Assembly (NCBI GenBank): GCA_945871905.1
Contig: CAMBXL010000001.1
Location: 62,001 to 126,000 of the forward strand
Direction of reading: 5' to 3'
DNA length: 64,000 nucleotides
From: Chitinophaga pinensis
GTDB lineage: Bacteria; Bacteroidota; Bacteroidia; NS11-12g; UBA955
Shown here: one piece after another, positions 1 through 64,000 of the stretch
Position numbering within the stretch: the first letter of the stretch is position 1
How the letters are laid out: each line of letters starts with the position of its first letter
Notes under the pieces: generated by a model
Told to the model about the DNA's origin: nothing
Seen by the model: only the letters and a program-made list of their open reading frames with translations
Databases searched by the model: none
Made by a program: the position numbers and the translations under genes

Positions 1-407
1 AACATTTAATGGTAGGGTTCGATACCTTTGAAGGATTGCCAGAAAATTGGGGTGTGTTTAAAAAGGGAGACATGAATGCAGAGATTCCTTTAATAGAAGA
101 CCCAAGAGGGCGATTTGTAAAGGGTTTGTTTCAAGACACTTTGCCTTCGTTTTTAAAAGAAGGGCATTTAACCAATGATAAAAAACTCATTGTTCATTTA
201 GATGCTGATTTGTTTACGTCTACATTGTATGTTTTAACCACATTAGCCCCTTATTTAAAAAAGGGAGATATTTTATTCTTTGATGAATTTAATGTGCCTA
301 ATCACGAGTTTTTTGCATTCAAAATGTTTTGCGACAGTTATTACATCAAAACAAAATTACTTGGTGCTGTCAATAACTACTACCAAGTAGCTATTGAGAT
401 AGAGTAG
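1..407 (+). CDS. Class I SAM-dependent methyltransferase, TylF/macrocin-type (5' truncated)
   Basis: The reading frame is open to the left edge, and the residues before the first ATG (position 9) fit the family, so the gene almost certainly begins outside the window. The visible 132 residues are the C-terminal half. They hold a GFDTFEGLP motif, where TylF/MycF-type O-methyltransferases coordinate the cofactor and metal region, then an acidic LDADLF strand and an FFDEF strand near residue 90. These proteins methylate sugar or small-molecule hydroxyls using SAM, and in Bacteroidota they often sit in surface-polysaccharide loci. The substrate cannot be read from this fragment. It converges with the Uma2-family gene downstream. 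Confidence 0.75.
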   Translation, partial: HLMVGFDTFEGLPENWGVFKKGDMNAEIPLIEDPRGRFVKGLFQDTLPSFLKEGHLTNDKKLIVHLDADLFTSTLYVLTTLAPYLKKGDILFFDEFNVPNHEFFAFKMFCDSYYIKTKLLGAVNNYYQVAIEIE

Positions 408-448
408 GGGAGAATGTAGATTGGATTGATGGTATTGGATTTAATAAC

Positions 449-1039
449 TTAATCAAAAATCCCTTTTAATTCAAATTGCAATTCTGGGAACATTACGCTT
501 TTAACAACATCATCAATCGAAACAGGTTTTAAACCTATGTATTGATTGTCTTTTAAAGTGTAAATGAATAGGCTTTCATTCATTGGGTCAACTATCCAGT
601 ATTCTCTAACGCCAGCTAATTCATATACTTCAAACTTGGTTTTCAAATCGTGTTTAGAATTGCCGGGAGATAAAATTTCGACAACTAAGTCGGGGGCGCC
701 ATTACAACCTCTTTCATCCAGCTTGCTTAAATCACATAAAACAAATAGGTCAGGCTGAACAACGGTGCTATCAGCTTTTTTATTAGGTATTGGTAATCTT
801 ACATCAAAAGGGGCAATAAAAACTTTACAACCCTTAGAATTGGTAATGTTAGAAAATGTAAGAAATAAATTGCCAAGTGTTCTTTGATGCATTGTATTTG
901 GCGCAGGACTCATTTTGGTGATTTTGCCAAAAATAAGTTCTACCCGTTCGGTAAAACGCCATTTCAAATAATCGAAATAAGTGTATTCTTTGGATAAATC
1001 CAATTGACTATACTCTATGATTGGTTCATCTACATCCAT
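449..1039 (-). CDS. Uma2 family protein (DUF820, PD-(D/E)xK nuclease fold)
   Basis: This 196-residue protein has the Uma2 layout: an N-terminal YFDYLKWRFTERVELIFGKI segment, a central PDLFV strand, then PDLVVEILSPG followed by a conserved lysine (TKFEVYELAGVREYWIVDP). The acidic residues and lysine form the PD-(D/E)xK-like site. Uma2 proteins are abundant in cyanobacteria and Bacteroidota; a nuclease role is predicted but mostly unproven. It is a single gene, with a TAnnTTTG box 18 bases upstream of its ATG. Family call is firm, function is not. Confidence 0.85.
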   Translation of the reverse strand: MDVDEPIIEYSQLDLSKEYTYFDYLKWRFTERVELIFGKITKMSPAPNTMHQRTLGNLFLTFSNITNSKGCKVFIAPFDVRLPIPNKKADSTVVQPDLFVLCDLSKLDERGCNGAPDLVVEILSPGNSKHDLKTKFEVYELAGVREYWIVDPMNESLFIYTLKDNQYIGLKPVSIDDVVKSVMFPELQFELKGIFD

Positions 1040-1056
1040 AAAAAATTAGTTTTTTT

Positions 1057-1064
1057 CAAAAATA
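1057..1064 (-). promoter_or_regulatory. Bacteroidota -7 box (TAnnTTTG) for the Uma2-family gene
   Basis: Reading the minus strand, TATTTTTG lies 18 bases before the ATG at 1039. It matches the Bacteroidota sigma-ABfr -7 consensus. No clear -33 TTTG at the expected spacing was seen. Confidence 0.5.
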
Positions 1065-1135
1065 AAGAAAAAATATGAATTTAATCTATACAAATGTTTG
1101 TTTTATAAAGAAGAACAAGACGATGATTCCACGCC

Positions 1136-1345
1136 TTACACCTTCTTCAAAAAGCAAGTTTTAAGCACCATCATGCCTTTTTCAACCTTGCCTTCTATTT
1201 CTTCATCGTTATCGGTTAAGCGTATTTTCTTCACTACGGTGCCTCTTTTTAAGGTTAAAGAAGAACCTTTTACCTTTAAATCTTTGATGATTTGAACACT
1301 GTCGCCTTCGTTTAATATCGTACCATTGCTGTCTTTTACTTCCAT
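1136..1345 (-). CDS. PhnA-domain protein (YjdM C-terminal domain only)
   Basis: The 69-residue protein matches the C-terminal PhnA domain of YjdM/PhnA proteins, with the segments [38 protein letters not shown] and a C-terminal LKTCFLKKV. Full-length YjdM proteins of about 110 residues carry an N-terminal zinc ribbon that is absent here. The name PhnA is historical and does not establish phosphonate metabolism; the biochemical role is unknown. It is monocistronic, with its own -7 box, and converges on no obvious partner. Confidence 0.85.
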
Positions 1346-1366
1346 AATTTATTTATTTTATTGGGG

Positions 1367-1374
1367 CAAAAGTA
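1367..1374 (-). promoter_or_regulatory. -7 box (TAnnTTTG) for the PhnA-domain gene
   Basis: TACTTTTG on the minus strand, followed by C, 21 bases upstream of the ATG at 1345. It fits the Bacteroidota consensus. Confidence 0.5.
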
Positions 1375-1447
1375 ATACAATTGATAAGAATACAATTCAA
1401 TTGAAAAAATGTTATTAAATTGATTTTTTCGTTTGCATCAAACCCTC

Positions 1448-1455
1448 TAATTTTG
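1448..1455 (+). promoter_or_regulatory. -7 box (TAnnTTTG) for carA
   Basis: TAATTTTG followed by C lies 7 bases before the carA ATG at 1463, implying a very short leader. A TTTG at 1432-1435 is only 12 bases away, so the -33 element is not convincing. Confidence 0.5.
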
Positions 1456-1462
1456 CACTTTA

Positions 1463-2542
1463 ATGAGTTTAACACAAGCTGTTCTCCTTTTAAAAGACGG
1501 AACGTTCTTCAAAGGCAATGCCCTCGGCAAAATTGGTACCACTACTGGCGAGATTTGTTTCAATACAGGCATGACTGGTTATCAAGAAGTATTTACTGAC
1601 CCTTCTTACTATGGACAAATACTAGTTCAAACCAATGTACACATAGGAAACTATGGCGTTAATGAACAAGAAATAGAAAGTGATGGTATCAAAATTTCAG
1701 GTCTAGTTTGTAGTACTTTTGCTAATCACCACTCACGTAAAATGTCTTTTGCTTCTCTTGAGGATTATTTTGTAAACAATCAAGTAGTCGGTATTCAAAA
1801 TTTAGACACCCGTCAAGTGGTGCGACATGTTAGAAATGCCGGTGCAATGAACGCAATTTTAAGTAGTGAAGTAACCGATATTAACGAACTTAAGGCAATC
1901 CTCGATCGCGTTCCTGATATGGAAGGTCTTGAATTGTCGTCAAAGGTTTCTACCCCTCAGTTTTATTTAAGAGGGTCCGACCAATCTGAATTTAAAGTTG
2001 CCGTATTGGATTTTGGTGTAAAAAATACCATGCTTCAATGTTTAAACGACAGAGGTGCTCAGTGTGGTGTTTTTAATGCCCATGCAACAATCGAAGAAAT
2101 AATGGCTTGGAATCCAAATGGAGTTCTTATTTCTAACGGTCCCGGCGACCCTTCTGCCATGGATTATGCAGTCAAAACAGTGCAAGCTTTAATGCAAAAT
2201 AATGTTCCCTTGTTTGGTATTTGTTTGGGGAATCAGTTGTTGGGTAGAGCCATGGGTATGGAAACATTCAAAATGCACAATGGACACAGAGGACTAAATC
2301 ACCCCGTTAAAAACCTATTGACTGGTCACAGTGAAATAACCACTCAAAATCACGGATTTGCTCTTAAACCGGGAGATTTCCCTGAATTAGAAGTGACACA
2401 CATTAACTTAAATGATGATACAATTGAAGGCATAAGAGTAAAAGGACGTAAAGCATTCAGTGTTCAATACCATCCTGAATCTTCCCCCGGTCCCCACGAT
2501 TCAAGATATTTATTCGATTCCTTCTTCGAAAGCATGAAATAA
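1463..2542 (+). CDS. carA: Carbamoyl-phosphate synthase small subunit
   Basis: CarA hydrolyses glutamine and passes ammonia to CarB to make carbamoyl phosphate for pyrimidine and arginine synthesis. The 359-residue protein has the N-terminal CPSase small-chain domain (MTGYQEVFTDPSY near residues 37-49) and a class I glutamine amidotransferase domain. The latter has SNGPGDP near 224, nucleophile Cys254 in GICLGNQLL, and His337/Glu339 in QYHPES. The residue after the nucleophile motif is Asn where many homologues have His (GICLGHQ), which is tolerated. Length is normal. carB is not adjacent in this window. eno follows after a 47-base spacer made of heptamer repeats. Confidence 0.96.
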   Translation: MSLTQAVLLLKDGTFFKGNALGKIGTTTGEICFNTGMTGYQEVFTDPSYYGQILVQTNVHIGNYGVNEQEIESDGIKISGLVCSTFANHHSRKMSFASLEDYFVNNQVVGIQNLDTRQVVRHVRNAGAMNAILSSEVTDINELKAILDRVPDMEGLELSSKVSTPQFYLRGSDQSEFKVAVLDFGVKNTMLQCLNDRGAQCGVFNAHATIEEIMAWNPNGVLISNGPGDPSAMDYAVKTVQALMQNNVPLFGICLGNQLLGRAMGMETFKMHNGHRGLNHPVKNLLTGHSEITTQNHGFALKPGDFPELEVTHINLNDDTIEGIRVKGRKAFSVQYHPESSPGPHDSRYLFDSFFESMK

Positions 2543-2545
2543 AAC

Positions 2546-3879
<1,334 letters not shown>

Positions 3880-3910
3880 TATTAAGCTAAGTATATAAAT
3901 ACATTAAGAG

Positions 3911-3940
3911 CCGATTGTTCAAAAAACGATCGGTTTTTTT
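3911..3940 (+). terminator. Rho-independent terminator after eno
   Basis: A 9-bp stem (CCGATTGTT paired with AACGATCGG, one G-T wobble) with a 5-base loop is followed by seven T residues. It sits 31 bases after the eno stop and touches the 3' end of the convergent rluF gene. Confidence 0.85.
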
Positions 3941-4895
3941 ATTGTTTCTTTCTTACCCCACTGCGGCCCATTTTTTTGGGTCTTCTTGTCGGAGTGCTTA
4001 CAGATTTTTTCTTGTCAGTTTCTGTTTTGAGTTTCCCTTTAGGCGCTCTAATTCCTGCGAATTTACCTTTTGACCCTATATTGGGTGTTTCACCTTCTTT
4101 GGGTGTAAACTTAGGCGTTCTTTTGTCGTAAAAAGCTGATTTCGGGATTCTTTTTTTCTTAACTGTATCTGGTGAAGCAGAAGAGTCTTTAAGTTTTTCT
4201 TCTAAAATTTTAACTTCAGAAGGGAGTAATTCTCTAAATTTACCAACGGGTATTTTATCCAACTGAATGTGCATGATACGAGTTCGTTTCAGAGAGACAA
4301 CGTCGTAACCCAATGCAGTACACATTCTGCGGATTTGTCGGTTGAGCCCTTGGGTTAACACTATTTTGAATTTTTTGGTACTTTCTTGATATGTTTTACA
4401 TGGTTTTGTAATCGTTTCAAGAATTTCCACCCCATTCGCCATTTTCTTTAAAAATTCAGGCGTAACAGGTTTATCCACTGTGACAATGTATTCTTTTTCG
4501 TGTTCATTTTCTGAACGTAAAATTTTGTTAACAATATCACCATCATCAGTCAAAAGAATTAATCCTTCAGAATCTTTGTCTAATCTTCCGATAGGAAAAA
4601 TCCTGCGGTTATGATTGATAAAAGAAATAATGTTTGATTTATCTTTTGGGTCAGTGGTTGTTGTAATGCCTTTAGGTTTGTTAAAGGCAATATGAAATGG
4701 AGTTTTCTTATTGGATTTTATGACCTCGTCGTCTACACAAATTCTGTCGTTTGGCAATACTCTACTCGTAGGTAAAGCTAATTTACCATTAATAGAAACG
4801 CGTTCTTGTTCTACTAATTTATCAGCTTCTCTTCTGGAGCAAAAACCAGAAGAACTTATAAATTTATTGATTTGGATACCTTCGGAAAAACTCAA
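3939..4895 (-). CDS. rluF: 23S rRNA/tRNA pseudouridine synthase, RluF type
   Basis: This S4-domain pseudouridine synthase of the RsuA family is closest in motif pattern to RluF, which in E. coli modifies 23S rRNA U2604 and tRNA-Tyr U35. It has an N-terminal S4 domain (residues 8-55, CSRREADKLVEQ), a GRLDKDSEGL motif with catalytic Asp near 106, and QGLNRQIRRMC near 184. Residues about 235-318 form a Lys/Arg/Pro-rich tail that is likely disordered and RNA-contacting, as common in Bacteroidota. No ATG is available near the S4 domain. The first usable start is TTG at 4895, in frame with and only 12 bases past the stop of the upstream 50-residue gene, so the two look translationally coupled. Confidence 0.9.
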   Translation of the reverse strand: MSFSEGIQINKFISSSGFCSRREADKLVEQERVSINGKLALPTSRVLPNDRICVDDEVIKSNKKTPFHIAFNKPKGITTTTDPKDKSNIISFINHNRRIFPIGRLDKDSEGLILLTDDGDIVNKILRSENEHEKEYIVTVDKPVTPEFLKKMANGVEILETITKPCKTYQESTKKFKIVLTQGLNRQIRRMCTALGYDVVSLKRTRIMHIQLDKIPVGKFRELLPSEVKILEEKLKDSSASPDTVKKKRIPKSAFYDKRTPKFTPKEGETPNIGSKGKFAGIRAPKGKLKTETDKKKSVSTPTRRPKKMGRSGVRKKQ

Positions 4896-4907
4896 TATTG
4901 ATGTGAA

Positions 4908-5060
4908 TTAAATCCAGTCCATAGCCATAGCTAAACCACCAACAGTAGTTGGAAGTGCTAGCCAAAATGCTTCAGGTAAAAAGATAATTAAGGCAATAAT
5001 TGTAACAAGTGATACTGCAAAAAGCATCCAATATCCGGCTTTTGATTTTTTTTCTGACAT
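4908..5060 (-). CDS. Small hydrophobic membrane protein upstream of rluF
   Basis: Starting at the ATG at 5060, this encodes 50 residues: a short charged N-terminus (MSEKKSKAGY), then two hydrophobic stretches of about 16-20 residues separated by PEAF, consistent with a two-helix membrane protein. An upstream in-frame ATG at 5123 is possible. However, a TAnnTTTG box at 5079-5086 falls between the two starts and would exclude it, so the shorter form is preferred. The product is unrecognised. It precedes rluF in the same frame, separated only by TAA and four codons. Confidence 0.65.
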   Translation of the reverse strand: MSEKKSKAGYWMLFAVSLVTIIALIIFLPEAFWLALPTTVGGLAMAMDWI

Positions 5061-5078
5061 AAAATTAAAATGACAGGG

Positions 5079-5086
5079 CAAACTTA
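5079..5086 (-). promoter_or_regulatory. -7 box (TAnnTTTG) for the small membrane protein and rluF
   Basis: TAAGTTTG on the minus strand, followed by C, 18 bases upstream of the ATG at 5060. It decides between the two candidate starts of that gene. Confidence 0.5.
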
Positions 5087-5237
5087 CGCAAAAAATTTTT
5101 AAAATTAAAATTGAAAAAACCACATTTCTTTTTTTTATCTTATTAATTCTATTTTATTGGTTTGTTACGGATTATAAAGATTGAAAAAACTTTGGAATGA
5201 TACCTCATTTTTGTTCCCTTTGAAATAGAAAAAAGAT

Positions 5238-5245
5238 TATTTTTG
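5238..5245 (+). promoter_or_regulatory. -7 box (TAnnTTTG) for the DUF4293 gene
   Basis: TATTTTTG followed by C, ending four bases before the ATG at 5250. A TTTG at 5219-5222 lies 15 bases upstream, slightly closer than the usual -33 spacing. A nearly leaderless transcript is implied. Confidence 0.5.
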
Positions 5246-5249
5246 CCGA

Positions 5250-5747
5250 ATGATACAACGCAAGCAAACACTTTATTTAATATTTGTTTTAGTAATTAAT
5301 TTAGTTTTAATATTGTTTAATGTCAATGTTACCAAAGGATTATTACGGGTAACAGACATAGATTCAGATAAAGCGTATTTTTACGAGTTGGGTGTTGTAA
5401 AAACTACCGTTAAAACGGAGCCTATCAATGAATTTACTAACGGTTCTCTAATGTATTCTGTAATAGCGGTTGCTTTCATTTCTTTTATAGCCATTTTTTT
5501 ATTCAAAAAATTACCACTTCAAATGCGATTAGTCGCTTTTAATTTTTTGTTTATACTTTTAGTTTGGTTTAATATGATTTATCAAATATACAAATTAAAC
5601 AGAACTTCAAGTATCGAGTTAGTCTCCTCTGACCTGAATTATGTTACCTTGTTTGTTCCTGCAATTCTATTATTATTCAATTTACTCGCTTTTAAGGGGG
5701 TTAAAAAAGATATTGAACTCCTAGCATCTGTAGATAGATTGAGATAA
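5250..5747 (+). CDS. DUF4293 family membrane protein
   Basis: The 165-residue protein begins with MIQRKQTLYLIFVL, typical of the Bacteroidota-specific DUF4293 family, and has four hydrophobic segments (about residues 8-27, 67-85, 92-112 and 132-152). A short extracytoplasmic loop lies between the first two. It is an integral inner-membrane protein of unknown function. It stands alone, 135 bases upstream of coxB. Confidence 0.85.
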   Translation: MIQRKQTLYLIFVLVINLVLILFNVNVTKGLLRVTDIDSDKAYFYELGVVKTTVKTEPINEFTNGSLMYSVIAVAFISFIAIFLFKKLPLQMRLVAFNFLFILLVWFNMIYQIYKLNRTSSIELVSSDLNYVTLFVPAILLLFNLLAFKGVKKDIELLASVDRLR

Positions 5748-5841
5748 AAAGCCCAAAAGAGACTTAATCGCTTGATTTTATTGGGATTTAATGAAGTTGA
5801 AAAAAACAGTTTTTTTTTTTAGATTATTTTGAAAATAACAA

Positions 5842-5849
5842 TAAATTTG
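5842..5849 (+). promoter_or_regulatory. -7 box (TAnnTTTG) for the cytochrome oxidase operon
   Basis: TAAATTTG followed by C, 33 bases before the coxB ATG. It is the only such box in the spacer and probably drives the whole coxB-to-DUF420 run. Confidence 0.5.
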
Positions 5850-5882
5850 CCTCCAATTTAAGTTTAATAGTTATACTTACGA

Positions 5883-7406
5883 ATGAACACCAAGACCAAA
5901 TATCTTTTAAAACTTACACTAGCAGTAGTAGTTTTATTAATTTCCGTTATTTCAATTAATCAATCATTTGATTTTTCGACAGTTAACCTAGACCAAATCA
6001 CTGCGGAAAAACCACTCTTCGGTGCGGATGAGTTTAAATATGAAGCCCCAACTGCTGATGCAGGAGATTCTGCTTTGTCATCAAAAATTAATTGGGCAAT
6101 TTTCATTTTTGTTATTTTATTGGTTTTAGTTATCGCCAATACACTTGACATCAGTAAATACATTTCAAAAATTACAGGGAAAGAAACCATCAACCAAAAT
6201 GAAATTAACAAATGGATTATGTTGATTTTCATGATAGTTGGTTTGGCAGCTGTGGTATGGGAATATCAGGTACATGGAAAATTGATATTATTGAATAATT
6301 CATCGAGTGAACATGGTGCAAGCTATGATAGCATGTTTACCATCACTTTAGCATTAACGACTATTGTGTTTTTCATTACGCAATTTTTATTGTTTTGGTT
6401 CGCATTTACTTATGCAAAAAAAGATGGACAAAAAGCTTTATATTATTCTCACAATAACAAATTAGAGGTAATTTGGACCATCATACCTTCAATTGTTTTA
6501 ACAGTTTTGGTTTTAAGAGGTCATCAAACTTGGAAATCTGTAGTTTATGCAGAAGATAATTACAAAGGTAAAATCAAAAAAATCGAAGTGTTCGCATACC
6601 AATTTGGTTGGAAAGCAAGATATGCTGGTGAAGATGGTGTATTGGGGAATGTAGATTATAAATTTATTTCAGGTAAAAACGAATTAGGATTGGCTTACGG
6701 GCCTGAGGTTGATGACTTGTTAGTCGAACTAAAAGATAAAATTAAATTAGACCAAGAAGCTATTAAAAATCTAAAAGTTACTTTAGCATCTTTGAACATA
6801 GACTATTCAGCAGCAGATGGGTTAAAAGATTACACGACAATGGAAGCCATCCAAAAACAGATTGATGATGTTATGGACGGAACAACATTGTCAGAATTAG
6901 AAGCTTCTATCAAACGTAAAACCAAACAAATTGATCGCATCGAAGCTATTAAAAACAATCCAAAAATTTTCGCTTCTACCTTTACAGGTTCAGAGGAAGA
7001 TGATATTATCACCCAAGAGATTCACTTGTCTAAAGATTCATTGGTGACTTTAAATTTTAGATCTAGAGATATTATTCACAGCGCATGGTTGCCTCATTTC
7101 AGAGCACAGATGAACGTTGTGCCTGGAATGCCAACTAAATTTACATTCAAACCAACTAAATCTACAACAGAGGCTAAAAAAGAATTTGGAGAAGAATTTG
7201 AATATTATCTGTACTGCAATAAAATATGTGGTACTTCGCACTACAACATGAAAATAAAAGTTGTGGTAGAATCTCAAGTAGAAGTTGATGCTTGGTTAAA
7301 AAGCCAACAACCTGTATTCAAAAAGGTTGAAGCGGTTCCAGCCATCATGAACGCAATAGATTCAACATTAGCAACAGAGCCGGTTAATAAATTGGCTTTA
7401 AAATAA
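5883..7406 (+). CDS. coxB: Cytochrome c oxidase subunit II (CuA subunit), with large insertion
   Basis: Subunit II takes electrons from cytochrome c through the binuclear CuA centre. The protein has an N-terminal signal-like helix, membrane segments near residues 71-88, 111-127, 152-175 and 195-211, and then the periplasmic cupredoxin domain. CuA ligands are visible: His399 in DIIHSAW, and Cys445, Cys449, His453 and Met456 in CNKICGTSHYNM. Length is 507 residues, longer than the roughly 340-400 I expect for Bacteroidota. The excess is mainly a charged, helical, coiled-coil-like stretch at about residues 272-370, between the YQFGWKARY and VTLNFRSRD strands. First gene of the oxidase operon. 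Confidence 0.95.
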   Translation: MNTKTKYLLKLTLAVVVLLISVISINQSFDFSTVNLDQITAEKPLFGADEFKYEAPTADAGDSALSSKINWAIFIFVILLVLVIANTLDISKYISKITGKETINQNEINKWIMLIFMIVGLAAVVWEYQVHGKLILLNNSSSEHGASYDSMFTITLALTTIVFFITQFLLFWFAFTYAKKDGQKALYYSHNNKLEVIWTIIPSIVLTVLVLRGHQTWKSVVYAEDNYKGKIKKIEVFAYQFGWKARYAGEDGVLGNVDYKFISGKNELGLAYGPEVDDLLVELKDKIKLDQEAIKNLKVTLASLNIDYSAADGLKDYTTMEAIQKQIDDVMDGTTLSELEASIKRKTKQIDRIEAIKNNPKIFASTFTGSEEDDIITQEIHLSKDSLVTLNFRSRDIIHSAWLPHFRAQMNVVPGMPTKFTFKPTKSTTEAKKEFGEEFEYYLYCNKICGTSHYNMKIKVVVESQVEVDAWLKSQQPVFKKVEAVPAIMNAIDSTLATEPVNKLALK

Positions 7407-7456
7407 TCCAAACAATCAAAAAAAAATCTTGTTATAATAATTAAGTTAAATTAAGC

Positions 7457-9385
7457 ATGAGTACAGTAGAAATAACAGCAAACCCAACCATTGATTCCCC
7501 AACTCATCACGATGAACATGGACATCATGACCATCACCACAAACAGTCGTTTATCTCTAAGTACATATTTAGTACCGACCACAAAATGATTTCAAAACAA
7601 TACCTAATTACAGGTATTATAATGGGATGTTTTGGTATGGGGATGTCATTATTGTTCAGAATGCAGTTGGCATGGCCTGACGAAACTTTCCCTTTGTTTG
7701 AAAGTTTACTTGGTAAATGGGGTAAAGGAGGAAAGTTAGACCCTAATTATTACATGGCACTTGTTACCATTCACGGAACTATTATGGTGTTTTATGTATT
7801 AACAGCAGGCTTAAGTGGTACCTTTAGTAATTTACTCATTCCACTTCAAGTAGGTGCAAGAGATATGGCAAGTCCATTTATGAACATGCTTTCATATTGG
7901 TTTTTCTTCTTGTCTTCTGTTGTATTAATGTCATCTTTCTTAGTTGAAACAGGGCCTGCATCATCAGGATGGACTGTATACCCTCCTTTATCTGCTCTCG
8001 AAAAGGCAATGCCTGGTTCGGGATTAGGAACAACATTGTGGTTAGTTGCTATTATATTATTTATCGTTTCAGCACTTTTAGGTGGTATTAACTATATAGT
8101 AACTGTATTAAATATGCGTACAAAAGGGATGTCAATGAATAGATTGCCATTAACTATTTGGGCTTTTTTATTAACAGCTGTTTTAGGTTTGTTGTCATTT
8201 CCAGTGTTATTAGGTGCAGGACTTTTATTGATTTTTGACAGAAGTTTTGGTACTAGTTTCTACTTAAGTGATATTCACTTAAATGGAGTAGGAGCTTTAT
8301 CAAATAGTGGTGGTAGCCCAGTGTTATACCAACATTTATTCTGGTTCTTAGGTCACCCTGAGGTTTATATTATTTTAATGCCTGCTTTGGGTATATCATC
8401 TGAAGTAATTTCTACAAATGCTAGAAAACCAATTTTTGGATACACTGCAATGGTTATTTCATTAATCGGTATCTCTTTCTTATCATTTATCGTTTGGGGT
8501 CACCATATGTTTATTACAGGTATGAATCCATTCTTAGGAACAATGTTTATGTATGTCACGCTGATTATTGCGGTGCCATCAGCTGTAAAAACATTTAACT
8601 ATTTGGCAACTTTATGGAAAGGTAATATTCGTTTTACAACTGGAATGATGTTCGCAATAGGATTAGTTTCATTGTTTATTTCGGGTGGTTTAACAGGGAT
8701 TTACTTAGGAAACGCAGCTCTTGATATTCAATTACACGACAGTTATTTTGTGGTAGCTCACTTCCACTTAGTAATGGGGTCTGCTGCTATATTCGGTATG
8801 TTTGCTGGTATTTATCATTGGTTCCCAAAAATGTTTGGTAAAATGATGAATAAAACTTTAGGAACATTACACTTTTGGTTAACCTTTATTTCTGCATACT
8901 TAGTATTCTTCCCGATGCACTTTATGGGATTAGCTGGTGTTCCAAGACGTTACTATCAGTTCTCTTTAATTCCTGAATTTGATATTTGGATGGATGTCAA
9001 CGTGTTTATTACTGTTTCAGCATTCTTAGGTGGAGTAGCTCAATTGTTATTCCTATATAATTTCTTCAATAGTATCTTTAGAGGTGAAAAAGCAACCAAA
9101 AACCCTTGGGAGTCTAATACATTAGAATGGACTACACCAGTTGAACATATTCACGGTAACTGGCCTGGTGCAATCCCAACAGTATACAGAGGACCTCATG
9201 AGTACAGCAGACCAGACAGAGAGTCTGATTACTTCCCTCAAAATGACCCAGGAAATGGCGAACCAGAACATTATCATGCTCCTGTACCTATTGATACATC
9301 TTACAGTGGACCTAAGGAAAAACCATCTAAAGTGTTTTTTTCATCGTTTGCTCATTTGTTTTTAGCAAAAAAAGTTCAAGCCTAA
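7457..9385 (+). CDS. coxA: Cytochrome c oxidase subunit I
   Basis: Subunit I is the catalytic heme a/a3-CuB subunit that reduces oxygen and pumps protons. The 642-residue protein has about twelve membrane helices. Its CuB-site motif is GHPEVYI, with the His-Tyr pair of type A oxidases, followed by WGHHMF and the heme-binding HDSYFVVAHFHLV segment. The cytoplasmic N-terminus is unusually histidine-rich (residues 17-29). A C-terminal extension of about 90 residues is Pro-, Glu- and His-rich. It lies 50 bases after coxB and 27 before ctaA. Confidence 0.97.
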   Translation: MSTVEITANPTIDSPTHHDEHGHHDHHHKQSFISKYIFSTDHKMISKQYLITGIIMGCFGMGMSLLFRMQLAWPDETFPLFESLLGKWGKGGKLDPNYYMALVTIHGTIMVFYVLTAGLSGTFSNLLIPLQVGARDMASPFMNMLSYWFFFLSSVVLMSSFLVETGPASSGWTVYPPLSALEKAMPGSGLGTTLWLVAIILFIVSALLGGINYIVTVLNMRTKGMSMNRLPLTIWAFLLTAVLGLLSFPVLLGAGLLLIFDRSFGTSFYLSDIHLNGVGALSNSGGSPVLYQHLFWFLGHPEVYIILMPALGISSEVISTNARKPIFGYTAMVISLIGISFLSFIVWGHHMFITGMNPFLGTMFMYVTLIIAVPSAVKTFNYLATLWKGNIRFTTGMMFAIGLVSLFISGGLTGIYLGNAALDIQLHDSYFVVAHFHLVMGSAAIFGMFAGIYHWFPKMFGKMMNKTLGTLHFWLTFISAYLVFFPMHFMGLAGVPRRYYQFSLIPEFDIWMDVNVFITVSAFLGGVAQLLFLYNFFNSIFRGEKATKNPWESNTLEWTTPVEHIHGNWPGAIPTVYRGPHEYSRPDRESDYFPQNDPGNGEPEHYHAPVPIDTSYSGPKEKPSKVFFSSFAHLFLAKKVQA

Positions 9386-9412
9386 CTGTATATTACAGTT
9401 TAATTTAGAACT

Positions 9413-10453
9413 ATGGATTTTATAAAAATAAACCGAAGATTTGGTATTCTTACCATCTCTTCGGTTTTTTTGTTACTTCTAGCAGGAGGATTTGTCAGAA
9501 GTACTGGCAGTGGAATGGGTTGTCCTGATTGGCCTAAATGTTATGACAAATTATACCCGCCAACGCACGTAAATCAATTGCCAATTGGATATCAGTTTGA
9601 ATATGTAATTAAGAGAGTTGAAAAAGCTAAAAAGTTTTCGAAATTAATAGCCAAGTTGGGGTTTAAAAAAGAGTCAGAAAGCATATTAAAAGACCCTAAT
9701 TTATTTCAACCCGAAGAATTTAATACAACAAAAGCGTGGATAGAATATATCAATAGACTTATAGGTGTATTGTCAGGTTTGTTCTCTTTAGTATTTTTTG
9801 TAACCCTTTTCATCATCAGAAAACAAATCAGTCGCTCAAAGTTTGTATATGGTGTACTTGGATTTATCTTAATGCTCTTTAATGCGTGGATGGGAAGTAT
9901 AGTGGTAGCAACTAATTTATTCCCGATTTTAATCTCCATTCATTACGTAGCTGCTTATGCGGTACTTTTCTTTTTTATGCTAAGCATTCATCAAACAAAG
10001 TTAAATCTTGAGAGTTTGTCTCTAATGAAGTTTAAATACTATTATTTAATGATGGGAGTTTTGTCAATTGTTCAAGTAGTACTTGGAACGCAATTAAGGC
10101 ATTTTACAGATGAAGCGGTTGCCAAGAACATATTGATAGTGAATGAAGCAGTTAACTTTAGTTTTTTAGGAATTAGCTTTACAAGACACTGGTTAATGGC
10201 TTTATTTTTGATATTTGTAAGTTTAGTGCCCCTATTTGTATTGCGTAAAAAAGTAGAAAGAAAATGGCAATATTTTAATTTAGGTTTGTCATCAGTATTA
10301 ATAGTGCAATATTTTACAGGAGTGGTCAATTTAAGGTATAATTTTCCATTAGTGGCTCAAGTTTCTCATATCTTATTTGGAGGCTTAGTTTTTGGAATTT
10401 CGCTGTATATTTGCATCTCAATTTTTAAATCTTTATCCCTTGACAGAAAATAG
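9413..10453 (+). CDS. ctaA: Heme A synthase (COX15/CtaA)
   Basis: CtaA oxidises the C8 methyl of heme O to give heme A for the oxidase encoded next door. The 346-residue membrane protein begins with the helix ILTISSVFLLLLAGGFVRSTGSG, then a GCPDWPKC loop with the conserved cysteine pair, and several further helices. Histidines at the starts of helices (for example SIHYVAAYAV and FTRHWLMALF) fit the heme ligands. A longer insert at about residues 58-110 follows the first helix, as in other Bacteroidota. Its end overlaps the likely ctaB start by 14 bases. Confidence 0.92.
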   Translation: MDFIKINRRFGILTISSVFLLLLAGGFVRSTGSGMGCPDWPKCYDKLYPPTHVNQLPIGYQFEYVIKRVEKAKKFSKLIAKLGFKKESESILKDPNLFQPEEFNTTKAWIEYINRLIGVLSGLFSLVFFVTLFIIRKQISRSKFVYGVLGFILMLFNAWMGSIVVATNLFPILISIHYVAAYAVLFFFMLSIHQTKLNLESLSLMKFKYYYLMMGVLSIVQVVLGTQLRHFTDEAVAKNILIVNEAVNFSFLGISFTRHWLMALFLIFVSLVPLFVLRKKVERKWQYFNLGLSSVLIVQYFTGVVNLRYNFPLVAQVSHILFGGLVFGISLYICISIFKSLSLDRK

Positions 10454-11342
10454 TTCTATCAAACAACCCGAACCTCTTACTAAAGCATTTTTTAAGGATT
10501 ATTTGATGCTAAGTAAACTTAGGTTAAGTGCCTCGGTTGTTGGCACAACGATGATTGCCTATGTTTTGGGCGTTGACAAACTCGGTTTAACTTTTAGTTG
10601 GACAACATTAATTGCCTTAACTGTGGGAGGAATGTTTGTGGTAGCTTCCTCTAATGGATTTAATCAAATTATTGAAAAAGAAACGGATAAGTTGATGTCT
10701 CGAACCCAAAATAGACCAATAGCTGATGGAAGAATGTTGGTAAACGATGCCTTGGTTTTTAGTATTGTAATTGGTATTTTAGGGTTGCTAATATTGGCAT
10801 TTTTTGTCAATGGAAGAGTAGCTTTCTTAAGTTTAGTTTCTTTGTTTTTATATGTATTGGCTTACACTCCACTTAAAAAAAACACACCTTTTGCGGTGTT
10901 TGTTGGAGCCCTTCCTGGTGCATTCCCTCCTGCAATAGGTTGGATAGGCGCATCTGGAAATATTGATACAATAGCTATATTATTATTTGTGATTCAGTTT
11001 TTTTGGCAGTTTCCACATTTTTGGGCTATCGCTTGGATATTAGAGGACGATTACAGAAAAGCAGGTTACACTTTGTTGCCGTCCTATGAGGGAAGAACAA
11101 AAAAGAATGCTTTTCAAACAATATTGTACTCTTTGATGTTAATCTTTATGAGCATGTATCCTTTGACGATGGATCCCCCTTTTGCAAGTTTATACAGTTT
11201 GTTTGTTATATTGCCTTGTGGTTTGTTCATGTTATTCAGAGCATACAAATTATATCAATCATTGAGTGTAGCAGACGGAAAAAAACTCATGTTTGCTTCG
11301 TTAATATACATGCCTGCGGTTCTGTTAAGCTATTTACTTTAA
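10440..11342 (+). CDS. ctaB: Protoheme IX farnesyltransferase (heme O synthase)
   Basis: CtaB adds a farnesyl group to heme B to form heme O, the substrate of CtaA. The UbiA-type prenyltransferase shows NQIIEKETDKLMSRTQNRP, the Bacteroidota version of the first Asp-rich motif, and about eight or nine membrane helices. The chosen start is TTG at 10440 (LTENSSIKQPEPLTK), giving 300 residues and a 14-base overlap with ctaA. An ATG at 10392 would overlap ctaA by 62 bases and add an unlikely 16 residues, while the next ATG at 10506 would trim the N-terminus. Identity is firm; start is uncertain. Confidence 0.92.
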   Translation: MTENSSIKQPEPLTKAFFKDYLMLSKLRLSASVVGTTMIAYVLGVDKLGLTFSWTTLIALTVGGMFVVASSNGFNQIIEKETDKLMSRTQNRPIADGRMLVNDALVFSIVIGILGLLILAFFVNGRVAFLSLVSLFLYVLAYTPLKKNTPFAVFVGALPGAFPPAIGWIGASGNIDTIAILLFVIQFFWQFPHFWAIAWILEDDYRKAGYTLLPSYEGRTKKNAFQTILYSLMLIFMSMYPLTMDPPFASLYSLFVILPCGLFMLFRAYKLYQSLSVADGKKLMFASLIYMPAVLLSYLL

Positions 11343-11347
11343 AAAAA

Positions 11348-11950
11348 ATGTCAACCAATAATATTCAATCTATGTCCACCCATAAAAATTCATTTAGTGA
11401 AAAAACCTTTATAACTTGGCTATTTATTGTAGCAAGTTCAATGTTATTTATAGCATTTAGTAGTGCCTATTGGGTACACAAAACCGATGGCATGAATAAC
11501 AATGCTTGGTTAAGTTTTGATTTGCCTATTCAGTTCTGGATAAGTACTGTTATCGTCTTTATATCAAGTGTTTTTATGCAGTTTTCGTTCAATGCAGCCA
11601 AGAACGATAATGTATACAAAATTCCATCTTTGCTCACCATCACGCTAATTTTGGCCTTGTCTTTTTGTGTTTCTCAATACTTAGCTTGGGTCGAAATGAA
11701 AGATATGGGCTTGTTTTTTTCAAATAGAGAGCCTGGAGAGATTTCTGCATCATTTGTTTATGTTTTGTCAGGCGTTCACTTGTTTCATATATTGGGTGGT
11801 ATTGTACTGATAATCATTGCATTAGTTAAATCAACTAGATTGGAGATTCATAAAAAAAGTATGGTGTTTATAAATATTTGTAAAACATATTGGCATTTTT
11901 TAGGAATTGTTTGGATTTTCTTGATTTTATTTCTTTATTTCGCAAAGTAA
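11348..11950 (+). CDS. Cytochrome c oxidase subunit III-like protein (first of two)
   Basis: The 200-residue protein is a heme-copper oxidase subunit III of the short five-helix type, with segments such as WLFIVASSMLFIAFSSAYWV, FWISTVIVFISSVFMQ, GVHLFHILGGIVLI and the C-terminal YWHFLGIVWIFLILFLYF. The conserved YWHFL(G/V)IVW ending is typical. The start at the ATG at 11348 is preferred; upstream frame overlaps ctaB and lacks homologous character. Bacteroidota oxidase clusters commonly carry two subunit III genes in tandem, as here. Spacing to the next gene is 19 bases. Confidence 0.88.
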   Translation: MSTNNIQSMSTHKNSFSEKTFITWLFIVASSMLFIAFSSAYWVHKTDGMNNNAWLSFDLPIQFWISTVIVFISSVFMQFSFNAAKNDNVYKIPSLLTITLILALSFCVSQYLAWVEMKDMGLFFSNREPGEISASFVYVLSGVHLFHILGGIVLIIIALVKSTRLEIHKKSMVFINICKTYWHFLGIVWIFLILFLYFAK

Positions 11951-11969
11951 TTTAGATTCAATATTTAGC

Positions 11970-12722
11970 ATGTCAAATTCAACAACTGTATCAAACGAAA
12001 CTATATGGGCTGGAGGTCGTTCTCCATTCAATGTAAGTTATGGAAAATTGATGATGTGGATCTTCCTTTTATCGGATGCTTTCACTTTTTCTTCTTTATT
12101 AGTAGGTTATGGAGCTATCAGATTCAGCTATGCTGGAAGTAGCACTCCTTGGCCAGATCCAGCTAACGTATTCAATCACTTCCCTTTTGCACATGGTTTG
12201 CACTTGCCATTGTTGTTCGTGTCATTAATGACGTTTATATTGATTTTCTCCTCTGTAACGATGGTGTTAGCTGTTGAAGCTGGTCACAGAAAATCAAATG
12301 CTGAAGTTTCTAAATACATGATTTTAACGATTATTGGTGGTGCTGCATTCTTAGGTTGTCAAGCTTGGGAATGGTCACAGTTCATTCACGAAGGTGGTCG
12401 TTTGGATTCAAACATGTTTGGTTTAACTGAGGCAGGACTCAAAAAGGCTGAATCTTTGTCTTTTGGAAGTCACTATGAGTGGTTAGCCGCTGACAGAGGC
12501 CCAGGACCTGTTCCATTTGCTTCATTATTCTTTATTGTAACTGGTTTTCACGGTTTCCACGTTTTAAGTGGTGTCGTATTAAATATCATCGTTTGGCTTA
12601 ATGTTATTGGTGGTACTTACATCAGAAGAGGTCATTATGAAATGGTAGAAAAAGTTGGACTATATTGGCACTTTGTTGACTTAGTTTGGGTATTCGTATT
12701 TACATTTTATTATTTAATCTAA
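11970..12722 (+). CDS. Cytochrome c oxidase subunit III (second copy)
   Basis: This 250-residue subunit III is longer than its neighbour and carries a periplasmic loop of about 40 residues (GGRLDSNMFGLTEAGLKKAE region). Family marks include GGRSPFNVSYGKLMMWIFLLSDAFTF at the start, GCQAWEWSQFI, the GFHGFHVLSGV helix and the terminal YWHFVDLVWVFVFTFYYLI. Subunit III stabilises subunit I and supports proton uptake. Its strong but non-identical similarity to the preceding gene suggests an old duplication. Confidence 0.93.
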   Translation: MSNSTTVSNETIWAGGRSPFNVSYGKLMMWIFLLSDAFTFSSLLVGYGAIRFSYAGSSTPWPDPANVFNHFPFAHGLHLPLLFVSLMTFILIFSSVTMVLAVEAGHRKSNAEVSKYMILTIIGGAAFLGCQAWEWSQFIHEGGRLDSNMFGLTEAGLKKAESLSFGSHYEWLAADRGPGPVPFASLFFIVTGFHGFHVLSGVVLNIIVWLNVIGGTYIRRGHYEMVEKVGLYWHFVDLVWVFVFTFYYLI

Positions 12723-12738
12723 TTTATTAAAAATTCTT

Positions 12739-13098
12739 ATGAGCAGTTCACATCATACACACACAGAAGGCGAATATATTCCAGAAACATATGTGCCTCA
12801 TTCGGAGTCACATGGTACTAAAAGTTTATGGAGAACATTTTGGATTTTACTCGCTATCACCCTAGTAGATTTTGTTATCTACTTTATTGCAGACCCAAGT
12901 TTATTCAGAAACATCGTATTTATTGCATTTGGTATAGTTAAAGCAATTTTAATTGTTGGTATATTCATGCACCTAAATTACGAAGCTAAGTTTTTACGCT
13001 ACATGATTGTTTTACCAGCGATAGTTTTTCTATCATACTTGGTATGGCTTTTAATGGTAGAAGGTAACTACGTTAGTCTTGTTAAATATTTTCAATAA
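12739..13098 (+). CDS. Cytochrome c oxidase subunit IV (prokaryotic) family protein
   Basis: This 119-residue membrane protein has a hydrophilic His-rich N-terminus (SSHHTHTEGEY), then three helices at about residues 33-50, 57-76 and 86-108, with a conserved MHLNYEAKFLR loop. This matches the small caa3/aa3 subunit IV family. It follows the second subunit III gene by 16 bases and is followed by the SCO gene after three bases, so it is clearly part of the oxidase operon. Confidence 0.85.
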   Translation: MSSSHHTHTEGEYIPETYVPHSESHGTKSLWRTFWILLAITLVDFVIYFIADPSLFRNIVFIAFGIVKAILIVGIFMHLNYEAKFLRYMIVLPAIVFLSYLVWLLMVEGNYVSLVKYFQ

Positions 13099-13101
13099 TC
13101 A

Positions 13102-13776
13102 ATGAATCAAATTAAAAAAAATAATAGCCCAACATGGAAAGTGTTGGGCCTTTTATTTTTATTATTAGTATTACCTGTCTTATGGGTAATGCTTAATAAA
13201 ACTGGAGTACACTATTCTAAAAAGTTACCTATCTATTACGACAGAGAACTCGATGCGAATGGTGACACTGTTTACCATACTATCGATGATTTTAAATTGG
13301 TAAACCAAAATAATGATACTGTCATATTGTCCAACTTTGATGATAAGTTGCTTTTGGTAAGTTTCTTTTTTGCAAATTGTGAAACAGTTTGTCCAACTAT
13401 GAACAATTACCTAGCTCAACATATTTATACTGAGTTTGAAAAAGATGACGATGTTAGGTTTATTAGTATTACGGTTGACCCCAAAAATGATACTCCCTCA
13501 GTTTTGCTCAATTATGCAAAACAATTGAATGCAAAGTTGCCAAATTGGAGTTTTCTAACAGGAAGTAAGTCTGTAATTTACGACATGGCTGCCTACAGTT
13601 TTAAAATTCCTGGCGCCGAAGATGAACACAATGGTTTGTTTCACAGTAATAAAATTGTGTTAGTGGACAAACAAAAACGAGTAAGAGGTGTTTTTGATAC
13701 AGGTGGTCAGAAAGATAAGCGTGAAACGATTGACGCAGTTAGAGCCCTCAAATTAGAATATAAAAAATCAAAATGA
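13102..13776 (+). CDS. SCO1/SenC copper chaperone
   Basis: SCO proteins deliver copper to, and help reduce, the CuA site of subunit II. The 224-residue protein has an N-terminal membrane anchor (residues 12-31) and a thioredoxin-like domain. Copper ligands are visible as Cys93 and Cys97 in FANCETVCP and His181 in FHSNKIVLVD. Its 3' end overlaps the DUF420 gene by four bases (ATGA). The coxB product made in the same operon is the expected client. Confidence 0.94.
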   Translation: MNQIKKNNSPTWKVLGLLFLLLVLPVLWVMLNKTGVHYSKKLPIYYDRELDANGDTVYHTIDDFKLVNQNNDTVILSNFDDKLLLVSFFFANCETVCPTMNNYLAQHIYTEFEKDDDVRFISITVDPKNDTPSVLLNYAKQLNAKLPNWSFLTGSKSVIYDMAAYSFKIPGAEDEHNGLFHSNKIVLVDKQKRVRGVFDTGGQKDKRETIDAVRALKLEYKKSK

Positions 13777-14312
13777 AAGCAACCCTTAAAAAAAACGATA
13801 AATTAGCTAATATTGTCATCATTTCTCTGTCTATCGTTGTATTTGCTTTAGTCGTTTTAATGCGTAAAGTAAAATTAGACATAGACTTTGGCTTTGATAC
13901 TCATATTTTTCCCAAAATTAGTGCAACACTCAATTCTATTGTTGCTATTTTGCTTGTTGTAGGATTGTATTTTGTAAAAGTTAGAAACTTAGATGCTCAT
14001 CGAAAATCAATGATGTTAGCAGTTTTGTTTTCAATATTGTTTTTACTTAGTTACGTGTTTTATCATTTTACAACAGTTGAAACGCTTTACGGTGGTACAG
14101 GTGCAATGAAAATAATATATTATGTTTTATTGCTTACTCACATCACACTTGCAGGTGTTATATTGCCTTTCATCCTCTTTGCGGTTTACCGCGCATTGGT
14201 TGGAGAGTATGACAAACATAAGAAATTAACCAAATGGGTTTGGCCTATATGGTTTTACGTTTCCGTTACAGGTGTTATTGTTTATTTTATGATTTCTCCC
14301 TATTATTTGTAA
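13773..14312 (+). CDS. DUF420 membrane protein (CtaM/YozB family)
   Basis: This 179-residue protein has five predicted helices and the family's histidine-bearing segments (RNLDAHRKSMM, SYVFYHFTTVETLYGG, LLTHITLAGVILPF). The staphylococcal and Bacillus relative CtaM is needed for aa3-type oxidase activity, so a role in oxidase maturation is likely. It overlaps the SCO gene by ATGA and appears to be the last gene of the main operon before a weak hairpin and a new promoter box. Confidence 0.88.
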   Translation: MKATLKKNDKLANIVIISLSIVVFALVVLMRKVKLDIDFGFDTHIFPKISATLNSIVAILLVVGLYFVKVRNLDAHRKSMMLAVLFSILFLLSYVFYHFTTVETLYGGTGAMKIIYYVLLLTHITLAGVILPFILFAVYRALVGEYDKHKKLTKWVWPIWFYVSVTGVIVYFMISPYYL

Positions 14313-14329
14313 AGTGACTAAAGTCACTT
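14312..14329 (+). terminator. Possible weak hairpin after the DUF420 gene
   Basis: AAGTGAC and GTCACTT form a 7-bp stem with a TAAA loop immediately after the DUF420 stop, followed by TTAATTTT, not a clean T-run. It could be an attenuating terminator or a protein-binding inverted repeat. Confidence 0.35.
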
Positions 14330-14349
14330 AATTTTACTATATTTTTAAC

Positions 14350-14357
14350 TAACTTTG
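14350..14357 (+). promoter_or_regulatory. -7 box (TAnnTTTG) for the CPMC protein and DUF983 gene
   Basis: TAACTTTG ending nine bases before the ATG at 14367. It suggests that the last two genes of the oxidase region also have their own transcript. Confidence 0.45.
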
Positions 14358-14366
14358 TTATCCATA

Positions 14367-14606
14367 ATGATGAAAAAATCTTTGTTGACCATTGGCTTAA
14401 TGATGCTTTTCTTAGTAGACGCCTTTTCCCAATGCCCTATGTGTAAAGCAAGCGTTGAAAGTAGTCAATCTTCCAATACCAAAAGTGTTGGTATGGGTTT
14501 GAATACCGGTATTTTGATGTTGATGGGAGCCGTTTATGTCATTTTATTTACGGTTGGTTTCTTGTGGTACAAGAACTTTAAGAAAAGTCAAGAAGTTAAT
14601 GGTTAA
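14367..14606 (+). CDS. Small exported/membrane protein with CPMC motif
   Basis: Seventy-nine residues from the ATG at 14367: a signal-like helix (residues 5-19), then QCPMCKASVE with cysteines at 23 and 26, a Ser/Asn-rich linker, and a membrane helix near residues 48-69. Small proteins with this CPMCKA motif sit next to oxidase genes in other Bacteroidota, so a thiol or metal role in oxidase assembly is an inference from position. Function is unproven. It overlaps the DUF983 gene by eight bases. Confidence 0.75.
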   Translation: MMKKSLLTIGLMMLFLVDAFSQCPMCKASVESSQSSNTKSVGMGLNTGILMLMGAVYVILFTVGFLWYKNFKKSQEVNG

Positions 14607-14979
14607 TAAACCATCGCTTTTTTATAGTATTGTATCTTGTAAATGTCCAAGATGCAGAACAGGTAAAGTTTTTCCTTCCTCTGTATTAAATCCTTTTGAG
14701 TTCAGTAAAACAAATGACAATTGCCCACACTGTGGTCTTAAATTTGAACATGAAACAGGCTTCTTTTGGGCGTCTATGTATATTAGCTATGGTTTTAATA
14801 CCGTATTAATGATCATTTTCGGAGTCTTAGCCATTAATGCAGATTGGAGTTTTACCAAGATACTGTCTTATTTAATCCCAATTGTATTGGTTTTAACGCC
14901 TTTTTTATTCAGATATTCACGCATTTTACTTTTGTATACGGTATCGCCATTTAGGCATTACGATGAAGAGTATAGATAA
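14599..14979 (+). CDS. DUF983 zinc-ribbon membrane protein
   Basis: Using the ATG at 14599 gives 126 residues and an eight-base overlap with the preceding gene. An N-terminal zinc ribbon (CPRC at 16-19, CPHC at 42-45) is followed by two membrane helices near residues 58-77 and 83-102. DUF983 proteins are common near cytochrome oxidase genes in Bacteroidota and alphaproteobacteria, with no known activity. The stop codon is the first part of the palindromic terminator. Confidence 0.88.
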   Translation: MVNKPSLFYSIVSCKCPRCRTGKVFPSSVLNPFEFSKTNDNCPHCGLKFEHETGFFWASMYISYGFNTVLMIIFGVLAINADWSFTKILSYLIPIVLVLTPFLFRYSRILLLYTVSPFRHYDEEYR

Positions 14980-15018
14980 TCATAAAAAAACCACTTAATT
15001 AAGTGGTTTTTTTATGAT
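14979..15018. terminator. Bidirectional terminator, 40-bp perfect palindrome
   Basis: Positions 14979-15018 read identically on both strands, with an A-run, CCACTTAATTAAGTGG core and T-run. It ends the DUF983 transcript and the convergent TonB receptor transcript. Confidence 0.88.
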
Positions 15019-15024
15019 GTTTTA

Positions 15025-17448
15025 CTAAAAAGAAAGATTTAGTGAAAGTATAAAATTTCTACCTGGGGCAACAATACCTGAGCTGTAGGGACGATACATT
15101 TTATCCAATAGGTTTTCAACGCCTGCTGATATTTTGAATAATGGCGAAAATTGATACATCATTTTATAATTTAATGTCAACCATTCAGGGGAATATGAAT
15201 TTCCGTTGATGTCTTTGGTATAAATAAATGGTTTTTGTCTTTCTTCTTCATTCAGCTGTTCATGTTTTACGGCTGCACTATATATCAAATAAAGTTGCAT
15301 TTGAAGTTGATTGGTTTTGAAATTAAACTTTGTAATACCAAAGGCTGGTGCTGCATGTCTTGAACTACTAATATTGCCATTGTCCATCTCTTCTGTCCCT
15401 CTTTGGTAGTTGAATCTGCTTTCTATGCTAAATCCCTTGGGGAGTTTTAATTCAACACCCAAATTCCCCCCATATACTTCTGCTTTAGCCGCATTTTGTA
15501 TTGAAAAGGTTTTGCGCATTTGTCCATCGTATAAAATACTGTCACTGCCATTTATTTGAATAGCACGTCTTACCATGGCATCATTTAATTGGGTGTAAAA
15601 TATACCTATATCAAATTTAATGAAGTTACCCATAGTTTTAGAAAGGTTTAATTCCATGTTAAATGCTTTTTCAGCATTCAATATAGGATTAGGTAAAATT
15701 AAATCATTAGGGGCAAAATCGAATATTTTGCCAATGTCATCTACATTTGGTGCTCGGAACGCAGTAGAGATATTGCCGCTAATTTTGATTTTTTTGCTAG
15801 GATTGTAAACCATTCCATAACTCCAATTTAGTCTTTGATTGTTGATTTTTACCTTCTGGTTTAAGTAGGGGTAGAATGGTAAATTATTTGTAAAGTCAGA
15901 GAATAGGCCAAATGTATTGAACCTCAGCCCACCTAGAATCAATAATCGAGGTTTAATTTGGTTTTGATAACTGATGTAAGCAGCATTGCTATTCCATTCA
16001 GAATTGGGGTAACGAGAAGCTGTAGGGATATTGGCAAGGGTGCTAATATTTATTGCTTCACCATCAGATACTACATGATTTAAAACCAATTCTAAACCAT
16101 AATTAATTTGATGTTTCCCAATTTTTTTTTCAAAATCCAGGTGGCTTGAGTAGGCATCTACTTTTTCAGTTTGTGTCCTTAATCTCAAGTTATTACTTCC
16201 GCTGTAATTTCTGTTTATTCTGCTTTCTTCAAAAAATTGATAGGCTGCAATAAATGAGAAATAATCATACCATTTGGTTTTTTTCGACGATTGTATTTTA
16301 AAGAAATTCATCATCCATTTTTGTGGACCATAATTCCAAACAGCAGCTACAGGTAATCCATTTCTTTGTGTTTCAATCAGTCTGTCATATCTTGAGTAGG
16401 TGGAGGTTTCGGAATAATGAAAAGCGTATTCAAATAGCCAATGCTCTGATTTTTTATAACTTATTTTTTGCATCAAGTTGAACTGTGAATAGGAGGTAGG
16501 TCGTTGAATCAATGGATTGTCATTTTCTATAATTCGATCAACACTGTCTTGATGTTCAACATAGTTTTTTCTTAAATAATCATTAGGCCCGTTTTTGGCC
16601 CCCATTCTTAAATCCCCAAATTGATTGGACGAAAAACTAGAAAGAAAAGCCCATTTTTTACTGCCAATGTTAATGTCAAAATGCATCGTTTTTTCATCAT
16701 TGGCTGTGGAATGGCGAACATTGGAATTGCCTTTGATAAACAAAGATTTTGAAGTCGAGAAAACAGGCTGTAGTGTTTGAAAACTCATTACACCACCTAT
16801 GGCATCGCTGCCGTAAACAATCGACCCCGGACCAAACAATACCTCGGTGTTTTGAATGGCAAAAGGGTCTAAAGAAATAACATTTTGGATATTCCCTGAA
16901 CGAAAAATAGCTGTATTCATTCTAACGCCATCAACTGCGTAAAGCAAACGGTTGGCTGAAAAACCACGAATCATCGGACTTCCTCCACCTTGTTGACTTT
17001 TTTGAACAAATACTTCGCCTGAAATGGCCAATAAGTCAGCAGCCGTTTGAGGGTTCATTAATAATCGGTCTTTGCTTGTGATTTTGGAAACTTTTATGGG
17101 GATATGCTTGTTGTCTTGCTTCCATTTAGTGACGGATAAAATCAAGTTATCAAAAGTAATGTAAGGGGTAAGCGTTAATTTGTAATTGAGCGTTTTTAAC
17201 TGTTCATAACTGTAAATAAATGGAATGAAATTAGGGTGATTCTCAAAAAAGATACTGTCAACCCCAGTCAATAGGCTAATATCTGCTGTGCCATTCTCAT
17301 TTGTAGTTAGCCTGATGTTATTTGAGCTATTTCTAATTGAAAGTCCAGAAACTGGCTTTAAAGTAGATTCTTCAACTATTTTTAGCGTTTGCGATTGTAT
17401 GTATATTGTGTTAAATAATCCAATGAGGATTAATGTTTTTTTTATCAT
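15025..17448 (-). CDS. TonB-dependent outer-membrane receptor (HmuR-like)
   Basis: The 807-residue protein has a signal peptide (first 19 residues), a carboxypeptidase-regulatory-like domain (about 20-95), a plug domain and a beta-barrel ending in NFILSLNLSF with terminal Phe. The plug contains SPMIRGFSANRLLYAVDGVRM and NVISLDPFAIQNTEVLFGPGS, the pattern of HmuR/heme- or metal-type receptors. Such receptors import ligands using TonB energy. The substrate is not readable, but heme or a metal chelate is plausible. A 178-residue membrane protein gene lies 74 bases upstream on the same strand. Confidence 0.92.
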   Translation of the reverse strand: MIKKTLILIGLFNTIYIQSQTLKIVEESTLKPVSGLSIRNSSNNIRLTTNENGTADISLLTGVDSIFFENHPNFIPFIYSYEQLKTLNYKLTLTPYITFDNLILSVTKWKQDNKHIPIKVSKITSKDRLLMNPQTAADLLAISGEVFVQKSQQGGGSPMIRGFSANRLLYAVDGVRMNTAIFRSGNIQNVISLDPFAIQNTEVLFGPGSIVYGSDAIGGVMSFQTLQPVFSTSKSLFIKGNSNVRHSTANDEKTMHFDINIGSKKWAFLSSFSSNQFGDLRMGAKNGPNDYLRKNYVEHQDSVDRIIENDNPLIQRPTSYSQFNLMQKISYKKSEHWLFEYAFHYSETSTYSRYDRLIETQRNGLPVAAVWNYGPQKWMMNFFKIQSSKKTKWYDYFSFIAAYQFFEESRINRNYSGSNNLRLRTQTEKVDAYSSHLDFEKKIGKHQINYGLELVLNHVVSDGEAINISTLANIPTASRYPNSEWNSNAAYISYQNQIKPRLLILGGLRFNTFGLFSDFTNNLPFYPYLNQKVKINNQRLNWSYGMVYNPSKKIKISGNISTAFRAPNVDDIGKIFDFAPNDLILPNPILNAEKAFNMELNLSKTMGNFIKFDIGIFYTQLNDAMVRRAIQINGSDSILYDGQMRKTFSIQNAAKAEVYGGNLGVELKLPKGFSIESRFNYQRGTEEMDNGNISSSRHAAPAFGITKFNFKTNQLQMQLYLIYSAAVKHEQLNEEERQKPFIYTKDINGNSYSPEWLTLNYKMMYQFSPLFKISAGVENLLDKMYRPYSSGIVAPGRNFILSLNLSF

Positions 17449-17522
17449 TATAGTAACAGATTTTTAAAAATTTAAGATTAAAAGTTGAGGTTTAGTAAAG
17501 CTATACCTTCGTCGTGTGTGTC

Positions 17523-18059
17523 TTAAAGATAAAAAAACTGTGGAGGCGGTTCGCTTGATAAAATAAAGGGAGATAGATACTGATGGTCTAAATAATTTGC
17601 TCTAAAAAACAGGGAATTGTTTTTAGAAAAAAGTAAACCGATGTCGGGCGCAAGGTATTTTAAAGTAAGGAGTTGCGAAAAATCAATATGTTTATCTGTT
17701 TGTTTAGAATGCTCACTAAAGCAGGAACTAACCATTTTGTCCAAATTGGCAAATAGTTGTTTTTCTTGAATGTCATTTACGCAATAAAACAAAAAAGTAT
17801 TTTGATTGATAGTGTCAGTTCTTACAATGTCATACATGCTGCCTTTGTATGAAAACTCTCTTGAGTGTTTCCAGTCAAAGTCCAATTTGTTAGAAGAATT
17901 AAATTCAATGGCAATAAGCTCATTTTGAGGAACACCATTTTTAATAAGATGTTTAATTTCCTTTCTAATAGCTTGTTGCTTGACTTTGAAAACAATCAAA
18001 AAGCCAGTCAGCTGAAATAAAATAATAACGCTTAATAATATGGCTATTGTTCTTTTCAC
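17523..18059 (-). CDS. Membrane-anchored protein with Pro-rich C-terminus, TonB-receptor linked
   Basis: I do not recognise a named family. The 178-residue protein has one N-terminal membrane helix (residues 4-25), followed by a hydrophilic domain predicted to lie in the periplasm, and ends in SSEPPPQFFYL. It lies directly upstream of, and co-directional with, the TonB receptor gene. I recall similar small anchored proteins with proline tails beside Bacteroidota TonB receptors. An accessory role in uptake is an inference from position. Confidence 0.65.
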   Translation of the reverse strand: MKRTIAILLSVIILFQLTGFLIVFKVKQQAIRKEIKHLIKNGVPQNELIAIEFNSSNKLDFDWKHSREFSYKGSMYDIVRTDTINQNTFLFYCVNDIQEKQLFANLDKMVSSCFSEHSKQTDKHIDFSQLLTLKYLAPDIGLLFSKNNSLFFRANYLDHQYLSPFILSSEPPPQFFYL

Positions 18060-18112
18060 TGATTATTCCATTGAGAATTTATTGCAAATTAAGTTAAAAA
18101 AAACTAGAATTT

Positions 18113-19105
18113 CTATTTATTGTAAGTTAAAAATTCGTCAACCATATTTTCACTACCAATTACTACAGGTGTTCTTTGGTGTAACTCGGTTGGTTGAATA
18201 TCCATAATCCTAATAGAACCATTCGTTGCTTTACCGCCTGCTTGTTCAATTAAAAAGGCCATCGGATTGCATTCATATAACAAACGAAGTTTACCATTTG
18301 GTGCAGAAAGGGTAGGAGGATATAAATAAATGCCGCCTTTTAATAAATTTCTGTGAAAGTCGGCAATTAATGAGCCTATGTATCTAGCTGAATAGGTTTT
18401 CTTTGATTCTCCTGTGGTTTTGCAATAGTCAATGTAATTTTTGTAAGATTCCGGAAAATCAGCATAGTTGCCTTCGTTTACAGAGAATATTTTTCCGTTT
18501 TTAGGAATTTGAATATCAGGGTGAGAAAGACAGAATTCCTGAATAGAATCATCCAAAGTGAAAGCGTTTACACCACTTCCTGTTGTGTAAACGAACATGG
18601 TAGCGGTTCCATAAATGATATATCCTGCTGCAACCTGACAATTTCCTGGTTGTAAAATATCTTCCATGGTTACTGCTTGGTTCGGTGAACGTCTTTTGTA
18701 TATGGAAAAAATAGAGCCAATTGAAGCATTAACATCAATGTTTGAAGAACCATCTAAAGGGTCCATTGCCAAAATATATTTAGCGTTTTCGGCACCTTCA
18801 CACCAATGGACATCTTCCGACTCTTCGGATAAAATACACACACAGTCACCGCTCATTTCAAGTAATTTGATAAAAACTTCGTTGGAGATAACATCTAATT
18901 TCTTTTGTTCTTCTCCTTGAACATTTGTGTTGCCAAAATCTCCTAAAATATCTATTAATCCTGCTTGTCTAACATCTCTATTAATCATTTTGGCGCCTAA
19001 TTGTAAATCTCTGAAAATTCTTGACAAACTTCCTTGAACAAAAGGGAACATATTTTGCTGATCGCTTATAAATTGATTAAGTGTTGTTATACTATTTTTT
19101 TTCAT
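18113..19105 (-). CDS. fbp: Fructose-1,6-bisphosphatase class 1
   Basis: FBPase removes the 1-phosphate from fructose 1,6-bisphosphate, the committed step of gluconeogenesis. The 330-residue protein has the metal site motifs SEESEDVHW and [24 protein letters not shown], and the sugar-phosphate segment [23 protein letters not shown]. Length is normal. It is divergent from lysC with only 40 bases between the start codons and abutting promoter boxes. Confidence 0.97.
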
Positions 19106-19118
19106 GCTTGATGTATTT

Positions 19119-19126
19119 TACATTTG
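19119..19126 (+). promoter_or_regulatory. -7 box (TAnnTTTG) for lysC, abutting the fbp box
   Basis: TACATTTG followed by C, 19 bases before the lysC ATG at 19146. It directly abuts the opposite-strand fbp box. Confidence 0.55.
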
Positions 19127-19134
19127 CAAAAGTA
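19127..19134 (-). promoter_or_regulatory. -7 box (TAnnTTTG) for fbp, abutting the lysC box
   Basis: TACTTTTG on the minus strand, 21 bases before the fbp ATG at 19105. Together with the lysC box it forms a 16-base near-palindrome, TACATTTGCAAAAGTA. Confidence 0.55.
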
Positions 19135-19145
19135 AAATAAAAAGT

Positions 19146-20411
19146 ATGAAAGTCTTTAAATTTGGTGGAGCTTCTGTAAAAAATGCTGAAGCGGTAAGAA
19201 ATGTAGGGGAAATTATCTCTAAATATTCAAGCGGTAAATTGTTAGTTGTAATCTCTGCAATGGGCAAAACTACTAATAAGTTGGAAGAATTAATGCAGGC
19301 CTACTTCTCCAATAACACAAGTTCAAAGGAAATAGTCATTAAGGAATTAAAACAATTTCATTTTGGCATAGCAGATGCATTAATCCCTGATAAAAAACAC
19401 CACATTTATTCCGATTTGGAAGATTTGTTCATGGAATTAGAGTGTCTAGTGGATAAACAATTCGAAAGTGTAAGTTATGATGAAATGTATGATGGAATAA
19501 TCTGTTATGGAGAATTGTTGTCAACTAAAATTGTAAGTGACTATTTACATAGTATAGACGTGAAAACAAAGTGGGTAGACGCTAGAAACTTTATTCAAAC
19601 AGACAGTAATTTTAGAGAGGCAAGCGTTAAATGGAATGAAACTGAAGAAACTGTAAATAGAATTTTGAAGCCATTTATTGATAGAAGTATTGTAATTACC
19701 CAAGGTTTTATTGGTCGTGATGAAAAAAACAATACGACAACCTTAGGTAGAGAAGGTTCCGATTATACAGCGGCCATTTTTGCATATTGTTTAGATGCCG
19801 AAAATGTGACCATTTGGAAAGACGTGGCAGGTGTTATGAATGCCGATCCTAAAAGGTTTGAAAATGCTCAAAAATTGTCTTCCATCAATTACAATCAAGC
19901 CATAGAGTTGGCCTATTATGGTGCGTCTGTAATTCACCCCAAAACCATTCAACCACTGAAAAGTAAAAACATTAGTTTGTATGTTAATTCATTTATCAAC
20001 ATGGATGATGAGGGCACTGTAGTGAATAATCAAGCCGAAAATCTTAATCAGGCTTGTTATATTGTAAAAGAAAAACAAACGCAATTGTCGTTTTCAACCA
20101 AAAATTACTCGTTTATAGCCGAGGAAAATTTAAGTTATATTTTCGAAGCCTTTGCTAAACATAAAGTTAGAATAAATGTAATGCAAAATTCTGCCATTAG
20201 TTTTTCGGCTTGTTGCGATACTAAAGAAAATAAAATTGAAGACTTAATGAATGAATTAAAAGAGTATTTCATCATTGAATCTATTCCAGAATGTGTATTG
20301 TTAACTGTATATAATTCGACTCAAAATGAAGATTTGCCTTCAATTTATCAAAACAAAACAGTGCTTTTAAAGCAAATGTTAGGTCATACCATTCAAATGG
20401 TTATAAAATAG
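19146..20411 (+). CDS. lysC: Aspartate kinase (monofunctional)
   Basis: Aspartate kinase phosphorylates aspartate at the head of the lysine, threonine and methionine pathway. The ATG at 19146 gives 421 residues starting MKVFKFGGASVK, the family's nucleotide-binding start; upstream in-frame codons are intergenic. It has an amino acid kinase domain (TTLGREGSDYTAA near 200-212) and a C-terminal ACT region from about residue 310. The ACT region suggests feedback regulation by amino acids. No homoserine dehydrogenase domain is attached. Confidence 0.94.
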   Translation: MKVFKFGGASVKNAEAVRNVGEIISKYSSGKLLVVISAMGKTTNKLEELMQAYFSNNTSSKEIVIKELKQFHFGIADALIPDKKHHIYSDLEDLFMELECLVDKQFESVSYDEMYDGIICYGELLSTKIVSDYLHSIDVKTKWVDARNFIQTDSNFREASVKWNETEETVNRILKPFIDRSIVITQGFIGRDEKNNTTTLGREGSDYTAAIFAYCLDAENVTIWKDVAGVMNADPKRFENAQKLSSINYNQAIELAYYGASVIHPKTIQPLKSKNISLYVNSFINMDDEGTVVNNQAENLNQACYIVKEKQTQLSFSTKNYSFIAEENLSYIFEAFAKHKVRINVMQNSAISFSACCDTKENKIEDLMNELKEYFIIESIPECVLLTVYNSTQNEDLPSIYQNKTVLLKQMLGHTIQMVIK

Positions 20412-20419
20412 GGTTTTTA

Positions 20420-20839
20420 TTAATCAGTAAGGGTTTCAAGGGCAAGTTGATAACCGTCGGTACCCATTCCTACAATGCTGCCCATACAAGCTTCTCCAAT
20501 CAAGTCGATGTGTCTGAAGGATTCGCGTTGGAAAATATTGGTAATGTGAACAGAAATGAAAGGACATTGTATTGATTTAATAGCATCGGTAATGGCGATA
20601 GAAGAATGAGAAAAAGCACCTGCATTTATAATAACACCATCATATTGTAAGTCACACTCATGTATTTTATTGATGATTTCACTTTCCGAGTTACTTTGAA
20701 AGTAGTTTAAACAAACTGATGGATTGTTGTTTTTTAGTTGATCGAATAATTCCTTAGAGGTCATATTCCCATATTTAGAGGGTTCTCTTTCACCGAGTTT
20801 ATTCAAATTAGCGCCGTGTATAATTAGAATCGATTTCAA
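20420..20839 (-). CDS. aroQ: 3-dehydroquinate dehydratase type II
   Basis: AroQ dehydrates 3-dehydroquinate to 3-dehydroshikimate in the shikimate pathway. The 139-residue length is typical of type II enzymes. IIHGANLNKLGERE, the catalytic Tyr in KYGNMTS, INAGAFSHSS and the SVHITNIFQRESFR segment with the catalytic His are all visible. It starts four bases after the stop of the upstream CBS-domain membrane protein gene, so the two are probably co-transcribed. Confidence 0.95.
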   Translation of the reverse strand: MKSILIIHGANLNKLGEREPSKYGNMTSKELFDQLKNNNPSVCLNYFQSNSESEIINKIHECDLQYDGVIINAGAFSHSSIAITDAIKSIQCPFISVHITNIFQRESFRHIDLIGEACMGSIVGMGTDGYQLALETLTD

Positions 20840-20843
20840 AGTG

Positions 20844-22091
20844 TTAAATTACTTTTAGTTCAACCTCTTCAATCCTTGCCGCTTTCATTTGTTTAATAGT
20901 GATTTCGAAATTGTCAATTACAATCACTTCTTTCTCATCGGGGATACTTTCACTGATACTAATAATATAGCCGCCTAAGGTTTCGTATTCACCTTCAGGA
21001 ATAGATAAATTATAGTTTTCATTTAAATACTCAATGGTATGTCGACCGCTAAAAATGTAATGTTTGTCGTTAATAATAGTTTCTTTTAGCTCTTCGGTGT
21101 CATATTCATCATCGATTTCGCCAAAAATTTCTTCAATAATATCTTCAATAGTAATAATACCTGCCGTTCCGCCAAACTCATCAACCACAACAGCAATACT
21201 TTTTCTTTTCAACGTCATTTCCTTCAATTGGTCTTGCAAGCTCCTACTTTTGTTAGTGATTAAAATAGGCATTGTGGCTTCAGAAATAGTTTTTGGATTT
21301 TTTAGTAAGCTAATTTGATGAACATAGCCGATGATGTTGTCAATATTTTCCTTAAAGATTAATACTTTGGAATGTCTAGATTCAATAAAAACTTGAAATA
21401 AATCTTTGATGTTTTCATTGATGTCAACAGCAACTAATTCAGTACGTGGAATCATACAATCTCTAACTTTCAAATTCCCAAAATCCAAAGCATTTTTGAA
21501 CATTTCTGTGCTTAAGTTTGAATCTTCATTTAGTTCAATTTGACCAGTTTGCGAAATTAAATTGTCCAAGTCGAGCCTGTTAAACACCGGTTTGCTCGAA
21601 GCCATGGTTTCTCCAGTTAGAATTTTTATAATACCTTTGGATATAAAAGTAATGATGGCAACAATGGGCCAAAGAATAAAATAACACAGATGAAAAGGGA
21701 TAATCAGTGCATTTAAAATATTGTCAGGGTTTAAACGAAACAGGGATTTAGGTAAAAATTCGGCAGTAATAAGGACGATTAGCGTAGTAATAATAGTAAC
21801 GATAATAAAGCGCCAGTAGGTGTCAGGGATTAGTGTTAAAAGGGTATTGTCTAGCATATCTCCAGAAAAAATCCCATAAATAACTAAGGCTATGTTGTTG
21901 CCAACTAGAGTGGTGCTTATGAATTTGGAAGGGTCTTTTACGTATTGAGAAAGTATTTTCCCTCCCAATAAGCCTTGTTTGTTTTGAAGTTCAATTCGTA
22001 ATTTGTTAGAGGTAACGAAAGCGATTTCGATTCCTGAAAAAAAGGCTGAAAATACGAGAGAAGTAATGATGAATATCAGACCTGGGTCCAT
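20844..22091 (-). CDS. CNNM-domain/CBS-pair membrane protein (hemolysin C/CorC family)
   Basis: The 415-residue protein has an N-terminal DUF21 (CNNM) membrane domain with about four helices (residues 3-25, 55-80, 93-118, 130-160). A CBS pair follows at about 205-320, including RDCMIPRTELVAVD and DEFGGTAGIITIEDIIEEIFGEI, and a C-terminal CorC_HlyC domain. Relatives are implicated in magnesium or cobalt efflux, and in Flavobacteriia a relative (GldE) is linked to gliding. This copy lacks context for GldE, so a generic call is safer. Confidence 0.9.
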   Translation of the reverse strand: MDPGLIFIITSLVFSAFFSGIEIAFVTSNKLRIELQNKQGLLGGKILSQYVKDPSKFISTTLVGNNIALVIYGIFSGDMLDNTLLTLIPDTYWRFIIVTIITTLIVLITAEFLPKSLFRLNPDNILNALIIPFHLCYFILWPIVAIITFISKGIIKILTGETMASSKPVFNRLDLDNLISQTGQIELNEDSNLSTEMFKNALDFGNLKVRDCMIPRTELVAVDINENIKDLFQVFIESRHSKVLIFKENIDNIIGYVHQISLLKNPKTISEATMPILITNKSRSLQDQLKEMTLKRKSIAVVVDEFGGTAGIITIEDIIEEIFGEIDDEYDTEELKETIINDKHYIFSGRHTIEYLNENYNLSIPEGEYETLGGYIISISESIPDEKEVIVIDNFEITIKQMKAARIEEVELKVI

Positions 22092-22113
22092 TTAAAATAA
22101 ATTTATTTTAGTG

Positions 22114-22121
22114 CAAAGTTA
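22114..22121 (-). promoter_or_regulatory. -7 box (TAnnTTTG) for the CBS membrane protein-aroQ operon
   Basis: TAACTTTG followed by C on the minus strand, 22 bases upstream of the ATG at 22091. Confidence 0.5.
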
Positions 22122-22188
22122 TTGTATTTTCACGAATAAATTTAAAATGGATTTGAGAGTAAAGCAAAAACAGGTTGAAATAAGGGAA

Positions 22189-22706
22189 TTATTGCTTAAA
22201 GGTTAAGCCAAATTTTTCTCCAGACAGTGCGACGCCTCCGCCAAATTCTAAATTAAGTCCTACCTTTTCAGACAAAAAATACTTGACACCAACTTGTCCA
22301 CCCCCAAACTAGTCCAGAGATGCGTTGATTAATATAATTGTGATCATAGTGCCAAGAATAAAAACCAATTTTTTATACTAGCATATAAATCTAATTTATT
22401 AGGGAGGTCTAAAAGTTTGTTAAAGTGATAAATCCCATTGATTAAAGCGCCAGAAATGCTGTTTCTATATTTAATTTTATTAAATCGTTCTTTGAAATTT
22501 CTTTAAGAAAATTCTGCACCAATAGTAAAGTTATCGTCTATACCCCAGTCAGCCCCAATGCATACGGGAATCCCCCAATTGGAAAAGTCTAAACCAGCGT
22601 TAATCTGAGCTTCGTTTTTGTCGAGATTGTTTTGAGCATTGCTTGTGACTTTTAAAAGCAATAAAATTATAATTTGAGAGGTTTTTTGAATGGGTTTCTT
22701 ATTCAT
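22189..22706 (-). pseudogene. Decayed outer-membrane beta-barrel protein gene
   Basis: Reading the minus strand, a start at 22706 gives a signal peptide and NAGLDFSNWGIPVCIGADWG, then IGAEFS, an in-frame TAA at 22505-22503, and continuing homology (RNFKERFNKIKYRNSISG, YHFNKLLDLP). Removing one A from an A6 run (plus-strand T-run 22369-22374) restores GFYSWHYDHNYIN. Removing one G from a G5 run (plus-strand C-run 22301-22305) restores VWGGQVGVKYFLSEKVGLN and LEFGGG, ending in KFGLTFKQ. One nonsense change plus two homopolymer insertions thus separate four pieces of one roughly 170-residue barrel protein. Only the 67-residue first piece is an open frame. Confidence 0.82.
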
Positions 22707-22965
22707 TTACAAAGTGTTAATAAATTTTTTACCTCTCACGGATTCAGTACAATGTTACTTTTTTTAAAATATTTTATTTTAAATTTTGTTTTATAATTTA
22801 TTAGTAATTAAAAAATTGCTGTATTTTGCTAAACAATAATTTGTATATTGCTATTGGTTTAAAAGATGTCGATATTCATGTAAGTGTCATTTTTTTGTCA
22901 TTTTGTGATTTACTCATTTTAATATTGTTTAAATTTACTATATATTAGCGAATTGAATTGTCCAT
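22707..22965. other. AT-rich intergenic region before the T9SS protein gene
   Basis: This 259-base stretch separates the pseudogene start from the divergent 1348-residue gene. It is very AT-rich. I see no RNA gene, no long inverted repeat and no exact TAnnTTTG box; a partial match (TAATTTG) occurs near 22840. The promoter of the large gene must lie here. Confidence 0.5.
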
Positions 22966-25900
22966 ATGAAAAATAAATACAATATTCTGGTTTTATGCAT
23001 TTTAGCTTTGGTTTTCTCTTCCAATGTCAAAGCTCAGGATCAGGAATTATCAACTTTAGGGAAAAAGTTTTGGTTGACCTTTATGGAAAACATAGGAACT
23101 GGAACGACTATTTATCAATATAAAGTGGTAATAAGTGGTAATCGAGCAGTTACAGGAACAATCAAAAATATAAGACAAAATACAACACAAAATTTTTCAT
23201 TGCCAACAGGTGGAGGAGTTACAACTGTTTTATTTACAGCTGCTGTTGGTGTAACTTCTGGGTCAGAAAATACATCGGATAGAGATAGGGGATTGTTTGT
23301 TGAATCCTCCGATACTGTAGCTGTTTCAGCTCAAAGTACCAGAGACTTTTCGGCAGATGCTGCACTAATTTATCCTGTAGAAGCGCTTGGTGTTGACTAT
23401 AGAATAGTTTCATATCCTGGTGATAATAGATCAGGTTTTGGGACAAATGCCAATTACAGATCTACTTGTGCAATTGTGGCCACAGAGGATAATACAGTAA
23501 TTGATATTACTCCAACTTGTGCAACTGAGGGCGGAAGATCGGCTGGTACTGCTTTTTCTATCACTCTCCAAAGGGGTGAAACATATCATATTAGGGCTAA
23601 TTCAAGATTATTGGATTTGTCGGGTACTTTAATTCAGGCTCGAGATTGTAAAAAAATTGCAGTTTTTGGTGGAGCAAATAGATCCTCTATTGTCCATTCT
23701 TCCTGTGGGTCAGGAACTACCTCATTTGATCACTTATATGAGCAAATGATGCCAATTAATATATGGGGTAAAAGATTTGCTTTCATTCCAAGTATTTGGA
23801 GTGCAACTAACGTCAGACGTGTAGAAATGGTAAGATTTGTAACCAGTCAAAACAGTACAGTAGTTCGTATGAACGGAAGAACTAAGGTGTTAAGCAATGC
23901 GGGTATGAGTGATACATTCTACGTTCAAACAAATGTTGGTGGTCGTCCAGAAGGGATAATTACATCTAATAAACCAATTGCAGTTTGTCAATTTTTGTTG
24001 TCAGAAAGATGTGATGGAAGTTCTTCTAATACAGATCCTGCAATGATATGGGTGCCGCCACTCGAACAAACATTAAAGTCTCTCAATTTTTCATGTGAAA
24101 GAGCCAATACTATCAATAAATTTTTTATTAATGTGGTTGTAAAAACCAGATACAGAAGTAGTTTAAGGATTGATGGTTTGGCACCTACTGCGCCATGGAA
24201 ATTAATTCAATTTGATACGAGCTACTCTTACATTCAACAAGCTAATCTAACAGAAGGAAATCACAACATGACCCATCCATATGGTTTTTATGCCATGCTT
24301 TATGCTTATGGTGATTATGGTTCATATGGTTTTAATGCAGGTTCCTCTATAAAGCCACTTAGTTTCTTTAGCGAAGTCAACGGAAAAAGTAGTGCCGATT
24401 TTGAGGCAGATAGTGCTTTCTTCTCTGTTTGTCAAGGGTCTTCAATACCTTTCAATGGGGGCGGATCTGTTACCACGGGTGTTTCCTGGAAATGGCATAT
24501 AAAACCACCGGTTGGAACGCTCATAACCAAAAACTCCAAATCATTTACCCAAGTTTTTAATGATACTGGAATACATCAATTAACAATGATTGCCATTAGA
24601 GCAGCTAATGGAACTTGTAACGGTAGTTCAACAGTTGAAGATACTTTAAAAACGCTTATTAGAGTTTATAATAAACCTTTTATAAAGTTGATGAAAGATA
24701 CTACTATTTGTTTTGGGAATAGCTTTGCAATAAAATCTCAAACAAATGGCGATTCCACTTATACTTTTTCTCCTGCAACTTGGCTCAATTGTACAAAGTG
24801 TTTTGAACCTGTTTCTACACCTCTCAAAGATACCGCCTACTATGTTGTAGCTACCCGTTTTGGATGTCAACCAAGTAGAGATACAATGAGGGTTTTTGTT
24901 AGAGATTCTTTTTATCTCTCTGTTGGTAATGATACCACCATTTGTAGAGGAACTAATGCGAAACTTACTGCCTCTGCTTTTGGCGGTCTTAGTTCAAACC
25001 TAAGAGTAAATTGGAGTCATCAATTAGGTAGAGGCTTGTCTAAAACTGTATCTCCTAAAGTTACAACGACCTACATGGCGGTATTAACAGACAGTTGTTC
25101 TAGAAATAGTTTCGGTGATTACTATGCTGACACTGCCTTCATCAAAGTCACTGTTCATGACAGTCTGAAAATCACTATGCCAAATGATACCCTAGTTTGC
25201 GAAGGAAATGATGTTACTTTGTCTGTTTCAACTGTAGGTGGTAAACCAGGAGAGTCATTCGTCACTTGGAGCAATAGCCTTGGAACAGGTTTATCTAAAA
25301 CAATTACGGCTGGCTCAACAGATGTAACTTATAAGGCTGTTTTAGCTGACGGTTGTACCAATCCTAAGGACAGCGGTTTTGTTACTGTAAAAGTAAGGCC
25401 AGGAATTAAAATAGATACGTTGATTTATAATACACCTGTTTGTAAGAACACGCCTTTCACAATTAAAGCGAAAGCTTCAGGAGGAGATTCTACAGGATAT
25501 AATTTAAAATTGTACGATTACACAACAGGAGTTTATGTACTTATCGATTCTGCCAAAGGGAAAACAATGGCTTCTTATTCTGTGTCTATCAAAGACGATT
25601 CAAGATTTAGAGTAATAATGAGACAAGGCTGTAACTCTCAACAAACAACCAGCAAAATTATGGACATTGATATTAAAACTGGTTTAAGTGTCAGTGTGCC
25701 TATGGCTGTTGATACTATTTGTACAGGACAAAATTACACCTTAGTAGTTAACGGAGTAAGTGCAGATGCTAAACCAATAAAATTTGTCTTAAAAAGAAAA
25801 AATGGAGCCAATTTTGTGTCAATAGATTCTACAATTCAAAATTCAACCGCTAGTTTTACTGTTACTCCTAGTGCAACACAAACTGATTATCAAATTATAG

Positions 25901-27012
25901 TAGATGACAATTGTAGCAGAACAGATACCACTGTTTTCAAATTAATGGTAAGAACGCCAATGTCAGTTGCGGCTATAGCGAATGATTACTTATGTAGAAA
26001 TGAGTCTAAAACAATTGAAGCAATACCTAGTGGCGGTCGAGTTCAGTCTTACACCTACCGTTGGTTTGAAGTAAGCAATGACAATACAATAGGTGTTGCA
26101 AAAACACTTACTCACACTCCGAGTCAATCTATGGAAATTGGTCTTGAAGTGAAAGATGGTTGTTCTGCTGATGTTGGAACTAAAACAACTTGGATGGTTG
26201 CCCCTGTCGTTTCTGACAGTACTTTGGCAAATTACCTCGAAGATTGTGAGCCATTGGTAACCACTATTTTCCATCCAAAAACAGTCGGTACAGCACCATT
26301 GAATCCAAGCTTTACTTGGCAATGGTTCGAAAATGGCAACAATACACTTAATGTGCCTTCAACTGGTGGACAAGCTTTGCCTGATGTGCCAAAAACATAC
26401 AGCACTCCTGGTGTTTACAACATAAGAGTTCAAATGCAATTGCCAAATAATAAAATATGTTATTCATTCGAAGAGAATTTTGATGTTTGGAAACAAGCGG
26501 TTGCCGACTTTGATTGGACTCCAATTCAGATAGATATTGTTGAGCCTGAGGTTAGTTTTGTAAGTAAGTCAGATGGAGCTACTCAATACAATTGGACTAT
26601 CAGTGATGGAGGTTCTTACAATATAGAAAATCCAAAGCATTCTTTCAAAGATACAGGTGTATTTAGAGTTACTCTTAGAGCTTCTAATATTAATGGTTGT
26701 GACAGCTCAATAACCAAGTCGTTGAGAGTTTTAGATATTTATAGAATTTTTATTCCTGGGGCATTTAGTCCGAATGCGGATGATATTAATACCGTTTGGT
26801 ACCCACGATTTACATCAACGCTAACTCTTGAAGTAACTATATACAACCGTTGGGGAGAGAAGATTTTCTTTAGTAATGATAACACCGGCAAATGGGATGG
26901 AACATTCAATGGTGATCCTTGCCCTGAAGGGATTTATTATTACCACATGAAGGTAAGAGAAAACAGGAAAAAATGGCACTATTACAATGGAACTATTACC
27001 TTGCTTAGGTAA
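22966..27012 (+). CDS. Giant secreted protein: IgGFc-binding-like N-terminus, Ig-like repeats, T9SS type B sorting domain
   Basis: The 1348-residue protein has a signal peptide (residues 1-23, cleaved after VKA). A region at about 30-460 resembles the IgGFc-binding N-terminal domain (LGKKFWLTFMEN, ALIYPVEALGVDYRIVSYPG, MIWVPPLEQ). Tandem Ig-like repeats of about 90 residues follow, at roughly 640-1100, with recurring NDTTIC/NDTLVC and GLSKT motifs. A PKD-like domain lies near 1170-1250, and a CHU_C/type B sorting domain occupies about 1258-1348 (FIPGAFSPNADDINTVW, YNRWGEKIFF, PEGIYYYHMKV). It is most likely exported by the type IX system and kept at the cell surface, possibly as an adhesin. 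Single gene; hairpin follows. Confidence 0.88.
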   Translation: MKNKYNILVLCILALVFSSNVKAQDQELSTLGKKFWLTFMENIGTGTTIYQYKVVISGNRAVTGTIKNIRQNTTQNFSLPTGGGVTTVLFTAAVGVTSGSENTSDRDRGLFVESSDTVAVSAQSTRDFSADAALIYPVEALGVDYRIVSYPGDNRSGFGTNANYRSTCAIVATEDNTVIDITPTCATEGGRSAGTAFSITLQRGETYHIRANSRLLDLSGTLIQARDCKKIAVFGGANRSSIVHSSCGSGTTSFDHLYEQMMPINIWGKRFAFIPSIWSATNVRRVEMVRFVTSQNSTVVRMNGRTKVLSNAGMSDTFYVQTNVGGRPEGIITSNKPIAVCQFLLSERCDGSSSNTDPAMIWVPPLEQTLKSLNFSCERANTINKFFINVVVKTRYRSSLRIDGLAPTAPWKLIQFDTSYSYIQQANLTEGNHNMTHPYGFYAMLYAYGDYGSYGFNAGSSIKPLSFFSEVNGKSSADFEADSAFFSVCQGSSIPFNGGGSVTTGVSWKWHIKPPVGTLITKNSKSFTQVFNDTGIHQLTMIAIRAANGTCNGSSTVEDTLKTLIRVYNKPFIKLMKDTTICFGNSFAIKSQTNGDSTYTFSPATWLNCTKCFEPVSTPLKDTAYYVVATRFGCQPSRDTMRVFVRDSFYLSVGNDTTICRGTNAKLTASAFGGLSSNLRVNWSHQLGRGLSKTVSPKVTTTYMAVLTDSCSRNSFGDYYADTAFIKVTVHDSLKITMPNDTLVCEGNDVTLSVSTVGGKPGESFVTWSNSLGTGLSKTITAGSTDVTYKAVLADGCTNPKDSGFVTVKVRPGIKIDTLIYNTPVCKNTPFTIKAKASGGDSTGYNLKLYDYTTGVYVLIDSAKGKTMASYSVSIKDDSRFRVIMRQGCNSQQTTSKIMDIDIKTGLSVSVPMAVDTICTGQNYTLVVNGVSADAKPIKFVLKRKNGANFVSIDSTIQNSTASFTVTPSATQTDYQIIVDDNCSRTDTTVFKLMVRTPMSVAAIANDYLCRNESKTIEAIPSGGRVQSYTYRWFEVSNDNTIGVAKTLTHTPSQSMEIGLEVKDGCSADVGTKTTWMVAPVVSDSTLANYLEDCEPLVTTIFHPKTVGTAPLNPSFTWQWFENGNNTLNVPSTGGQALPDVPKTYSTPGVYNIRVQMQLPNNKICYSFEENFDVWKQAVADFDWTPIQIDIVEPEVSFVSKSDGATQYNWTISDGGSYNIENPKHSFKDTGVFRVTLRASNINGCDSSITKSLRVLDIYRIFIPGAFSPNADDINTVWYPRFTSTLTLEVTIYNRWGEKIFFSNDNTGKWDGTFNGDPCPEGIYYYHMKVRENRKKWHYYNGTITLLR

Positions 27013-27030
27013 TAAATTTATGATACTGTT

Positions 27031-27070
27031 TTAAATAAGAAAGCTCGCAATTGAGAGCTTTCTTATTTAA
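27031..27070. terminator. Bidirectional terminator between the T9SS gene and pabB
   Basis: A 16-bp perfect stem (27031-27046 with 27055-27070) around an 8-base loop, with A and T runs on its arms. It also covers the last codon and stop of pabB. Confidence 0.85.
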
Positions 27071-28304
27071 AAAGAGTTTGGATATTAGTTGCTTTCAGCA
27101 AACACTCTTCATATTCTTTTTCTGGAATAGAATCATAGGTAATTGCACTGCCCACTTGGTACAAAAAGGTTTGTTCTGTTTTTTGGAATTCTAAGCTTCT
27201 AATTACTACATTAAAGTCAAAGTTTTTACTAGGGTCTATGTAACCCAAACACCCACTGTAAATATTTCTTGGTGTATTCTCATATTTCTCAATATGCTTC
27301 ATCACTTCTTTTTTGGGAGCGCCTGTCATACTGCCCATAGGGAACAATGCCTCAAATATAGATTGAATATTGTTTCCTTCTTTTAACTTGCCCTTTATTG
27401 TGGAGATTAAATGGTTTAGTGATTTAAAAGAATAAGTCCCAAATAATTCTTCAACTCTTACAGTGCCTGTTTCGCATATTTTTGACAAGTCATTTCTAAC
27501 TAAGTCGACAATCATTACGTTTTCTGCTCTTTCTTTTTCGTCGTTTTGCAACAAAAGCATTTGATGTTGATTGTTTTCAGTGTGTTTTTTGTTAGTACCT
27601 TTGATAGGTTGTGAATACAAATTATCGTTGTCTTTGTATATGAATCTCTCTGGACTATTGCATAATATAGCAAATTGTTTGGTGTTTAAATAGGCTGCAA
27701 ATGGAGCTTTACTCTCTTGATTTAGCTTGATAAACAAAGGCAATAATGGAGTTCCAATTGATTTGCTTTTGAATCCAATACAGTAATTCATTTCATAATA
27801 CTTGCCATTGTATATGTCTTCTTTTATCTGTGTTACTGTTCTTAAATAATCTTCTTTTTGAGTTAATGCTTCAAACTGTAGCGAAATAGCCTTGACTTTT
27901 TCTGTTACAATATCTGTTTCTCTGAATTTATTTATCAATTCATTAAATTCAATCTCTGAAATACCATTGTTTATCAATTGTATTTTGTTGGTGTTTTTTG
28001 CAATCAAAAACACAATTTTAGGTTCAAATAAAAAATGTGTTAAAGATTCATTGAAGGGGGATTGGTAATTAAATTGCCCAAAAATCCATTGCTGACTCTG
28101 TTCAATATCTTTCCAACATTCTCTGTTGTGTGAATGGATTGGTTTGTTTAGACCATAGCCTGCCAATAACTCATACTTTTCAATCTGATAAGCCGAAGGC
28201 ATTTCGTTACTGTCGCAGATACAACACGTATCAAACTGACTACTGAAATTGTAAATTTTTTGTTTAATGTCAGTTAAGTTGTCAAAAAATAACTCAGTTT
28301 TCAT
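27063..28304 (-). CDS. pabB: Aminodeoxychorismate synthase component I / chorismate-binding protein
   Basis: PabB converts chorismate and ammonia to aminodeoxychorismate for folate synthesis. The 413-residue protein has the chorismate-binding signature motifs: PERFIYKDND, PIKGTNKKH, ERAENVMIVDLVRNDLSKI, MGSMTGAPKKEVMKHIEKYE and IYSGCLGYIDP. It lacks the glutamine amidotransferase and lyase domains, and pabA/pabC are not nearby. TrpE or isochorismate synthase are less likely alternatives. It overlaps the end of uvrC by 11 bases and is probably co-transcribed with it. Confidence 0.88.
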   Translation of the reverse strand: MKTELFFDNLTDIKQKIYNFSSQFDTCCICDSNEMPSAYQIEKYELLAGYGLNKPIHSHNRECWKDIEQSQQWIFGQFNYQSPFNESLTHFLFEPKIVFLIAKNTNKIQLINNGISEIEFNELINKFRETDIVTEKVKAISLQFEALTQKEDYLRTVTQIKEDIYNGKYYEMNYCIGFKSKSIGTPLLPLFIKLNQESKAPFAAYLNTKQFAILCNSPERFIYKDNDNLYSQPIKGTNKKHTENNQHQMLLLQNDEKERAENVMIVDLVRNDLSKICETGTVRVEELFGTYSFKSLNHLISTIKGKLKEGNNIQSIFEALFPMGSMTGAPKKEVMKHIEKYENTPRNIYSGCLGYIDPSKNFDFNVVIRSLEFQKTEQTFLYQVGSAITYDSIPEKEYEECLLKATNIQTLFK

Positions 28305-30093
28305 CTTGGAAGTAATTAATGATAAATGAGGCTGTTTTTTTTCCTGTCAGTGTTGTTAATTCTTCTAAAGTTGCTTCTCGAATTTTTTTGATGGATTTAT
28401 AATGTTTGAGCAAAAGTTCCGATGTTTTTGAGCCGATGCCTTCTATTTGTGTGAGTTCGCTTACTGTAAAGTTTTTACTTCTTCTGTTTCTGTGGTGGGT
28501 GATGCCAAAACGATGGGCTTCATCACGCATTTGTTGAATGATTTTAAGCGTTTCTGATTTTTTGTCAAGGTACATAGGAACCGAATCTCCAGGATAATAG
28601 ATTTCCTCTAGCTTTTTGGCGATTCCAATAACAGCAACTTTTTGGTAAATGTCTAGTTTTTTAAGTGTTTCCACTGCCGAACTTAATTGTCCTTTTCCAC
28701 CATCCACAACAATCAAATCGGGTAAAGGACTTTTTTCTTCTATCAATCGTTTGTATCTTCTATATAAAACTTCTTGCATTGAAGCAAAGTCATTTGGTCC
28801 TTCCACCGTTTTTATGTTAAAGTGTCTGTAATCAATTTTGCTTGGTTTTGCATTTTTAAAAACGACACAAGCAGATACTGGAAAAGCACCCTGAATGTTT
28901 GAATTGTCAAAACACTCAATGTGTTTGGGAGGTGTTGTAAGCCTCAAATCTGATTTCATTGTGTTTAATACACGATCTACTCTTAAGTCAGGGTCTAGTT
29001 TTTCTGCAGAGAGTTGTCTTTCTTGTTTCAGCATCATCGCATTTTTAAAACTTAAATCTAATAATTTCTTTTTGTCCCCAGCCAATGGAACAGTGACTGT
29101 GAATGTAGTTTCTAAATTGAGCTTAAAGGGAACGATAAATTCTTCGTTTTCGGTAGGATTGGTGTTTTTAAATTGGGCTATTGCACTTAACAATAAATCA
29201 TGGTCAGTTTCATTGTTTTTTCTTTTTATTTCAATGTTTTGAGATTGTATAATCATGCCGTCCTTTACTCTCAAATAATTGATCCACGCTGAATAATCGT
29301 TAGACGCAATAGCGAATACGTCTACATTGTTAATGGTATGACTTACTATGGTTGATTTAGATTGGTAATTTTCTAACCAGTCGAGTTGTGTTTTGTATTG
29401 ATGGGCTTCCTCAAAGGCTAAAAGTTTAACAGACTCTTCCATTCTGGATTTAATCTGTTTTTTAACAATAGATAATTGCCCTTTTAAGATGTTTTTAATT
29501 TGGTCAATACTCTGTTGGTATTCAAGCTTGGACTGAAATCCTTTGCATGGCCCTTTGCAATTACCTATTTGGTATTCGAGGCAGACATTAAATTTCCCGT
29601 CGGCAATGCTCTTTTCATTTAATGCTAAATTACAGTTTCTGATTGGATATATTTTTAATGCAAGTTCTAAAACGGTTTGCATCATTTTTATATTGGCATA
29701 AGGACCAATGTATTCCGAGCCATCTCTAACAGGATTTCTAACAACACTAACTTTAGGAAAGGCCTCTTTTGTGATTTTAATGTAAGGGTAAGATTTGTCG
29801 TCTTTTAGGTTGATGTTGTATCGTGGTTGAAGTTCCTTAATTAATAAGTTTTCAAGCAGTAAAGCATCGTATTCAGAATCTACTACAGTGTATTCAATTT
29901 CTCGAATTTTGGAGACTAAAACATTGGTTTTGCGGTTGTCATGTTCCTTGTTGAAATAAGAGCTGACTCTTTTTTTTAGATTTTTAGCTTTGCCAACATA
30001 AATAATTGTATTGGATTCATCGCGGTATTTATAAACCCCAGGCTGATTTGGTAATAATGAGATAGCGGTTTTTAAATGACTAAAATCTTTCAA
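28294..30093 (-). CDS. uvrC: UvrABC system subunit C
   Basis: UvrC makes the two incisions flanking a lesion in nucleotide excision repair. The 599-residue protein has an N-terminal GIY-YIG nuclease (PGVYKYRDESNTIIYVGKAKN, residues 18-38), a UVR domain near 205-240, an RNase H-like C-terminal nuclease (ECFDNSNIQGAFPVSACVVF, PDLIVVDGGKGQ) and a terminal helix-hairpin-helix region (IEGIGSKTSELLLKHY). A cysteine cluster at about 155-180 (NCNLALN...CLEYQIGNCKGPC) matches the proposed Fe-S site. Length is normal. Confidence 0.97.
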   Translation of the reverse strand: MKDFSHLKTAISLLPNQPGVYKYRDESNTIIYVGKAKNLKKRVSSYFNKEHDNRKTNVLVSKIREIEYTVVDSEYDALLLENLLIKELQPRYNINLKDDKSYPYIKITKEAFPKVSVVRNPVRDGSEYIGPYANIKMMQTVLELALKIYPIRNCNLALNEKSIADGKFNVCLEYQIGNCKGPCKGFQSKLEYQQSIDQIKNILKGQLSIVKKQIKSRMEESVKLLAFEEAHQYKTQLDWLENYQSKSTIVSHTINNVDVFAIASNDYSAWINYLRVKDGMIIQSQNIEIKRKNNETDHDLLLSAIAQFKNTNPTENEEFIVPFKLNLETTFTVTVPLAGDKKKLLDLSFKNAMMLKQERQLSAEKLDPDLRVDRVLNTMKSDLRLTTPPKHIECFDNSNIQGAFPVSACVVFKNAKPSKIDYRHFNIKTVEGPNDFASMQEVLYRRYKRLIEEKSPLPDLIVVDGGKGQLSSAVETLKKLDIYQKVAVIGIAKKLEEIYYPGDSVPMYLDKKSETLKIIQQMRDEAHRFGITHHRNRRSKNFTVSELTQIEGIGSKTSELLLKHYKSIKKIREATLEELTTLTGKKTASFIINYFQDEN

Positions 30094-30140
30094 GACAATG
30101 AGTGTTTATGGTTGTAAATATTGGTCCTACTTAGTGTTTT

Positions 30141-30148
30141 CAAAAATA
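30141..30148 (-). promoter_or_regulatory. -7 box (TAnnTTTG), probable uvrC-pabB promoter
   Basis: TATTTTTG on the minus strand, 47 bases upstream of the uvrC ATG. The longer leader makes this weaker than the others. Confidence 0.35.
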
Positions 30149-30218
30149 AATAAAAAATAGAAAGCAATGGTATCTTTTTAGTATTTGTAATCGCTTGATT
30201 AAGAAGGAGAGTTGCTAA

Positions 30219-30226
30219 TAGTTTTG
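30219..30226 (+). promoter_or_regulatory. Possible -7 box for the pterin dehydratase gene
   Basis: TAGTTTTG lies 74 bases before the ATG at 30301. The match is exact but the distance is large, so this is tentative. Confidence 0.3.
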
Positions 30227-30300
30227 TGTTTGAATTTAAAAAGGATAATATTGCAAAGGGTTTGACTCATTAAATCAAAAAAAAACGACCCAATAAAGCT

Positions 30301-30594
30301 ATGGTATTATTAAACAAACAAGAAGTAGAAAGTAAATTAAAAGAAATCTCAGAGGAATGGGTATTAAATAATAATTGTATTCAAAGGGCATTGGTATTTA
30401 AAGATTTTGTAGAAGCATTTTCATTTATGACATCTGCCGCTATTCTATCGGAAAAATTAAACCACCATCCTAATTGGGAAAATGTGTATAATAAGGTTGA
30501 AATTACCTTAAGCACTCATGATGCAGGCGGATTAACTGATTTGGATTTTAAGCTCGCAAAAGCCATTGATGTGGTTTTGGCCAAATACAAATAA
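30301..30594 (+). CDS. phhB: 4a-hydroxytetrahydrobiopterin dehydratase (pterin-4a-carbinolamine dehydratase)
   Basis: The 97-residue protein has the family's active-site signature [21 protein letters not shown] followed by [15 protein letters not shown]. The enzyme recycles the pterin cofactor of aromatic amino acid hydroxylases. The window also encodes homogentisate dioxygenase at 41 kb, the tyrosine-degradation step downstream of such a hydroxylase, which fits. It converges with parC. Confidence 0.93.
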
Positions 30595-30631
30595 GTCAGT
30601 AATTACTAGATAGCAGAGAGTATAGAAGGGC

Positions 30632-33256
30632 TTAAAACAATGTTTTTTGACCGTCTAATTCATCAGCAACTATATCAGGAACGATAGATTCTGATATAAC
30701 TTCTTCTTTTACTTCTTCTTCCCAAGTTCCCACTTTTTCTGATAATAGTTTAGCTGATTTAAAGGTGTCGTAAGTGATTTTATTTCCTGTCGCTTTCCAT
30801 CCTTTTATTTCTATAAACTCAGCCAACTTTAGAATCTCAGTTTGTTTTTCTCCTTTAGCATCAACTGTTTTGATTTCTACTTCAGGATTTTCATGGGTAC
30901 TTGCCAAAATTAACTTACTACTTGGTCTTTCATTGATGAAAATGAATTTTTTGCCAATAGTTGATGTTTCAATTAAAAAGCGTTTTGCATAATAATTACG
31001 AGATGAAACATCATAATGAATGCAATTAATTGATTGTTTTTCATGGAACTTCTGAATCAAGTATATGTCTTTGTCTTCGTATCTATTGGAAAGTTCATTG
31101 TCTGTTAATTCGTAGTTACCGTCATTGAATATGACTAATATTTTGTCATCACTGGTAAATGTGCCTAAATATTGTCCTCTACCATCTACGTTTAATCGAC
31201 CAATATCTCCATCGTACCAAATTTCTCGACCCTTAAACGTGGATTTGCCTTTTTCTTTTAATTCCACTTTACGGATAGGATGCTTGGTTAAAATATTTCC
31301 TTTTGCTGTTCTTCCTTTAATTTCAATTTCGGTAAAATCAAATTCAAAATATTTCTTTTTGGCATTTGCCATATTACTTAAATGCACTGCAATTTTTTCA
31401 GCTTCACTGTTGTTGTTGGCTGAGAAATAAAGCATTTTGCTGCCATTTGTTCCTAGGGTAACTTCATAATCTTTATCTCTTATTACTCCCAAAACATTGA
31501 AACGTTTAACATAACTAACGCCCGTTTTACCATCGTAATACGCAACATTATAAACTTTTCTTTCATCATTTTTGCGGTACACATCAACATAAAGAATGTC
31601 TTTGCCCAAAAACTGTTTTTCACTCACCTTACTTACCAAATACGTTCCATTTTTTCTGAATACAATCACATCGTCAATGTCAGAACAATCGCAAACATAT
31701 TCATCTTTTTTCAGTCCATAACCCACAAATCCCTCAGCATAGTTGACATATAGCTTTTCGTTTGCTACCGCCACCACATTGGTTTCGATTTTGTCAAACA
31801 TTCGGATTTCAGTTTTACGTTCCTTCCCTTTGCCATATTTTTTAATCAAATTTTTGAAGTAATCTATTGCAAATTCTGTTAGGTTGCCCAAATGATTGTT
31901 TATTTCATCAATTTGATTTTCTAAACTTTTCATTAACTCATCTGCTTTAAAGGCATCGAATTTAGAAATTCTCTTGATTTTTATTTCAGGAAGTTTGGCA
32001 ATGTCTTCCATAGTAACCTCTCGTTTTAAGAGCTTTTTAAAGGGTTTAATCTTGGTGTCAATCATGGTTAAAATCTCCTCCCAAGATTCACACTCTTCAA
32101 TGTGACGGTATATTTTGTTTTCTATAAAGATTTTCTCTAATGAGCTAAAGTGCCATCGGTTTTCTAAATGCTTAAGTTCATTTTCAAGTTCCCTTTTTAA
32201 CAATAATAAGGTTTGGTCAGTAGACAATTTCAGCATGTCATTGACCCCCAAAAACAAAGGTCTGTCTTCGGAAATGACACAAGCATTAGGCGATATACTG
32301 ACTTCACAATCGGTAAAGGCGTACAATGCATCGATGGTCATGTCAGTGCTAACTCCAGGTGTTAGTTGTACTTCTATTTCAACATCTTTCGCCGTGTTGT
32401 CAATTACTTTTTTAATTTTAATTTTACCACTTTCGTTGGCCTTTAAAATACTGTCAATAACACTTTCGGTAGTAGTTGTAAATGGAATGTCTTTGATGAG
32501 CACTTTTTTTCCATCAGCTGATTCTATTTTCGCTCTACATCTTATTTTTCCGCCTCTTCGGCCTTCGTTATAATTGCTGAAGTCCGCTAAGCCACCTGTA
32601 GGGAAATCAGGTAAAATATTTGGTTTTTTCCCTTTTAAAATATCAATACTAGCCTCGCACAATTCTATGAAATTATGAGGCATTATTTTAGTTGCTAATC
32701 CTACTGCAATACCTTCAACACCTTGTGCTAAAACTAAAGGGAACTTAACTGGCAGTGTTATAGGTTCTCTTTTTCTTCCGTCATAACTGATTTGCCATTC
32801 GGTGTTTTCTTCATTGAAAGTTACTTCTAAAGCAAATTTAGAAAGTCTAGCTTCAATATACCTTGGCGCTGCAGCACTGTCACCGGTTCTTATGTCACCC
32901 CAGTTACCTTGGGTTTCAATCATTAAATCTTTTTGACCCAAATTGACAATTGCTTCTCCAATAGCGGCATCACCATGTGGGTGGTATTGCATTGCAGAAC
33001 CAATAATGTTGGCGACTTTATTAAATCTGCCATCATCCATCTCCTTCATAACATGCAAAATCCTTCTTTGTACGGGCTTTAAACCATCGTACAAGTTTGG
33101 AACAGCACGTTCTAAAATAACGTAACTAGCATATTCCAAAAACCAATTTTCGTATAATCCAGAAACAGGTAAATCACCCTTGTTTTCTCTATGTCCGTGA
33201 TGGACAATATCGTCGTTTTTCTTAGGTAATGTTAAGTCTTCTTCTTCGTTTTCCAT
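30632..33256 (-). CDS. parC: DNA topoisomerase IV subunit A (GyrA/ParC family)
   Basis: This 874-residue type IIA topoisomerase A subunit breaks and rejoins DNA to decatenate chromosomes. The N-terminal breakage domain has LKPVQRRILHVM, YHPHGDAAI and the catalytic Tyr133 in AAAPRYIEARL. The C-terminal half folds as a beta-pinwheel but shows no GyrA box (QRRGGKG-like), which favours ParC over gyrase. It follows the B subunit after three bases, so the two subunits are co-translated. Confidence 0.92.
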   Translation of the reverse strand: MENEEEDLTLPKKNDDIVHHGHRENKGDLPVSGLYENWFLEYASYVILERAVPNLYDGLKPVQRRILHVMKEMDDGRFNKVANIIGSAMQYHPHGDAAIGEAIVNLGQKDLMIETQGNWGDIRTGDSAAAPRYIEARLSKFALEVTFNEENTEWQISYDGRKREPITLPVKFPLVLAQGVEGIAVGLATKIMPHNFIELCEASIDILKGKKPNILPDFPTGGLADFSNYNEGRRGGKIRCRAKIESADGKKVLIKDIPFTTTTESVIDSILKANESGKIKIKKVIDNTAKDVEIEVQLTPGVSTDMTIDALYAFTDCEVSISPNACVISEDRPLFLGVNDMLKLSTDQTLLLLKRELENELKHLENRWHFSSLEKIFIENKIYRHIEECESWEEILTMIDTKIKPFKKLLKREVTMEDIAKLPEIKIKRISKFDAFKADELMKSLENQIDEINNHLGNLTEFAIDYFKNLIKKYGKGKERKTEIRMFDKIETNVVAVANEKLYVNYAEGFVGYGLKKDEYVCDCSDIDDVIVFRKNGTYLVSKVSEKQFLGKDILYVDVYRKNDERKVYNVAYYDGKTGVSYVKRFNVLGVIRDKDYEVTLGTNGSKMLYFSANNNSEAEKIAVHLSNMANAKKKYFEFDFTEIEIKGRTAKGNILTKHPIRKVELKEKGKSTFKGREIWYDGDIGRLNVDGRGQYLGTFTSDDKILVIFNDGNYELTDNELSNRYEDKDIYLIQKFHEKQSINCIHYDVSSRNYYAKRFLIETSTIGKKFIFINERPSSKLILASTHENPEVEIKTVDAKGEKQTEILKLAEFIEIKGWKATGNKITYDTFKSAKLLSEKVGTWEEEVKEEVISESIVPDIVADELDGQKTLF

Positions 33257-33259
33257 AAA

Positions 33260-35149
33260 TTATGCTGCTTCTTCTTCAATTGGTGTTTCGTTTTTCTCGT
33301 CTAGTGCCAAATCTTTTTCAATGTAAAGATTGTCAATAATAAACTCTTGTCTTTCTGGCGTATTTTTGCCCATGTAGTATTTCAAAAGTTTTTCAATACT
33401 TGTTTCTTTGCTCAAAATAATTGGTTCCAAGCGGATGTTTTCTCCAATAAAATCCTCGAATTCTCCTGGTGAAATTTCCCCTAATCCTTTAAATCTAGTT
33501 ATTTCAGGTTTGCCTCCCAATTTAAAAATCGCTCTTTGTCTTTCTTCATCACTGTAGCAGTATATCGTTTCTTTTTTGTTTCTTACTCTAAACAATGGGG
33601 TTTGTAGAATATAAACATGGCCATTTCTTACCAAATCAGGAAAAAATTGAAGGAAAAAAGTCATTAACAATAAGCGAATGTGCATGCCATCCACATCGGC
33701 ATCTGTTGCTATTACAACTTTATTAAATCTCAAGTTGTCGAGTCCTTCTTCAATATCTAAAGCATGTTGTAGTAAATTAAATTCTTCGTTTTCATAAACC
33801 ACTTTTTTCTTTAGTCCATAGCAATTCAATGGTTTCCCTCTTAAACTAAAGACAGCTTGACTTTCCACATTTCTACTTTTGGTAATACTTCCACTCGCAC
33901 TGTCTCCCTCGGTTATAAAAATAGTGGAGTAATATCTTTCGTCCTTATTGTCATTCAAATGGATTCTACAATCTCTTAATTTCTTGTTGTGAAGATTGGC
34001 TTTTTTGGCTCTTTGTTGTGCTAGTTTTCTAACTCCCGCCATGTCTTTTCTTTCACGCTCATTTTGAAGAATTTTTTTCAAAAGAGCTTCAGCCGTTGCG
34101 GGGTTTTTGTGTAAGTAATTGTCTAATACTTTTGAAAGTTGTTCGCCCACAAATGAACGCATGCCTTGACCACCTGGCGCAATTTCTGTGCTTCCTAATT
34201 TGGTTTTAGTTTGTGATTCAAAAACCGGTTCTTGAACTCTTACGGAAACTGCTGCGGTAATAGAGGCTCTGATATCTGCCGCGTCAAAATCTTTTTTATA
34301 AAAATCGCGAATGGTTTTCACGAAGGCTTCTTTGAATGCGCTTAAGTGTGTTCCGCCTTGTGTGGTGTATTGACCATTTACAAAGGAATAATACTCTTCG
34401 CCATATTGATGACCATGCGTTATGGCTAATTCAAAATCAGATTCTTTAAAGTGCATAATGGGATATAGTATTGTTTCTGTATCTACTTTTCTTTCCAATA
34501 AATCCTTTAAGCCGTTTTTTGAAATGTAGTTTTGACCATTGAATTGAATGGTAAGTCCTGAATTCAAAAAGGCATAGTTCCAAATTTGTTCAATAAGGAA
34601 ATCAAAAATGAAACGGTAGTTTTTGAAAATAGTGTTGTCGGCCTCAAATATCATTAAAGTGCCATTTTTTTCCTCTGTATCAGATTCGGTGTAATCTTGA
34701 GTTAATTCACCTTTGCTAAATTCTGCTTTTTTGGTTTTTCCCTCTCTAAAAGACTGAACACAAAAATAGGAGGAGAGGGCATTTACTGCTTTTGTACCCA
34801 CACCATTCAAACCAACAGATTTTTGGAACGCGCCACTGTCGTATTTTCCGCCGGTGTTAATTTTGCTAACACAATCAATCACTTTACCCAATGGAATTCC
34901 ACGACCATAATCTCGAATGTAAACCTTGTTTTCTGAAATTTTGATTTCAATTTTTTTACCGTGACCCATCATGTGCTCATCAATACTGTTGTCAACAACC
35001 TCTTTGATAAGCACATAAATTCCATCATCAGCACTTGAACCATCGCCCAATTTGCCAATGTACATCCCAGGACGCAATCGAATGTGTTCTTTCCAATCGA
35101 GGGACCGAATACTGTCTTCTGAATACTGATTGTTATTTGGAGTCGCCAT
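33260..35149 (-). CDS. parE: DNA topoisomerase IV subunit B (GyrB/ParE family)
   Basis: The 629-residue ATPase subunit has the GHKL motifs [25 protein letters not shown] and [27 protein letters not shown]. It also has the TOPRIM motifs [10 protein letters not shown] and [15 protein letters not shown], and the C-terminal [16 protein letters not shown]. The length without large insertions and the pairing with a box-less A subunit favour ParE. It is the upstream gene of the parE-parC pair. Confidence 0.92.
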
Positions 35150-35364
35150 AAATACCTTTTTTTAAAAGCGCAATTTAATTCACTTTTTTAATGGTTTATT
35201 TACATTGTCTATTGATTTATAAACAATAAAGCGTCTAAAATCCTTCAAATTGACTTTAATTTTGATTGTTTTTTCATTATTTCGTATTTTTTGAAAAAAT
35301 ACTGATACTGTAAATTAAATTGGTATAACTTTTGATGGTTTATTTTCGTTATTATTGTACTTTA

Positions 35365-35607
35365 ATGATCAATTCAAACTCAAAAGAAAATCAAACATCG
35401 TTGGTTACAAAACCATGGTTCCCTTGGTTATTGCTGTTTGTTTTGTTGATTTCCAACTTAGTTTCTTTTCAAATAACCAACGAATTTTTTATTAAAAACA
35501 GTATCACTTCCGAAGAGGTTATTGTGGAACAAGATGTGATTAATTCAGGTAGTCGAATTATCAATTGGGCCAGAGATATTTTACGTTTTTTTAGAAATCC
35601 ACAATAA
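35365..35607 (+). CDS. Small single-span membrane protein upstream of lytS/lytT
   Basis: From the ATG at 35365 the gene encodes 80 residues. They form a polar N-terminus, one membrane helix at about residues 18-37 (FPWLLLFVLLISNLVSF) and a charged C-terminal tail with an amphipathic end (WARDILRFFRNP). An alternative ATG at 35335 would add ten residues. I recognise no family. It lies 12 bases upstream of the LytS-type kinase gene on the same strand, so it is likely part of that operon. Confidence 0.6.
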   Translation: MINSNSKENQTSLVTKPWFPWLLLFVLLISNLVSFQITNEFFIKNSITSEEVIVEQDVINSGSRIINWARDILRFFRNPQ

Positions 35608-35619
35608 TTTTAAAGCCAT

Positions 35620-36675
35620 TTGCAAAATAGAATAATACCTGAAACCGTTTCTTTTGTAAATAGATACAAACTCTATCATCTCCTTTTTTGGGCTGTTTAT
35701 ATTGGGTTCTGGTCTTTGCTTTTACAATCGGGAATTTCATGGAAACGGGATTTTTTGAATGCTACCATTTTTATCTTCTTTCATGGTTTAGTGAGTTATT
35801 TCAACAATTACTATTTAATTGAATGGTTTCTGTTCAAAAGGCAGTATTTTTTTTATTTAGTAGGCCTGTTTTTGTCTATTTCCTTGGTTATTTTTCCCTT
35901 AACAGTAGCTACTTACAGATATATTCCTCTGATTGATGAAAGTGCACAAACGATTTGGACCCCCAATTTTTTTATTTACAATTTTCTTTTTATCCTGTTT
36001 ACAGTCATGTTGACCACTTCTGTTAAATTGTTTAAAAATTGGTATTTGAATGAACAAACCAATAAAATTCTTGAAAAACTGAATGTGGAAAGTGAGTTAA
36101 AGTTTTTAAAAGCACAAATCAATCCCCATTTCTTGTTTAATAATCTAAATAATTTATACGCCTTAACTCTCAAACAGTCTGAATTAGCCCCAGATGTCGT
36201 TTTGAAGTTGTCAAATATTTTAAGATTTGGATTGTATGACAGTCAGAAACAACAAGTTTCTATTGATGATGATATTCGATTTGTTCAAGATTATATAGAG
36301 CTTGAAATGTTAAGATTAGGCGAAAGAACAGAAATAGAATTGACAGTGGAAGGGGAAACAATGGGGGTTTTTATTGAACCATTTTTGTTTATTAATTTTA
36401 TAGAAAACGCATTTAAACACGGTGCTAATCCCACTTTAGGGAAATCGTATATTAAAATAAAATACAGTATTGATAAGTCTAATAATGAAATCGTTTTTAA
36501 AGTAATAAACAGTAAACCTGATAAGTTAAATGGATTGGAAAAACAGAAAGTTGGAGGCATTGGTCTGAAAAATGTGCAAACCCGTCTGAATATTTTGTAT
36601 CCGAATAGACATGAACTTAAAATCGCAGACGAAAGTAACGAATACATAGTAGAACTTAAATTAAAACAACAATAA
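35620..36675 (+). CDS. Sensor histidine kinase, LytS/YehU family
   Basis: The 351-residue kinase has four membrane helices (about 20-36, 47-66, 78-97 and 117-137) with no extracellular sensor domain, then the His_kinase domain. The phosphoacceptor is His170 in AQINPHFLFNNLN, and the ATPase part has FINFIENAFKHG and GGIGLKNVQTRL. The start is TTG at 35620; an in-frame stop lies just upstream and there is no earlier ATG. The response regulator gene follows after two bases. Confidence 0.92.
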   Translation: MQNRIIPETVSFVNRYKLYHLLFWAVYIGFWSLLLQSGISWKRDFLNATIFIFFHGLVSYFNNYYLIEWFLFKRQYFFYLVGLFLSISLVIFPLTVATYRYIPLIDESAQTIWTPNFFIYNFLFILFTVMLTTSVKLFKNWYLNEQTNKILEKLNVESELKFLKAQINPHFLFNNLNNLYALTLKQSELAPDVVLKLSNILRFGLYDSQKQQVSIDDDIRFVQDYIELEMLRLGERTEIELTVEGETMGVFIEPFLFINFIENAFKHGANPTLGKSYIKIKYSIDKSNNEIVFKVINSKPDKLNGLEKQKVGGIGLKNVQTRLNILYPNRHELKIADESNEYIVELKLKQQ

Positions 36676-36677
36676 AA

Positions 36678-37397
36678 ATGAAGAAAATTATTAAATGTTT
36701 AGCCATAGACGATGAGCCACTGGCTTTAGAAATTATTGAAGCTCATATTAGCAAATTCGAACATGTTAAATTGGTTGGGAAATGCTCTAATGCTTTGGAA
36801 GCCTCTGAGGCCATCAGAAGAGACAAGCCTGATTTGATTTTTTGTGACATACACATGCCCGAAATTAGCGGAATTGATTTTGTAAAGTCAATCCAAAACA
36901 GTGGGATATTGGTGGTATTCACAACCGCTTATTCGGAATATGCTGTTGATGCTTTTGCTTTGGATGCCTTGGATTATTTGCTAAAACCAATTTCATTTGA
37001 CAGGTTTAAAAAAGCAATAGACAGAGCGGAAGAGTATTATGAATTTAAAGCTAAAACAATTCAACCACAGTCGGAACTTAATGAAGGTCACATGTTTGTG
37101 AAAGCCGATTCTAAAATGATTAAAATTAATTATGAAGATATTTGGTACGTTGAAGCGTTTGCCGACTATGTTAAAATTTACACTTCAGAAGATAAAAGAA
37201 TAGTAACCTTGCAAACCATGAAAAACATGGAACAATCACTTCCAGCCCATTTGTTTGCCCGAGTTCATAGAAGTTACATTGTGGCTATTCAAAGGGTAGA
37301 ATCTATTGGTGCGCATGAAGTAAAGGTTGGGAATAAATACATCCCACTGGGTAAAAATTATAAAGAAGCCTTTAGTCAAATGATGTACAAAAAGTAA
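36678..37397 (+). CDS. LytTR-family response regulator
   Basis: The 239-residue protein has a receiver domain with acidic AIDDEPLA, phosphoacceptor Asp57 in FCDIHMPEI, Thr in VVFTTAYSEYAV and Lys in DYLLKPIS. A LytTR DNA-binding domain occupies about 130-238 (MIKINYEDIWYVEAFADYVKIYT, FARVHRSYIVAI). With the upstream kinase it forms a classic LytS/LytT pair. Targets are unknown; a terminator follows. Confidence 0.95.
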   Translation: MKKIIKCLAIDDEPLALEIIEAHISKFEHVKLVGKCSNALEASEAIRRDKPDLIFCDIHMPEISGIDFVKSIQNSGILVVFTTAYSEYAVDAFALDALDYLLKPISFDRFKKAIDRAEEYYEFKAKTIQPQSELNEGHMFVKADSKMIKINYEDIWYVEAFADYVKIYTSEDKRIVTLQTMKNMEQSLPAHLFARVHRSYIVAIQRVESIGAHEVKVGNKYIPLGKNYKEAFSQMMYKK

Positions 37398-37427
37398 ATT
37401 TGACATTTAAGCAAAGCTAGTTAAATA

Positions 37428-37455
37428 AAAAAGCCCCGAAAATTCGGGGCTTTTT
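37428..37455. terminator. Bidirectional terminator between lytT and hppA
   Basis: A 13-bp stem (AAAAAGCCCCGAA with TTCGGGGCTTTTT) with a two-base centre and A/T runs serves the convergent response regulator and pyrophosphatase genes. Confidence 0.9.
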
Positions 37456-37476
37456 GCTTGAAAGATTATTTTTGAA

Positions 37477-39924
37477 TTAATGTTTGCCTGCGCAAGCTTC
37501 ACCGCAATTGGTCATACACTCTTCTTTGCTTGTGCATTTTTTGCCACAAGAAGACATACAAGCGCCTACATATTCTCCTTTATCGTTATATAAGCTCATG
37601 CATTTAGCTTTTTCGTCAGCAGAACAACCCATAGAATCACACATCATAGCGCATTCTTCTTTGGTCATTTTGCTACAAGTGTTTAAATCACATTTTGAAG
37701 CAACAGTGTGGTGGTCACCTTCTGCACAACAAGCTGAAACTTCGGTTTTTTCTTTTGCGCAACAATCATCACCCATTTTATCTTGACTTCCAACCGCAAT
37801 GTATGGAGCAATAACCAATGAAACGATACTCATTAATTTAATTAAGATATTCATAGAAGGTCCTGAAGTGTCTTTGAATGGGTCACCAACAGTATCTCCT
37901 GTTACAGATGCTTTGTGTGGTTCAGATTTTTTGTAATACATCTCGCCATTAATTTCAACCCCTTTTTCAAAAGATTTTTTAGCATTGTCCCAAGCACCAC
38001 CGGCATTGTTTTGGAATATACCCATTAACACACCAGAAACGGTAACACCAGCTAATAAACCACCTAATACTTCAGGTCCGAATATAAAGCCAACAATGAT
38101 TGGGGTGATTAATGCGATAGCTCCAGGCAACATCATTTCTCTGATTGATGCTTTAGTTGATATCTCAACACATTTTTCATATTCTGGTTTAGCTTTGTAT
38201 TCCATAATACCCGGAATTTCTCTAAACTGACGTCTAACTTCTTGAACCATGTCCATAGCAGCTCTTCCAACCGCAGCAATTGCTAAGGCTGAAAATATAA
38301 ATGGAATCATAGCACCAACAAATAAACCAGCCAAAACATTGGCTTTGTAAATATCGATTGCATCAATACCAGCAACTCCTACGAAGGCCGCAAACAAAGC
38401 CAAAGCTGTTAATGCAGCAGAAGCAATAGCAAAACCTTTACCTGTAGCAGCAGTGGTATTACCAACAGCATCTAAATTGTCTGTACGTTCTCTCACTTCA
38501 GGAGGTAATTGGCTCATTTCTGCGATACCACCTGCGTTATCAGCAATTGGTCCGAAAGCGTCAATGGCTAATTGCATAGCAGTTGTTGCCATCATACCTG
38601 CAGCAGCAATTGCCACACCGTATAATCCAGCGAAATAGTAAGAACTCATGATACCACCCGCTAAAACCAAAATTGGAATTACTGTTGATTTCATACCTAC
38701 AGATAAACCACCAATAATATTAGTAGCATGCCCTGTTGCAGATTGTCTAATGATAGAGTTTACAGGCTCTTTGCCCATTGCAGTATAGTATTCAGTTACG
38801 ATACTCATTAAAGCACCCACCACTAAACCAACTACAATCGCATAAAATACTTGCATTGCAGTAAATTCATATCCTCTTAAAACCATGTTTTCTGGTAACA
38901 TGTAATTTACCAAAAAGAAAGAAACTATACCTGTTAAGATAATAGATGACCAGTTACCTAGGTTTAATGCATTTTGTACATTTGATTTTTCACCTGAAAT
39001 TCTTACGAACCAAGTTCCAACTATTGAGAATATAATACCTAAACCAGCAATGACCATAGGAAGTAAAATTGGAGAAAAGCCATTCAATCCATCGATAGAG
39101 ATTCCGTTAGATTTTTCGATTATAATTTCTTGACCCAAAACCATGGTTGCTAATATTGTAGCAACGTAAGAACCAAATAAATCGGCTCCCATACCAGCAA
39201 CGTCACCCACATTATCACCTACGTTATCTGCAATAGTTGCAGGGTTTCTAACGTCATCCTCAGGAATACCAGCTTCTACTTTACCTACTAAGTCAGCGCC
39301 AACGTCAGCAGCTTTTGTATAAATACCACCACCCACACGGGCAAACAATGCGATTGACTCAGCACCTAAAGAAAATCCTGTTAGAACTTCAATAGCAGTT
39401 TTCATTTCATTGCTGTTTACTTCAACAACATTGAATATTTTTAAGAAAACAATAAATAAACCACCTAGACCGAATACTGCTAAACCAGCAACCCCTAAGC
39501 CCATTACAGTTCCTCCTGTGAAAGATACTTTTAATGCTTTAGCTAAACTTGTTCTAGCCGCTTGTGTTGTTCTTACGTTTGCTTTTGTGGCAACATTCAT
39601 TCCGATATAACCAGCGGTAGCAGACAAAACTGCACCAATGATAAATGCAATTGAGATAATCCAACTTGAGTGGATTTCTCTGCCATTAACCATAGAAATT
39701 GAACCAGAATAAGCCAATAATGCAGCTGCAAAAACTACAAATATTGATAAAACTCTCCATTCTGCTTTTAAAAAGGCCATTGCACCTTTGGCAATGTAAC
39801 CGGCTAATTCTTGCATGTTCTCATCTCCTGCATCTTGCTTGCTAACCCATGCGGATTTAAAAGCCATTACAATAAGGCCTACAACGCCCAATAGAGGAAC
39901 TAAATATAAAAATTGATTAATCAT
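37477..39924 (-). CDS. hppA: Membrane-bound ion-translocating pyrophosphatase with Cys-rich C-terminal tail
   Basis: This enzyme couples pyrophosphate hydrolysis to proton or sodium pumping across the inner membrane. The 815-residue protein has the expected 16 or so helices. Its active-site motifs are [36 protein letters not shown] and [19 protein letters not shown] has Ala at the position that marks potassium-dependent enzymes. Residues 718-815 form an extra tail with 16 cysteines in 98 residues (CC, CC, CDLNTC, CAMMC, CGKKC and similar), which ordinary M-PPases lack. In the known structure the C-terminus faces the periplasm, so the tail is probably exported. A promoter box lies upstream. 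Confidence 0.95.
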
Positions 39925-39961
39925 AATTTCTTAATAATGTGTATTTCTGATTTTAAGGGTG

Positions 39962-39969
39962 CAAAAATA
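39962..39969 (-). promoter_or_regulatory. -7 box (TAnnTTTG) for hppA
   Basis: TATTTTTG followed by C on the minus strand, 37 bases upstream of the hppA ATG at 39924. Confidence 0.5.
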
Positions 39970-40031
39970 AGTAAAAGGATTTAATTTTTAATATAACATT
40001 TTTAAACAGGCATAAACATGTTATAGACTGA

Positions 40032-40994
40032 TTAGGTTACATCAACAGCCACTAAATAAGAAAGATACGCAACATAAATAAGGATGAACATTACACCTTG
40101 CCATTTTTGTAATTTGTGTTTCTCACCTATAAATAAAAATAAGAATAGAAATAAGCTTGCTAGTGTTGCCATTAGAATGTCAACATTACTGCTAAGTTTA
40201 AATGGAAGTGGTTTGATAAACGCACTTAAACCCAAAATCCAAAAAATGTTGAAGATGTTTGAACCAACCACATTCCCAATAGCAATATCTGATTTGCCTT
40301 TATAGGCAGCGACAACTGAGGTCGCCATTTCTGGCAATGATGTGCCAATAGCAACAACCGTTAATCCGATGAGTGACTGACTTACGCCTAATCCTGTTGC
40401 AATTTCTGTTGCGCCATCTACTATCCATTGTCCTCCAATGACTAAACCAACTAACCCTAAAACTATGTAGATAGTTGATTTTAAGGTGCTCATTGTTTTG
40501 ATAGATTCATCGTTCTGAGTATTACTCTTTTTGGATATTTCCACGATGTAATACATGAAGATAATAAAAAAACAAATGAGAATCAAGCCATCAATTCTAC
40601 TTAAAAATGAGTTTGCTTGACCATCAATTAAAACGTCATTCGCCATAAATCCAACTACTACTACTGCTAATAAACTAAAAGGAATTTCTTTCCAAATGGT
40701 AGAGGATTGAACTGTTAATTTTCTTACTAATGCTGATATCCCTAAAATTAAAAATATATTGGCAATATTACTCCCTAAAATATTCCCAATTGCAATATCT
40801 GCGTTGCCATCTATACTAGCAGAAATGTTAACAAATAATTCAGGTGCTGATGTGCCAAATGCAACTATGGTTAAACCAATGACTAAATCGCTAATGTTTC
40901 TTTTTTTTGCGATTGAAGATGAGCCATCAACAAGTAAATCGGCTCCTTTAATGAGTAGGACAAATCCTACGACGAATAATATATATGTGATCAT
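40032..40994 (-). CDS. Calcium/sodium antiporter, YrbG-type (CaCA family)
   Basis: The 320-residue membrane protein has about ten helices and the two inverted alpha repeats of the family. The first is FGTSAPELFVNISASIDGNADIAIGN with GSNIANIFLILG; the second is IGTSLPEMATSVVAAYKGKSDIAIGN with GSNIFNIFWILG. The acidic residues in these repeats coordinate Na/Ca. It starts 12 bases after the hmgA stop, so it shares a transcript with hmgA, although the functional link is unclear. Confidence 0.93.
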   Translation of the reverse strand: MITYILFVVGFVLLIKGADLLVDGSSSIAKKRNISDLVIGLTIVAFGTSAPELFVNISASIDGNADIAIGNILGSNIANIFLILGISALVRKLTVQSSTIWKEIPFSLLAVVVVGFMANDVLIDGQANSFLSRIDGLILICFFIIFMYYIVEISKKSNTQNDESIKTMSTLKSTIYIVLGLVGLVIGGQWIVDGATEIATGLGVSQSLIGLTVVAIGTSLPEMATSVVAAYKGKSDIAIGNVVGSNIFNIFWILGLSAFIKPLPFKLSSNVDILMATLASLFLFLFLFIGEKHKLQKWQGVMFILIYVAYLSYLVAVDVT

Positions 40995-41006
40995 TTTTTT
41001 TAAATT

Positions 41007-42164
41007 TTAATTAATCCAACTTGTGAAATACTGTGGATCTTCGTTTTTCATAGCTGCTTCTGTAATTTTTAATGGATAAAATGGGTCTATCATTACAGCT
41101 AATTCTTTAGTTTCTTTGGCGCCAATACTTTTCTCAACTGTGCCCGGATGTGGTCCGTGTGGTATGCCTTTTGGGTGAAGGGTAATCATGCCTTTTTCAA
41201 CATGCTTTCTGCTCATAAAATCTCCATCTACATAATACAAAACCTCATCTGAGTCAACATTGCTGTGATTGTATGGTGCAGGAATTGACTGTGGATGGTA
41301 ATCATACAATCGAGGAACAAATGAACAAATTACAAAGTTGTGCCCCTCAAATGTTTGGTGAATAGGTGGCGGCATGTGAACTCTTCCTGTAATTGGTTCA
41401 TATTGGTGAATGCTAAAGCCATAGGGGAAATGATAACCGTCCCAACCTATCGCATCAAATGGATGTGTTGCATAGGTGTAGGGGAATAATTCGTCGCCTT
41501 TTTTTATGATGACTTTAAAATCACCTTTTTCATCGTGTGTCTTTAGGTTTTGAGGTGTTTTTATGTCTCTTTCGCAATAAGGGGAATGTTCCAAGAATTG
41601 CCCCATAGAATTTAAATATCTTTTGGGCGGTTTTATCGGACTAAATGATTCGGTGATAAACAAACGGTTGTTTTCTGAGTTAAAATCAAGTTGGTAAATA
41701 ATGCCTCTTGGAATCACCAAATAGTCGCCATATTCAAATGGAATTTCTCCATATAATGTTTTTAAAGTACCTGACCCTTCGTGAACAAAAATAACTTCGT
41801 CTGCATCTGCATTTTTGTAAAAGTAATCGGTCATTGATTTTTTTGGTGCGGCGCAGGTGATATATAAATCATTATTGAAAAGTTGAATAACTCTACTCTC
41901 CAAATAGTCATCTTTTGGGGTTGTATTAAAGGTTAAAAAACTTCTGTTTTGCATGTTGTTATTTACTTGAGCTACGGGTGCAACATTAACAGGTGCTCCA
42001 ATCGATTTTACTAAAGTAGGAGGATGGCAATGGTAAACTAAAGAGTAGGTGCTCGAAAACCCTTCGGTACTTACAAGTTCCTCTGAATAGAGCTGTCCAT
42101 CAGATTTTCTAAATTGCGTATGACGCTTTTGTGGAATTTCTCCTGCTTTGAAATAAAATGGCAT
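41007..42164 (-). CDS. hmgA: Homogentisate 1,2-dioxygenase
   Basis: HmgA opens the aromatic ring of homogentisate to maleylacetoacetate in tyrosine and phenylalanine breakdown. The 385-residue cupin enzyme shows the iron-site region around SIHQYEPITG, PPPIHQTFEGHNFVICSFVPR, NSDEVLYYVDG-like SDEVLYYVDGDF and GIPHGPHPG, with histidines and Glu positioned as expected. It is shorter than the roughly 430-440 residue proteobacterial enzyme, as usual in Bacteroidota. It is first in a pair with the antiporter and divergent from the TPR lipoprotein. Confidence 0.93.
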   Translation of the reverse strand: MPFYFKAGEIPQKRHTQFRKSDGQLYSEELVSTEGFSSTYSLVYHCHPPTLVKSIGAPVNVAPVAQVNNNMQNRSFLTFNTTPKDDYLESRVIQLFNNDLYITCAAPKKSMTDYFYKNADADEVIFVHEGSGTLKTLYGEIPFEYGDYLVIPRGIIYQLDFNSENNRLFITESFSPIKPPKRYLNSMGQFLEHSPYCERDIKTPQNLKTHDEKGDFKVIIKKGDELFPYTYATHPFDAIGWDGYHFPYGFSIHQYEPITGRVHMPPPIHQTFEGHNFVICSFVPRLYDYHPQSIPAPYNHSNVDSDEVLYYVDGDFMSRKHVEKGMITLHPKGIPHGPHPGTVEKSIGAKETKELAVMIDPFYPLKITEAAMKNEDPQYFTSWIN

Positions 42165-42197
42165 AAAATCTGTTTTTTTTAGCGTGTAAAATTAGTA

Positions 42198-42205
42198 TAA
42201 ATTTG
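42198..42205 (+). promoter_or_regulatory. -7 box (TAnnTTTG) for the TPR lipoprotein gene
   Basis: TAAATTTG ends seven bases before the ATG at 42213, implying a very short leader. Confidence 0.5.
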
Positions 42206-42212
42206 TAAAATC

Positions 42213-43223
42213 ATGAGGGTGTATACTTTTTTTTTATTTATTTTGTTCTATATTGCCTTGGAATCTTGTCAAAAGAACGCTTCGTTTAGAGTAATTTCTG
42301 AGACAGATACAATCTATTCGGCCGATATTAGAGCGATTTCTGCCAAAATTAACAAATCTCCAAATGAGTCTGATTTGTATTTCAAACGAGCCAATACTTT
42401 TTACTTTGAAAGCAATCTTCCTGAAGCTCTGTTGGATATTCAATATGCTATTCAACTCGATTCTGTGAATCCAGTCTTTGAATTAACAAAAGGGAAGTTT
42501 TTGATGTCGAATGATACCGCCAATGCTAAACTTGCTGAAAAAGCTTTTTTAAAGTCCATTCGTCTTAATCCAACGGGTTTTGAAGCCCATTCTGAATTGG
42601 CTTTCTTATATTTAGCCAAACAAAATTATGACGATGCCCAATTGTATTACAATGCTGCGTCTAAAATTGAACCAGCTAATCCTACACCCATGTTTTATAT
42701 GGGTATGATTGCCAAAGAATTGGGTGACACCTCTAAAGCTGTTCAGCTGTTTGAGAAAGTTTTGGTTTATGACAGCAAACATTACAATACTATTATGCAA
42801 TTAGGGAATTACTATGCCGATAAAAATGATGTTAAAGCGTTGTTGTTTTTTGAGAGAGCTTTGGCTATTAATGAATACAGTGACGAAGCTTTGTATGCCA
42901 AAGGTTTGTTTTTGCAAAAGCAAGGAAAATTTAAAGATGCTGTAAAGTTATATGAAACTGTTTCTAAGGTCAATCCTTCGCATTTGTATTGTCGCTATAA
43001 TTTGGGGGTTATCAACGCCATGTTTGGTGAGTATGAAGAGGCTTTGAAATTTATCAATGAAATAATAGACCTCGAAGAAACTTATGTAGATGCTTATACG
43101 CTAAAAGGTAAAGTTCTTGAATCCATGAAGGATATTAAAGGGGCTAAGGAAAACTACAACAAAGCACTTTCTTTGGATCCTCAACAAAGCTTAGCTACTG
43201 AAGGATTAAAGCGATTAAACTAA
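42213..43223 (+). CDS. TPR-repeat lipoprotein
   Basis: The 336-residue protein has an N-terminal lipoprotein signal ending in ALES before Cys19, so it should be lipid-anchored. At least seven tetratricopeptide repeats follow, for example SDLYFKRANTFYFESNLPEALLD, FEAHSELAFLYLAKQNYDDAQ and YVDAYTLKGKVLESMKDIKGA. TPR proteins act as scaffolds; no enzymatic domain is present. Its stop overlaps the convergent gpsA stop by four bases. Confidence 0.88.
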   Translation: MRVYTFFLFILFYIALESCQKNASFRVISETDTIYSADIRAISAKINKSPNESDLYFKRANTFYFESNLPEALLDIQYAIQLDSVNPVFELTKGKFLMSNDTANAKLAEKAFLKSIRLNPTGFEAHSELAFLYLAKQNYDDAQLYYNAASKIEPANPTPMFYMGMIAKELGDTSKAVQLFEKVLVYDSKHYNTIMQLGNYYADKNDVKALLFFERALAINEYSDEALYAKGLFLQKQGKFKDAVKLYETVSKVNPSHLYCRYNLGVINAMFGEYEEALKFINEIIDLEETYVDAYTLKGKVLESMKDIKGAKENYNKALSLDPQQSLATEGLKRLN

Positions 43224-44215
43224 ATTATTTTTTTGCTAAGGTCTAACATACAAACCTTTGCCGATTTCTGATTGTAAATAATGTCATAAACGGCATCTAA
43301 TATCGGCATATTCGCACCTACATTGTTGTTTATTTCACGCATGGTTTTGGTGGCATAAAACCCTTCTGCTATCATGTTCATCTCCATTTGAGCGCTTTTA
43401 ACGGAATAGCCTTTGCCTATCATATTCCCAAAAGTGCGATTTCGACTGAATTGTGAATAGGCAGTCACTAATAAATCTCCCAAGTACGCATTTTCTTTAA
43501 CATCTCTATGGGTTTGATGACTGCAATCTAAAAAAGTTTCTATTTCTCTAATAGAAGCGGAAACCATTACGGATTGAAAATTGTCTCCATAACCCAAACC
43601 ATGACAAATGCCACAAGCTATGGCATACACATTTTTAAGGACAGAAGCGTATTCTAAACCGTAAATATCGGTGCTTGATTTGGTAAGGATGTAATGGCAA
43701 TCGAGTAATTGGCAAATTTGATTGGCGAATTCGGTATTTGTGGAAGCTAACGTTAGATAACTAAGTTTTTCCATAGCGACTTCCTCCGCGTGGCATGGTC
43801 CTGTAATGGCCACAAAATGATTGGCAGGCAGTTGCCATTCTGTTTCAAAATAATGACTAATAATTTGGTGAGTAGAGGCATTGACGCCCTTTACAGCAGA
43901 CAAAAGTAGTTTGTTTTTGAAAATAGTAGGAGGAAGGTGTTGCAAAACTTGGTGAACAAAGGCAGATGGAACCGCTAGTAAAATGATGTCATTGTTTTGA
44001 ATGGTTTCTTCTAAATTGGTACTCAATTTAATTTTGTCCAAATTAAGCTCCACATCACGTAAATAGCGAGGATTGTGTCTGTAGGTAGTTATGAAATTAA
44101 CATCTTCTTCGTTTCTTAAACACCACTCAATTGATTTTGGTGTTTTATTGTCACACAATATTTTAATTAAGGCGGTCGCCCAACTTCCATTTCCAATTAT
44201 TCCAATGTTCTGCAT
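43220..44215 (-). CDS. gpsA: Glycerol-3-phosphate dehydrogenase [NAD(P)+]
   Basis: GpsA reduces dihydroxyacetone phosphate to sn-glycerol 3-phosphate for phospholipid synthesis. The 331-residue protein begins with the NAD-binding IGNGSWATAL motif and has LLSAVKGVN, TGPCHAEEV (a variant of the usual GPS-FA-E segment) and the catalytic Lys in SVLKNVYAIACGICHGLGYGDN. Length is normal. Confidence 0.95.
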   Translation of the reverse strand: MQNIGIIGNGSWATALIKILCDNKTPKSIEWCLRNEEDVNFITTYRHNPRYLRDVELNLDKIKLSTNLEETIQNNDIILLAVPSAFVHQVLQHLPPTIFKNKLLLSAVKGVNASTHQIISHYFETEWQLPANHFVAITGPCHAEEVAMEKLSYLTLASTNTEFANQICQLLDCHYILTKSSTDIYGLEYASVLKNVYAIACGICHGLGYGDNFQSVMVSASIREIETFLDCSHQTHRDVKENAYLGDLLVTAYSQFSRNRTFGNMIGKGYSVKSAQMEMNMIAEGFYATKTMREINNNVGANMPILDAVYDIIYNQKSAKVCMLDLSKKII

Positions 44216-44336
44216 ATTGTATTTGTTGCGAAATAAGTTGTTTTAAAACATTAAAAAAAATGTTTTTTAATTTGTTTGATTTAAGGGCTATTGTTGTGTA
44301 ATATTGAAACTGTAACAATTGTTTGTTTTTCGTCCA

Positions 44337-45566
44337 ATGATTGAACTTAAAAAATCATTTTTGAATAAGTTAAGTGGAATGGAGGTGCTATTGCCAAGTT
44401 CCAAAAGTATTTCCAATCGCTTGTTGGTGATACAATCATTGGCTGTGTTGCAAAATGAAATTGAAAATTTATCAAAAAGCAACGATACCTTGTTGCTGAA
44501 AAAAGTGTTAATGAATGAAAACAGCGTTTACTTTAATTTTGAAGATGCTGGAACTCCCTACCGTTTTTTTACATCAATAGCGGCATTGAAATATCCTTCT
44601 TTTGTTCTCGATGCTCATGAGGGGTTAAAGAAAAGACCTATCAAAGGATTGGTAGATGCGCTCAAACAATTGGGTGCAGAAATTTCGTATTTAGAAGAGG
44701 AAGGTTTTCCTCCCTTAAAAATTAAAAAAACCATCGATTTGTCTTCATCTCATTTGCAATTAGAGGTGTCATTGAGCAGTCAGTTTTTAAGTTCACTCTT
44801 GTTGATTTCACCACTGTTTGATGATGGACTTAATCTCTCGTTCAATCAACAAATGGTCTCTAAACCATACGTTGACATGACGATTTCAGTGATGAGGAAT
44901 TATGGTATAACTGTTGAGGAACAAGAAAATGCAATAATGGTCAGTAAGGGGAAATACAAGATGTTACAGCCCTATACCGTTGAGGCCGATTGGAGTAGTG
45001 CTGCTTTTTTATTTGGTTTCTTGTCTTTATCTGAATCTCATGAAATGTTGTTTCCTTCACTAACTCTAAATTCAAGTCAAGGGGATAGGGCAATAGTCGC
45101 AATTTTTGAAAAGTTTGGTGTTTTTTGCACAGAAACAGAAAATGGACTTAGGGTTCAAAAACAAATGAATGCCGTTCCAGATTATTTGGAGGTCGATTTT
45201 ACGGATATTCCCGATGCATTTCCATTGGTTTTTGCGTGTTGTGTTGCGCACCATGTCAATGCTGTGTTTACAGGGATTAAAAATTTGAAGTTTAAAGAAA
45301 GTGACAGGGTTTCGGCAATGACAAACAATTTATTACCACTTGGTTTGAGTGTTTTAGAACAGACTGAAGATACAATCAGGATTGGTTCAAGTGGAATAAA
45401 AACGCTAGAGACTTATCACTTTAAGTCGTATAATGACCACAGAATTGCGATGGCTTGTAGTTTGTTTGTGCTAAAAGGCAATATTGTAATAGACAATGAA
45501 AGGGTAGTCAATAAATCATTTCCTGATTATTGGCAAGTGTTGGAGGGTTTGCTTTTAGGGGTTTAA
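44337..45566 (+). CDS. aroA: 3-phosphoshikimate 1-carboxyvinyltransferase (EPSP synthase)
   Basis: AroA transfers enolpyruvyl from PEP to shikimate 3-phosphate. The ATG at 44337 gives 409 residues; the upstream TTG adds six unlikely residues. Motifs include PSSKSISNRLLVIQ near the start, EDAGTPYRFFTS (a Bacteroidota-style variant of the GNAGT motif), DWSSAAFLFGF, LKFKESDRVSAM and YNDHRIAMACSL. With aroQ at 20.6 kb it is the second shikimate gene in the window. Confidence 0.93.
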   Translation: MIELKKSFLNKLSGMEVLLPSSKSISNRLLVIQSLAVLQNEIENLSKSNDTLLLKKVLMNENSVYFNFEDAGTPYRFFTSIAALKYPSFVLDAHEGLKKRPIKGLVDALKQLGAEISYLEEEGFPPLKIKKTIDLSSSHLQLEVSLSSQFLSSLLLISPLFDDGLNLSFNQQMVSKPYVDMTISVMRNYGITVEEQENAIMVSKGKYKMLQPYTVEADWSSAAFLFGFLSLSESHEMLFPSLTLNSSQGDRAIVAIFEKFGVFCTETENGLRVQKQMNAVPDYLEVDFTDIPDAFPLVFACCVAHHVNAVFTGIKNLKFKESDRVSAMTNNLLPLGLSVLEQTEDTIRIGSSGIKTLETYHFKSYNDHRIAMACSLFVLKGNIVIDNERVVNKSFPDYWQVLEGLLLGV

Positions 45567-45575
45567 AGTTATATC

Positions 45576-45609
45576 TTATTGGAGATTTCGGCTAGGCCAA
45601 GACCAATAA
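45576..45609. repeat. Intergenic hairpin repeat, copy A
   Basis: TTATTGG (45576-45582) pairs with CCAATAA (45603-45609), enclosing a GGCTAGGCC core. Similar arms and core recur at 45689-45734 and 55516-55546. Confidence 0.5.
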
Positions 45610-45688
45610 AGGCGGAAAGAATTATAGATTTTCAATTATATCAAACTTTGATACAAAAATATGATATTCTTTTGTGGATGAATAATAT

Positions 45689-45734
45689 TGTGGTTGGTCG
45701 ACTCAGCAAAAGGCTCGGCTTCAGACCAACCACA
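45689..45734. repeat. Intergenic hairpin repeat, copy B
   Basis: An 11-bp perfect inverted repeat, TGTGGTTGGTC (45689-45699) with GACCAACCACA (45724-45734), encloses a GGCTCGGC core at 45712-45719. It is the best-formed copy of the family. Confidence 0.6.
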
Positions 45735-45765
45735 GGAGAAAGAACATAGTGAAAGTTTTTCAACA

Positions 45766-45800
45766 AAAAAGCCCTTCATTTTTATAATGAAGGGCTTTTT
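45766..45800. terminator. Bidirectional terminator between aroA and the S46 peptidase gene
   Basis: A 15-bp stem (45766-45780 with 45786-45800) around a 5-base loop, with A-run and T-run arms. It lies 20 bases past the S46 stop and serves both converging transcripts. Confidence 0.9.
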
Positions 45801-45819
45801 ATATAGGAATAAAATAAAC

Positions 45820-47967
45820 TTATTTTACAATGGTTAGTTCGTCTACAATGTGTTTCGCGCCTGCGTATTTGTCAATAATGAACAACACAAAACGAATATC
45901 AACATTGATGGTTCTTTGTAATTTAGCATCAAATATAACATCACCTGCCATAGCTTCAATGTTGCCGTCAAATGCCAAACCAATTAATTCGCCTTTGCCA
46001 TTCAATACCGGTGAGCCAGAGTTTCCTCCTGTAATGTCATTGTCAGTTAGGAAGTTTACCGGCATATAACCCGCTTTGTCTGCATATTGGCCATAGTCTT
46101 TTTTGTTATACAAGTCGATTAATGGTTGAGATAGGTCAAATTCATTGTCCCCTGGTTTGTGTTTTTTAACCATTCCATCCAAAGTGGTGTAATTGTTAAT
46201 CGTTGCATCATTGCGTTTGTCTGCAGGTAAAGCTCTTACTTTGCCATAAGTTAAACGAAGCGTTGAGTTAGCATCTGGATAAAACTTACCTTTAGGATTA
46301 GATTTTTGTAAACCATCAACAAACAATCTGAAAGAACGAGAGTAGTTGTTTTCAGCAGTTTTTAATTCTTCACTTTTTTGGTTGTAGTGGTCTAAAAGTT
46401 GACTTGCCAATTGGAACAATGGGTCAGCATCAATCAAAGCTTCAGAAGGATAGTCTAAAAAGGCTAAAAGTCTGTCTTTTGAAGCAAAAATACTTAGTTC
46501 AAAAGCAGAATTTACATATTTGCTAAAATCTTTGTTGTTGTTTTTAGCTAGTTTTTCAACGATTGGCGCTAGTTTGTAACCCGCTTTACTGCTGTATAAA
46601 TTCAATTGAGCAGTCATTACATCTTTTTCCAAAGGCATGTAAATCGTTGCATAAGTTTCTTCAATAGCGCCTTTTAATTTGCCATATAATTCAACTTTTT
46701 TAGCAGAATCAGCTTTTGAATAGGCTTTTAATTGTCTGCCTAAGTTGGCTGGTAAAGTTCCCAAAGAAGAGGTTCTGAAATAAGTCATCAAGTAGTTGTC
46801 GTGTCTTGATTTCTCGTTGGTCATTGCATAATACTGATTGATTTCAGTTATTGCTTGTCCGTATTTTGCTTTGTTTTCTTTTTTATTAGCCCATTTGTTA
46901 AAAGCAACTTCTTGTGCAGTTTTTGCTTTTACAGTTTGGTGTTGAGTTAAAGCATCAATCATCCCTTGACGGTTTTTCCAGTAGTTAGCCACTTGCGCAT
47001 ATTTACCAGCATAGTCTAAACGGATTTTATCGTCTTTGTCCATGTGTTTTTTCATGTTATCCATGCCAGTTTTTGAACCTTCAACCCAAGCAGGGTATGC
47101 AAATTTTACGTTTTGTTCAATACCTTGAGCCGGCATCCATCTGTTTGTTCTACCAGGGTAACCTAAAATCATGGCGTAGTCGCCTTCTTTTACACCATTT
47201 AAGTTAATGCTTAAGTGTTGTCTTGGTTTCAATGGAACATTTTCAGTTGAATATTCAGCAGGATTGCCATCTTTGTCAGCATAGACTCTGAATAAAGAGA
47301 AATCACCTGTGTGACGAGGCCATTCCCAATTGTCAGTATCACCTCCAAATTTACCAATACTCTCTGTTGGAGTTCCAACAAAACGAACGTCTTTATAGTC
47401 TTGATAAACAAAATAGTAGTATTCATTGCCTTGGAAAAAAGGACGAACTGAAACTACATATTTGCCACCACCGTCATTTTCTTTTTGTATTGCAGCAATT
47501 TCTTTGTTAATAACTGCTTCTCTTCTCAATTCAGTCATAGTATCATTTACCAATTTCAAAATTCTGTCAGAAACATTATCCATTCTTACAAAGAAACGAA
47601 CGAACAAGCTTTTAGGTTTCAATTCTGCTTGTTTGTTAGGAGCCCAATAGCCATCTCTTAGGTAATTGTTTTCAGGAGAAGAAAGTTCAGCAATGGCGTT
47701 ATATCCGCAGTGGTGATTGGTTAAAACCAAACCATCTTTTGAAATAATTTCGCCGGTGCAACCACCATTAAATTGAACAATAGCATCTTTTAAGCTAGAG
47801 TTGTTAATGCTGTAAATTTCTTCGGCTGTTAATTTCAAGCCCATTTTTTGCATGTCGCGGATGTTGTTTTTTTCTAAAAACATCAAAAACCACATGCCTT
47901 CATCTGCTTTTGCAATGTTGCTAAAAAACAACACAGCAATCATCATAATCGAGTATATTTTTTTCAT
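45820..47967 (-). CDS. S46 family dipeptidyl-peptidase (DPP7/DPP11-like)
   Basis: S46 enzymes are periplasmic or secreted serine exopeptidases releasing dipeptides, important for peptide feeding in Bacteroidota. Starting at the ATG at 47967 gives 715 residues with a signal peptide cleaved after AKA (residue 21). The chymotrypsin-like site is split: His near 86 in LTNHHCGYN, Asp near FGGDTDNWEWPRHTGDFS, and Ser in TGGNSGSPVLNGKGE. The GLAFDGN segment has Gly where, as I recall, DPP11 has Arg, favouring DPP7-like hydrophobic specificity over acidic. The upstream ATG at 48036 would spoil the signal peptide. Confidence 0.92.
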   Translation of the reverse strand: MKKIYSIMMIAVLFFSNIAKADEGMWFLMFLEKNNIRDMQKMGLKLTAEEIYSINNSSLKDAIVQFNGGCTGEIISKDGLVLTNHHCGYNAIAELSSPENNYLRDGYWAPNKQAELKPKSLFVRFFVRMDNVSDRILKLVNDTMTELRREAVINKEIAAIQKENDGGGKYVVSVRPFFQGNEYYYFVYQDYKDVRFVGTPTESIGKFGGDTDNWEWPRHTGDFSLFRVYADKDGNPAEYSTENVPLKPRQHLSINLNGVKEGDYAMILGYPGRTNRWMPAQGIEQNVKFAYPAWVEGSKTGMDNMKKHMDKDDKIRLDYAGKYAQVANYWKNRQGMIDALTQHQTVKAKTAQEVAFNKWANKKENKAKYGQAITEINQYYAMTNEKSRHDNYLMTYFRTSSLGTLPANLGRQLKAYSKADSAKKVELYGKLKGAIEETYATIYMPLEKDVMTAQLNLYSSKAGYKLAPIVEKLAKNNNKDFSKYVNSAFELSIFASKDRLLAFLDYPSEALIDADPLFQLASQLLDHYNQKSEELKTAENNYSRSFRLFVDGLQKSNPKGKFYPDANSTLRLTYGKVRALPADKRNDATINNYTTLDGMVKKHKPGDNEFDLSQPLIDLYNKKDYGQYADKAGYMPVNFLTDNDITGGNSGSPVLNGKGELIGLAFDGNIEAMAGDVIFDAKLQRTINVDIRFVLFIIDKYAGAKHIVDELTIVK

Positions 47968-48114
47968 TTTTGTATGTATAAAATCTTCGCAAAGTACCCT
48001 TTTTTTTGTATCATATACAAACTTTTTAAGGTTCAATGGGAGTTTTTTTCGTTAAACGTTAGTCTCGCTAATCTTTAGTTTTAACAACTCGGTTAATTAT
48101 CCATTAAATTATAG

Positions 48115-48122
48115 TAAGTTTG
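48115..48122 (+). promoter_or_regulatory. -7 box (TAnnTTTG) for rnpB
   Basis: TAAGTTTG followed by C, ending about five bases before the first paired base of RNase P RNA. Because the RNA 5' end is fixed by pairing, it calibrates the box-to-start distance. Confidence 0.6.
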
Positions 48123-48124
48123 CA

Positions 48125-48507
48125 GCAAGGCAATCGGTTTGTCGCGCTGCTTAATTGCGGTGAGGAAAGTCCGGGCAACACAGGGTACCACACCACTTGA
48201 AAGGGTGGGCAATCTGTAGGAATGTAGATTGACAGACAGGGTCGCAGAAAATAACTACCCCTATGGCGGATGTAGTCCGTGTAAGGGGAAAAGGTGAAAA
48301 CGTGGGGTAAGAGCCTACGCATGTGAGTAGTAATATTGGCATGGGATAAACCTTGTGGGTTGTAAGACCAAATATACCATGGGATGAGGGCGACCCGTCC
48401 GATTTTAAAGCTTGCTTTAATACCATGGAGGGTAGGTTGCAATAGATAAATGACAAACGCTTTAATGCAAATTAAAGTACAGAACCCGGCTTATAGATTG
48501 CCTTATT
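48125..48507 (+). ncRNA. rnpB: RNase P RNA, bacterial type A
   Basis: RNase P RNA is the catalytic subunit that trims tRNA 5' leaders. The conserved 5' core GAGGAAAGTCCGGGC is at 48162-48176, and the 3' core ACAGAACCCGGCTTATAGA is near 48479-48497. The ends pair: AAGGCAATC at 48127-48135 with GATTGCCTT at 48496-48504, forming helix P1. A run of Ts follows at 48506-48512. Ends are accurate to a few bases. Two open frames on the opposite strand here are spurious. Confidence 0.95.
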
Positions 48508-48510
48508 TTT

Positions 48511-49185
48511 TTAACTTTCTCCCTTCGGATTCACGCTTGCAATCCAATATCTCCTGCTGATATCCTGAAATAAATGACTCTTTATTTGCTCAGTAATGGG
48601 AGTTAGTTCTACAATCTCAAATTGATTGCTCTTGCACAATAATTCAAACTTTTCTTTGTTGTATTTAGTGAACCCAAATTCTGTGAATGCTTGCTGTTTC
48701 ATGGTTTCTTCATCCACAAAGGTGATAGTAGCGATGCCATTGGGTTTTAAAACTCGTCTGATTTCTTTGAACATTTCTTCTGGCTGATCCCAAAAATAAA
48801 GCGTATTTACTGTCAGTATTTTGTCAAAAGATTGGTCGGGATAAGGCATTTTTAACCCATCGTAGGTTGAAAATTCTGTTTGAGTTGAAAAACCATTTTC
48901 TTGGCAATGTCGGCGTGCTTCCTCGCTCATCAATGGTGAAATATCTAAACCGTAATAGGAAATGTTATCGCCTTTTTCTAAAATTAAATTGATGTGTTTG
49001 CCATTGCCATGCCCTAGTTCCAATAGTTTATCGTTGCTTTTCAAATGAAGCGCTTCAAGAGAATTTTTTATCATCCCTCCATTTGAATCGTTCATCATTT
49101 ATCCCACTTCTTTGCCTTTGTCCCCATCAGATTTTCTGAGCTGTGAAGCAATTTCTTCTAATTCATTGGGGCTGTAATTTGACAT
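48511..49185 (-). pseudogene. Class I SAM-dependent methyltransferase split by an in-frame stop
   Basis: From the ATG at 49185, 28 codons (MSNYSPNELEEIASQLRKSD onwards) run to TAA at 49101-49099. The same frame then continues as MMNDSNGG and 195 residues to 48511. The second part has a Rossmann methyltransferase domain: LLELGHGNGKHI (motif I), YYGLDIS, and FDKILTVNTLYFW. Homologues I recall begin with such an E-L-A-x-Q-L leader and read through GEMMN, so a single GAA-to-TAA change would explain the split. Because ATGATG follows the stop immediately, the 195-residue part could still be made by reinitiation, so it may be active. Substrate unknown. Confidence 0.7.
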
Positions 49186-49219
49186 TGTTGTGTAAAATTA
49201 AGTGATACTAGAAAAGTAT

Positions 49220-50983
49220 CTATTGTTTTTTGCTCAACCATTTTTGATTGTTTGCAGCGCTATTTACTTTGATAGAAAGACTGATTTTAGGGTCTTGGGT
49301 GCTTAAAATTTTCAAGGTTTGAATTAAGCCATTTCGTGAAATAATAACTGGAATTTCTGTTGAAACAGGGCAGTTTTTAATTAATTCTTCAAAGTTGTTC
49401 TTAACTCTCCATCCATTTAATCCAATAATTTCATCGCCCGCTTGTAAGCCCGATTTAAAGGCAGGGGAACTACTTTCAACTGATCTGACCAATGTTTTAT
49501 CGCCTTTTTGTTCCAAAATTAATCCGGTGTAATCTTGTTTTTTATTCTCTTTAACGATTAATTCACAGTCTATTGACTTAAACGCAGCTTTGATTTTTTC
49601 TAAAGATTGATTGTCATTAGGCAACTCAACCCAATATTTAAAATCAATGGCCTGACCACCCACTGTATTAATGGCATTGTAAAATTCTTCATCGGTGAAA
49701 CCTCTTTGTTTTTTAATGTAAAATTCTTGGTAAAGAAACTTCATTAAATCGTCTAAGTTCTTTTGGCCATTACTTGCCTTTATCAATTGAATATCCAACA
49801 ATGCTGCAATAACAGACCCTTTTAAATAATAGGAAATGTGAGTGTTTAAGCTGTTTTCATTCGTTCTGTACTCTTTGATCCAAGCATCAAACGAGGCTTC
49901 GTGCATACTTTGTACACTTCCGCCTATTCTGTTTAGAGTGTTGCTAATGTTTTTTGAGGTCGCTTTCAAAAAATCATCTTCTGTCCAAAAGCCAGCTCTT
50001 AGTAAGGCCAATTCATCGTAATAGCTTGTAATTCCTTCGGCAACCCAAAGAAGATTGGTGTAGTTTTCTTGACTGTAATTAAAGGGGCCTAGTGCAATAG
50101 GTCTAATTCTTTTTACATTCCACAAATGGAAGTATTCGTGGGCACACAAGCCTAAAAAAGCTTTGTACTTTTGGTCGTTTGTGTAGTTAAATCTAGGGAA
50201 CTGAACCACATTGCTATTCGCATGTTCCAAGCCGCCTCCCCCTTCTTCAACATGGTGAATGATAAATAAATAAGATTTGCAAGGATGAACGCCGACAATG
50301 TCAGTCATGGTTTCACATATTTTTTGTAAATCTTTAGTGAATTGTTCTTTGTTGCAATTGTTTTCACCCACCAATGCAACAGTATGAGGAACGCCTGCAA
50401 CATTGAAAGTAAGTTCATCGTGATTGCCAATTTCAAATGGAGAATCAGCCAATTCATCGTAGTTTTCAAATTCGTAAGTATAAGGTGCTGTTTTAATTAA
50501 AGTGGTTGATATTCGGTGCCAAGCGCCCGGAATGTCTAGTTTTAAAGTCCCTTTTTTGTTAGTCATATTGTCCACAAACATGAGACAGCTTGTTGGAAGA
50601 ATAAAGGCGTGTTCATTGTCAATGTAAGAGGTTCTAACAGTGGCTTCAAAACAATAAACGGTGTAGTTGAACTCAATATTTTTGGTCCCTTTGGGGATTT
50701 TTACTTTCCAAGTGTTTTTGTCTGTTTTTTTACAGTCTAACGCTTGAGTGGCTGATTTGGCATTAGCACTAATTACATTGCGTTCAAACTCCCTAATCAT
50801 ATAACTGCCGGGAGTCCAAACAGGCATTTTAATGAAAATTTCAGAAGAGTTAATCTCTTTTATTTCCATTTTTACCTCAGCTAAATGAGAGTTAGGTGAT
50901 TTTATGCTTAGTTGGTAATGAACAGATTGTGACATAAGGGTATTAATTGTTAAAATAATGGCAAGAAAAAACGTTTTTTTCAT
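49220..50983 (-). CDS. M61 family metallopeptidase with PDZ domain (glycyl aminopeptidase-like)
   Basis: From the ATG at 50983 the protein has 587 residues: a signal peptide (about 1-19), an N-terminal beta domain, the catalytic domain and a C-terminal PDZ domain (about 480-560, SPAFKSGLQAGDEIIGLNGW). Zinc-site residues are His282, Glu283 and His286 in AHEYFHLWN, and Glu316 in WVAEGITSYYDE; the GGLEHAN motif precedes them. The family contains glycyl aminopeptidase, but the specificity here is not known. It is divergent from the di-heme peroxidase gene. Confidence 0.92.
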   Translation of the reverse strand: MKKTFFLAIILTINTLMSQSVHYQLSIKSPNSHLAEVKMEIKEINSSEIFIKMPVWTPGSYMIREFERNVISANAKSATQALDCKKTDKNTWKVKIPKGTKNIEFNYTVYCFEATVRTSYIDNEHAFILPTSCLMFVDNMTNKKGTLKLDIPGAWHRISTTLIKTAPYTYEFENYDELADSPFEIGNHDELTFNVAGVPHTVALVGENNCNKEQFTKDLQKICETMTDIVGVHPCKSYLFIIHHVEEGGGGLEHANSNVVQFPRFNYTNDQKYKAFLGLCAHEYFHLWNVKRIRPIALGPFNYSQENYTNLLWVAEGITSYYDELALLRAGFWTEDDFLKATSKNISNTLNRIGGSVQSMHEASFDAWIKEYRTNENSLNTHISYYLKGSVIAALLDIQLIKASNGQKNLDDLMKFLYQEFYIKKQRGFTDEEFYNAINTVGGQAIDFKYWVELPNDNQSLEKIKAAFKSIDCELIVKENKKQDYTGLILEQKGDKTLVRSVESSSPAFKSGLQAGDEIIGLNGWRVKNNFEELIKNCPVSTEIPVIISRNGLIQTLKILSTQDPKISLSIKVNSAANNQKWLSKKQ

Positions 50984-51045
50984 ACCGCAAATTACAAGAC
51001 AATTGTGATTCAATGCAAATTTTAATTTATAAGATAGAAATTAGT

Positions 51046-51053
51046 TACTTTTG
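51046..51053 (+). promoter_or_regulatory. -7 box (TAnnTTTG) for the di-heme peroxidase operon
   Basis: TACTTTTG followed by C, ending seven bases before the ATG at 51061. It supports that start over an upstream codon at 51013. Confidence 0.5.
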
Positions 51054-51060
51054 CATATTG

Positions 51061-52023
51061 ATGTTTAAAAGGTTTAGGATTATAAGTATAGTTGCCTTTT
51101 TTGTTTTTGTGTTAACGACTGCTTTTCGTCATTCGGTCAATTCTATTGAAATAAGCAAAGAAACACTAGGGGAGAAGCTGTTTTTTGATTCAGCGCTTTC
51201 TCTTGATTATTCCATCAGTTGTGCCTCTTGCCACATTCCGCAATTTGCTTTTGCAGACACAGTTGCCTTTAGCAAAGGGGTAGGCGGAAAATTTGGACAA
51301 AGAAACACGCCTTCGGTGATGAATGTAAAGTATAGAGACCGTTTTTTTTATGATGGCAGAGCCAAAGACATCATAGACCAAGTGCATTTCCCAATACAAG
51401 ATCCCAATGAAATGAATCTTTCAATGGACAGTTTAGTTCAACGATTGTCGGTCAATTCCAATTACGTGAAATGGTTTAATGCTATATACAAGGAAGGTCC
51501 TACTAAGCAAAATATAGCAGATGCAATTGCTGCGTATGAAATGACTTTAGAAACCTCCAATACGCCTTTTGATGCCTTTATGAATGATGTGCCTAACAGT
51601 TTAAATGAATCAGAACAAAGGGGAAGGGGCGTGTTTTTGAGCGACAAAGCCAAGTGTTTCGATTGTCATTTTGGTCCTGATTTTACAGGTGATGAATTCA
51701 AAAATATTGGTTTGTACGATGGTTTAAAATGGAACGACAAAGGCTTATTTGGAATAACAAAAGACAGTGCAGATTTTGGGAAATTCAAAGTGCCCGGACT
51801 TAGAAATGTGGGTGTTACAGGTCCTTACATGCACAACGGGGCTTTTAAAACACTAAAAGTAGTGATTGACTATTATGATAATCCCTTTTCAACTGTAGCA
51901 AAACCCATTAACATAGATGAATCGCTAAAAAAGCCATTGGGACTAACCCCACAAGAAAAAGAAGATTTATTGAATTTTTTGTTATCGTTGACAGATAAGC
52001 AATTTAAAAATAGAACGTATTAA
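51061..52023 (+). CDS. Di-heme cytochrome-c peroxidase (CcpA/MauG family)
   Basis: This 320-residue exported protein has an N-terminal signal helix (residues 6-22) and two c-type heme sites: CASCH at 54-58 and CFDCH at 199-203. It also has the family segments GQRNTPSVMNV and GPYMHNGAFKTL. Classical members reduce hydrogen peroxide in the periplasm with electrons from cytochrome c; MauG-type oxidations are an alternative. nif3 follows after four bases, so it heads a short operon. Confidence 0.9.
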   Translation: MFKRFRIISIVAFFVFVLTTAFRHSVNSIEISKETLGEKLFFDSALSLDYSISCASCHIPQFAFADTVAFSKGVGGKFGQRNTPSVMNVKYRDRFFYDGRAKDIIDQVHFPIQDPNEMNLSMDSLVQRLSVNSNYVKWFNAIYKEGPTKQNIADAIAAYEMTLETSNTPFDAFMNDVPNSLNESEQRGRGVFLSDKAKCFDCHFGPDFTGDEFKNIGLYDGLKWNDKGLFGITKDSADFGKFKVPGLRNVGVTGPYMHNGAFKTLKVVIDYYDNPFSTVAKPINIDESLKKPLGLTPQEKEDLLNFLLSLTDKQFKNRTY

Positions 52024-52027
52024 GGAA

Positions 52028-53125
52028 ATGAAAATAAAAGAAATTTGTGAACTAATAGAACAAGTGGCGCCCTTGTCATATCAAGAGGGATACGACAATG
52101 CTGGTTTGATTATTGGCAATAAGGAAACTGAAGTTAGTAAGATTTTATTGGCATTGGATACCACCGAAAAAGTAATTGACGAAGCCATCGCTTTACAATG
52201 CAATTTAATTGTGGCTCATCACCCTATCATTTTCAAGGGGTTAAAAAAGATTAATGGCAATAATGAAATAGAAAAAGTAGTGATTAAAGCCATCAAACAC
52301 GATATTGCTATTTATGTGGCTCACACCAATTTAGATAATGTTTTGAAACGTGGTGTAAGTACCAAATTCGCTCAAAAGTTAAACTTAGTGAATTGCAGGA
52401 TATTAGCACCCAAGTCTAATTTATTGGTTAAGCTTAACATCAATGTACCCAATTCACATGTTGAGCAGATAAAAAATATATTGTTCGAGAATGGGGCAGG
52501 GCAAATAGGCAATTATTCGGAATGCTCATTTGGGTTAGAAGGTAATGCAACTTTCAAAGGGAATGAAGGAACCAATCCATTTATTGGGGAGCCTAACAAA
52601 AGGGAGCACATCAGTGAAATTAAATTAGAGTTTATTACACCCGCACATTTGGTTTCTTTATTGTTGTCAAAAGCAAAAGCAGCCCACCCATACGAAGAGA
52701 TGGCTTATGAAATTGTGCCTGTAAGCAATGAATTACAAGAGGTAGGTTCGGGGGTAATAGGAGAGTTGCCTGAGGAAATGTCCGCAGAAGCATTTTTGGG
52801 ACATTTAAAAATAAGCATGAAATTAGAGGTGATAAAGTTCACAAATTTTGATAAACCCATTAAAAAGGTAGCTGTTTGTGGAGGTTCGGGTAGTTTTTTA
52901 ACAAGTGTTGCCATTAAGAATCAAGCAGATGTGTTTGTAACGGCCGATTTTAAGTACCACGATTTTTTTGACGCCGAAAATAAATTAATGTTGTGTGATA
53001 TTGGGCATTTTGAGTCGGAAATTTCAACTTTAGAGATATTTTATGAAATAATTACAGAAAAATTCATTAATTTTGCGGTCATTTTTTGCAAAACAAACAC
53101 AAACCCCGTTAAATATTTTAAATAA
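52028..53125 (+). CDS. Nif3-like dinuclear metal centre protein
   Basis: The 365-residue protein is of the Nif3/YbgI family, which forms a toroidal hexamer with a two-metal site. Visible ligands include VAHHPIIF and VAHTNLDN in the N-terminal part and DIGHFESE near the C-terminus. The central insert at about 125-230 contains the PII-like HPYEEMAYEIVPV domain. The activity is uncertain, though GTP cyclohydrolase-like and hydrolase roles have been proposed. The zinc-ribbon gene follows after six bases. Confidence 0.93.
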   Translation: MKIKEICELIEQVAPLSYQEGYDNAGLIIGNKETEVSKILLALDTTEKVIDEAIALQCNLIVAHHPIIFKGLKKINGNNEIEKVVIKAIKHDIAIYVAHTNLDNVLKRGVSTKFAQKLNLVNCRILAPKSNLLVKLNINVPNSHVEQIKNILFENGAGQIGNYSECSFGLEGNATFKGNEGTNPFIGEPNKREHISEIKLEFITPAHLVSLLLSKAKAAHPYEEMAYEIVPVSNELQEVGSGVIGELPEEMSAEAFLGHLKISMKLEVIKFTNFDKPIKKVAVCGGSGSFLTSVAIKNQADVFVTADFKYHDFFDAENKLMLCDIGHFESEISTLEIFYEIITEKFINFAVIFCKTNTNPVKYFK

Positions 53126-53131
53126 CAGTAT

Positions 53132-53935
53132 ATGGTAGATTTATCAATCGAAAAAAAACTAAAAGCAATTTGGGAACTTCAACAGTTGGATTCAAACATT
53201 GATCAGCTTAACCTATTAAAAGGTGAATTACCAATGGAAGTAGCAGACTTAGACGATGAGATTATAGGGCTACAAACAAGGCACGAAAATATTCAAAATG
53301 AAATAAAAAGCTACGATAGCAACATCACTGGTTACAAGTCTAATATTAAATTAACTGAAGAATTAGTTAAAAAATACAAAAAACAATTAGAGGCAGTAAA
53401 AAACAACCGTGAGTTCGAGGCTTTGAATAAAGAGATTGAAATTTCTGGTTTAGAAATTTTGGCTGCTGAAAAGCGTATCAAAGAAAATCAAGGTTACATC
53501 GATCTTAAGAAAATGGCTTTGGACGAATTGGCGGGAACTATTGAACAACGCAAGCAAGACTTAGAATTCAAAAAACAAGAGTTAGAAACAATTGTTAAAG
53601 AAACTGAGGAAGAAGAAAAAGCATTAATGCAAACCCGTATTGGTTTTGAAGCTGATGTTGATGATAGATTATTACGTGCTTACCAAAGAATTCGTAAAAC
53701 AGTTAAAAACGGTATTGGTGTTGCACCAATCGTTAGAGGAAGTTGTGGCGGATGTTTCGCTAAAATTCCACCTCAAAGACAAAGTGATATCAAACAACAT
53801 TTCAAAATTATCGACTGTGAACATTGCGGTAGAATATTAGTTGACAATGAAGTAACTGGTATTTACACTGAAAAACCAGTTGAGGAAGAAAAACCAAAAC
53901 GTAGAGTTAGAACGCTAAAAGCGACCACAAAATAA
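53132..53935 (+). CDS. Coiled-coil protein with C4-type zinc ribbon (DUF164 family)
   Basis: The 267-residue protein is a long coiled coil (about residues 10-180, rich in Glu, Lys and Leu heptads) ending in a C4 zinc ribbon, RGSCGGCFAKIPPQ and DCEHCGRILV, near 205-235. A Lys/Arg-rich tail follows. It is commonly found next to nif3 in Bacteroidota and other bacteria, as here. It is thought to bind nucleic acid, but its role is not established. Confidence 0.9.
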   Translation: MVDLSIEKKLKAIWELQQLDSNIDQLNLLKGELPMEVADLDDEIIGLQTRHENIQNEIKSYDSNITGYKSNIKLTEELVKKYKKQLEAVKNNREFEALNKEIEISGLEILAAEKRIKENQGYIDLKKMALDELAGTIEQRKQDLEFKKQELETIVKETEEEEKALMQTRIGFEADVDDRLLRAYQRIRKTVKNGIGVAPIVRGSCGGCFAKIPPQRQSDIKQHFKIIDCEHCGRILVDNEVTGIYTEKPVEEEKPKRRVRTLKATTK

Positions 53936-53955
53936 TTCACTAAAACCAAAAGCTT

Positions 53956-55473
53956 ATGCTCAGGTTTCACCTTTTAAAAAAGAACACATTAGTTTGTGTT
54001 CTTTTTTTTTGTGTTAGTGAGTGCTTCGCTTCGGGATTAGGGTATTTCAAAATGACAGATTCTCTCTTGAAAGCGCAAGAGATGATGTACCAATTTAGAT
54101 TTACGGAAGCACAAAAAGTGGTGGATAATCACAGAAAAAATGAAGTGCATAATTTGGCTATTGATTGGCTCGATGAGCAGCTCTTGTTTATGCAACTTGT
54201 GGTTACGGAAGACAAACAATTGTATGAAAGTAAGCAGTTTTTGTGGGGGCAATTGTTCAATAGAATTCAAAAGAAAAAGATTAACAATGCTTGGTATCGG
54301 ATGGTGTTGTCCGACTGTTATGTCCATCGCGGTTTGGTAAAAATAAGATTCAATGAGCTTAGTTCCGCCGCCTCCGATTTTAAATCTGCAAACAAGTTGT
54401 TGATTGAAAATAAAACCATGTTTCCCTCGTTTTTACCTGACAATAAAAACAGTGGATTGTTGCAGTGTTTGTTCAGTTCAGTACCAGAAAAATACCAATT
54501 TTTTGCCAAAATTTTGGGTTTCGAAGGGCAAATGGAAAGCGGACTAAAAGAGATGGAAGAATACATTTACTCTCCATTAAATTACAAAGAACATGTGTGG
54601 CTCAAGTTTGAAACGGTGTTTGCTTATGCTCTTATACAGCATCACTTACACAAGAATTCACAAGCTGCATTTGAAACAATAGATGAGTATTCCAAACGCA
54701 TGCCCAATACTATGTTTGTCAATTATGCCAAAGCGACATTGGCGGGTTATGCAGGAAAAAATGATTTGGTGGTTGCATACTTAAGTGTGAAATATCCATA
54801 CTCATACCAACCATTTTACTATACTTATTATTTGTTGGGATTAGCTAAATTAAGACAATTAGATACCGATGCTGCAACACATTTTGAAGCTTATATCAAA
54901 TATTATAAAGGCAATAATTTAAAAAAATCGGCATTGCGATATATCAGTTGGATTGCGGTATTACAAGGACAGCCGAAAGTTGCACAACAGTATTATCAAC
55001 GTTGTATTACAGAGGGAAACGCATTGTCAGAAGAAGACAAGCAAGCGCAGCGTGAAGCCCAAGAAGGTTTGTTGTGGCCTGTTAAGTTATTGCAAATTCG
55101 CCTAAGCTTTGATGGTAAATATTATGATAAAGCTTGGAAATTGTGGCAACAGGTAGAAGTGCAGCAATTGGGGCATATTAAACACAAACTTGAACACAAT
55201 TACCGTAAAGCTAGGTTGTTACAGGAAACCAATCAGTCTATTAATGCTATCAAACAATATTTATTGGTTGTTCAAGAAGGCAAACATTTGCCTTATTATT
55301 ATGCCGCTTATTCTTCGGTATTTATAGCGCAATTGTACGAAGAGCGCAAGGATGTAAAAGCAGCTCAATTGTATTACTTAATGGTAAAAAATGAATTTAA
55401 AGCCAATCAAGAATACACACAAACCATCAATCAAAAAGCAAAAGCAGGATTAAAACGATTGCAGGTCCGGTAA
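53956..55473 (+). CDS. TPR-like repeat protein, exported
   Basis: The 505-residue protein has a signal peptide (about 1-25, ending CFASG) and a mostly helical body with several degenerate tetratricopeptide-like pairs, such as LLKAQEMMYQFRFTEAQKVV, SAASDFKSANKLLI and AAFETIDEYSKRMPNTMFVN. No catalytic domain is visible. Homologues look confined to Bacteroidota. It follows the zinc-ribbon gene by 20 bases. Confidence 0.75.
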   Translation: MLRFHLLKKNTLVCVLFFCVSECFASGLGYFKMTDSLLKAQEMMYQFRFTEAQKVVDNHRKNEVHNLAIDWLDEQLLFMQLVVTEDKQLYESKQFLWGQLFNRIQKKKINNAWYRMVLSDCYVHRGLVKIRFNELSSAASDFKSANKLLIENKTMFPSFLPDNKNSGLLQCLFSSVPEKYQFFAKILGFEGQMESGLKEMEEYIYSPLNYKEHVWLKFETVFAYALIQHHLHKNSQAAFETIDEYSKRMPNTMFVNYAKATLAGYAGKNDLVVAYLSVKYPYSYQPFYYTYYLLGLAKLRQLDTDAATHFEAYIKYYKGNNLKKSALRYISWIAVLQGQPKVAQQYYQRCITEGNALSEEDKQAQREAQEGLLWPVKLLQIRLSFDGKYYDKAWKLWQQVEVQQLGHIKHKLEHNYRKARLLQETNQSINAIKQYLLVVQEGKHLPYYYAAYSSVFIAQLYEERKDVKAAQLYYLMVKNEFKANQEYTQTINQKAKAGLKRLQVR

Positions 55474-55515
55474 AATAGAGAATGAAATCAGATTTCTTAA
55501 GTTAATTTTGTTCTG

Positions 55516-55546
55516 TTGTTGATTTTGGCTCGGCCGAGGTCAACAA
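55516..55546. repeat. Intergenic hairpin repeat, copy C
   Basis: TTGTTGA (55516-55522) pairs with TCAACAA (55540-55546) around a GGCTCGGCCGAGG core whose inner CTCGGCCGAG (55529-55538) is itself palindromic. Same layout as the two copies after aroA. Confidence 0.5.
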
Positions 55547-55667
55547 AAGCTTCTAAAAAAGCATAGAAAACGCTTTAGGGTTTTTGGTTTGATTCTTAAA
55601 TAAAAAAGCCCCTTGGAGTAATAGAATAAATAATTTCCATCTATTTTTTTATCCTTAATATTTAGTG

Positions 55668-55675
55668 TAATTTTG
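55668..55675 (+). promoter_or_regulatory. -7 box (TAnnTTTG) for the FKBP gene
   Basis: TAATTTTG lies 24 bases before the ATG at 55700. Confidence 0.5.
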
Positions 55676-55699
55676 AAAAAATTTTATTAACAAACAGAT

Positions 55700-56197
55700 A
55701 TGCAATACAAAGTAATTACCTTACATTACAACTTATTTAAAGACAACGAAGCGGGTGAATCCATTGAATCTTCGGCAGGAAAACAACCGCTAACTTTTAT
55801 GAGTGGTGTAGGTCAAATGATACCCGATTTTGAAAACAACGTAGTCGGTTTAAATGCAGGGGACACATTTTCTTTCGGTATTGCAGCAATTGATGCTTAC
55901 GGTGAGCGTACCGATGAAGCAATTATAGATTTAGACCAAGAAATGTTTAAAAAAGATGGTGAACTAATGGAAGAAGTTGCTTTAGGTAACGTCATCCCTC
56001 TTCAAGACCAAGAAGGTAGAATGGTTCCGGCTACTATTTTAGCGATTAATGAAACCACTGTTAGGGTTGACGTAAATCATCCTTTGGCTGGTCAAGATTT
56101 GCATTTTACAGGTGAAGTTTTGGAAGTGAGAGAAGCAACAGGCGAAGAAATTAGTCACGGTCATGTGCATGGTCCGGGTGGGCATCAGCACGATTAA
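55700..56197 (+). CDS. FKBP-type peptidyl-prolyl isomerase, SlyD-like
   Basis: The 165-residue protein has the SlyD layout: an FKBP domain (start to about residue 65 and again near 135) interrupted by an insert-in-flap chaperone domain (about 68-125). GVGQMIPDFENNVVGLNAGD and HPLAGQDLHFTGEVLEV are family marks. The C-terminus is a short His-rich tail, GHVHGPGGHQHD, which in SlyD binds nickel or other metals. It acts in protein folding and possibly metal delivery. It is monocistronic. Confidence 0.93.
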   Translation: MQYKVITLHYNLFKDNEAGESIESSAGKQPLTFMSGVGQMIPDFENNVVGLNAGDTFSFGIAAIDAYGERTDEAIIDLDQEMFKKDGELMEEVALGNVIPLQDQEGRMVPATILAINETTVRVDVNHPLAGQDLHFTGEVLEVREATGEEISHGHVHGPGGHQHD

Positions 56198-56220
56198 TTC
56201 ACTTAATACAAAGTATTTCA

Positions 56221-56251
56221 AAAAGGCTATTATTTTTAATAGCCTTTTTTT
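56221..56251. terminator. Terminator between the FKBP gene and lnt
   Basis: A 12-bp stem (56221-56232 with 56237-56248) and a four-T loop are followed by Ts on the plus strand. The lnt stop codon lies inside the hairpin. Confidence 0.88.
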
Positions 56252-57813
56252 GCGACTAATTTTACCAACGTGCCAAGTAACAATGCAATGGCAATAAATG
56301 AAGCCATTTTCCCTAATATGTTTCCATATTTTACATAAAAGGTTTGGATATTGTTTGGTCTAATCGTGCACTCAAAAGCTGTTAATTCATTGTATTTTGT
56401 TTGGGTAGTTATTTTACCAAATTTATTGATTTTTGCCGAAATACCTGTGTTAGCACTGCGAACCATTTCTTTGCGTGTTTCAATACATCTTATAGCACCA
56501 AAGAGTAAATGCTGTTTGTGTCCATCCGTATTCCCCCACCAAGCATCGTTGGTAATAACAGCAAGCATATTGGCACCTTGTCTTACAAAGTCCGCAACAT
56601 AATCGCCATAGATGGATTCGTAACAAATCAATGGACTAATAGAATAGTTACTGTCTAACTGAAAGTTAATTGGTTTTTTGCTTGTTCCTAAACTGCCTGA
56701 AGTTCCTCCCAAGTCAATACTTAATTGTTCTAAAAAACTAAAAGGCATTTTCTCCACACCCGGAACTAATTTTGATTTGTGGTAATATTCAGAGACTTTG
56801 CCTTCTTTAAAACTTAAAGCGGTATTGTAGGCATCCCACCATAATTCAGAATCTTCTTCATAACGCGCAGATATAGTAGGGCGCACTTTTTCTCCATCAT
56901 AAGTTTCGTATGATTCAGCGCCTGAGATAATCATTAAGATATTAGAATCGGTCAATTCTTTAATCGATTTAATATTACTACTCTCATTTATTTGATGAAT
57001 ATTGTTGTATCCTACAATGGCTGTTTCGGGGAAAATTAGTAAACGTGTTTTGGATTTAATGAGTGGTTTTGCAATATTTATTCCTTGATTGATTTGTTCC
57101 TCAGGAGATAAATAGCGCGAACCTGACTCGAATTTTTCTTCGTAAGGGTCAATATTGGGTTGAACCACCACACAATGCATGCCTGCACCTTTTTCAATGC
57201 TAAAACGGCTAAAAGAAATAGCGTATGATAAACCAATGGTAAATCCTAATAATGCCAATACTTGCCAAATTTTTTTGTATGCTTTGCTGATAACGACTTT
57301 TGCAACCATTATGTTGGCAATTAGTATCAGTAAAGTGCCCCCCATTTCGCCTGTAAACTCATACCATTGTATGAACTCGGTTCCTCTAGCCAAACCTTTG
57401 CCCAAAGTTAGCCAAGGCCAACTTGCACTCCAGTTGAAATGGAAATATTCCATGGCTATATAGTAAAAAACCAATGATTGATAGCCTGTTTTAGGAAGCG
57501 TATTTTGGGTTAATGAAAACAGGAAAAAAGGAATGCTTAGAATTAAAGAATTCAAAAAAAGCATAATGACAGCACCACTATCACTGGCATTCCAAACCCA
57601 CCATGTGGAACCGACATTGAAAATAAATAAACTTAAATAACTCCAAGCCCAAAATTTGAGATGTTTTTTTCTCGAGTTTTTTAATTGTTCGTGAATTAAT
57701 AACAGAGGAACGAAGCCAATTAGGAGTAAAAAATAAGTATATAATGGTGGCCAAGCGATATATAAAAGAAGACCGCTGAGTAGTGATAGATAAAGAGGTT
57801 TAATTGGTTTCAT
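56236..57813 (-). CDS. lnt: Apolipoprotein N-acyltransferase
   Basis: Lnt adds the third acyl chain to lipoproteins in the inner membrane. The 525-residue protein has about six N-terminal helices, then a nitrilase-like periplasmic domain starting at VVQPNIDPYEEKF. The catalytic triad is visible as Glu in LLIFPETAIVG, Lys in KSKLVPGVEKMPF and Cys in LICYESIYGDY. A final C-terminal helix follows. It overlaps the end of rsmI by 14 bases. Confidence 0.94.
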   Translation of the reverse strand: MKPIKPLYLSLLSGLLLYIAWPPLYTYFLLLIGFVPLLLIHEQLKNSRKKHLKFWAWSYLSLFIFNVGSTWWVWNASDSGAVIMLFLNSLILSIPFFLFSLTQNTLPKTGYQSLVFYYIAMEYFHFNWSASWPWLTLGKGLARGTEFIQWYEFTGEMGGTLLILIANIMVAKVVISKAYKKIWQVLALLGFTIGLSYAISFSRFSIEKGAGMHCVVVQPNIDPYEEKFESGSRYLSPEEQINQGINIAKPLIKSKTRLLIFPETAIVGYNNIHQINESSNIKSIKELTDSNILMIISGAESYETYDGEKVRPTISARYEEDSELWWDAYNTALSFKEGKVSEYYHKSKLVPGVEKMPFSFLEQLSIDLGGTSGSLGTSKKPINFQLDSNYSISPLICYESIYGDYVADFVRQGANMLAVITNDAWWGNTDGHKQHLLFGAIRCIETRKEMVRSANTGISAKINKFGKITTQTKYNELTAFECTIRPNNIQTFYVKYGNILGKMASFIAIALLLGTLVKLVAKKGY

Positions 57814-58492
57814 CGGTATTGCCTTGTATTACTATTACAAATTCTCCTTTAGGGGCTTTTTTGTTGAAGTGAATTTGAGCTTCTTGTAAAGTGCCACAAA
57901 AAGTTTCTTCGAACATTTTGCTCAGTTCTCTTGAAATAGACACTTTTCTGTCGTCTCCAAGTGCCAATGCCAAATCCTTTAATGTAGTCAGGAGTTTGTA
58001 GGGACTCTCGTACATAACGATTGTTCTGTAGTCTAACTTCATTTGTTCTAATCTGGTTTTTCGTCCTTTTTTTACAGGGATAAATCCTTCGAAAATAAAA
58101 CGATCGGTCGGCATGCCACTTTTTACCAAAGCGGGGATAAGAGCCGTGGCTCCAGGTAAACATTCCACTTTAATATTTTCTTCGATACACGCCCTAACAA
58201 TCAAAAAACCGGGGTCGCTGATGCCGGGAGTGCCCGCATCGGTTACCATAGCCATTGTTTTGCCCGCATTGAGCTGATGAATAACGTCTTTGTATTTGTC
58301 GTGTTCATTATGTGTATGATAACTTTGCATGGGTTTGTCAATGCTATAATGCTTCAATAATTGACCGGTATTTCGGGTGTCTTCTGCCAAAATTATATCA
58401 CAAGACTGAAGAATTTCGAGGGCTCTAAGTGTTATGTCTTTTAAATTCCCAATCGGTGTAGGAACTAATATTAATTTTCCTTTTTCTTCCAT
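57800..58492 (-). CDS. rsmI: 16S rRNA (cytidine1402-2'-O)-methyltransferase
   Basis: RsmI methylates the ribose of C1402 in 16S rRNA. With the ATG at 58492 it has 230 residues; an upstream start at 58510 would overlap the preceding gene. Family motifs: PTPIGNLKDITLRALE, AEDTRNTGQLL, VTDAGTPGISDPG and YESPYKL. It sits 7 bases after the small membrane protein gene and overlaps lnt, so all three form one operon. Confidence 0.95.
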   Translation of the reverse strand: MEEKGKLILVPTPIGNLKDITLRALEILQSCDIILAEDTRNTGQLLKHYSIDKPMQSYHTHNEHDKYKDVIHQLNAGKTMAMVTDAGTPGISDPGFLIVRACIEENIKVECLPGATALIPALVKSGMPTDRFIFEGFIPVKKGRKTRLEQMKLDYRTIVMYESPYKLLTTLKDLALALGDDRKVSISRELSKMFEETFCGTLQEAQIHFNKKAPKGEFVIVIQGNTDETN

Positions 58493-58499
58493 AATTCTA

Positions 58500-58937
58500 T
58501 TAAGGAACAATTTGAATTTTCAATAATCCTTTTGCAGCAAATAATACTAAACTCCAAATTAATACAGAGGAAATCTGTAAACGTAAAACTCTGTTTCTGT
58601 CGTTTTCAAAAGCAGAACTAATAATGCATCCCACCGGTATACTGATAATTACAGGCGTAATAAAAGCGATACCAATTAATCCATAACCATTTTTTATTTT
58701 GATAAGTTTACGCAACTTACTTCGTTTCATTTTAAAGAAATTGTACTTATCTAGTTTTTTAGAAATAGCAGCTCCTAAAAAGGTGAAAACCAATACGCCG
58801 AATGTGCCGCCGGCCATTACAATAAGCATATCCCAATACCAAGCTCTACTTGAAATAACAAGTAATTTAGTAACAGCGATTACAAACTTAACCGAAGCAA
58901 CTAAAAACCATACAATGATGTCCCAAAAATCTTCCAT
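58500..58937 (-). CDS. Unrecognised integral membrane protein upstream of rsmI
   Basis: The 145-residue protein has about four hydrophobic stretches (residues 7-27, 36-57, 84-107 and 122-140) with a basic cytoplasmic loop near 60-82. I do not recognise a named family. It is first in the operon with rsmI and lnt; a membrane or cell-envelope role is the only context-based suggestion. Confidence 0.7.
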   Translation of the reverse strand: MEDFWDIIVWFLVASVKFVIAVTKLLVISSRAWYWDMLIVMAGGTFGVLVFTFLGAAISKKLDKYNFFKMKRSKLRKLIKIKNGYGLIGIAFITPVIISIPVGCIISSAFENDRNRVLRLQISSVLIWSLVLFAAKGLLKIQIVP

Positions 58938-58981
58938 TATTTACAAATGGCGAAGTTAATGGAATTTATTTAATTGCGTCA

Positions 58982-59851
58982 TTAACGAATTGTAATTTCT
59001 TCTGAACTTACTTTTCCAACCATGCTAAAAAAGCCTAAAACTTTCTGATTGGGATTGTTAATGCAGATGATATTAGTAGGCACATTGGTTGGCGGAACAG
59101 CAAATAAACCCACGTTTTGTAACTGAACCTGAATAAGGTTAAGGTAAATATACATTTCAGGATTGATGCTTAAGATTTCAATTCGAGCAGTTTCACCGGC
59201 TTTGTATGGACGGCTTGAAAAATTTTGGCGGATAGGGATAATGAATAAATTACCATCGCCACTGCCACCTTGAGAGGTTGAATTGTCAACCGCAATTCTA
59301 ATATCAGAAGCCCTTGATTGAAGGGAATCATTGCGGTACAATTTAAACCAATAAAAGTCGCCTAAACCAATTTTGTCTTTTGCCCACAATGTTATGTAGT
59401 TGCCTTCATTGCCTCCAAAAGGGCCATTTTTTTCGTACTTTACAGTCAGTGAATCTACAGTGGTTGGTGAATTTAATTGGCTTTGGGATACAAAAGTATT
59501 GCCTTTGTCACGGATAAGAAGTTGGTAGGTTTGTCCGTATTTAAAAGTGTTGGCAGCAGGTGGAACAAAAAAGTATTTACCATTGTTTTGTGAGGTGAAT
59601 TGATAAAAAGTGAAATTACTTGTATCTACTATTCCTATGGTATCTAGTTCATATGAGTTCGCTTTGTTGTTATTTAAATAAGCGCTCGATTTACTTACGT
59701 ATATCCATTGTGTGTCTGCCGTTTGGTCAATCACTGCATCTATAACTACTTGAGAAACTGGTGCGCCCAAGTCTAGTTCAATAGGGTCTTCGCAAGCGCT
59801 TATAAGGAATGTAAATGCTGTAAGTAAAAGATATAATGTGTTTTTTGTCAT
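58982..59851 (-). CDS. DUF4249 lipoprotein
   Basis: From the ATG at 59851 the 289-residue protein begins with a lipoprotein signal ending LISAC (Cys20), followed by EDPIELDLGAP, and beta-rich extracytoplasmic sequence. DUF4249 proteins pair with TonB receptors in Bacteroidota, probably as outer-membrane surface or periplasmic partners. The receptor gene lies four bases upstream in the same operon. Confidence 0.87.
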   Translation of the reverse strand: MTKNTLYLLLTAFTFLISACEDPIELDLGAPVSQVVIDAVIDQTADTQWIYVSKSSAYLNNNKANSYELDTIGIVDTSNFTFYQFTSQNNGKYFFVPPAANTFKYGQTYQLLIRDKGNTFVSQSQLNSPTTVDSLTVKYEKNGPFGGNEGNYITLWAKDKIGLGDFYWFKLYRNDSLQSRASDIRIAVDNSTSQGGSGDGNLFIIPIRQNFSSRPYKAGETARIEILSINPEMYIYLNLIQVQLQNVGLFAVPPTNVPTNIICINNPNQKVLGFFSMVGKVSSEEITIR

Positions 59852-59855
59852 TGTA

Positions 59856-62228
59856 TTAAAATTTAAAGTTCCAAGATACTGAAGGGATGAAGTTGCCAAT
59901 GATTGAATAACGAATCAATTGTGTTTGATTGTTTACGTCAGGATTAGGTTGTGAAAAATAAGAGAAAGGATTTCTACGGTTGTAAACGTTATAAACGCCA
60001 AACACCCAATTACTTTCCCATTTGTTTGTTTTTTTGTGAACGTAAGTAGCAGAGATGTCTAAACGGTGAAAAGGTTTAATGTAAACACTGTTTCTTAGTC
60101 CATCTGCGTTGTGAGGAATGCCCGTAATGCCTTGGAATGAGAATTTAGTATTGGGTAAATTTGTTGGAGTACCTGTTCCAAAAACAAAACTTGCAGAAGC
60201 GCTCCATTTGTTATTAAACTCATAAGAACCTGTAACGTTTGCATTGTGTCTTCTGTCGAACCTGTTAGGATACCATTGGTCTAAACTAATGCCTTCCACT
60301 CTGCGTTCAGATTTTGATAAAGTATAACTTACCCAACCAGTTAATTTACCTACATTTTTCTTAAAGTATAATTCCAAGCCATAAGCCCTTCCTTTACCGT
60401 TTAATAAATCAGCTTCTAATTGATTGTTTAACAATAGTTCTGCACCATCTATATAATCTATTTGGTTTTGAAGCTCTTTGTAGAAAACTTCAGCTGATAA
60501 TTCATAATCAATATTTTTACCAATGTTCTTAAAATAACCTACCGCAATTTGGTCAGCTATTTGAGGTTTTACGTTATTGGTAGATGGTGTCCAAACATCT
60601 AAAGGAACACTTGCCGCTGTATTGGAAATTAAATGTAAAAATTGTGACAAGCGGTTGTAACTCAATTTAACTGAACTCAGTTTGTTCAACTTGTAATTAG
60701 CCGAAAATCTTGGTTCAGGGATGTTATAGGATTGAATAATTTCGTTTTTCCCAAACTCTTTTCTTTCAATTACATTGGCACGTTGAGAAGGGTTTGGTCT
60801 GTCTAATATTAAAGCAGTACCATTGCCAAGGTAGTTGAAGTTTGAAAAGCGAATGCCATAACGAACCGTTAAGCTAGGGCTAAATTTTTGTTCATTTTCG
60901 ATATAAAAGCCGTTTTCTAAAGCATATTTGTTAGGTAATCCGAATTGAATGGTTGAGCCTTGGTCTTTAGATACAGCATCACCTGGCTTAAAAATATAAT
61001 AAGTGCTTATTAGCCCGAATTGTATCACTGATTTTGGAGAGTGGTAATAGGTGAAATCCGTTTTACCACTGTAGTTGATAATGTTTGATTTCCAATTGAA
61101 AGTATTGTTGCCTGTCCCAAAGCCTAATTGATAGTCGTATTTACTATAATAAAAAGTAAAGTTACTAAATAGTTTTCTTGAAAACAGATGGTTCCAACGG
61201 AAAGTAGCGGTACTGTTTCCCCAATCAAACTTTGCGCCGGGAACGCCAAAGGCATCTCTACCAATATAAGTTGAGAAAAATATTTTGTTATTATCGTTTA
61301 TGGTATGGTTGATTTTGCCAGTAAAGTCATAGAAATAAAAAACAGCATCTTTTAAATTTTCGTTGTTGCGTAAAAAAGGTTTAGCAAGGACGTCAATATA
61401 ACTTCTTCTGCCAGCCACAATAAATGATGTTTTGTTTTTGCGTTTTTCATTGTTTTTGAACAAAGGACCTTCAAGAGACAATCGACTAAATATTAATCCA
61501 ACACCACCATTTACTGCAAATTTTTTGTTGTTGCCTTCTTTCATCCTAACGTCAAGTGTAGAAGAAGCTCTACCACCATATTGAGCAGGCATACCCCCTT
61601 TGATTAACTTTACATCTTTTACAGCATCAGGGTTAAAAACCGAGAAAAATCCAAACAAGTGAGAGCTATTAAATACAGGTGCTTCGTCTAGTAGAATTAA
61701 GTTTTGGTCAATAGCACCGCCTCTTACATTGAAACCAGTTGCACCTTCACCTACGGTACTTACTCCGGGTAAAAGTTGTACTGATTTTACAATGTCAACT
61801 TCTCCCAATAATGCAGGGATTTTTTTGATTTGAGTAATGTTTAAATTGTTAGTACTCATCTCAATTTTGTCAACCTGATTGTCTCTTCTTTTTTTGTTTA
61901 CAGTTATTCCAGTAATTTCTGTTTCACTTCTACTCAGTTCAATATTGCGGGTTTCGTTTTTCTTAATGTCAATGGTTAGTTCATATGTGTTGTAACCCAA
62001 AAAACTAAAATAGATGGTGTTAATTCCGGGATTTAAACTGATAGTGTAAAAGCCGTAGTTGTTAGATTGGGTGCCGTTTTTCTTGTCTTCTGTGTAAATA
62101 TTACAATTTGCTAAAACTTCACCATTGGCAGTGTCTTTGACATAGCCACTAAGTGAATATTTGGTTTGTGAAAATACAATATTAGAAATAAAAAAGACGA
62201 AACATGTAAAAATAAGTCGGAGTTTCAT
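59856..62228 (-). CDS. TonB-dependent receptor with carboxypeptidase-like domain
   Basis: The ATG at 62228 gives 790 residues: a signal peptide (about 1-20, ending VFSQ), a carboxypeptidase-regulatory-like domain (about 22-105) and a plug domain. The plug contains EVDIVKSVQLLPGVST, GATGFNVRGGAIDQNLILLDEAPVFN and GGRASSTLDVRM. A beta-barrel ends in SVSWNFKF. It heads the pair with the DUF4249 lipoprotein. The imported substrate is unknown; this type is not clearly a SusC polysaccharide receptor. Confidence 0.92.
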   Translation of the reverse strand: MKLRLIFTCFVFFISNIVFSQTKYSLSGYVKDTANGEVLANCNIYTEDKKNGTQSNNYGFYTISLNPGINTIYFSFLGYNTYELTIDIKKNETRNIELSRSETEITGITVNKKRRDNQVDKIEMSTNNLNITQIKKIPALLGEVDIVKSVQLLPGVSTVGEGATGFNVRGGAIDQNLILLDEAPVFNSSHLFGFFSVFNPDAVKDVKLIKGGMPAQYGGRASSTLDVRMKEGNNKKFAVNGGVGLIFSRLSLEGPLFKNNEKRKNKTSFIVAGRRSYIDVLAKPFLRNNENLKDAVFYFYDFTGKINHTINDNNKIFFSTYIGRDAFGVPGAKFDWGNSTATFRWNHLFSRKLFSNFTFYYSKYDYQLGFGTGNNTFNWKSNIINYSGKTDFTYYHSPKSVIQFGLISTYYIFKPGDAVSKDQGSTIQFGLPNKYALENGFYIENEQKFSPSLTVRYGIRFSNFNYLGNGTALILDRPNPSQRANVIERKEFGKNEIIQSYNIPEPRFSANYKLNKLSSVKLSYNRLSQFLHLISNTAASVPLDVWTPSTNNVKPQIADQIAVGYFKNIGKNIDYELSAEVFYKELQNQIDYIDGAELLLNNQLEADLLNGKGRAYGLELYFKKNVGKLTGWVSYTLSKSERRVEGISLDQWYPNRFDRRHNANVTGSYEFNNKWSASASFVFGTGTPTNLPNTKFSFQGITGIPHNADGLRNSVYIKPFHRLDISATYVHKKTNKWESNWVFGVYNVYNRRNPFSYFSQPNPDVNNQTQLIRYSIIGNFIPSVSWNFKF

Positions 62229-62354
62229 ATGGATGTGCAAATAACACTTAAAAATCAAAAAGGTTTGATTAAGAACAGATTAATTAAACAAAAAAGACGA
62301 CAAATCGTGTTTTATTGATTTTTTAATTATACGATTCTCGCGTTTATTTTTTAA

Positions 62355-62362
62355 TATCTTTG
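62355..62362 (+). promoter_or_regulatory. -7 box (TAnnTTTG) for glycyl-tRNA synthetase
   Basis: TATCTTTG followed by C, ending nine bases before the ATG at 62372. It overlaps an alternative TTG start at 62360 and therefore argues against it. Confidence 0.5.
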
Positions 62363-62371
62363 CAATCTCAA

Positions 62372-63910
62372 ATGAATCAGGAAGAATTATTTAAAAATGT
62401 GATATCACACTCTAAGGAGTATGGTTTTATTTTTCAGTCAAGCGAAATTTACGACGGATTAAGCGCCGTGTATGACTACGGACAATTAGGAGTGGAATTA
62501 AAAAAGAATTTAAGGGATTTTTGGTGGAAAAGTATGGTTCAAATGCATGCCAATATTGTGGGTATTGATGCCGCTATTTTTATGCACCCTACTACATGGA
62601 AAGCGAGTGGACACGTTGATGCTTTCAATGATCCATTAATTGACAATAAAGACAGTAAAAAAAGATATAGAGCCGATGTGCTAATTGAAGATTACATAGC
62701 CAAAATAAATGCTAAAGCTGACAAGGAAGTGGAGAAAGCTAAAGCTAAGTTTGGTGAATCTTTTGATGAGGTTTTATACAGACAAACCAATACAAGGGTT
62801 TTGGAGTCAATCAATAAGGCAGCTCAAATTGAGGCAAGATTCAAAGAGGCCTTGGAACAAAATAATTTAGAAGAAGTAAGGCAAATAATTATTGATTGTG
62901 AAATAGCTTGTCCTATTTCGGGAACTAAAAATTGGACTGAAGTGAGGCAGTTTAACTTAATGTTTTCAACTCAAATAGGGTCTTTGTCTGAAGATTCCAA
63001 TACCATTTATTTAAGACCCGAAACAGCCCAAGGGATTTTTGTTAATTATTTGAATGTTCAAAAAACAGGAAGAATGAAAATTCCTTTTGGTATAGCCCAA
63101 ACAGGAAAAGCTTTTAGAAATGAAATTGTAGCTAGGCAGTTTATTTTCAGAATGAGAGAGTTTGAACAAATGGAAATGCAGTTTTTTGTTCGTCCTGGTA
63201 CGGAAATGGAGTGGTATCACTATTGGAAAGATACCCGAATGAAATGGCATCAGGCTTTGGGTTTGGGTGAAAATAAACACAAGTTTCACGACCACCTTAA
63301 ATTGGCACACTATGCCAATGCCGCTTGTGATATTGAATTTGAGTTCCCTTTTGGATTCAAAGAACTTGAAGGAATTCACAGTCGTACCGATTTTGACTTG
63401 AAAAAACATGAATCATTTTCAGGTAAAAAATTGCAGTATTTTGATCCCGAATTAAATGAAAGTTATGTGCCTTATGTTGTTGAAACTTCAATTGGATTAG
63501 ACCGTTTGTTCTTGGCAGTAATGTCTCAGGCTTACATGGAAGAAAAACTAGAAGATGGAACGTCAAGGGTTGTTTTGTCTATTCCTTACGCACTCGCACC
63601 TATTAAAGCCGCGATTTTACCATTGGTTAATAAGGACGGTTTGCCCGAAAAAGCAGACGAAATTGTTAATTTATTGAAATACGATTTTAATGTTGCTACA
63701 GAAGCTAAAGATGCTATTGGAAAAAGATACAGAAGAAACGATGCCATTGGAACGCCTTTTTGTATAACCGTAGATTATGATACCATGGAAAACAATACGG
63801 TTACTATTCGTAACAGAGATACAATGACACAGGAACGTGTGGCAATCAGCGATTTATGGACAATATTAAACAGAGATGTTAGTGTTTCAAACTTGTTAAA
63901 GAAGTGCTAA
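62372..63910 (+). CDS. glyS: Glycine--tRNA ligase (alpha2 type)
   Basis: The class II synthetase charges tRNA-Gly. The 512-residue single-chain form has an N-terminal YGFIFQSSEIYDGLSAVYDYG, HPTTWKASGHVDAF, a GSLSEDSNTIYLRPETAQGIF segment, motif 2 around FRNEIVARQFIFRMREFEQME, and motif 3 SIGLDRLFLAVM. A C-terminal anticodon-binding domain runs from about residue 395. It is divergent from the TonB receptor. Confidence 0.96.
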   Translation: MNQEELFKNVISHSKEYGFIFQSSEIYDGLSAVYDYGQLGVELKKNLRDFWWKSMVQMHANIVGIDAAIFMHPTTWKASGHVDAFNDPLIDNKDSKKRYRADVLIEDYIAKINAKADKEVEKAKAKFGESFDEVLYRQTNTRVLESINKAAQIEARFKEALEQNNLEEVRQIIIDCEIACPISGTKNWTEVRQFNLMFSTQIGSLSEDSNTIYLRPETAQGIFVNYLNVQKTGRMKIPFGIAQTGKAFRNEIVARQFIFRMREFEQMEMQFFVRPGTEMEWYHYWKDTRMKWHQALGLGENKHKFHDHLKLAHYANAACDIEFEFPFGFKELEGIHSRTDFDLKKHESFSGKKLQYFDPELNESYVPYVVETSIGLDRLFLAVMSQAYMEEKLEDGTSRVVLSIPYALAPIKAAILPLVNKDGLPEKADEIVNLLKYDFNVATEAKDAIGKRYRRNDAIGTPFCITVDYDTMENNTVTIRNRDTMTQERVAISDLWTILNRDVSVSNLLKKC

Positions 63911-63988
63911 TGGTTTAAATTGTAAGACCTTTTTTACAAAACACTTGAAAAGTTTTAAATAAGTTCTAACTTTGAGCCTTTAAATAAT

Positions 63989-64000
63989 ATGGACAATAAT
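63989..64000 (+). CDS. Possible start of the next gene (truncated by window end)
   Basis: An ATG followed by GAC AAT AAT runs to the window edge. Only four codons are visible, so this may not be a gene start. Confidence 0.25.

Follow-up and report, generated by a model that had tools for sequence, protein, structure and literature searches.

The 16-mer at positions 19119-19134 of the window (the whole 64-kb stretch of DNA analysed here) is very probably the central part of a bidirectional promoter recognized by the primary sigma factor of Bacteroidota, an element by which the divergent genes fbp and lysC would most likely both be served rather than switched. The 16 bases, TACATTTGCAAAAGTA as read from the window, consist of a plus-strand box TACATTTG and a minus-strand box TACTTTTG with 0 bases separating them. 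A first-pass annotation had described these abutting boxes and a distance of 40 bases between the two start codons; both statements were confirmed from the window sequence, the 40 bases being 19106-19145. The features of the locus are as follows:

18113-19105, minus strand: fbp, class 1 fructose-1,6-bisphosphatase, 330 aa (PF00316, PF18913; NF006778)
19119-19126, plus strand: putative -7 box for lysC, TACATTTG; specified bases unchanged in 16/16 readable genus genomes
19127-19134, minus strand (read from 19134 to 19127): putative -7 box for fbp, TACTTTTG; specified bases unchanged in 16/16 readable genus genomes
19121-19122, minus strand: predicted fbp transcription start, 4-5 nt after its box (the F. 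johnsoniae/F. psychrophilum distance), inside the opposing box
19131-19132, plus strand: predicted lysC transcription start, 4-5 nt after its box (same distance), inside the opposing box
19146-20411, plus strand: lysC, monofunctional aspartate kinase, 421 aa (PF00696; TIGR00657)

Prokaryotic bidirectional promoters are recognized by core promoter elements situated on both strands, at positions that overlap or adjoin, and this arrangement was found here. The exact 16-mer occurs as a single copy in the 2.5 Mb genome. The start codon of fbp is at 19105 on the minus strand. The start of lysC is most probably 19146, since ATGAAAGTCTT occurs at this place in 16/16 readable genomes of the genus; the mechanical ORF start, 19104, is probably too early. 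In the window, the fbp start codon overlaps that of the over-long mechanical lysC ORF on the opposite strand (CATG at 19103-19106), so that an automatic caller may make lysC 42 bases too long. The sole Pfam match of the lysC product is the AA_kinase domain (residues 2-280); the C-terminal ∼140 aa, the region where ACT domains would be expected, gave no Pfam match. A 178-aa ORF adjoining fbp (17523-18059, minus strand) has no match in Pfam or NCBIfam.

In the window as a whole the motif TAnnTTTG is at chance level (108 found vs 108.0 expected from shuffles, no enrichment). A single box near a start was therefore dropped as evidence by itself, and the case was built on comparison between genomes.

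The genus set includes 17 genomes, of which 16 are readable at the fbp/lysC locus (G002, where neither gene was found, was left out). All 16 have TAnnTTTGCAAAnnTA between fbp and lysC; thus the 16-mer, whose conservation in relatives with the same gene pair the first-pass annotation had suggested checking, is kept in this form throughout the readable genus genomes. In a gap-free alignment on the palindrome, 12/12 specified bases are identical in all 16 genomes and 4/4 n positions are variable. If the 16 positions are taken as exchangeable, the chance that the four variable ones would be exactly the four n positions is 1 in 1820. The alignment rows were found by using the pattern itself; since all readable genomes matched the pattern, none was lost on this account. 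The n positions are never G on their own promoter strand in these 16 genomes, the window boxes included. Outside the palindrome, all 16 adjoining columns on the fbp side are variable, with the flank base being T in 15/16 genomes; on the lysC side most columns are variable, and two A columns (22 and 23) are invariant too.

The housekeeping -7 element of Bacteroidota is given as TAnnTTTG or TAHHTTTG in work on B. fragilis, B. thetaiotaomicron, F. johnsoniae and F. psychrophilum; TAHHTTTG is the consensus of F. johnsoniae, derived from RNA-seq. The distance from box to start is 4-5 nt in F. johnsoniae, and the box is located at -12 to -5 in F. psychrophilum. Both window boxes have the TAHHTTTG form, the -7 element of a sigma-ABfr-type promoter. 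In 1.2 Mb of sequence from two genomes, TAHHTTTG was detected within 50 nt upstream of ORFs in 194 of 995 cases in the sense orientation and in 50 in the antisense orientation; in a window of equal size inside the ORF it was detected in 17 of 995 cases. As judged from this placement, TAHHTTTG is promoter-associated in these genomes.

The -33 element of sigma-ABfr-type promoters (TTTG) was not seen in the window, where no TTG is present at the expected distance on either side. Among the 16 genus genomes, a TTG is situated 19-22 bp upstream of the box in seven on the lysC side and in two on the fbp side. The -33 element was not treated as defining, because it is weak in F. johnsoniae too, being described as not identified or much less evident. 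Sigma-70 region 3 has a single match in the genome, a protein of 287 aa with too little sequence to accommodate region 1.1; as judged from its sequence, it has the properties of a short primary sigma factor without region 1.1. Absence of region 1.1 is a trait described for sigma-ABfr. Overall, the element is similar to a Bacteroidota housekeeping promoter: each half fits the -7 consensus, the n positions are free of G within the genus, and the predicted leaders are short. It differs from such a promoter in that two opposed elements make one palindrome and that no clear -33 element is seen in the window.

In the order as a whole, a match to fbp was found in 99 of 108 genomes. We examined 98 of them: 91 with adjacent lysC and seven, all of genus g16, without it (G067, with an fbp match lacking a start, was left out). 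The 91 loci, G065, G066 and G080 included, are made up of 16 loci of the genus, 63 of a second set and 12 of a third set; the genomes are related, and the counts for the order are not independent. Each strand carries a strict box, with 0-7 bp between the two, in 39 of the 91 loci (16 + 18 + 5), and boxes of the relaxed form T[AT]nnTTTG, which was defined after the sequences were seen, were present on both sides at the same distances in 85 (16 + 62 + 7); the third set (n = 12) thus contributes five strict and seven relaxed pairs. Among the 52 non-strict loci, TTTGCAAA is present in 44, with the TA of one or both boxes degenerate; two more (G017 and G077) have degenerate TA and boxes 6 bp apart, and six fail even the relaxed form (G054, G062, G066, G068, G071 and G072), with a one-base defect in each by inspection.

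In the second set, the TTTGCAAA centre with at least one degenerate TA was observed at 42 of 63 loci. All 18 strict pairs of this set have 2-7 bp between the boxes, and over the range from -20 to 60 no strict pair has a different spacing; for relaxed pairs, different spacings do occur, in 11 of the 63. In 200 dinucleotide shuffles of the 63 intergenic sequences, the mean number of loci with strict pairs was 0.07 (maximum 1), and that with relaxed pairs was 0.4 (maximum 2). When the first member of each genus was taken, strict pairs were found in 8 of 17 genera vs a shuffle mean of 0.012 (maximum 1). Of the 18 strict pairs of this 63-genome set, all of which are outside the genus, 3 have one box in which an n position is occupied by G.

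In genera g4, g5 and g6 (e.g. L215, L222, L227 and L243), the lysC-side box reads TATTTTGC at 28 of 30 loci. This sequence is one base short of TAnnTTTG and formally matches TAnnTTGY, a motif ascribed to a probable alternative sigma factor in work on F. psychrophilum.

With a gap of ∼40 bp, two promoters are forced to be close by geometry alone. In genus g17 the gap between fbp and lysC is 95-103 bp. At L008 and L010, two loci from named contigs with intergenic sequences as in g17, the distance from the boxes is 43 nt to lysC and 58-59 nt to fbp, and the boxes face each other 6 bp apart. The 6-bp spacing was observed again in genus g18, in a 98-bp gap with intergenic G+C of 50%. As the facing pair is kept in these wider gaps, it behaves as a unit while the leader lengths change.

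The named-contig fbp loci (at least 80) were left out of the 91-genome counts, six of the 80 being possible duplicates of counted genomes. Among the matches listed, lysC was present in the fetched flank at 21 loci, with a gap shorter than 300 bp at 10 of these; no locus of Pedobacter, Mucilaginibacter or Sphingobacterium had lysC among the fetched flanks. Strict boxes 0-7 bp apart were found at three of the ten loci with a short gap (L002, L008 and L010). Such a strict pair was not found at the other seven (L003, L005, L012, L048, L066, L068 and L079), four of which (L048, L066, L068 and L079) belong to other groups and have gaps of 92-254 bp.

The sister genus g16 shows the two genes apart: no lysC match was found within ∼400 bp upstream of fbp, and lysC was on another contig in the six genomes where it was located. 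Each of the g16 fbp genes (7/7) has retained a single strict box, 95-101 nt upstream, and lacks a partner box. Of the five readable lysC genes, four likewise have a single strict box, situated 6-7 nt from the ATG, and lack a partner (the sixth locus, L105, with 10 nt of upstream sequence, was not counted). Unlinked genes are thus without the partner box, and we conclude that the partner box goes with the partner gene.

This comparison of sequences supports the placement, in the first-pass annotation, of opposed -7 boxes for divergent fbp and lysC, and the pair, kept in relatives, may be read as follows. RNA polymerase with a sigma-ABfr-type factor would bind the 16-mer in either orientation, so that one -7 box would direct transcription of lysC and the other that of fbp. 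The two predicted starts are 9-11 bp apart, and the leaders would be ∼14-17 nt long. The usual melted span at a promoter is from -11 to +2; because the boxes abut, the ∼13 bp opened by a polymerase would be almost the same whichever way it is bound. A single polymerase at a time would occupy the element: as the first-pass annotation had stated, two polymerases could not be present at once, simultaneous binding being very probably impossible by the geometry of the predicted starts. At ordinary firing rates both genes would most likely be transcribed from one compact element, and exclusion would be relevant only under strong activation of one direction. The description of the site as ‘unusually compact’ holds only in a relative sense: the boxes do abut, but other abutting pairs exist in the genus, and relatives keep the facing pair in wider gaps.

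The expectation that both genes are served, not switched, is based on analogy with E. coli bidirectional promoters as reported by Warman, Grainger and colleagues (PMC12825309). Starts in the two directions are commonly 10, 18 or 23 bp apart, and both directions depend on one common -10 element, which is inherently symmetric. Five such promoters fired too rarely at their basal level for polymerases to compete; competition was observed only under strong activation of one direction. The fbp/lysC element resembles the promoters so described in having pseudo-symmetric DNA between divergent genes, predicted starts a few bp apart (9-11 here) and, as we expect, one polymerase at a time; it differs from a shared symmetric -10 element in that two complete boxes are placed face to face with 0-7 bp between them. 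TAnnTTTG is not self-symmetric, hence the two complete facing boxes.

The first-pass annotation went on to claim that gluconeogenesis and aspartate-family synthesis would be mutually exclusive in initiation. Such a switch has the bidirectional promoter in common with the explanation given above and adds to it that competition between polymerase orientations alternates fbp and lysC, the two pathways being antagonistic. FBPase and aspartokinase are both anabolic enzymes, as is generally known, and their joint expression is at least as plausible. The occupancy geometry agrees with a switch, and so does the competition that strong activation of one direction elicits in E. coli; against it, basal activity was too low for competition at 5/5 E. 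coli bidirectional promoters tested (PMC12825309). The claim is therefore left unsupported, and we regard a switch as very improbable.

Another reading is that one direction alone fires, probably that of lysC, the opposite box being a chance match or a remnant and its gene having its start at another place. Several genera do have a single strict box, and on the fbp side a -33 TTG is less frequent, but the invariance of both boxes in 16/16 readable genus genomes and the absence of the partner box where the genes are apart make one-directional firing highly unlikely.

There is very little probability that a dimeric transcription factor acts on fbp and lysC with the palindrome as its operator, the -7 likeness being secondary, and we rejected this model as the main reading: the genus 16-mer is indeed a nearly perfect palindrome (9/16 copies are perfectly symmetric) with symmetry reaching 18 bp (left flank T and right flank A, each in 15/16), but the spacing of the half-sites is not fixed, being 0, 2, 3, 5, 6 or 7 in different genera while each half keeps TAnnTTTG, the variable positions are exactly the n positions of the promoter consensus, and the unlinked genes of g16 keep a single box. 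Constant half-sites at varying spacing argue for two promoters and not for one dimer operator.

The bidirectional promoter with two facing -7 elements can be placed next to what is known. Bidirectional promoters as such were reportedly introduced in a 2021 paper. Our searches for literature on bidirectional or overlapping divergent promoters in Bacteroides, Bacteroidetes and Flavobacterium (the 2021 founding paper was outside their coverage) and on the fbp/aspartate kinase pair returned no relevant paper; these are weak negatives, and it is in this limited sense that neither a bidirectional promoter made of two complete facing Bacteroidota -7 elements nor one for this gene pair was found described. 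Since the Bacteroidota element, unlike the E. coli -10 element, is not symmetric, a conserved facing pair would present a separate route to two-way initiation. The fbp/lysC locus comes in natural variants, with spacings of 0 to 7 bp between the boxes, with half-sites that have degraded and with unlinked genes as controls, and could serve as a test bed for the onset of polymerase competition; the element, probably an ordinary promoter in function, is a clean object for such comparative work.

The pattern TANNTTTGCAAANNTA has seven occurrences in the 2.5 Mb genome. In the 17 genus genomes it was found 99 times (16 of these at the fbp/lysC locus) vs 9 times for the reversed pattern. In the same genomes a comparison pattern with one base inserted was found 53 times and its reversed form 35 times, while the composition-matched palindrome TANNTTTCGAAANNTA and its reversed form were found 11 and 20 times, respectively. 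Among 133 divergent intervals (1.2 Mb, two genomes), defined by a crude ORF caller, we detected four abutting pairs of the form TANNTTTG; an order-2 Markov simulation gave a mean of 0.12 and a maximum of 2 in 200 runs. For abutting TAHHTTTG pairs the count was 3 vs ∼0.18 expected per spacing under uniform placement (P ∼0.0008, or P = 0.014 without fbp/lysC itself). As evidence that abutting pairs recur at further divergent genes across the genus, these counts are suggestive, not strong. We inspected 24 other palindromes in three genomes (6 of G000, 12 of G001 and 6 of the 7 of G007); several were located inside ORFs or upstream of one gene only, so that a bidirectional promoter should not be deduced from the pattern by itself. 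Two G015 loci, one of them fbp/lysC, were retrieved alongside. A broader interpretation, which we consider rather doubtful, is that the facing boxes are a selected device kept over the whole order because the orientation of polymerase would couple (or trade off) the output of the gluconeogenic and the aspartate-family enzyme, and that abutting TAnnTTTGCAAAnnTA is a recurrent architecture of the unusual sigma factor of the phylum.

Two further abutting pairs from the same genus are similar to the fbp/lysC pair in having TANNTTTGCAAANNTA at divergent ORFs and differ from it in the genes. One (L113:1501-1516, i.e. G000 C2:93695-93710) is the perfectly symmetric TACTTTTGCAAAAGTA, situated 14 nt before a plus-strand ORF without a Pfam match; on the opposite side is the 5′ end of a weakly CcmB-like ORF (below the Pfam cut-off), which as called overlaps the palindrome, so that its true start is uncertain. 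The other (L153:1001-1016, G007 C5) is flanked by divergent ORFs, an ETF-domain ORF whose called start is 15 nt away and a TPR ORF whose called start is 10 nt away; its 16-mer is also present in the G010 genome.
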